Shown here in pieces: positions 1 through 20,604 of a DNA stretch of 20,604 nucleotides. Below the pieces are notes generated by a model, which saw nothing but the letters and a program-made list of their open reading frames with translations, was not told the origin of the DNA and searched no databases. A program made the translations under genes and the position numbers. The stretch covers positions 1-20,604 of the IMG/VR virus record IMGVR_UViG_3300046507_000126; one strand, 5' to 3'. The DNA comes from a virus. Within the stretch, counting starts at the first letter, position 1. Every line of letters begins with the position of its first letter.

Positions 1-501
1 TTCTACAATGGCTGGGTGCCAGTAATCGACTTCTTTCTCAGTCCACACAGATGTTGGATTCTTGTAACGATAAGGGATGACGACAAGTTCAGCATCATTA
101 TGCTTGGTGTAGTTTTCCAGAGCCTTCAAGAAGGGTAGGAATACTGGCGTTGCATTCTGTGCTGAGGTGATTACGTAAGTCTTGTTCTTCTCAATTCTTA
201 CCTTAGTCTTCTCCGCAACGTTATTAACCTTCTCTGACTTCTTAGTAATTTCAGCCATCGCATCTAGAATATTTTCAAAATGCACTAGCGTCTGTCGGTC
301 TAATCCTACGTTAGGGTTGTTCTCTAAGAAGGGGAGCGAAAGACCGTTGAATTGCTCAACTGCCTGTTTACGTCTTAGAACTGACTTTGGCTTGACACCA
401 AGATACTCAGCGAACTGTTCTCTAGATATCTTAGCCTTGACTGCTGCCTTGTACTTTAAAATAAAGTCTTCTGTAGCATTCGAAAGTAACTGTTTATTCA
501 T
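1..501 (-). CDS. Helix-turn-helix protein of unknown function, C-terminus beyond window edge
   Basis: Open frame of 167 codons from ATG at 501 running without a stop to base 1, so the C-terminus is missing. The ATG overlaps the stop of the upstream small terminase gene (ATGAATAA), indicating translational coupling. Residues about 20-50 (ISREQFAEYLGVKPKSVLRR) look like a helix-turn-helix, suggesting DNA binding. Further on, a strand-rich segment begins TYVITSAQNATPV and continues with ELVVIPYRYKNPTS, which reads as the start of an alpha/beta domain. I recognise this as phage-like but cannot name the family. In T4 the gene after gp16 is the large terminase gp17; this one has no visible ATPase motif in the part present, so it is not an obvious gp17. 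A DNA-binding role is an inference from the N-terminus only. Confidence 0.8.
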   Translation of the reverse strand, partial: MNKQLLSNATEDFILKYKAAVKAKISREQFAEYLGVKPKSVLRRKQAVEQFNGLSLPFLENNPNVGLDRQTLVHFENILDAMAEITKKSEKVNNVAEKTKVRIEKNKTYVITSAQNATPVFLPFLKALENYTKHNDAELVVIPYRYKNPTSVWTEKEVDYWHPAIVE

Positions 502-1030
502 CTACTATTTTTCCTGATTCATCGGTAATCTCGATGACTTCTCCCTCTACAACATTATTTGATTTTAGAATGTCTTTGATGGCATCCCTCGTATTCATAA
601 TAAGTGTCTGATTCACGGTCTTAGTTACATTACCGCCACCAGATGTGGTTTTAGCCGTCAATTTATCCTTATGTTCTTTCATCTTAGCACGTTCGTGGAT
701 TGCACTCAAGCCAATGTTTAAATAATTCGCTGCTACTTCGTACATTCGTGCTCGTTTGCTTCCTTCGATATCCTCGATATCATCAATGATGGTTTGATGA
801 ACCACAATGGCGTCATTGTGAATCTTTGAATATGCGGCTTCGATGTCATCATCTTTTTCGTCATACGCATCAACGGCTGATGCCGTTGGCGTATTCTGAA
901 CTGGTTGTTCCGTTGCTACTTCCTTATCTTCATCTTCCACGACTTCTGGAAGATTGAAGAAATTTTCTAAGGGTCTTCTCTTAGTGGTAGTAGTAAGACC
1001 CTTCGACTCTTTAGATTTTTTCGCTGGCAT
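494..1030 (-). CDS. gp16: Terminase small subunit, T4 gp16-like
   Basis: 178 residues, close to T4 gp16 (164). The layout matches that family: an acidic, low-complexity N-terminal arm (about 1-60), a central helical pair (about 62-125, starting DDIEAAYSKIHNDAIVVHQ and ending MKEHKDKLT), then a linker and the segment VNQTLIMNTRDAIKDIL near 140-155. T4 gp16 has the same order: an acidic D-L/I-E motif, long helices that build the oligomeric ring, and a late N-A/T-x-x-hydrophobic strand. The family recognises concatemeric DNA and stimulates the large terminase during packaging. The next gene overlaps its stop. A late-promoter-like box lies 27 bases upstream in a hairpin loop, so it may be transcribed from its own start as well as by read-through. 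The identification rests on pattern similarity, not alignment. Confidence 0.75.
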   Translation of the reverse strand: MPAKKSKESKGLTTTTKRRPLENFFNLPEVVEDEDKEVATEQPVQNTPTASAVDAYDEKDDDIEAAYSKIHNDAIVVHQTIIDDIEDIEGSKRARMYEVAANYLNIGLSAIHERAKMKEHKDKLTAKTTSGGGNVTKTVNQTLIMNTRDAIKDILKSNNVVEGEVIEITDESGKIVDE

Positions 1031-1043
1031 TGTTGGTATTCCT

Positions 1044-1078
1044 AGGTTCTAAGGGATATTTATTACCCTTTAGAACCT
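1044..1078 (-). terminator. Hairpin at end of the 66-residue gene, with late-promoter-like box in its loop
   Basis: Bases 1044-1055 pair with 1066-1078, 12 pairs with one bulged base (1069), leaving a 10-base loop (1056-1065). The stem encodes the last residues of the upstream small protein, and its TAA stop (1065-1063) lies in the loop. There is no strong U-tract on the minus strand, so termination efficiency is uncertain. The hairpin is clear; its function is inferred. Confidence 0.6.
1057..1064 (-). promoter_or_regulatory. Late-promoter-like box AATAAATA upstream of gp16
   Basis: Minus-strand AATAAATA matches 7 of 8 bases of the T4 late promoter consensus TATAAATA. It lies wholly in the loop of the 1044-1078 hairpin, 27 bases before the gp16 start codon. 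Confidence 0.45.
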
Positions 1079-1263
1079 CTGACCGCCGAATACCACTCTC
1101 TAGGAAATTCCTTGTTAGTGGTCATTTCATACCAAGCATCCAATTCCAAAATCTTCTTAAGGTGAAGATCAATGTATTTGTTGTATTCACTTATAAAATT
1201 AGTGAGGTCTGCTTGGCTCTGATCGGTAATCATGGATTCAACTTTATGTGCTACTAGTTTCAT
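1063..1263 (-). CDS. Small protein of unknown function
   Basis: 66 residues, predicted mostly helical and mildly basic, with two central aromatic-rich stretches (EYNKYIDLHLKKILELDAWY). No signal peptide or membrane segment. The start (ATG at 1263) overlaps the upstream 89-residue gene by 20 bases, a typical coupled phage arrangement that supports it being real. The stop lies in a hairpin loop before the small terminase gene. No family recognised. It sits in the helicase-to-terminase unit. Confidence 0.65.
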   Translation of the reverse strand: MKLVAHKVESMITDQSQADLTNFISEYNKYIDLHLKKILELDAWYEMTTNKEFPREWYSAVRGSKG

Positions 1264-1513
1264 TGTTCTGGCTGTCCGGTTCTTCAGTTTTAGTTGGGTA
1301 TAGTCCCTTTAGGATATCGTTAATCTGGCTACGCTTGGCTAGTATGGCTAGCTCAATTATTTCCATTTCACCGAAAAGGTCTAACTTCTTTTGGCTATAA
1401 CGCTGAAGAGTTTCCACTTCAAAGCGAATCTCCTTAGGAAGGTTTTCTACTTCGATCTTCTGATCATTAATTTGCAAGAAAATGATTTTCTCTGCTATAG
1501 GCGATTGATTCAT
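1244..1513 (-). CDS. Small coiled-coil protein, possibly DUF6447-like
   Basis: 89 residues with a good ribosome site (AAGGAT, seven bases before the ATG at 1513). The first part (IIFLQINDQKIEVENLPKEI) is a short beta-hairpin followed by 'x-LPKEIR', then an amphipathic helix to about residue 66 and a polar tail. This resembles the short T4-like and cyanophage proteins grouped as DUF6447: a small hairpin with an 'INGKxYxxxDLPxEAK' style motif followed by a helix. The resemblance is by eye and tentative. It starts just after the helicase stop and overlaps the next gene by 20 bases, so it is co-transcribed with both. Function unknown. Confidence 0.7.
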   Translation of the reverse strand: MNQSPIAEKIIFLQINDQKIEVENLPKEIRFEVETLQRYSQKKLDLFGEMEIIELAILAKRSQINDILKGLYPTKTEEPDSQNNETSST

Positions 1514-1522
1514 ATTTTATCC

Positions 1523-2959
1523 TTATGAGTTTGCGAATGCCATTAAATCTAACAAATCGTTAGAGTTTGATTCTTCTGGTGGAGTATCGAAGTCACCGAT
1601 TGGCATACCTTCAATATGTCCATCAATTACACTGAACGATACTCTCTGTGGTTCATCAGCTTCAGGTTTTACTTTCTTTCCGTACTGATTGTTGGACTGC
1701 TGTACTTCTTTCTGCAATCTGGTCAGTGCGGCTCTAACCTTTCCTTCATCTTCAATGTCGGTAATCTGTAGATTCTCTCTGTTGAATTTAACTGGCACGT
1801 TCTCGCCTACAGCAGATGATGAACGAGTCTTTAGGAAGTAGAGCAACATGATACCTTCGATTCTCATCTTAGGAGTCATGTATAGCGAAATGTAGTTGTC
1901 CACGATGTTGATCTTGGAGAAACCACCTGCGATTACTGCTTGGTCTGGTGAAGCCATACGAATACCGTCTCTGTTTTGCTGTGAAGCAGACACCATTACG
2001 GCGTTATAATCAACACCAATTTCATACAACTGCTCTGACTTAGCCTTATCCTGTTCTGAAACAGATAGGTTATTTGTTCCACCGATTGGGGACATAAGGT
2101 CGAGATAGTCAACTAGGATTACGTCAGGCTTACGTTCGAACTCCATTTCGTACTGTTTTAAATAAGCACGAAGATCATTAGCGTTTGAACCGTTAGGTAG
2201 ACGTACCATTCTGTACGAACCACCACCCTTTTGTTTAATCTGATTTAGCTTGCCAGCGATGATCGGAATATTTTCTTTCCAACCACTGATAGCCACACCA
2301 GTTGCAATAGCTGCAAGACGGGTGTAAATCATATTTTCAGGAAGTTCTAACGAAATGTAGAGGACGTGATATCCCTGTGCAGCGTAGTTATCACCGATGT
2401 TCGACATGACCACCGATTTACCGACACCTGAGTTGGCAGAGAATAACGTTAGCTGTTTACGTACTAGACCACCGCCAAGCTTATCGTCAAGGATTCTAAT
2501 ACCCGTAGGCATGAATTCCAAACTGTCAATGCATTCTTGTAGCTGCTTTTCAGGATTATCGTATAGATCGATACCTAGATTTCTATTAAGAGAAATCTTA
2601 GCGGCTTCTAGAATGGCTTGGGTTACCTTGTCGAAGTTACCTTCGGCCATGTCCTTCATGGAACTCTGCATGGCTTCCTTGATGGCTGATTCCTTAGCGA
2701 ACTTCTCGCACTCTTCCGAGATATAAGGAACGTCATCGTACTTGACTTCACGGCGTGTCAATTTAACATCACACTCCACTTCGATCTTATTGAAATCGGG
2801 GAGTGCGGAATACTTCTGATAATAAGTTTGAAAGAACAGAACTGCCTTTCTTAACTCTGGATCAAAGAAACTTGGCTTGATGATCGACGCACATCGAGCG
2901 TACAAGTCCTTCGATGATAATAGATATTCAATTACCATCTTTTGTTTAGCAAAATTCAT
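1523..2959 (-). CDS. gp41: Replicative DNA helicase, DnaB/T4 gp41 family
   Basis: 478 residues, nearly the same length as T4 gp41 (475). RecA-type motor: Walker A at about 174-182 (SANSGVGKS), the catalytic glutamate in SLELPE (about 203-208), Walker B at 280-288 (VILVDYLDL) and the sensor-like SASQQNR (324-330) typical of superfamily 4 helicases. Residues 1-130 form the helical N-terminal collar region expected in DnaB proteins. The enzyme would unwind DNA 5' to 3' as a ring at the phage fork and work with a primase not present here. GGAG stands ahead of the ATG at 2959. It sits between neck-protein genes and the small terminase, not in a replication cluster, which is unusual for T4 relatives. 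No late box is visible in the 47-base gap upstream. Confidence 0.93.
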   Translation of the reverse strand: MNFAKQKMVIEYLLSSKDLYARCASIIKPSFFDPELRKAVLFFQTYYQKYSALPDFNKIEVECDVKLTRREVKYDDVPYISEECEKFAKESAIKEAMQSSMKDMAEGNFDKVTQAILEAAKISLNRNLGIDLYDNPEKQLQECIDSLEFMPTGIRILDDKLGGGLVRKQLTLFSANSGVGKSVVMSNIGDNYAAQGYHVLYISLELPENMIYTRLAAIATGVAISGWKENIPIIAGKLNQIKQKGGGSYRMVRLPNGSNANDLRAYLKQYEMEFERKPDVILVDYLDLMSPIGGTNNLSVSEQDKAKSEQLYEIGVDYNAVMVSASQQNRDGIRMASPDQAVIAGGFSKINIVDNYISLYMTPKMRIEGIMLLYFLKTRSSSAVGENVPVKFNRENLQITDIEDEGKVRAALTRLQKEVQQSNNQYGKKVKPEADEPQRVSFSVIDGHIEGMPIGDFDTPPEESNSNDLLDLMAFANS

Positions 2960-3006
2960 AGATACTCCAACTTAAGGCGGATTCTACCTACGAATGACCG
3001 TTTAAG

Positions 3007-4734
3007 TCAATTCTTGTTCAGAATTGTGTCTTCACGTTTCGGGTCAGTTACAGTCGATAATTCAGGATCAATGAAATCTTGAAGCAATGGCATGGTTCTC
3101 TTGAAAGCATAACGTTTGTCATCTTCAATGAATAACCAAATACCCTTGCGCTTTGAGAAGCGATATAGCTTAGGAGCAATGTCTTTACCGTTACCAAGCT
3201 TGACGTAAGTCAATCTGTGGTAGTCACCATTTTTAGGTCCGGCTGGGAAATCGTCACCTTCCGTGAATGGGAGGCCGTTCGGAGGTAGTCCGTCCTTACT
3301 ATATATGTTCTTGCCCACATTGAGCTTGTTCATGTTTAGCTTAGGATGCTTCTTACCGAACTCGATTGCTTCCGGGGAAAGCTTTCCAATATCAGCATGA
3401 TCTTCACCACGCTCTGGAACGTTATCATTAGCTTTAGCTTTAATCGTATCATTGATTGGCATGATATCCTGATACTTCTTAGGAGCACCATCATTGATAT
3501 CCACAAGACCGCTGGAATCAATATCTTCAGTTAGCTTACCAAAGATTTGCTGTGTTTCCTGAGTAGCCATCGCTGGAATTGCTAGAAGACGCAGCATCGT
3601 AGGAATCCAGCTTGCAGTATAACTTGTAACAGCCCACGATACATCGATAATTTCCAAATACTTCTTAGCCATTGACAACGTAGGTGTCAACTGTGCCAAG
3701 GCTGGGATTTCAATGATATCGCCAATAACGAATGGACGGCCAAGCAAAGCTACTGTCTGACGTGTTGAAACTTCAATTGTGTAAGTTTCAGTCTGATAGA
3801 AACCATACTTGGAAGCTGCTGACTGAACATCAATGGGAGTGAAATAGGATTTCATCTTCAAAGGTATGGTCAAATAGTCACGGTCACGATTCTCTAAAAG
3901 AATCTTGTCCTGAATGTTGTTGATCGCAGTTGGTTCGTATTCCATCATCTGGATAGCCTGAACAGTCCAATAATCATCTGGACCACCGTTAAACGCTACT
4001 GGACGAACTCTCCAAAATCTTGAAGGAACGGTTCTAGGGAATGCTAGGGTTACAAGACCATCACAATCCTGTGAAGCCACTGCACCGGCACCATACCATT
4101 TGACCCCATCTTCTGAATGCTCAAGGCGAACCTTTGTTGCACGGTTCTGAGCATCGCAACCCTGCTTGATTTTGATTAGAGAAATGTCACGCTTTACAGA
4201 TGTCTCAATACCATAACGATCACGACCATTGCTTAATTTAATTGGACCGAAGTCGAAACCAATGAAAGCTTTACCAACGACAGCCGTACCCGTCTGAGCG
4301 GAACGCCACTCAGTTCTGTATTTTGTAAAAGCATTAGATGCTGGGAAGTTTGAAAGATTGCCAGATGAAATAGCTGTGCCTGAGGTGGTCAAGTCAGTTA
4401 GCGAACCCTGCTCGTGGATACCAAGAAGCTTGTATACGTTTATAACCGCACCAGCGATGTTTAGCTGCTCGTCTACGTAGTTATCGACCTGACATGTATC
4501 ATTGTTCTCCGTCAAGTCCCACGGGCTGCACACTTCGTTCTGAGGGCAAACGATTCCGTACTCAGTCTGCACACATCCACCACCGACATCGCCGGTTGGT
4601 GGAGTTACAGGAGTACCGTCATCATTAAGATCACAATCCCCGGCAGTGTTATTGTCTATTCCACAATCCTTACCGGTTTTGATTTCAGCTTGATTCTTTA
4701 CTTCATCAATTTGACACGAAATACAAGTTGCCAT
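3007..4734 (-). CDS. Virion protein with Cys-rich N-terminus and discoidin domain; possibly gp14-like neck protein
   Basis: 575 residues. Residues 1-81 hold eight cysteines (4, 7, 24, 34, 54, 63, 69, 81) and a DLNDDG loop that could bind calcium. Residues about 105-270 look like an F5/8 type C (discoidin, galactose-binding) domain: FPASNAF, TEWRSA, AFIGFDFGPI, LEHSEDGVKWYG, SRFWRVRPV. Residues about 280-390 (SKYGFYQTETYTIEVSTRQ then LLGRPFVIGDIIEIPAL) have the 'R-P-x-x-G-D-I/L-I-x-x-P' pattern I associate with T4 gp14 neck proteins. Near the C-terminus, PKNGDYHRLTYV and LYRFSKRKGIWLFIE form a module reminiscent of the repeats in the upstream gene. Its place directly after the gp13-like gene (three-base gap) fits the T4 order 13-14. 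Structural role is likely; the gp14 assignment is tentative. The discoidin domain may bind glycans. Confidence 0.75.
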   Translation of the reverse strand: MATCISCQIDEVKNQAEIKTGKDCGIDNNTAGDCDLNDDGTPVTPPTGDVGGGCVQTEYGIVCPQNEVCSPWDLTENNDTCQVDNYVDEQLNIAGAVINVYKLLGIHEQGSLTDLTTSGTAISSGNLSNFPASNAFTKYRTEWRSAQTGTAVVGKAFIGFDFGPIKLSNGRDRYGIETSVKRDISLIKIKQGCDAQNRATKVRLEHSEDGVKWYGAGAVASQDCDGLVTLAFPRTVPSRFWRVRPVAFNGGPDDYWTVQAIQMMEYEPTAINNIQDKILLENRDRDYLTIPLKMKSYFTPIDVQSAASKYGFYQTETYTIEVSTRQTVALLGRPFVIGDIIEIPALAQLTPTLSMAKKYLEIIDVSWAVTSYTASWIPTMLRLLAIPAMATQETQQIFGKLTEDIDSSGLVDINDGAPKKYQDIMPINDTIKAKANDNVPERGEDHADIGKLSPEAIEFGKKHPKLNMNKLNVGKNIYSKDGLPPNGLPFTEGDDFPAGPKNGDYHRLTYVKLGNGKDIAPKLYRFSKRKGIWLFIEDDKRYAFKRTMPLLQDFIDPELSTVTDPKREDTILNKN

Positions 4735-4737
4735 TTA

Positions 4738-7689
4738 TTATCCTATTACAAAGTGACCAGCAAGACCTACGTCCTGATAGTTCGCCATTGCTGGGTCGTT
4801 CAATTCGTCCATCAATATCTGCTTTTCGTTATCAGCCTGAGAAGCCAATTCCTGAGCGTTAAGTGTAGTGCTACCATTTGGACCCGGTAGAGTCTGGTAC
4901 TTACCTCTAACCTGTGAAAGCATCATCTTGGCTTCAGCCAATGCATACTTCTTAATCCATAGTGCTGAATGGCGACCTGTGAACAATTCCTGTTCGGACT
5001 TTTCAACAGTTACGTCAAGTAGCATTCTTTCATTCATAACGACTCTACCGAACAATCTCAACTCGCGAGTTTCTTCAACCCACTGGTGCATGATACGAGT
5101 AGCGAACAACTGTTCAAGTTCTTTCATGTAAGAAGACATCAAGTGATAGCTCAACATGTCGAATGTGCCTACAGCGTACAACTGCTGAAGTGCGGCAACA
5201 CCGAATAAGCCATTACCTGCTAGACCTGTTGTGATCCAACCAGCCTTCATTCTGTAGATAACTCTTACATCTGAAATCTTGTTGAAACCAACGCATTTAT
5301 TTGAAAGAACATAAATCTGCTGGTTTGGCTTGGTGTTAAGGAAGAACATGTTTCTAGATGAACCATAACCTGAATAGTTTCTATACTGTAGCAATGCATT
5401 GTCAATAGCTTCGTTGATCTGTTCTTTAGTCAATTCAACTGTGACGCTAACGCTACCTAGCATGTTTCTAATAGAATTATGTAAAGCTCTTCTTTCATCT
5501 GGTGAACCATCAGTACCAACGCCAAGCTGCTTGTACATTGGGCCAGCTTCAACGCCATTGCTACCTTCGATAGGATCATCGTAAATGACTGACTGTAGAA
5601 CCTTCGCAAAGATACCATCGGCATCTGGCACAACATGAATGTCGTGTCCGCAACCGCTAGCATTTGATTCGAAGTGTAGATACGGTGTACCGTTCCAACG
5701 TGGGTCTTTGCTTACCTGATATCTGAAGGCAACATACGCGATAGGCTGAGCGATAATCCAGCTTGTACCTGTCCACTGGAACAATTCATCGTTAACAGTG
5801 TCGTACCATAGAGTACCGATCTGTGGAGTCAATGGATGTAGAGAATACGGGATTACATCCCAACCTGTACCGTTCCATGACTTCAACTGATTGTTCACAG
5901 TATCGAACCACATGTAGCCTACGTATACGTCGAATGGATCGGTATCGGAAATGATTGGGTGGATGATATCCCAATCCAAACCGTCCCATGTGTAATAGGT
6001 CTTATTTGTTTCGTTATACCAAACCGTACCAACTGGTGGACGTGTTGGATCATAAGGGAAGAAAATGAATTCTCTATCGACACAGCTATTCTTTAGGATG
6101 TACTTCAATGTACCATCCTTAGGATTATACCAAACAACACATGGTGGAAGATTTGGTGGCTGTGATGGATCATTGGCCTGCTGTAGGAAGTTGGCTACGA
6201 CTTTCCACTCAGTGTTAACGATATCCCATACGAATAGTGAATCTACTGAAGGAGACTGATTCCACCATAGGTCATTGCTACTTCTAGCAATTGGGTCAGT
6301 TGGGTACATGGTGTACTCGACTTCAACCCAAGCAGTGTTTGCATCGTTTCTCTTATAGAACTTCTGTGTATCTGGATTCAACCAGTAAGTGCCAGTTGCA
6401 GGATAATCGATAGTACCATCAGACTTAGGTTCATCGTAACGAACATTAGTCATTAGGTTCCACTGACCAGCAGAGAACTTGTACATCTTACCATCGGTTT
6501 CATTCAACCAGAAATCACCTACACCAAGAGTGTTAGGGTCTTTCTTTGAAATGATAGCTAGAACATCATCAAACTTATCTGCATCAGAATCCCACTTGAC
6601 AAGTGAGCCGTTAACGGTGTCGTACCAATAGGTGTTGCAATCAAGGATAGGAGCTAGTGAAGGATTACGAGTCTGGATGTATAGGCATAGCTTTACCCAA
6701 TGGTCACCGTCCCATTCATACACTTCAGAACCAGTAAACCATAGCTGTCCACAAACTGGCTTAGTTGGATCAGTTGCTAGCTTGACGAATGGCTGTGGAC
6801 TCCAACCACCAGTTTCATACATGTACATGATGTCATGTGCAGTATCGTACCAGTAGGTGCCCTGAGGATGTGTTGAAGGGTCTAGGTTAAAGAATGTAAC
6901 AGGCTTAGCTAGGTTTGTGAAACCATCATAGAAATAAAGCTTCTGGTTTACTAGATCAACATAGTACTTGTTCGCATTTGGTGGAAGCGGAGCTTCATAA
7001 GCACCACCCATCATCTTGAACTGCTTATTGATAGCATCAACCAAGTCAGCATAGGTCTGAGCATCCATACCCTTAATCTTCAGGAAGTAATCCTTTCCGT
7101 CGATCTGCATGTGCAGTGTATAGGTTGTGGATGGGTCAAGACCCGTCATAGTGTTTAACGTAATGCTGGCAGATGATTCCTGATTGGTGAACAGTTGAAT
7201 GTTCTGATAAGCATTAAAGTATTCTGTGGCCTTCTCATCTGATCCAGTACTGATGGAATAGGCATGTACACCTTCACGGTGATATCTACCTACGTTATCA
7301 ATAGCGTAAGCAGATATGTAATAGAACTGGTTTGGATCAACATCAGTAACAGTTAAGGAAGTGGTTTTCTTATCGTGGTAGAAAGTACCGACAACAAGAG
7401 CCGTGCCCAACTTTGATCCTGTGTGCATATCTGGATCAACGGTTGGATCATCTTCATAGATCGTTGCATTCTTTGGTGATGTTGTAATGTAGTCAGCAGG
7501 TTTGTTGGATGCTGTAATCAGGATACCATCGTATGCCTGATTGTCAGCAGTACAACCGTTTGACGGAGGTGGAATGTTCCACGATACAGTACCCGTACCA
7601 TCGCCATTGCGAACGAATTTTACAGTGATTTCCTCACCTTCTTTTACGATCTGGTTTGGTGTGTCTGCGTAGTTACCGTAAATTGACAT
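4738..7689 (-). CDS. gp13: Large neck/head-tail connector protein: FN3-like + tandem repeats + gp13-like C-terminus
   Basis: 983 residues, about three times the 309 of T4 gp13. Residues about 10-150 resemble a fibronectin type III domain (GTVSWNIPPP, YDGILIT, TSLTVTDVDPNQFYYISAYAID). Residues about 240-650 are some ten degenerate repeats of 38-47 residues, each with 'G-T-x-W-Y/F-D/N-T ... W-x-G-x-x-W'. Residues about 740-983 match neck proteins of T4-like phages: SVTVELTKEQINEAIDNAL and RNYSGYG, DVRVIYRM, the 'YMKELEQLF' helix, then WIKKYALAEAKMMLSQVRGKY, LPGPNGSTTLNAQEL and a charged helix. In T4, gp13 closes the filled head and joins the tail. The N-terminal additions probably project from the neck as whisker-like or adhesive decoration. 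The start is TAATATG, overlapping the tail of the 223-residue gene unit. Confidence 0.8.
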   Translation of the reverse strand: MSIYGNYADTPNQIVKEGEEITVKFVRNGDGTGTVSWNIPPPSNGCTADNQAYDGILITASNKPADYITTSPKNATIYEDDPTVDPDMHTGSKLGTALVVGTFYHDKKTTSLTVTDVDPNQFYYISAYAIDNVGRYHREGVHAYSISTGSDEKATEYFNAYQNIQLFTNQESSASITLNTMTGLDPSTTYTLHMQIDGKDYFLKIKGMDAQTYADLVDAINKQFKMMGGAYEAPLPPNANKYYVDLVNQKLYFYDGFTNLAKPVTFFNLDPSTHPQGTYWYDTAHDIMYMYETGGWSPQPFVKLATDPTKPVCGQLWFTGSEVYEWDGDHWVKLCLYIQTRNPSLAPILDCNTYWYDTVNGSLVKWDSDADKFDDVLAIISKKDPNTLGVGDFWLNETDGKMYKFSAGQWNLMTNVRYDEPKSDGTIDYPATGTYWLNPDTQKFYKRNDANTAWVEVEYTMYPTDPIARSSNDLWWNQSPSVDSLFVWDIVNTEWKVVANFLQQANDPSQPPNLPPCVVWYNPKDGTLKYILKNSCVDREFIFFPYDPTRPPVGTVWYNETNKTYYTWDGLDWDIIHPIISDTDPFDVYVGYMWFDTVNNQLKSWNGTGWDVIPYSLHPLTPQIGTLWYDTVNDELFQWTGTSWIIAQPIAYVAFRYQVSKDPRWNGTPYLHFESNASGCGHDIHVVPDADGIFAKVLQSVIYDDPIEGSNGVEAGPMYKQLGVGTDGSPDERRALHNSIRNMLGSVSVTVELTKEQINEAIDNALLQYRNYSGYGSSRNMFFLNTKPNQQIYVLSNKCVGFNKISDVRVIYRMKAGWITTGLAGNGLFGVAALQQLYAVGTFDMLSYHLMSSYMKELEQLFATRIMHQWVEETRELRLFGRVVMNERMLLDVTVEKSEQELFTGRHSALWIKKYALAEAKMMLSQVRGKYQTLPGPNGSTTLNAQELASQADNEKQILMDELNDPAMANYQDVGLAGHFVIG
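5740..6972 (-). repeat. Coding tandem repeats (about ten W-Y/F-D modules) in the neck protein
   Basis: Repeating protein unit of 38-47 residues. Well-preserved copies include GTYWYDTAHD near residue 277, NTYWYDTVNG near 352, GDFWLNETDG near 391, GTYWLNPDTQ near 433, GTVWYNETNK near 554, GYMWFDTVNN near 591 and GTLWYDTVND near 625. Each is followed by an aromatic strand and a W-x-G-x-x-W-like turn, often with D-P-x-x-P between units. The copies are diverged, so this is an ancient protein-level repeat rather than a recent DNA duplication. Confidence 0.85.
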
Positions 7690-7690
7690 A

Positions 7691-8362
7691 TTATTCCTCG
7701 ATTACCTTACCGTTGTAAATCTTTCCTGAAACTTCACCATTCAATTCCTTAATAGTCTTTTCAGCATCGGAAATGGTGATAACTAGTAGTAGATTCAAAA
7801 CGTGAAACAGTGTGTTTGTTCTTTCTGTGTTCGAACTGAACATGGCAGAGTTACCGATGGACATGATGTTCTCATACAAGAATTCAAGAGTGGACTGGTG
7901 CCACTTTGAAAATTTGCTGATAACAACATCAGGAACACCGTTAGCCTTACAGGTGGTGTTGAAGGAGAAGATGATTTCGTTAAACTTCTTCACCATTTCC
8001 GCACACCATCTTTCAGAACCCCATGCGTCAACATCGATTTCAGAAATATCCTGACAACCGACAACGATTGCCTTAATATAATTATTTAGGATATCACGAT
8101 ACATTTGCTGTTTGACAGGCTTAGAAGGAAGGATTTCCAAATTTGGAATTTCGATACTTAATCTGTAATTAGCGTTCGCGAAGAAGGAATGATAAGCCAA
8201 CTTCTTCTTCCCATCAGAAGTTACATTGGAATGGGATGCTGATTCATCTTTCTTTTCACCAAACAAGGTATGCTTGAAATAGTAAAAAAGACCCACAGCA
8301 ATAATTGTGGCAAGACCAGCTACGGCACCGTAGTCTGATATTAACCTAATGATTAAGTCCAT
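7691..8362 (-). CDS. Membrane-anchored protein of unknown function
   Basis: 223 residues. One hydrophobic helix near the N-terminus (about residues 11-30, GAVAGLATIIAVGLFYYF) is followed by a basic, polar linker and a soluble helical domain, so the likely topology is a single-pass anchor. A second fairly hydrophobic stretch (about 187-197, VLNLLLVITIS) could be buried or membrane-associated. It lies directly before the neck protein gene (stop and start almost overlap) and after lysozyme and a small unknown gene. The lysis context makes a holin or spanin-like role conceivable, but the size and single anchor are not diagnostic. A terminator hairpin and an AATAAATA box sit just upstream, suggesting this gene begins the long structural transcript. 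No family recognised. Confidence 0.75.
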   Translation of the reverse strand: MDLIIRLISDYGAVAGLATIIAVGLFYYFKHTLFGEKKDESASHSNVTSDGKKKLAYHSFFANANYRLSIEIPNLEILPSKPVKQQMYRDILNNYIKAIVVGCQDISEIDVDAWGSERWCAEMVKKFNEIIFSFNTTCKANGVPDVVISKFSKWHQSTLEFLYENIMSIGNSAMFSSNTERTNTLFHVLNLLLVITISDAEKTIKELNGEVSGKIYNGKVIEE

Positions 8363-8391
8363 TGTTTCCTATAGTCCTGAAATTATCTTAA

Positions 8392-8399
8392 TATTTATT
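8392..8399 (-). promoter_or_regulatory. Late-promoter-like box AATAAATA
   Basis: Minus-strand AATAAATA (7/8 to TATAAATA), 30 bases before the ATG at 8362 and immediately after the terminator hairpin at 8402-8423. A start here would give the neck-protein transcript. Confidence 0.45.
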
Positions 8400-8401
8400 T
8401 G

Positions 8402-8423
8402 AAAAGCCCTGAAAAGGGCTTTT
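8402..8423 (-). terminator. Intrinsic terminator after the 108-residue gene
   Basis: AAAAGCCC (8402-8409) pairs with GGGCTTTT (8416-8423) around a 6-base loop. On the minus strand it follows directly on the stop codon at 8425-8423 and ends in TTTT. Confidence 0.75.
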
Positions 8424-8749
8424 TAAATTAGTGATATTGAGGACTCGACCCATTTCTTGACTTTCGCATCGTTCCAAGAAAAATACATTACTTGGTCATC
8501 ATCGAAAGAAAGGATTACCTGAATGGGTGTCGGATCATCCTTGATGTCATATTCCCAAAGAATTTCTAATCTGTCTTTGGGTTTTAGATTGATATATTGC
8601 TTTTCTTCATCAGCCTTGTCTTCCAACAAAGGCACCTTGCAATACTTGGTAGCTTCATACATCTTCTTAGCACGGGGAGCACCCTCACCGGCCAACTTCA
8701 GTCTATTCTTAGTTTGTAAATAGTCTCTAAAAGACAAATTGACTTTCAT
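8423..8749 (-). CDS. Small unknown protein with N-terminal LSFRDYL motif
   Basis: 108 residues, charged, soluble. The N-terminus (MKVNLSFRDYLQTKNRL) resembles that of the plus-strand kinase-like protein (MKDLSFKNYLIEM) and, loosely, T4 capsid-targeting peptides, but it lacks the (L/I)-x-E cleavage triplet at the matching place. The remainder alternates short strands and helices (LEILWEYDIKDD, PIQVILSFDDDQVMYFSW). It is bounded upstream by a CATAAATA box and downstream by its own terminator, so it is probably a single-gene transcript located between lysozyme and the membrane protein. No family recognised. Confidence 0.7.
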   Translation of the reverse strand: MKVNLSFRDYLQTKNRLKLAGEGAPRAKKMYEATKYCKVPLLEDKADEEKQYINLKPKDRLEILWEYDIKDDPTPIQVILSFDDDQVMYFSWNDAKVKKWVESSISLI

Positions 8750-8772
8750 GTTTAGTTCTGTTTAATTACAAA

Positions 8773-8780
8773 TATTTATG
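8773..8780 (-). promoter_or_regulatory. Late-promoter-like box CATAAATA
   Basis: Minus-strand CATAAATA (7/8 to TATAAATA), 24 bases before the ATG at 8749, in a 63-base gap after the lysozyme gene. Confidence 0.45.
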
Positions 8781-8812
8781 ACTTATGTTAGACCAGTGAT
8801 TCAAATAAGGGA

Positions 8813-9262
8813 TTAACCTTTTCTGATCATATCCGTAATGCGTTTAGCTCGTGCTGGTGTCTGTGTTGCCCACTTACTTTTTAGTAAGTTATCCGCTGCC
8901 GCATTCCACTGCTTAGCTTTGATTAATTTAATCGAGTTAACGAAAGTAGAATAACTACCAATGCCCATCTGGTATACGTTATCTACAATAGCAAGCTTGA
9001 CATTATCAGAATAAGTATCGAAGTCTGGATAGATTGACATAGCATCTTTAACTGCTGAGTTGAATCGCGTTGCGAACTCATCCATTACCTGCTTATCAGT
9101 CCAGCAAAGATTCTTGTACTTATCCCAATCTTCAGGCTTTGTGCTCTTGATTAGCAAACAACCAATACCAATGGTTGGATAGCCAAGATGATCTTTATAG
9201 GCACACTTATCATAGCCTTCTTCAGATTTAAAGTGATCGATTATTTGTTGAGTTAGTTGCAT
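8813..9262 (-). CDS. e: Endolysin, T4 lysozyme family (GH24)
   Basis: 149 residues (T4 lysozyme 164). The catalytic block is aligned by eye with T4 E11-D20-T26: E15 in SEEGYDK, D24 in AYKDHLGY and T30 in PTIGIG. The second half carries VYQMGIGSYSTFVNS and KSKWATQTPARAKRI, matching T4 'VFQMGETGVAGFTNS' and 'KSRWYNQTPNRAKR'. It cleaves the bond between N-acetylmuramic acid and N-acetylglucosamine in the cell wall. There is no signal peptide, so access to the wall would need a holin. It lies after the capsid gene behind a strong terminator and with its own late-like box, so it is probably expressed late. The fold could also serve in a tail lysozyme, but nothing is fused to it, favouring host lysis. 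Confidence 0.93.
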   Translation of the reverse strand: MQLTQQIIDHFKSEEGYDKCAYKDHLGYPTIGIGCLLIKSTKPEDWDKYKNLCWTDKQVMDEFATRFNSAVKDAMSIYPDFDTYSDNVKLAIVDNVYQMGIGSYSTFVNSIKLIKAKQWNAAADNLLKSKWATQTPARAKRITDMIRKG

Positions 9263-9284
9263 GATAGTTTTCTCATTTCGTAAT

Positions 9285-9292
9285 TATTTATC
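9285..9292 (-). promoter_or_regulatory. Late-promoter-like box GATAAATA before lysozyme
   Basis: Minus-strand GATAAATA (7/8 to TATAAATA), 23 bases ahead of the lysozyme ATG and just past the gp23 terminator. Confidence 0.45.
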
Positions 9293-9300
9293 ACATAAAG

Positions 9301-9330
9301 AAAAACCCCTAGATTTCTCTAGGGGTTTTT
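9301..9330 (-). terminator. Strong intrinsic terminator after the capsid gene
   Basis: AAAAACCCCTAGA (9301-9313) pairs perfectly with TCTAGGGGTTTTT (9318-9330), 13 pairs. On the minus strand the loop is a GAAA tetraloop and the stem ends in a T-tract. It follows the gp23 stop by 24 bases. Confidence 0.9.
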
Positions 9331-9353
9331 TGTGTTGCTTTAAGACTTGTCTA

Positions 9354-10763
9354 TTAAACGAAGTCTAGGTTTACTACGTTGATCTTACCGTAGTAGTCAG
9401 CGCTGTTACCCAAGGATGTACGAGTGTCGGTTAGGACAGTCTTAGCATAACGGGTCATCAAGCTTACTACTGGCTGCATTGTAACAGGGTTGATGATCGT
9501 ACCTGTTGACATCAATGGGATGTATGGGCAGTAGAAGTAACCTGCGTCAGTTTCACCATTGCCACCCTTGTAACCGACAAGAATCTTGTCGCTACCGGCT
9601 GGTGCGGATGTACCCGGCTGAGCCTGATTCCATAGGTAGCTATAGACCTTGATGGTGCCGTTCAATGTACCTGCCAACTGTGTGTTGGTTGGTGACTTGA
9701 ATGAACCTTCAACGGCTGGTGCGAATACTGCCTTTGCAGCGCTCTGTAGAGCAGAAACGATCATTGGGGAAACAACGATGAAGTTGCCTGCGCCACGACG
9801 TGTCTTACGTGCAATTTCATTTGCTACAGCATTGATGGTTGGGCCTAGGTTCGCTAGACGGTCACCGATGAAGGCTGGTGCATATGTGGTGCCGGAAGTA
9901 GCAGCCAAGTCAAACACGCGAACTGTACCAGCTAGTGCTAGCAAGTCGTTGATGATTTCGGCGTCGATTTCCTGAACGATTTCGGCTGAAAGACCCTTGG
10001 TGATTTCAGTTTCGATATCTAGACCGTGCTGGCTGTTCAAGTCCTGCATAGCTTCGATGGTCCATGAAGCCTGTAGCTTACGTGAAGCAGCTTCGACAGC
10101 CTGTGATACGACTTCTAGGCTCATCTTACGGCCACCGGTACCTTCTGCGAATGATGAGTTACCACCACGTAGAGAACCACCGACTGGATTACCGTATAGA
10201 GTTGTACCAGTGTCATATGTTGTTACGTTTGGATCAGAAGCCCAACCTTCACCAGTTGCAGGGGAACCAGTGATACCAGCAGGTGCGGATGTACCGTCCT
10301 GACCAGCAGCAGCGAAACCACTTGCACCAGCAGCCTGTGCTACGCCAGTGTTACCTGAGTAGAACTGACGGATTGGCTTAGCATTACCAAAAGCTTCGTC
10401 ACCAGAAACGATGTCATAACCACCGAACTGTGAACGGGTTGGATCATGCTGCATGCTTTCTTCGTACTTATAACGTAGGGTGAAAATCTGTGATACAGGA
10501 CCGGACATTGGCTGAACACCAACGATTTCGGTTGCGATTGTACCCGGAATTACACGGCGGATAAGTGGTAGAAGGGTCTTACGGAAGTTCGCAATGTCAC
10601 CAGCGGCAATTGAACCACCTGATGCAGTTTCGCGAAGCATGTGAGTCTTCTGGTTTTCTAGAACAGCTTCGACGATGCCGACCTTGTTCTTTGGTAGACC
10701 TTCAAGCAAAGCTGACTTTGTTTGGGTCCAGTTTTCGTTTAACATCTTTAGATCTTCGGCCAT
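9354..10763 (-). CDS. gp23: Major capsid protein, T4 gp23 family
   Basis: 469 residues (T4 gp23 521). The segment after residue 45 aligns by eye with the mature T4 protein: TASGGSIAAGDIANF, then LIRRVIPGTIATEIVGVQPM and VSQIFTLRYKY match T4 'MVRRAIPNLIAFDICGVQPM' and 'QVFALRAVYG'. The C-terminal half has FIVVSPMIVSALQSA, YKGGNGETDAGYFYCPYIPL and TRYAKTVLT, all characteristic. LRE (43-45) fits the prohead protease recognition (L/I)-x-E, so residues 1-45 are probably removed on maturation. The protein forms the hexameric shell lattice. A good ribosome site (AGGAG) precedes the ATG. The scaffold gene lies directly upstream and a strong terminator downstream. A long Ala/Gly-rich insertion (about 140-210) is probably a surface loop. 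Confidence 0.96.
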   Translation of the reverse strand: MAEDLKMLNENWTQTKSALLEGLPKNKVGIVEAVLENQKTHMLRETASGGSIAAGDIANFRKTLLPLIRRVIPGTIATEIVGVQPMSGPVSQIFTLRYKYEESMQHDPTRSQFGGYDIVSGDEAFGNAKPIRQFYSGNTGVAQAAGASGFAAAGQDGTSAPAGITGSPATGEGWASDPNVTTYDTGTTLYGNPVGGSLRGGNSSFAEGTGGRKMSLEVVSQAVEAASRKLQASWTIEAMQDLNSQHGLDIETEITKGLSAEIVQEIDAEIINDLLALAGTVRVFDLAATSGTTYAPAFIGDRLANLGPTINAVANEIARKTRRGAGNFIVVSPMIVSALQSAAKAVFAPAVEGSFKSPTNTQLAGTLNGTIKVYSYLWNQAQPGTSAPAGSDKILVGYKGGNGETDAGYFYCPYIPLMSTGTIINPVTMQPVVSLMTRYAKTVLTDTRTSLGNSADYYGKINVVNLDFV

Positions 10764-10794
10764 GAGTTATCTCCTATAGTTGCCAAATTTAAAA

Positions 10795-11727
10795 TTAATC
10801 ATTAACGCCAGAAAGTACTTTCAAACGGTCAATCGCTGATGCAGGGATATTTCCGACTGAAGGTGCTTCTTTTAGAGATTCGGTAATCGCGGTGTCGCCA
10901 GTCTTGATTACAGTTTCTTCGACAATAACGTCTTCTTTCTTGCCTTCGGCTAGTACAGGTGTTGGAACACTTTCCTTCTCCGACTTTTCACTTACTTTGT
11001 GTAGAACTGTACCGATCATACGTTCATACTGTTCTTCCAACTTTTCCACTGGAACAGTCTTTAGAATGGTTTCCATGATTTCGCGTGAACGACCCTGAAG
11101 TGGTTCTAGGACTTCGTTCATCTTCTTGTCACGGGCAACTGTTGATAGAGCTACAGTTGTTTCGTTTAGCTTCTTTTCTGCGTCGGCCAACTTGGCTTCT
11201 GCTTCCTTCAACTGATTCAATGTTTCATTGCTGTCAGCGAAGTTTGATTCAAATGCAGTGCGGAATGACTCAAAAAGGTCCATGCCGTACTTGATCTTCT
11301 TTACTTCAACGATATCGGCTTCTAGTTCAGCGAACTCTTCCTGTAGGCACTTGGTGTTGAATGCGTCTAGCTGATCAATTAGTTCAGCCATATCAGTCTT
11401 AAGTGTTTCAGCAAGTTCAGCCTTAGCTTCAACTAGCTTGAAAGCGTATTCGGCTTCAACGTCACGGAATGCTGCGATGTCGTCATGTAGAGTTTCTAGA
11501 CCTTCCTGAAGAAATGCTTCAGCCTTAGTATCTAGAGCGTCGATTAGATTTTCTTTTTCTGTCTGGAACTGTTCTGTCAATTCAGCACGAACCTTAAGAG
11601 TAGTTTCGGCTGTAGCTACAGTAATGGCTTCTTCAAGCTTGGCCTGAAGAGCTTCGGTCAATTGCTGCTTAGCTTCTTCGTTCAGAACGTCAGTCTGTTC
11701 TAGTAGCTGTTTGAATAAGTCTTCCAT
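10795..11727 (-). CDS. gp22: Prohead core scaffold protein, T4 gp22-like
   Basis: 310 residues from the ATG at 11727, chosen because AGGAG stands ten bases upstream and the protein then begins MEDLFKQLLEQTDVL; an in-frame ATG at 11772 lacks a ribosome site. The sequence is almost entirely acidic helix and coiled coil (repeated AELTEQ, KAELAETLK, LEADIVE) with several (L/I)-x-E triplets, as expected for a core protein degraded by the prohead protease. The C-terminus (SVGNIPASAIDRLKVLSGV) is more ordered. T4 gp22 is 269 residues and also directly precedes gp23. It would nucleate and shape the prohead and be removed before packaging. Assignment rests on position, composition and length. Confidence 0.87.
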   Translation of the reverse strand: MEDLFKQLLEQTDVLNEEAKQQLTEALQAKLEEAITVATAETTLKVRAELTEQFQTEKENLIDALDTKAEAFLQEGLETLHDDIAAFRDVEAEYAFKLVEAKAELAETLKTDMAELIDQLDAFNTKCLQEEFAELEADIVEVKKIKYGMDLFESFRTAFESNFADSNETLNQLKEAEAKLADAEKKLNETTVALSTVARDKKMNEVLEPLQGRSREIMETILKTVPVEKLEEQYERMIGTVLHKVSEKSEKESVPTPVLAEGKKEDVIVEETVIKTGDTAITESLKEAPSVGNIPASAIDRLKVLSGVND

Positions 11728-11776
11728 TAAGGTGCTCCTGTAAAATGAAAAATTAATTGTGTAAAATTGCAATTAT

Positions 11777-11784
11777 TATTTATT
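11777..11784 (-). promoter_or_regulatory. Late-promoter-like box AATAAATA upstream of gp22
   Basis: Minus-strand AATAAATA (7/8 to TATAAATA), 50 bases before the gp22 ATG, in the divergent intergenic region. It could drive the gp22-gp23 transcript, which ends at 9301-9330. Confidence 0.45.
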
Positions 11785-11846
11785 AAGTAGCTGATAATTA
11801 TTGAGAAATATTTTTAGCTATTACGTAAGTACTTGATTTTATTGAG

Positions 11847-11868
11847 ATTCAATTTTTAGAAATTGAAT
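11847..11868. repeat. Perfect inverted repeat in the divergent region
   Basis: ATTCAATTT (11847-11855) and AAATTGAAT (11860-11868) are exact complements separated by TTAG. The surrounding 11785-11904 stretch is very AT-rich with no gene. It could be an operator or a structured RNA segment; it lacks G/C for a terminator stem. Confidence 0.6.
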
Positions 11869-11904
11869 GCAAATTTTGAAAATGATTTCTAAGTTTCTGA
11901 TTAA

Positions 11905-11912
11905 AATAAATA
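11905..11912 (+). promoter_or_regulatory. Late-promoter-like box AATAAATA for the plus-strand gene
   Basis: Plus-strand AATAAATA (7/8 to TATAAATA), 20 bases before the ATG at 11932, with the ribosome site AAGGAA between. It mirrors the box at 11777-11784 on the other strand. Confidence 0.45.
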
Positions 11913-11931
11913 AACAACCAAGGAACCATTC

Positions 11932-12603
11932 ATGAAAGACTTATCGTTTAAAAATTATTTGATCGAAATGCCTGTCCCGGCTGATTGGGATAAAGAGAAG
12001 TTAGGAGGAAGAAATTCCTTCGCAAGTCAAATTAGATATGCTAAAGAAAGAGCCAAGCAAATTGGTACCGGTAGCTCAAGAGTTGCCTTCGTCGTTCCTT
12101 ATGAAGGAAGACAGACAGTTTTAAAGATTGCAAAGAATAAAAAGGGATTGTCTCAGAACGAGCATGAGGCCGGAATGTTTTCCGACTATTATCTGAAGGG
12201 ATTAGGAGTTACTATTCCTATGATCGATTATGATGAGGACTCAATCACTCCATCATGGATTCATACGGAATTTGCGGCCAAGGCAAAGCCTTCCGATTTT
12301 ATAAGGGCAACTGGATTAGCCCTGCATGATCTTATTAGATATGCAATGATGGGATGTGGTAAAGAAAGACCTAATGGTGACCAAGAGAAAGCTTGGTATC
12401 AGGAATGGCAAGAGAAGCTAGACGAGAATGAGCTTGCCAGTGGCCTAATCGATTTACTAGGTAGCTACGACATACCTGTGAATGATTTTAAGGCTATAGG
12501 TAATTGGGGGATTTACGATGGTGGTCCCGTGATTATTGACTTGGGATTATCACACGATATTATGACTTCGCTTTATTCAAGAAAACCACAGAACAGATGG
12601 TAA
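11932..12603 (+). CDS. Protein-kinase-like protein with a capsid-targeting-like N-terminus
   Basis: 223 residues; the only clear plus-strand gene. It has kinase-like landmarks: a glycine-rich loop at 45-53 (GTGSSRVAF), a VLKIAKN strand with K65 in the position of the ATP-anchoring lysine, an acidic QNEHEA helix (75-80), a hinge-like IHTEFA (110-115), NWGIYD (191-196) and V-I-I-D-L-G-L-S (200-207), where D203 could replace the DFG aspartate. No clear HRD loop is seen, so activity is uncertain. The first 12 residues, MKDLSFKNYLIE, resemble T4 internal-protein targeting peptides such as MKTYQEFIAE, which end in the protease signal (L/I)-x-E. If it works likewise, the protein is packed in the head, trimmed after E12 and delivered with the DNA. 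The ribosome site is AAGGAA and a terminator follows the stop. Kinase-like fold is by motif reading; packaging is inference. Confidence 0.85.
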   Translation: MKDLSFKNYLIEMPVPADWDKEKLGGRNSFASQIRYAKERAKQIGTGSSRVAFVVPYEGRQTVLKIAKNKKGLSQNEHEAGMFSDYYLKGLGVTIPMIDYDEDSITPSWIHTEFAAKAKPSDFIRATGLALHDLIRYAMMGCGKERPNGDQEKAWYQEWQEKLDENELASGLIDLLGSYDIPVNDFKAIGNWGIYDGGPVIIDLGLSHDIMTSLYSRKPQNRW

Positions 12604-12606
12604 TAA

Positions 12607-12630
12607 AAAAGCCCGCGAAAGCGGGCTTTT
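12607..12630 (+). terminator. Intrinsic terminator between convergent genes
   Basis: AAAAGCCCGC (12607-12616) pairs with GCGGGCTTTT (12621-12630) around a GAAA tetraloop on the plus strand. It follows the kinase-like gene's stop by four bases and also lies after the minus-strand acb2-like gene, so it may act in both directions. Confidence 0.9.
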
Positions 12631-12632
12631 CT

Positions 12633-12860
12633 TTAGAACGTTGTTGGTTTTGCTACTGATCTTACAAGAGCCATTAATCCCGTTTGTAAATCAGTCTTGC
12701 CAATTGCTACCCAGCGCTTGTCAGTATGCTCGATGGCTAGAAGCTCATTCACTAGAGCATCTAACTGTGCTCCGACTGTATTCTTAATTTTATTCATGAG
12801 GTCAATGTCTTCCTGTGTAAGTTCACGGTAGCCAGTGATCTGTCTGTGTTGATTATCCAT
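12633..12860 (-). CDS. acb2: Acb2-family cyclic-oligonucleotide sponge (anti-CBASS)
   Basis: 75 residues. The sequence has the family's hallmarks end to end: HRQITGYRELTQEDIDLMN at 5-23, RWVAIGKTDLQ at 49-59, and LMALVRSVAKPTTF at the C-terminus. Acb2 proteins (for example from Pseudomonas phage PaMx33, and T4 Vs.4) form a helical hexamer that captures cyclic di- and trinucleotides, blocking CBASS effectors. From memory, Y11 and K26 are ligand-contacting residues in the Pseudomonas protein; here residues 11 and 26 are also Y and K. It follows the phosphatase gene by 39 bases and ends at a shared terminator. CCATAA/TTATGG around the start codon could form a small hairpin that covers it. The family assignment is confident; activity and ligand are inferred. 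Confidence 0.88.
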   Translation of the reverse strand: MDNQHRQITGYRELTQEDIDLMNKIKNTVGAQLDALVNELLAIEHTDKRWVAIGKTDLQTGLMALVRSVAKPTTF

Positions 12861-12899
12861 AACTATTCCAATTATGGATTAAGTTTAACATGAACCAAA

Positions 12900-13646
12900 T
12901 TAATATGCAATTAGACCTTCAGGGTTATTAATTTCAAGAAGAGAAAGCTTCCTTGATATCGCACCCGTGTCCAGATAAATGACGTTCTCGATCTGCGTTG
13001 GATACATCACCGATACATGCCCATGGACTACATAGTCAATACCCGTGATCGGAAGTGCTTCAACGTTAACATGAAGAATTCCACGTTCCAGTTCCTTCGT
13101 CATTTCCAGCCCTCTAATCTCCTTTTGGAAATCATTAAAGATGTCGAATGACCAGAGTGAGTTCTCACCGAACTTGTCATAGTAAATCTTAAACATTTCC
13201 CAATCGTTGGTAGGGACTTCAGCGTGGACTAGACCGAACTTACCATTGAACGTATCAATTTCTATAATATGAGGCAGCTTGTCCAGTGCGTCTACGAAGG
13301 CATCCTTCTCGTACTCGTGAAGATCAATGAACCACTGACCTCCATGTCTAGCATAAGAATTTAACCAACTCTCTTGCTGGTGGTATTCCTTCACCATTTC
13401 CTCATGATTTCCCTTGGAAGAGAAGAACCAAGGCTGTCCCAAATATTCTAAAACTTTGTGTGACTGTGGCCCGCGATCAATGAGGTCTCCTACCGCGAAC
13501 AACCTGTCTTTACTTTTATCGAAACCGACTTCTTTTAATAATTCCTCTAGGAGGTTGAAGAATCCGTGGATGTCGCCAACTACGAAGTCTCTACCTCCAT
13601 TAGGGTTTAAAGAGAAGCGGCTTAGTCTCAAGTCGTATCTTCCCAT
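12900..13646 (-). CDS. Calcineurin-like Ser/Thr protein phosphatase (lambda PP type), copy 1
   Basis: 248 residues from the ATG at 13646. That start is chosen because AAGGAG lies six bases upstream; an in-frame ATG at 13664 includes the ribosome site itself. Metal-binding motifs are in order: GDIHG (24-28), GDLIDRG (53-59) and GNHE (79-82), then LVHAEVP and a C-terminal VVHGHVSV with YLDTGA. These are the motifs of lambda phosphatase and bacterial PrpA/PrpB, which use two metal ions, typically manganese, to remove phosphate from proteins. It could also act on nucleotides such as diadenosine tetraphosphate, as ApaH does. A second related phosphatase lies two genes upstream. Cytoplasmic, no membrane segment. 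Confidence 0.92.
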   Translation of the reverse strand: MGRYDLRLSRFSLNPNGGRDFVVGDIHGFFNLLEELLKEVGFDKSKDRLFAVGDLIDRGPQSHKVLEYLGQPWFFSSKGNHEEMVKEYHQQESWLNSYARHGGQWFIDLHEYEKDAFVDALDKLPHIIEIDTFNGKFGLVHAEVPTNDWEMFKIYYDKFGENSLWSFDIFNDFQKEIRGLEMTKELERGILHVNVEALPITGIDYVVHGHVSVMYPTQIENVIYLDTGAISRKLSLLEINNPEGLIAY

Positions 13647-13710
13647 AATGTACTCCTTAGGCATCTAGTCTACCACAGCGCAAAGACTAATGGAAGTGCT
13701 AGATTTTATT

Positions 13711-14100
13711 TTAACCAATAGCCTTTGCATACCTAATAATTTTATAAGGTGTTTCATTCGGCTTGCTCATGTCTACATTATCGTAAAATGAATAGGAGTA
13801 CTTTGTGTACGCGGCGTAATCCATCTTCAGAGCCATAACACTTACATCAGAGATTACCTCAGCAGCAATGACTTCTTCTATACTAAAGGTATAATCGTAG
13901 CTTCTTGAGCAGCACTCGATTTGCTTCTTGGTGTGTTTATCTTCAAAAGCTAACTGGTCTGTATTCTGAACGAATACTTCCATACCTCTACTATCGAAAG
14001 CGAATCTTGCTTCAGGCTTCATTTTCGTGGATACAAGCTCAAGAATCTTGTTGATCGACTCTTGGGATAACTGAACTCTTTCTTTTGTTTTCTTTGTCAT
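13711..14100 (-). CDS. Unknown protein between the two phosphatases
   Basis: 129 residues, lysine-rich N-terminus (MTKKTKERVQLSQESI) then mixed helix and strand. No membrane segment, signal or known motif is seen; tyrosines are frequent in the last third (YAAYTKYSYSFYDN). It starts nine bases after the upstream phosphatase gene, with AAGGA ahead of the ATG, and lies 64 bases before the second phosphatase, so the three are likely co-transcribed. That context suggests a related role, perhaps a substrate or regulator, but this is only association. Confidence 0.75.
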   Translation of the reverse strand: MTKKTKERVQLSQESINKILELVSTKMKPEARFAFDSRGMEVFVQNTDQLAFEDKHTKKQIECCSRSYDYTFSIEEVIAAEVISDVSVMALKMDYAAYTKYSYSFYDNVDMSKPNETPYKIIRYAKAIG

Positions 14101-14109
14101 AATTTTTCC

Positions 14110-14826
14110 TTAAATAAAACTACTCTTATATATGGCTTCTTCGGATGTTGCAACACTGTGGAACGTGAATGTCTCACCTAGTTCTACCATTGTTAAGAAC
14201 TGCCCTGCCACTGCGCCTGTATCGATGTATGTGACATTCCCTAGGGTTAATGGCACTCTGACAATGGTATGCCCAACAAAGACATGGTAGATATCATCTA
14301 CTCTGGATTCATCCATGATCTTGAATTTATGTCTTCCTTCAATCAGTCTAGCAAAGAAATATCTTTCTTTTTCTTCATCAAAATCTTCTGACAATGTACT
14401 CTTTAGATCATTCCAAGGTCTTGGAGCTTCAGCGTGAACCACACCAATCTTTCCCATAGAGGTTTCTATTTCCATCGCATACGGTAACTGTTGAAAGAAA
14501 TCTACATATTTCTTCTGAGTTTCACGATCTAATTTTATGAACCATTCTCCACCATTCTTAGCATAGAATGCTTCTGTACACATTTCATTGTAGTACGAGA
14601 TAGTCATGTTTTCATGATTACCCTGAATTGCATAACCTTTAAAATTGATTGCATCATGGGACTCTGGACCTCTATCGGCCAAGTCACCAACACTGAACAG
14701 TCTATCTTTAAAAGGATTGAAGCTTACTTGAGCTAGTAACTTATCCAGATGATCAAAGCATCCATGGATGTCACCAACAATGAAATCTCTACCTTTAGTA
14801 TTTCTTTCAAATGATCTAAATTTCAT
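14110..14826 (-). CDS. Calcineurin-like Ser/Thr protein phosphatase, copy 2
   Basis: 238 residues with GDIHG (18-22), GDLADRG (47-53), GNHE (69-72), VVHAEAP and VGHTIVRVP with YIDTGA. It is clearly related to copy 1: same motif spacing, same N-terminal FxxxxxGRDFxVGDIHG, and both have a GGxWFI segment after the metal site. In the second motif it has A where copy 1 has I. The two have diverged strongly, so the duplication is old or they were acquired separately. The ribosome site AAGGA stands six bases ahead of the ATG. The gene begins a unit right after the tRNA cluster terminator; its promoter is not evident. The substrate cannot be predicted. Confidence 0.92.
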   Translation of the reverse strand: MKFRSFERNTKGRDFIVGDIHGCFDHLDKLLAQVSFNPFKDRLFSVGDLADRGPESHDAINFKGYAIQGNHENMTISYYNEMCTEAFYAKNGGEWFIKLDRETQKKYVDFFQQLPYAMEIETSMGKIGVVHAEAPRPWNDLKSTLSEDFDEEKERYFFARLIEGRHKFKIMDESRVDDIYHVFVGHTIVRVPLTLGNVTYIDTGAVAGQFLTMVELGETFTFHSVATSEEAIYKSSFI

Positions 14827-14845
14827 AATGATCCTTAAATGAAAA

Positions 14846-14867
14846 AAGCCTAGCTTTCGCTAGGCTT
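14846..14867 (-). terminator. Intrinsic terminator after the tRNA-Trp gene
   Basis: AAGCCTAGC (14846-14854) pairs with GCTAGGCTT (14859-14867). The minus-strand loop is a GAAA tetraloop and the stem is followed by TTTT. It ends the five-tRNA transcript. Confidence 0.88.
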
Positions 14868-14872
14868 CTTAT

Positions 14873-14948
14873 TGGCAGGTACCGTCAGATTCGAACTGAC
14901 ACTAAGAGGTTTGGAATCTCGTGTGCGGCCGGGTTACACTAGGTACCT
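14873..14948 (-). tRNA. tRNA-Trp(CCA)
   Basis: 76 bases with encoded CCA. The acceptor stem AGGTACC/GGTACCT is perfect, the D stem is GTGT/ACAC, and the T arm GTCAG-TTCGAAT-CTGAC is perfect. The anticodon loop reads TTCCAAA, giving CCA. The A1-U72 pair and G73 also match bacterial tRNA-Trp identity. The anticodon stem is poor: only three central pairs (G-C, A-T, G-C), with A-C next to the loop and a mismatch at the base. Confidence 0.82.
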
Positions 14949-14953
14949 ATATT

Positions 14954-15028
14954 TGGAGCGCAATGTGGGAATCGAACCCACTTAATTCTGCATGGCAAGC
15001 AGATAATCAACCAATGACTCAATCGCGC
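14954..15028 (-). tRNA. tRNA-Gly(GCC)
   Basis: 75 bases with encoded CCA. Acceptor GCGCGAT/ATTGCGC (one G-T), anticodon stem TCTGC/GCAGA perfect, loop TTGCCAT giving GCC, T arm GTGGG-TTCGATT-CCCAC, and U73 as in glycine tRNAs. It lies five bases from tRNA-Trp and one base past the end of the 63-residue gene. Confidence 0.93.
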
Positions 15029-15029
15029 A

Positions 15030-15221
15030 TTAATTTGCTTGAACAACAGTTATCTTTACTTTAGCCATTGAAGGCAAAACTAAAAGTTTATTGTTCGGAA
15101 AAGCTTCCTTAATAGTTTTCTTTATTGACTCTAGGTAGTCCGCCTTAAACGATGGCGGCATACGATCAGTGTCAACTTCAACAACTAAAATATCGTTTTC
15201 TTTTACTGTAACTAATTCCAT
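15030..15221 (-). CDS. Small unknown protein within the tRNA cluster
   Basis: 63 residues from the ATG at 15221, preferred over an in-frame TTG at 15227 because AGGA stands seven bases upstream. The protein has two beta strands (MELVTVKENDILVVEV), then MPPSFKADYLESIKKTIKEAFPNNKLLVLPS, a helix and further strands. Short proteins of this 'D-x-x-x-M/L-PP-x-x-A-x-x-Y ... FP-x-x-x-x-L-V-L-P' type occur in other T4-like phages as far as I recall, with no assigned function. It is encoded between tRNA genes and its stop comes one base before tRNA-Gly. Confidence 0.7.
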   Translation of the reverse strand: MELVTVKENDILVVEVDTDRMPPSFKADYLESIKKTIKEAFPNNKLLVLPSMAKVKITVVQAN

Positions 15222-15269
15222 TTTCAAATCCTATTTACAAATATTTAGGTCTGAAAATAAATCATGAAT

Positions 15270-15350
15270 TGGTGGAGTTACCGTGGGTACGATCCCGGCT
15301 GTTATATGCAGTGCAAGTGCATCGACCACCCCATAGCAGTCCCTAACCCC
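15270..15350 (-). tRNA. Divergent tRNA-Ala-like gene (TGC), possibly a pseudo-tRNA
   Basis: 81 bases ending in A-CCA. Acceptor GGGGTTA/TAACTCC pairs fully (one G-T) and the anticodon stem ATGCA/TGCAT is perfect with loop CTTGCAC, giving anticodon TGC. The T arm is abnormal: CCGGG-ATCGTAC-CC-C(A)CGG has a bulged A and its loop lacks the TTC and the conserved A58. The variable region is long (about seven bases). It may be a decayed or specialised copy next to the normal tRNA-Ala(TGC). Confidence 0.6.
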
Positions 15351-15366
15351 ATTGTATCTTTAAATC

Positions 15367-15441
15367 TGGTGGAGCCACCGGGAATCGAACCCGGCCATCA
15401 AGCTTGCAAAGCTAGCGTGCCACCAACAACACCTTGGCCCC
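15367..15441 (-). tRNA. tRNA-Ala(TGC)
   Basis: 75 bases with encoded CCA. Acceptor GGGGCCA/TGGCTCC (one G-T), T arm CCGGG-TTCGATT-CCCGG, A73. Anticodon loop TTTGCAA gives TGC; the anticodon stem CTAGC/GCTTG has one T-T mismatch. The acceptor has no G3-U70 as third pair by simple reading except the G-T at pair 3, which is the alanine identity element. Confidence 0.93.
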
Positions 15442-15533
15442 AAATTATTTCAAGTCAACCCTTATAGTATTCAATTGGTGATTGGTCACCATCTTGCTTC
15501 TCTCTTTCAGTTTCAAGTAGAGAGATACTTAAT
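15442..15533 (-). other. Spacer between tRNA-Ala and tRNA-Cys with two small hairpins
   Basis: 92 bases with no convincing gene. It holds the inverted repeats GGTGA-TTGG-TCACC (15477-15490) and TCTCTCT/AGAGAGA (15499-15505 with 15519-15525). One minus frame ends LETEREKQDGDQSPIEYYKG before a stop at 15455, which reads like a protein tail but has no start outside the tRNA. Confidence 0.4.
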
Positions 15534-15607
15534 TGGAGTCCGGTAGGTGAATCGAACACCTCTTCGAAGCTTTGCAGGCTCCTACATAACCAATCTGTCA
15601 ACCGGAC
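15534..15607 (-). tRNA. tRNA-Cys(GCA)
   Basis: 74 bases with encoded CCA. Acceptor GTCCGGT/ACCGGAC perfect, anticodon stem GGAGC/GCTTC (one G-T), loop CTGCAAA giving GCA, T arm AGGTG-TTCGATT-CACCT, and U73, the cysteine identity base. It starts one base past the stop of the 84-residue gene. Confidence 0.94.
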
Positions 15608-15608
15608 A

Positions 15609-15863
15609 TTATTCTTCTGTACAAGTATGCCATACATCTTCTTTATCTGTCAACCAATACTTTCCAGTATCGTGTTTCTTCCAACGAAGGTTTGGCGTTC
15701 CACAAACATTACATTTAACTGAGGTTTTAGAATATAAAATCTTTATATTTTCAATTAGACTACTTTTCATGACTCGTTCATTGCTGTTACGAATCATTTC
15801 TCTGTAAGCCTCTCCAGTTTCATCACCCTCTTCACCAGTTCCATATGGAAATAAATTAGGCAT
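15609..15863 (-). CDS. Small protein with a C-terminal zinc-binding-like knuckle
   Basis: 84 residues. C51-x-x-C54 and H79-x-C81 could bind one zinc, framing GTPNLRWKKHDTGKYWL. The N-terminal half is acidic and helical with no motif. Similar small phage proteins carry a 'C-x-x-C-G-T-P-x-L-R-W ... H-x-C' pattern, to my recollection without known function; nucleic-acid binding is a guess. A perfect TATAAATA lies 38 bases upstream of the ATG, behind a TTGACA, so the gene probably has its own promoter. tRNA-Cys follows its stop by one base, so both would be made from the same transcript. Confidence 0.75.
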   Translation of the reverse strand: MPNLFPYGTGEEGDETGEAYREMIRNSNERVMKSSLIENIKILYSKTSVKCNVCGTPNLRWKKHDTGKYWLTDKEDVWHTCTEE

Positions 15864-15900
15864 GCTGTTTACTCGATGTAATTTCGTTCTTGTTTGGATG

Positions 15901-15933
15901 TATTTATAGTAGCATCAAAAATTTTATTGTCAA
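15901..15933 (-). promoter_or_regulatory. Promoter with perfect late box, possibly overlapping a sigma70 promoter
   Basis: The minus strand has TATAAATA (15908-15901), an 8/8 match to the T4 late consensus. TTGACA (15933-15928), a perfect -35, lies 19 bases before TATAAA, slightly longer than the usual 17. It may serve both host-type and late transcription of the 84-residue gene and the tRNAs after it. Confidence 0.6.
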
Positions 15934-15936
15934 CAC

Positions 15937-16830
15937 TTAAACTTCAGGATTATCATCAGCCCAATAAGCATGTAGACGTTCGATAATTCTCTGTGAAACT
16001 TGATCAGGGAACCTATCATCCTGTGTATGATCATGAACTACATACGGATTGTTCTTGTCCCACATCCTGTAAGTGTTTCTAATCCACTTGCCAGTTGTAT
16101 GGTTAAGGGAAATTAGCTTTTCTTTCCTGACGAAGATAATATCGCTAGTGTCAGATTTAATCAAGTCTTCAAAGATTTCATCTTCAGATAGAAACTCTGA
16201 AGCTTTATCCTTGGACTCTTCAGTGATTACCTTCTCTTCAAAGATAGGCTCACTAGGGATGCTTATCGTCTTTCTACCAAATGCAGCAAGATCAACCATG
16301 CTATGTGTATGTGGCTTATCAAGGCCACAATGTGGGCAAGCGAATGTTCCACCTACGTCTACAATGACATCCTTGTTAATCGATCTTTCTTCCTTATGCT
16401 GATATTCAGCAAGAGGAATATTATAAGGATTGATAGGATAGTTAGGAAACTTATATGGGGTCTCTGGTGCAACCTCAGGAAGAACCTTATCATAAGCAAT
16501 ATACTTGAACAGTCTGTCATCCTGTGCTGGCTTATTCATAATAATATGATATGCCATCATCGTGTTTGCCATAGCATGAGCTAGGTGGTGCTGGCCTGAA
16601 TCTTCAGCGTATTCTTCACCCGACTTAAACGCATTGATATGACGCTCAAGGGCATCCATTACACGAGAGATTTCTAGGTTTACCCAATTGTTTGCAGAGT
16701 ACTTCTTAGCGCCTGAAGTCATTACTTCGGCTACAGCCTTTAATGAATCTGGTGGAAGTAACCCATACTGAGCCTTATCACCATCCATCTTTGTACCACC
16801 GTGCTTACCATCAACTTTTATTTCTGTCAT
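15937..16830 (-). CDS. dATP/dGTP pyrophosphohydrolase-like protein (DUF5664/MazZ type) with C-terminal extension
   Basis: 297 residues. Residues 14-100 match the phage family named dATP/dGTP diphosphohydrolase (DUF5664, which includes MazZ): MDGDKAQYGLLPP, GAKKYSANNW (40-49), a R-x-x-x-A-L-x-R-H helix ending about 64, GEEYAEDSG (71-79) and HHLAHAMAN (81-89). Its helical, MazG-like fold uses acidic and histidine residues to hold metal and release pyrophosphate from (d)NTPs. The extra C-terminal 190 residues include C165-P-H-C168 with H174 and H176, a possible zinc site, and a final strand-rich section. In Z-genome phages MazZ feeds 2-aminoadenine synthesis, but PurZ and DatZ are not in this window, so that role cannot be claimed. 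The ATG overlaps the ATP-grasp stop (ATGA), the last gene of a four-gene operon. Confidence 0.85.
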   Translation of the reverse strand: MTEIKVDGKHGGTKMDGDKAQYGLLPPDSLKAVAEVMTSGAKKYSANNWVNLEISRVMDALERHINAFKSGEEYAEDSGQHHLAHAMANTMMAYHIIMNKPAQDDRLFKYIAYDKVLPEVAPETPYKFPNYPINPYNIPLAEYQHKEERSINKDVIVDVGGTFACPHCGLDKPHTHSMVDLAAFGRKTISIPSEPIFEEKVITEESKDKASEFLSEDEIFEDLIKSDTSDIIFVRKEKLISLNHTTGKWIRNTYRMWDKNNPYVVHDHTQDDRFPDQVSQRIIERLHAYWADDNPEV

Positions 16831-17687
16831 ATTAAACCTTCAGCTTTATCCTTATTGTACAACATCTGAACGTATTCTGAAACACCTTTAATGATCTTTT
16901 CAGGGTCACATGCGTACCATCCGGCACAGTTGAAAGAGTTTAACTCTACAATCTTTACGGAACCATCTGCCATCTTTGCGATGTCACAGGTGAATACCTC
17001 AGTAGGTGTTCTTCTACTTTTTGCTACCGCATCAGCAAGCTTGTAAGCCTCTGTGGTGTAGAAACGACGTTCATTGTGGTCACCCATCAAATTGTATTGA
17101 GAACCATCAATGATGTCTCTTCCAGCGATGATGAATCGGTATTCTTCTCTGATCGTCTTACCAGTTGAAACCATGATCAGGCTGTTGTCTACAACCCCTG
17201 ACAATTGTCTTAAAGTATTAGACTGATACTGCAAATCCTCAATACCACAGATAGGAAGGCCTGTGAACAGTTTGCTTCCTGAGTTAGGTCTGATGAATAG
17301 CTTATTGGTCTGGAACAGACTCGTGTACTTATCAAAGTTAAGTTCAAAATCATAGAATGTGGTAATGATGAAATCACCATTCACCCATAGATCATTAGAC
17401 ATCTGTAACTTGCTGTGATAATTATGGAACTTCAAAGCCTCTTCATCTAAGAATGAACCGTAGTAAGGTCTCAGGAATTTACCGAAGTTGATTGTAGAAT
17501 ATGGAATTACACAATCATCAAATGAATATGGAAAATCAATATCCTCTTTCCTAGAAAAAGGAATGTAGTCCATAGCGGTGTATTCGTATCCTAAAGAGTC
17601 TATAACATCAGTGAGGCTAGCAAGACCAGCCTCACTGAATTCGTTATATTTTCGGAACATACTCTTATCAAGAATCCACTTAACCAT
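16827..17687 (-). CDS. ATP-grasp ligase, R2K-clade-like
   Basis: 286 residues from the ATG at 17687. An in-frame ATG at 17732 would add 15 residues, but starting here puts the first strand (VKWILDKS) at the N-terminus as in the family. No strong ribosome site precedes either; coupling to the upstream gene (ATGGTTAA, start overlaps stop) can explain this. ATP-grasp features: FIRPNSGSKLFTG (131-143), EEYRFII (181-187), VFTCDIA (231-237) and the metal-binding KIVELNSFNCAGWY (245-258, with E248 and N250). Ligases of this type join a carboxylate to an amine through an acyl phosphate. R2K enzymes are found in phages and have been proposed to tag peptides or proteins. Substrate unknown. It sits directly before the nucleotide pyrophosphohydrolase. 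Confidence 0.85.
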   Translation of the reverse strand: MVKWILDKSMFRKYNEFSEAGLASLTDVIDSLGYEYTAMDYIPFSRKEDIDFPYSFDDCVIPYSTINFGKFLRPYYGSFLDEEALKFHNYHSKLQMSNDLWVNGDFIITTFYDFELNFDKYTSLFQTNKLFIRPNSGSKLFTGLPICGIEDLQYQSNTLRQLSGVVDNSLIMVSTGKTIREEYRFIIAGRDIIDGSQYNLMGDHNERRFYTTEAYKLADAVAKSRRTPTEVFTCDIAKMADGSVKIVELNSFNCAGWYACDPEKIIKGVSEYVQMLYNKDKAEGLI

Positions 17688-18111
17688 GGAAGAATTGCTT
17701 CGTCTCAAATGCGTGCTTGTGCCAGTCAACATCTAAGCTGTATAGCTTTTCTGTGATGTAATCACGAAGATCACCATAGTCAAAATTATCATCCCAAGCA
17801 ACAGCAAGCGCCTTGTTATTGCCGACTTCAGTTAGAACAACCACGTATGTGTATGGCTTATACTGTGAACCCGGTTCGGCGTTTAGCTTAATTAAGGATG
17901 ATTCAAGATCGTATGACTGAATATTTAATCCATCCATAGCCAAGTCTGCAACCCTAAATTCTAAATCATCAAATACCAAAGCATTGATACCATCAATTTC
18001 ATCTTCAGTTAGAACCGAATATCCTGCATAGGTTGGGGTAATACTCAGGGTTACCACTACAGCGTTTACACTACCATCATAATCGCCCAACACAATATCA
18101 AAGCTGCTCAT
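17680..18111 (-). CDS. Unknown protein coupled to the ATP-grasp gene
   Basis: 143 residues from the ATG at 18111, spaced six bases from GGAG. Another ATG three bases earlier and a TTG at 18123 are less well placed. It is an acidic, alpha/beta protein with many beta strands (YTYVVVLTEVG, ALAVAWDDNFDYGDL) and a C-terminal HKHAFETKQFFHG. No motif or membrane segment is recognised. Its start overlaps the upstream gene by 14 bases and its stop overlaps the ATP-grasp start by eight, so it is tightly coupled to both. It might be the ligase's substrate or partner; this rests on context only. Confidence 0.75.
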   Translation of the reverse strand: MSSFDIVLGDYDGSVNAVVVTLSITPTYAGYSVLTEDEIDGINALVFDDLEFRVADLAMDGLNIQSYDLESSLIKLNAEPGSQYKPYTYVVVLTEVGNNKALAVAWDDNFDYGDLRDYITEKLYSLDVDWHKHAFETKQFFHG

Positions 18112-18355
18112 CATTATCTCCAAGTATTTCGCGTTCTAGTCTATTGATCTGATAGCGTATGTCATTTAAATCTTTTAGAGTACTGATTTTATCGTGACAA
18201 TCGTTATACTTCATGTCATCCAACAATTGGATGATACGGCTCAATCTTTTTGAATGTTTGTTTAATTTTGATGCGGTTTGTAAATGACCATAACACTCAT
18301 CAAAAGGCTTGCTGTCATCTGCCTCTGAATCATAATGTGCAATATCATCTGTCAT
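18098..18355 (-). CDS. Small helical protein, first gene of the operon
   Basis: 85 residues, hydrophilic, with an acidic N-terminus (DDIAHYDSEADDSKP) and a likely coiled coil from about 30 to 80 (SKRLSRIIQLLDDM, RYQINRLEREIL). The function is not recognised. A sigma70-like promoter lies just upstream (18379-18407), which makes it the first gene of a four-gene unit that runs to 15937. The next gene starts before its stop. Confidence 0.7.
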   Translation of the reverse strand: MTDDIAHYDSEADDSKPFDECYGHLQTASKLNKHSKRLSRIIQLLDDMKYNDCHDKISTLKDLNDIRYQINRLEREILGDNDEQL

Positions 18356-18378
18356 TGGATTGTCCCTAGTTTGATCGG

Positions 18379-18407
18379 ATAATACACGATAAGGGATTAA
18401 TTGTAAA
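18379..18407 (-). promoter_or_regulatory. Sigma70-like promoter of the ATP-grasp/pyrophosphohydrolase operon
   Basis: Minus strand TTTACA (18407-18402), exactly 17 bases, then TATTAT (18384-18379). Each box matches the consensus in five of six bases. It sits 24 bases before the ATG at 18355 and just after the tRNA-Met gene. It suggests early expression by host RNA polymerase, unlike the structural genes. Confidence 0.65.
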
Positions 18408-18418
18408 GTTTAAGAAGA

Positions 18419-18496
18419 TGGTGGACATGGTTGGATTCGAACCAACGATCTTTAGTTTATGAGACTAACGCATTAGGCCAGCTATGCTACATGTCC
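18419..18496 (-). tRNA. tRNA with CAT anticodon (elongator Met or Ile2)
   Basis: 78 bases with encoded CCA. Acceptor GGACATG/CATGTCC perfect, D stem GCAT/ATGC, anticodon stem TTAGT/ACTAA perfect, loop CTCATAA, T arm GTTGG-TTCGAAT-CCAAC. The paired first base rules out initiator tRNA. CAT reads AUG unless C34 becomes lysidine, in which case it reads AUA (Ile). The first ten bases also encode the end of the HNH gene. Confidence 0.93.
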
Positions 18497-18912
18497 AATT
18501 CGGCTCTTCGACGTTTCTCTGGATGAGTATCATCCAATCCGTCTAGCCATATTTCCTCATGTGTTATTCTATGACAATTCGAACATAGAAGATCACACTT
18601 GTCTAACTCCTGTTTCAACGAATTCCAATTGCTGGTTCGTTTGTTACCCCAACTGAATTCCTTCTCGTTTGGGTCTCTATGATGGAAGTCATAGACTGCC
18701 ATGCTTTCGAATGTTTTTTCGCAGCGCATACATGCGCCACCCAAATATTCTATTGCTTTAACTTTTAAAACTCTTTGATTATGATGACTTCTAAGGTTAT
18801 GGCATGTTCTGCACATAGTCTTCATATTCGACTTATCATAAAAGTCATTGGGATCAGTTTTTCCGCAAACCTTACAGCAATAATCTTTTAATGAAACACC
18901 TTTAGCTACCAT
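18487..18912 (-). CDS. HNH endonuclease
   Basis: 141 residues. Two pairs of CxxC motifs (13-16 CKVC and 34-37 CRTC) form a first zinc knuckle. CMRC (61-64) with LLCSNCH (108-114) holds a second zinc around the HNH core: DFHHRDP (75-81) and CHRITHEE (113-120). This is the pattern of stand-alone homing HNH enzymes common in T4-like genomes, which nick or cut DNA and spread by repair. Location inside a tRNA cluster is typical. The stop codon lies within the first ten bases of tRNA-Met. Upstream, a TATAAATA box inside a strong hairpin could start its own transcript. The start is ATG at 18912, which lacks an obvious ribosome site. Confidence 0.88.
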   Translation of the reverse strand: MVAKGVSLKDYCCKVCGKTDPNDFYDKSNMKTMCRTCHNLRSHHNQRVLKVKAIEYLGGACMRCEKTFESMAVYDFHHRDPNEKEFSWGNKRTSNWNSLKQELDKCDLLCSNCHRITHEEIWLDGLDDTHPEKRRRAELDM

Positions 18913-18921
18913 AAATTAAAT

Positions 18922-18954
18922 CCACTTCTTAGTACTATTTATACTAAGAAGTGG
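18922..18954 (-). terminator. 13-bp perfect hairpin after tRNA-Ser(GCT), with a late promoter in its loop
   Basis: CCACTTCTTAGTA (18922-18934) pairs exactly with TACTAAGAAGTGG (18942-18954), loop seven bases. On the minus strand it follows the tRNA-Ser end by five bases and is followed by an A/T-rich tract (ATTTAATTTA), not a pure T-run. It likely ends the tRNA transcript; efficiency unknown. Confidence 0.7.
18936..18943 (-). promoter_or_regulatory. Perfect late-promoter box TATAAATA before the HNH gene
   Basis: An 8/8 match on the minus strand, spanning the loop and the first two stem pairs of the 18922-18954 hairpin, 24 bases before the HNH ATG. Confidence 0.6.
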
Positions 18955-18959
18955 CAATG

Positions 18960-19052
18960 TGGAGGAAGGCAAGGGATTCGAACCCTCAAACCCCCGTTAA
19001 GGGATCAAACACTTTAGCAAAGTGTGCCGTTCGCCAGTACGGTAGACCTTCC
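18960..19052 (-). tRNA. tRNA-Ser(GCT)
   Basis: 93 bases with encoded CCA. Acceptor GGAAGGT/GCCTTCC, anticodon stem ACACT/AGTGT perfect, loop TTGCTAA giving GCT. A long variable arm (TCCCTTAACGGGGG region) marks a class II serine tRNA. T loop TTCGAAT. The base before CCA is T, where most bacterial serine tRNAs have G. Confidence 0.92.
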
Positions 19053-19060
19053 AGTATGAC

Positions 19061-19068
19061 TATTTATT
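19061..19068 (-). promoter_or_regulatory. Late-promoter-like box AATAAATA before tRNA-Ser(GCT)
   Basis: Minus-strand AATAAATA (7/8), nine bases ahead of the tRNA 5' end and overlapping the stop of the 162-residue gene. A T4-style start would fall almost at the tRNA's first base. Confidence 0.35.
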
Positions 19069-19555
19069 ACTTTGTAGACTTTGTTGCAGCTTTAAACTTT
19101 GCTGCTAGGGATTCACTAAATCCACCCGGAATTAAATCTTCTAACTTGTAAACGGTGTAATCTGTTTCAGGCCATACCGGATGCTTTTCTTTCTTATCGG
19201 TTGGCTGTTTTGAAGCTTCTCTTAGAGACCTGATGACATCATAAAGTGCGGAATGGGCATCCTTGCGCTTGCCAGCTTCCTTGTTTACAGCTTCAGTCTT
19301 AACATCGGCTTCTGGTTCTTTACCTTCTTCAGGAGTTAGATCATTAAGCTGCTTTAGCTTAGCCTTCAGCGTTTCAAGCTCTGTATTAAACTTAGCAATG
19401 ACCGCTTTCTTATTTTCAATCTGTCTATTAATGTCCTGAACAGCTACACTTTTTTCATTTCTTAAAAGCTGCTTAAGCTGCGCTGCACGCTTTTCTGCTT
19501 CATTAATCTGAGAGATAATATTATCTATAGACACAGTTCCACTAAATTCGTTCAT
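19067..19555 (-). CDS. Coiled-coil protein of unknown function
   Basis: 162 residues from the ATG at 19555, selected because AAGGA stands six bases upstream; an in-frame ATG at 19585 would lie inside tRNA-Ser(GGA). A long coiled coil runs from about 12 to 85 (EAEKRAAQLKQLLRNEK, KAVIAKFNTELETLKAK), followed by an acidic linker and a helix. The C-terminal part (HPVWPETDYTVYKLEDLIPGGFSES) is the only likely folded segment. No membrane segment. Not recognised. It lies between two serine tRNA genes and would be co-transcribed with them. Confidence 0.75.
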   Translation of the reverse strand: MNEFSGTVSIDNIISQINEAEKRAAQLKQLLRNEKSVAVQDINRQIENKKAVIAKFNTELETLKAKLKQLNDLTPEEGKEPEADVKTEAVNKEAGKRKDAHSALYDVIRSLREASKQPTDKKEKHPVWPETDYTVYKLEDLIPGGFSESLAAKFKAATKSTK

Positions 19556-19572
19556 TTTTATCCTTGATATTA

Positions 19573-19665
19573 TGGCGGAAGGCATCAGATTCGAACTGAA
19601 ACCGGGTTTTAAATCCGGTCCAACGCGTTTCCAGCGCGTGATCGCTCCTAGCGATTTTACCTTCC
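19573..19665 (-). tRNA. tRNA-Ser(GGA)
   Basis: 93 bases with encoded CCA and G73. Acceptor GGAAGGT/GCCTTCC, anticodon stem ACGCG/CGCGT perfect, loop CTGGAAA giving GGA, a long variable arm (GACCGGATTTAAAACCCGGTT region) and T loop TTCGAAT. The acceptor stem is identical to that of tRNA-Ser(GCT), but the other arms differ. Confidence 0.93.
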
Positions 19666-19678
19666 TTAATTTAAATAA

Positions 19679-19705
19679 TCAAGCCCTATTATTTATAGGG
19701 CTTGA
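19679..19705 (-). terminator. Hairpin covering the end of the 256-residue gene, with a late promoter in its loop
   Basis: Bases 19679-19689 pair perfectly with 19695-19705 (11 pairs, AAGCCCTAT/ATAGGGCTT core) around a five-base loop. The stem encodes the last eight codons, and the TGA stop (19681-19679) is in the stem. On the minus strand ATTATTTAAATT follows, weakly T-rich. Confidence 0.65.
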
Positions 19706-20449
19706 CTCTTTGTCTTTCCACTGCTTTCTACGCTTAGAATTGTGCTTCCAAGACTTTCTCTGTTTCCATCTGTTGCAACGAACATCGTCCCAAGTGTTTG
19801 GAATGTTCGCCGTCTTCCCACGGAAAGTTGGCTCACCTTCTTCCTTGATTACAGCGGCCACCATTTTGTGGGTGCTGTAAGTGCTGATTCTACGATAGGT
19901 ACGATACAGTCTGAAGTTATACTCAGGATAATCCTCCATGTAGCGAGGGTTACCACCAGTGTCTTCTTCGTGCTCATAGAACTTCTTGATCTTGTGTGGG
20001 TTACCGGTTTTGACAACCAGAGTCCCACGGATCATTTCACGGTGGCACTGTTCGCGCTTGTAAGCCTCAGTTCCGTACTTGTATCTGTACGGCTTCTTTA
20101 CCATCTTCTCTACATCGACAATATCACCGAGACTATCGGTTACGTAGAAACCGAACAGATGGCTATGGGTGTTATCGTCTCTGTATCTTGGAACACTGAT
20201 GTTGTCACCGTGTTCGTTAACCACGACATCGAAATAATAGAAACGAGTGGTTTCCTTGAAATTGATGGCGAGTTTAGTTTTGTTGATGGTCAGAAGGTTA
20301 GTGAAACGCTTGCCGTATTCCTTCAGGGAGTAGGCGTTCATTTCGCTGAAGAGGTCTTCGATGTTATCGAACGTCTTAACCGCACGGTCTAGGTTCTTAT
20401 CGTAGACAGTGTATTCTTCTTTCTTAACTTCAGTTGTTACTAGTTTCAT
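19679..20449 (-). CDS. Unknown protein with a strongly basic, aromatic C-terminus
   Basis: 256 residues with a good ribosome site (AGGAGAGAGTA) before the ATG at 20449. The body is alpha/beta with many charged and aromatic residues (KETTRFYYFDVVVNEHGD, GFYVTDSLGDIVDVEK). Residues about 225-246 are dense in lysine, arginine and tryptophan (RWKQRKSWKH then SKRRKQWKD), suggesting nucleic-acid binding. No enzymatic motif is recognised. The last codons and stop fall in a hairpin that may terminate transcription. A short inverted repeat (20461-20478) overlaps the leader just upstream. Confidence 0.8.
   Translation of the reverse strand: MKLVTTEVKKEEYTVYDKNLDRAVKTFDNIEDLFSEMNAYSLKEYGKRFTNLLTINKTKLAINFKETTRFYYFDVVVNEHGDNISVPRYRDDNTHSHLFGFYVTDSLGDIVDVEKMVKKPYRYKYGTEAYKREQCHREMIRGTLVVKTGNPHKIKKFYEHEEDTGGNPRYMEDYPEYNFRLYRTYRRISTYSTHKMVAAVIKEEGEPTFRGKTANIPNTWDDVRCNRWKQRKSWKHNSKRRKQWKDKESSPINNRA
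19690..19697 (-). promoter_or_regulatory. Perfect late-promoter box TATAAATA upstream of tRNA-Ser(GGA)
   Basis: An 8/8 match on the minus strand made of the hairpin loop and three stem bases, 25 bases ahead of the tRNA 5' end. Confidence 0.5.
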
Positions 20450-20460
20450 TACTCTCTCCT

Positions 20461-20478
20461 AATGTGTAAATTCACATT
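20461..20478. repeat. Short inverted repeat before the 256-residue gene
   Basis: AATGTG (20461-20466) and CACATT (20473-20478) are exact complements around six bases. It lies directly upstream of the ribosome site of the gene at 20449 and could form a small hairpin or an operator. Confidence 0.45.
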
Positions 20479-20513
20479 CGAAAGAGCAAGAACCTCATGA
20501 TGCTGTATTTCAT
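20472..20513 (-). CDS. Possible 13-residue leader peptide
   Basis: ATG at 20513 is preceded by a good ribosome site (AAAGGA, seven bases away) and encodes MKYSIMRFLLFRM before TGA at 20474-20472. It is too short to judge by composition; it could be a leader peptide for the gene at 20449 or chance. The stop overlaps the inverted repeat. Confidence 0.3.
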   Translation of the reverse strand: MKYSIMRFLLFRM

Positions 20514-20527
20514 TAGTTATCCTTTAA

Positions 20528-20604
20528 TTAACGTCTTACCCAATCATACCCACAAAAGTATGAATTACCATAACCGTCTGTGCAGTATCTTTCCACGCGA
20601 ACCC
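20528..20604 (-). CDS. C-terminal end of a gene entering from the right edge
   Basis: An open frame of 24 codons from the window edge to TAA at 20530-20528, ending CTDGYGNSYFCGYDWVRR. Two cysteines and a tyrosine- and glycine-rich tail read like the end of a small exported or lipoprotein-like phage protein, but too little is visible to name it. The next ribosome site follows its stop closely, as in an operon. Confidence 0.45.
   Translation of the reverse strand, partial: VRVERYCTDGYGNSYFCGYDWVRR

Follow-up and report, generated by a model that had tools for sequence, protein, structure and literature searches.

The window, which is the whole stretch of 20.6 kb that was analysed, is a fragment of a T4-superfamily phage, and the relative nearest to it is G001, a contig of 171 kb with 92% DNA identity over the 4-kb stretch compared. 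The major capsid protein gp23 (PF07068, E 4e-99) is encoded at 9354..10763 on the minus strand. Just upstream of it, in the position of gp22, lies a second minus-strand gene at 10795..11727, with its ATG at 11727, which matches phrog_10922 (unknown function) and is considered scaffold-like on the basis of its position and composition. Divergent from this gene, at 11932..12603 on the plus strand, is an ORF of 223 aa with an ATG start and an AAGGA ribosome-binding site at 11920-11924. A sequence-only reading of this DNA had described the ORF as the only plus-strand gene and as divergent from the scaffold gene, and both descriptions hold: it is the sole convincing gene on that strand, the remaining plus-strand ORFs being antisense to minus-strand genes. 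The profile of phrog_4301, a family without known function, matches residues 1-218 of the product and thus extends over the protein length (E 4.2e-16), and a dN/dS of 0.11 against the closest relative, L001, indicates purifying selection. A Pfam search with the protein matched no family. The ORF is a real gene.

Downstream of the ORF, between it and the next gene, is a GC-rich hairpin with A/T flanks (12606..12631) that resembles a bidirectional terminator; similar copies occur elsewhere in G001. The adjoining minus-strand gene (12633-12860) encodes a 75-aa Acb2/Tad1 hairpin-domain protein (PF24729, E 6e-16), probably a cyclic-nucleotide sponge against CBASS/Thoeris defence. Two calcineurin-like phosphoesterases (PF00149), protein-phosphatase-like, are encoded nearby on the minus strand at 12900-13664 and 14110-14826. 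A conserved kinase-phosphatase pair was considered and rejected, since L001/G001, with 92% identity, was the sole relative in which a neighbouring phosphoesterase was seen. The minus strand also carries seven tRNA genes at 14873-19665, some of which overlap short ORFs.

The region upstream of the ORF was examined for promoters. The sequence AATAAATA (11905..11912, plus strand), 19 nt before the start codon, is a late-promoter-like motif, which we take to resemble the T4 late promoter. Of 33 kinase genes, 14 have ATAAATA in the 60 nt preceding them, against an expectation of 1.2 and a maximum of 5 in 500 shuffles. Within the window it also stands ahead of the lysozyme gene, the scaffold-like gene and further genes of the structural region, and it is absent before the Acb2 and phosphoesterase genes; outside the structural genes it was likewise seen before the HNH gene and an ORF at 15863. 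TATAAATA with one mismatch allowed was not enriched over the whole window, so that it is informative solely through its placement ahead of genes. A sigma-70 promoter was rejected, as the scan gave nothing above chance.

An AlphaFold2 model of the protein, built with an alignment of 40 relatives, showed a protein-kinase-like fold (pLDDT 90.1, pTM 0.83). Foldseek returned 121 matches in the PDB at E up to 1e-3, and the best 50 of the 121 were kinases or related phosphotransferases, headed by the archaeal kinase TkArkI (E 6.7e-5, probability 1.00). VIA-align gave Z scores of 8.9 for ACVR1, 8.8 for APH(2'')-IVa and 8.6 for PRPK, the best corresponding to an rmsd of 3.6 A over 136 residues. Together the kinase matches from both programs cover residues ~12-219 of the model, with low to modest TM-scores of about 0.4 against solved kinases. 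A profile search of PDB sequences produced two matches in total, both to kinases below threshold (SteC, E 0.19; BTK, E 0.61), one of them aligned over the half with the Gly loop and Lys, the other extending into the half with the catalytic loop and DFG; the single protein sequence searched against the PDB matched nothing significant. Comparison of a predicted structure with kinase folds had been proposed as a check of the kinase assignment, and the model and fold searches support it. The modelled 223-aa protein almost certainly has a kinase fold.

The motifs on which the kinase assignment was originally based (GTGSSRVAF at residues 45-53, VLKIAKN with K65, and IIDLGLS with D203) are all present, and their conservation among 40 sequences argues against chance. 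In the Gly-rich loop (12064..12090), G47 and R50 are found in 40/40 sequences. K65, the beta-3 lysine (12124..12126), and E79, the probable alpha-C glutamate (12166..12168), which lies in model helix 70-83, are likewise invariant (40/40). The absence of an HRD motif had been correctly noted; in the alignment it is replaced by (G/N/A)D185, and the invariant D185 holds the catalytic-loop position, followed by N191-W-G193. This catalytic-loop-like segment, D185-FKAIG-N191-W-G193, spans 12484..12510; G193 is also found in all 40 sequences, and the N191 column contains Asn in 27/40 and S/T otherwise, with Asn sometimes one position earlier. D203-L-G205 (12538..12546) is the equivalent of DFG, with D203 and G205 in 39/40, and the sole D203 exception, L118, is a sequence that stops at a contig end. 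Only 18 residues follow D203-L-G205, and the canonical C-terminal subdomain after DFG is missing. HRD being absent, the Asn variable and the remaining C-terminus this short, the domain (approximately residues 13-209, 11968..12558) is therefore described as a minimal kinase-like domain without the C-terminal subdomain that would follow DxG. With E values up to 10 considered, neither the window nor any of eight relatives matched the Kinase-PolyVal family (PF18762).

Some of these same features (no HRD, a catalytic-loop Asn in only 27/40, no C-lobe after DxG) would suit a packaged protein that performs no phosphotransfer, either a pseudokinase, as had been suggested, or an ATP-binding decoy. The suggestion of a pseudokinase is weakened by the essentially invariant Lys/Glu/Asp/Asp catalytic set: conservation of K65, E79, D185 and D203 in 39-40 of 40 sequences, which, for sequences this divergent, is unlike a decaying active site, favours an active phosphotransferase. 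Polyvalent-protein kinases without a C-terminal subdomain have also been reported to keep their active-site residues (PMC5512222). We consider a pseudokinase distinctly improbable and, from the conserved residues, predict with good confidence that the protein is an active phosphotransferase. Its substrate could instead be a small molecule, as for aminoglycoside phosphotransferases: APH(2'')-IVa scored as well as the protein kinases in VIA-align (Z 8.8 vs 8.9), and APHs were among the top Foldseek rows. Against this, it is hard to see where the compact C-lobe could accommodate the helical substrate domain of APHs, and kinases gave both the top Foldseek match (TkArkI) and the remaining short solved match (PRPK). 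Phosphorylation of small molecules is considered unlikely, and a protein is the probable predicted substrate.

Relatives of the kinase were found at 53 loci in viral contigs and, in addition, in XacN1 (ORF170) and two Alishewanella phages. More distant homologues occur in RaK2/121Q-type phages, where some are annotated as protein kinase (K64-1, Muenster, Munch). A cellular origin was rejected, as just two weak relatives were found among 84,980 prokaryote species. A conserved place beside the head genes was also rejected: in relatives the distance from the kinase gene to the protease gene ranges from 5 kb to more than 90 kb.

The N-terminus of the protein reads MKDLSFKNYLIE, as had been reported. 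These residues 1-12 (11932..11967) have an (L/I/F)xE ending and form a putative capsid-targeting propeptide, with predicted cleavage after E12. Position 12 is Glu in all 36 relatives whose alignment reaches it, and a hydrophobic-x-E ending is present in 33 of the 40 aligned rows; the tags of the relatives' kinases are about 8-20 residues long with hydrophobic-x-E at the end. The corresponding part of the model has low confidence (pLDDT below 50 for residues 1-5, mean 71 for residues 11-20). A simpler reading is that the kinase domain merely begins with the LIExP segment, whose resemblance to T4 would be coincidental. Part of LIExP may indeed belong to the domain, because the Glu before (M/A)xP is also kept where the kinase is internal, as in the GNAT fusions described below. 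The low model confidence at the tag nevertheless speaks against the simpler reading, as does the complete difference in tag between similar bodies: L014 and L019 have like kinase domains, yet one begins MKSFKQYIKE and the other MKNKDQILLENLYTE. The tag is moreover missing in the RaK2-type relative that was aligned, and tags match those of unrelated neighbours in the same genome. A mere domain start is very improbable.

Sharing of tags within genomes was evaluated by permutation in 33 genomes, from which kinase-like neighbours had been removed by BLAST. The kinase tags scored 558 against the N-termini of non-kinase neighbours in their own genomes, compared with 334 +/- 32 after permutation, and none of 20,000 permutations reached the observed score. 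Examples are L009, in which MKSTEFITE begins both the kinase and a neighbour, and L100, with MKFADFLNE and MKFVDFLNE; the L019 tag MKNKDQILLENLYTE recurs on several unrelated neighbours. In three genomes 19 proteins start with the tag motif, whereas its frequency at internal methionines predicts about 2.1. In the Alishewanella phage Slickus01 (L031, 4034-10636), nine consecutive genes end with the kinase, most of their products starting MKIDxLYxSLLEE-like, and the run includes a polyvalent-type ADP-ribosyltransferase (ART; PF18760, E 4e-11). The evidence for tag sharing comes from the relatives: among the window's own proteins, no unrelated one has a close ungapped match to the kinase tag (rank 11 of 33). 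These observations support the view that residues 1-12 are a detachable tag.

Several further tagged proteins were noted. In the structural region of the window, a 108-aa ORF (8423-8749, minus strand) preceded by ATAAATA starts MKVNLSFRDYLQTKN (MKVNLSFRDYL), which is like the kinase tag if shifted by one residue; it is possibly another head-targeted protein. G001 encodes two small tagged proteins whose bodies look related, at 136853 (plus strand; MKIFDILTED...) and 70218 (minus strand; MKKIRDILSEAP...); the gene for the first is adjacent to that for the prohead protease, and a similar protein is encoded in XacN1 at 174593. The Slickus01 run also contains several paralogous 'VFHAT...FLSTAR' proteins, ART-like in look and without a Pfam match. 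In L014-L020, L027 and L028, many unrelated proteins, including a PARP-like one (L020 2955), start M(K/R)xKDQ(I/L)LLE(N/S)(L/I)Y, which, as judged from these N-termini, is a second, longer kind of genome-specific tag.

In five relatives (L002, L102, L108, L109 and L112, the last by sequence similarity) GNAT acetyltransferase domains precede the kinase in a fusion protein. The kinase follows an ART-like region, judged by eye, in L118, and in L116 it forms the C-terminal end of a protein of 1434 aa. Next to L102, a tagged protein was identified as an SLT transglycosylase. Both ART and GNAT are domains known to recur among injected phage proteins (PMC5512222; PMC7824862). In L104, L105, L108, L109 and L112, an extra hydrophobic-x-E-(M/A) site separates the kinase from the N-terminal tag or GNAT domain before it, and cleavage of such fusions by the prohead protease might yield separate enzymes within the head.

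A prohead protease of the S77 (T4/gp21) type is encoded in 6 of 6 relatives tested, G001 included; the window ends short of the gene. A probable site for this protease, LRE|TASGG, lies near the N-terminus of the window's gp23, and gp23 of the clade has [LI]xE before T/S at what we presume to be the position of T4 gp23 processing. These findings bear on a further reading, in which the kinase is real and active but the tag is some other genome-specific address, such as a phage-made compartment, a membrane or a replication site, and the enzyme acts late inside the cell and is not injected. The tag evidence reveals a common detachable N-terminus and not its destination, and the kinase gene of relatives is not always near head genes, both of which agree with such an address. 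It does less well with the (L/I/F)xE ending, the signature anticipated for cleavage by T4-type prohead proteases and also seen in the clade's gp23, with the S77 protease in all six relatives tested, and with co-tagged partners (ART, SLT transglycosylase, GNAT) of kinds that classically act early or are injected. Another destination is rather unlikely, and residues 1-12 are fairly likely to be a capsid-targeting sequence, as predicted. The T4 likeness claimed at the outset has gained from genome-specific shared tags, loss of the tag in a subclade, S77 proteases in relatives and the late-promoter-like motif; the wider interpretation, of a head-packaged kinase acting at infection, is sustained in part.

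We favour, with moderate confidence, a model in which the gene encodes a capsid-targeted effector with a minimal kinase fold whose tag is cleaved and which is injected with the DNA, a delivery like that of T4 Alt and the internal proteins. The kinase would be made late, along with the head genes, and residues 1-12 would bind the scaffold core in the manner of T4 capsid-targeting sequences. The T4-type S77 protease would then cut after E12 (LIE|MP), leaving a 211-residue kinase in the head. On infection the kinase would enter the cell before phage gene expression and phosphorylate a host protein; by analogy with T4 Alt and T7 gp0.7, our guess is that this target would belong to transcription, translation or defence. 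In the part of the XacN1 virion mass-spectrometry account that was covered, the text names three packed enzymes, and ORF170 is not among them.

Packaged ARTs, injected GNATs, capsid-targeting sequences and truncated polyvalent or phage kinases have each been published separately. In the literature searched, mostly outside subscription journals, no packaged phage protein kinase was found beyond the polyvalent-protein paper (PMC5512222), nor was a small tagged kinase, or a set of genome-specific tags that kinases, ARTs and further enzymes of large phages have in common. The chances are about even that genome-specific capsid-targeting tags serve large T4-superfamily phages as a code by which a wide range of injected proteins is addressed (kinases, ADP-ribosyltransferases, acetyltransferases, transglycosylases and unknowns), of which this kinase would be an early example. 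If so, reading the tag in any such genome would list its head-packaged effectors, and injected effectors, including many 'hypothetical' proteins of large phages, could be predicted from sequence alone. Host proteins would also be phosphorylated by phage particles at DNA entry, a chemistry unlike that of T4's packaged ADP-ribosyltransferase. Packaging of the kinase is directly testable by virion proteomics in the isolated phages Slickus01 (Alishewanella) and XacN1.

Among known systems, T4 IPI-IPIII and Alt offer the closest parallel in delivery. The T4 internal proteins have N-terminal propeptides of 10-19 residues, of which ten suffice for targeting, and processing of the IPIII tag depends on residues 8 and 10 (PMC9026906). 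The kinase-like protein has a similarly short hydrophobic N-terminal tag ending in (I/L)xE, and in its relatives one tag is carried by unrelated bodies, with ART among the cargo and an S77 protease encoded; it differs in having a kinase fold, not that of an ART or nuclease inhibitor, in a tag that varies by genome, and in that packaging and cleavage are here predicted. Kinase domains of phage polyvalent proteins lack the C-terminal subdomain, keep active-site residues and have been proposed to be injected (Iyer et al. 2017, PMC5512222). Kinase-PolyVal (PF18762) shares these structural traits with the present domain as well as an association with ART and GNAT, whereas our protein does not match PF18762, is usually stand-alone with a tag, and belongs to large T4-superfamily phages instead of Verrucomicrobia/Bacteroidetes prophages. 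The RaK2/121Q-type proteins (K64-1, Muenster, Munch) have a homologous kinase domain, but the RaK2-type relative that was aligned is without the N-terminal tag carried here. TkArkI and PRPK are also compact kinases; they are, however, archaeal and human cellular proteins with 16-17% identity to the phage protein. T7 gp0.7 is, like the predicted effector, a phage kinase expected to act early on host proteins. The T7 enzyme is made after infection, whereas the kinase-like protein would arrive with the particle.
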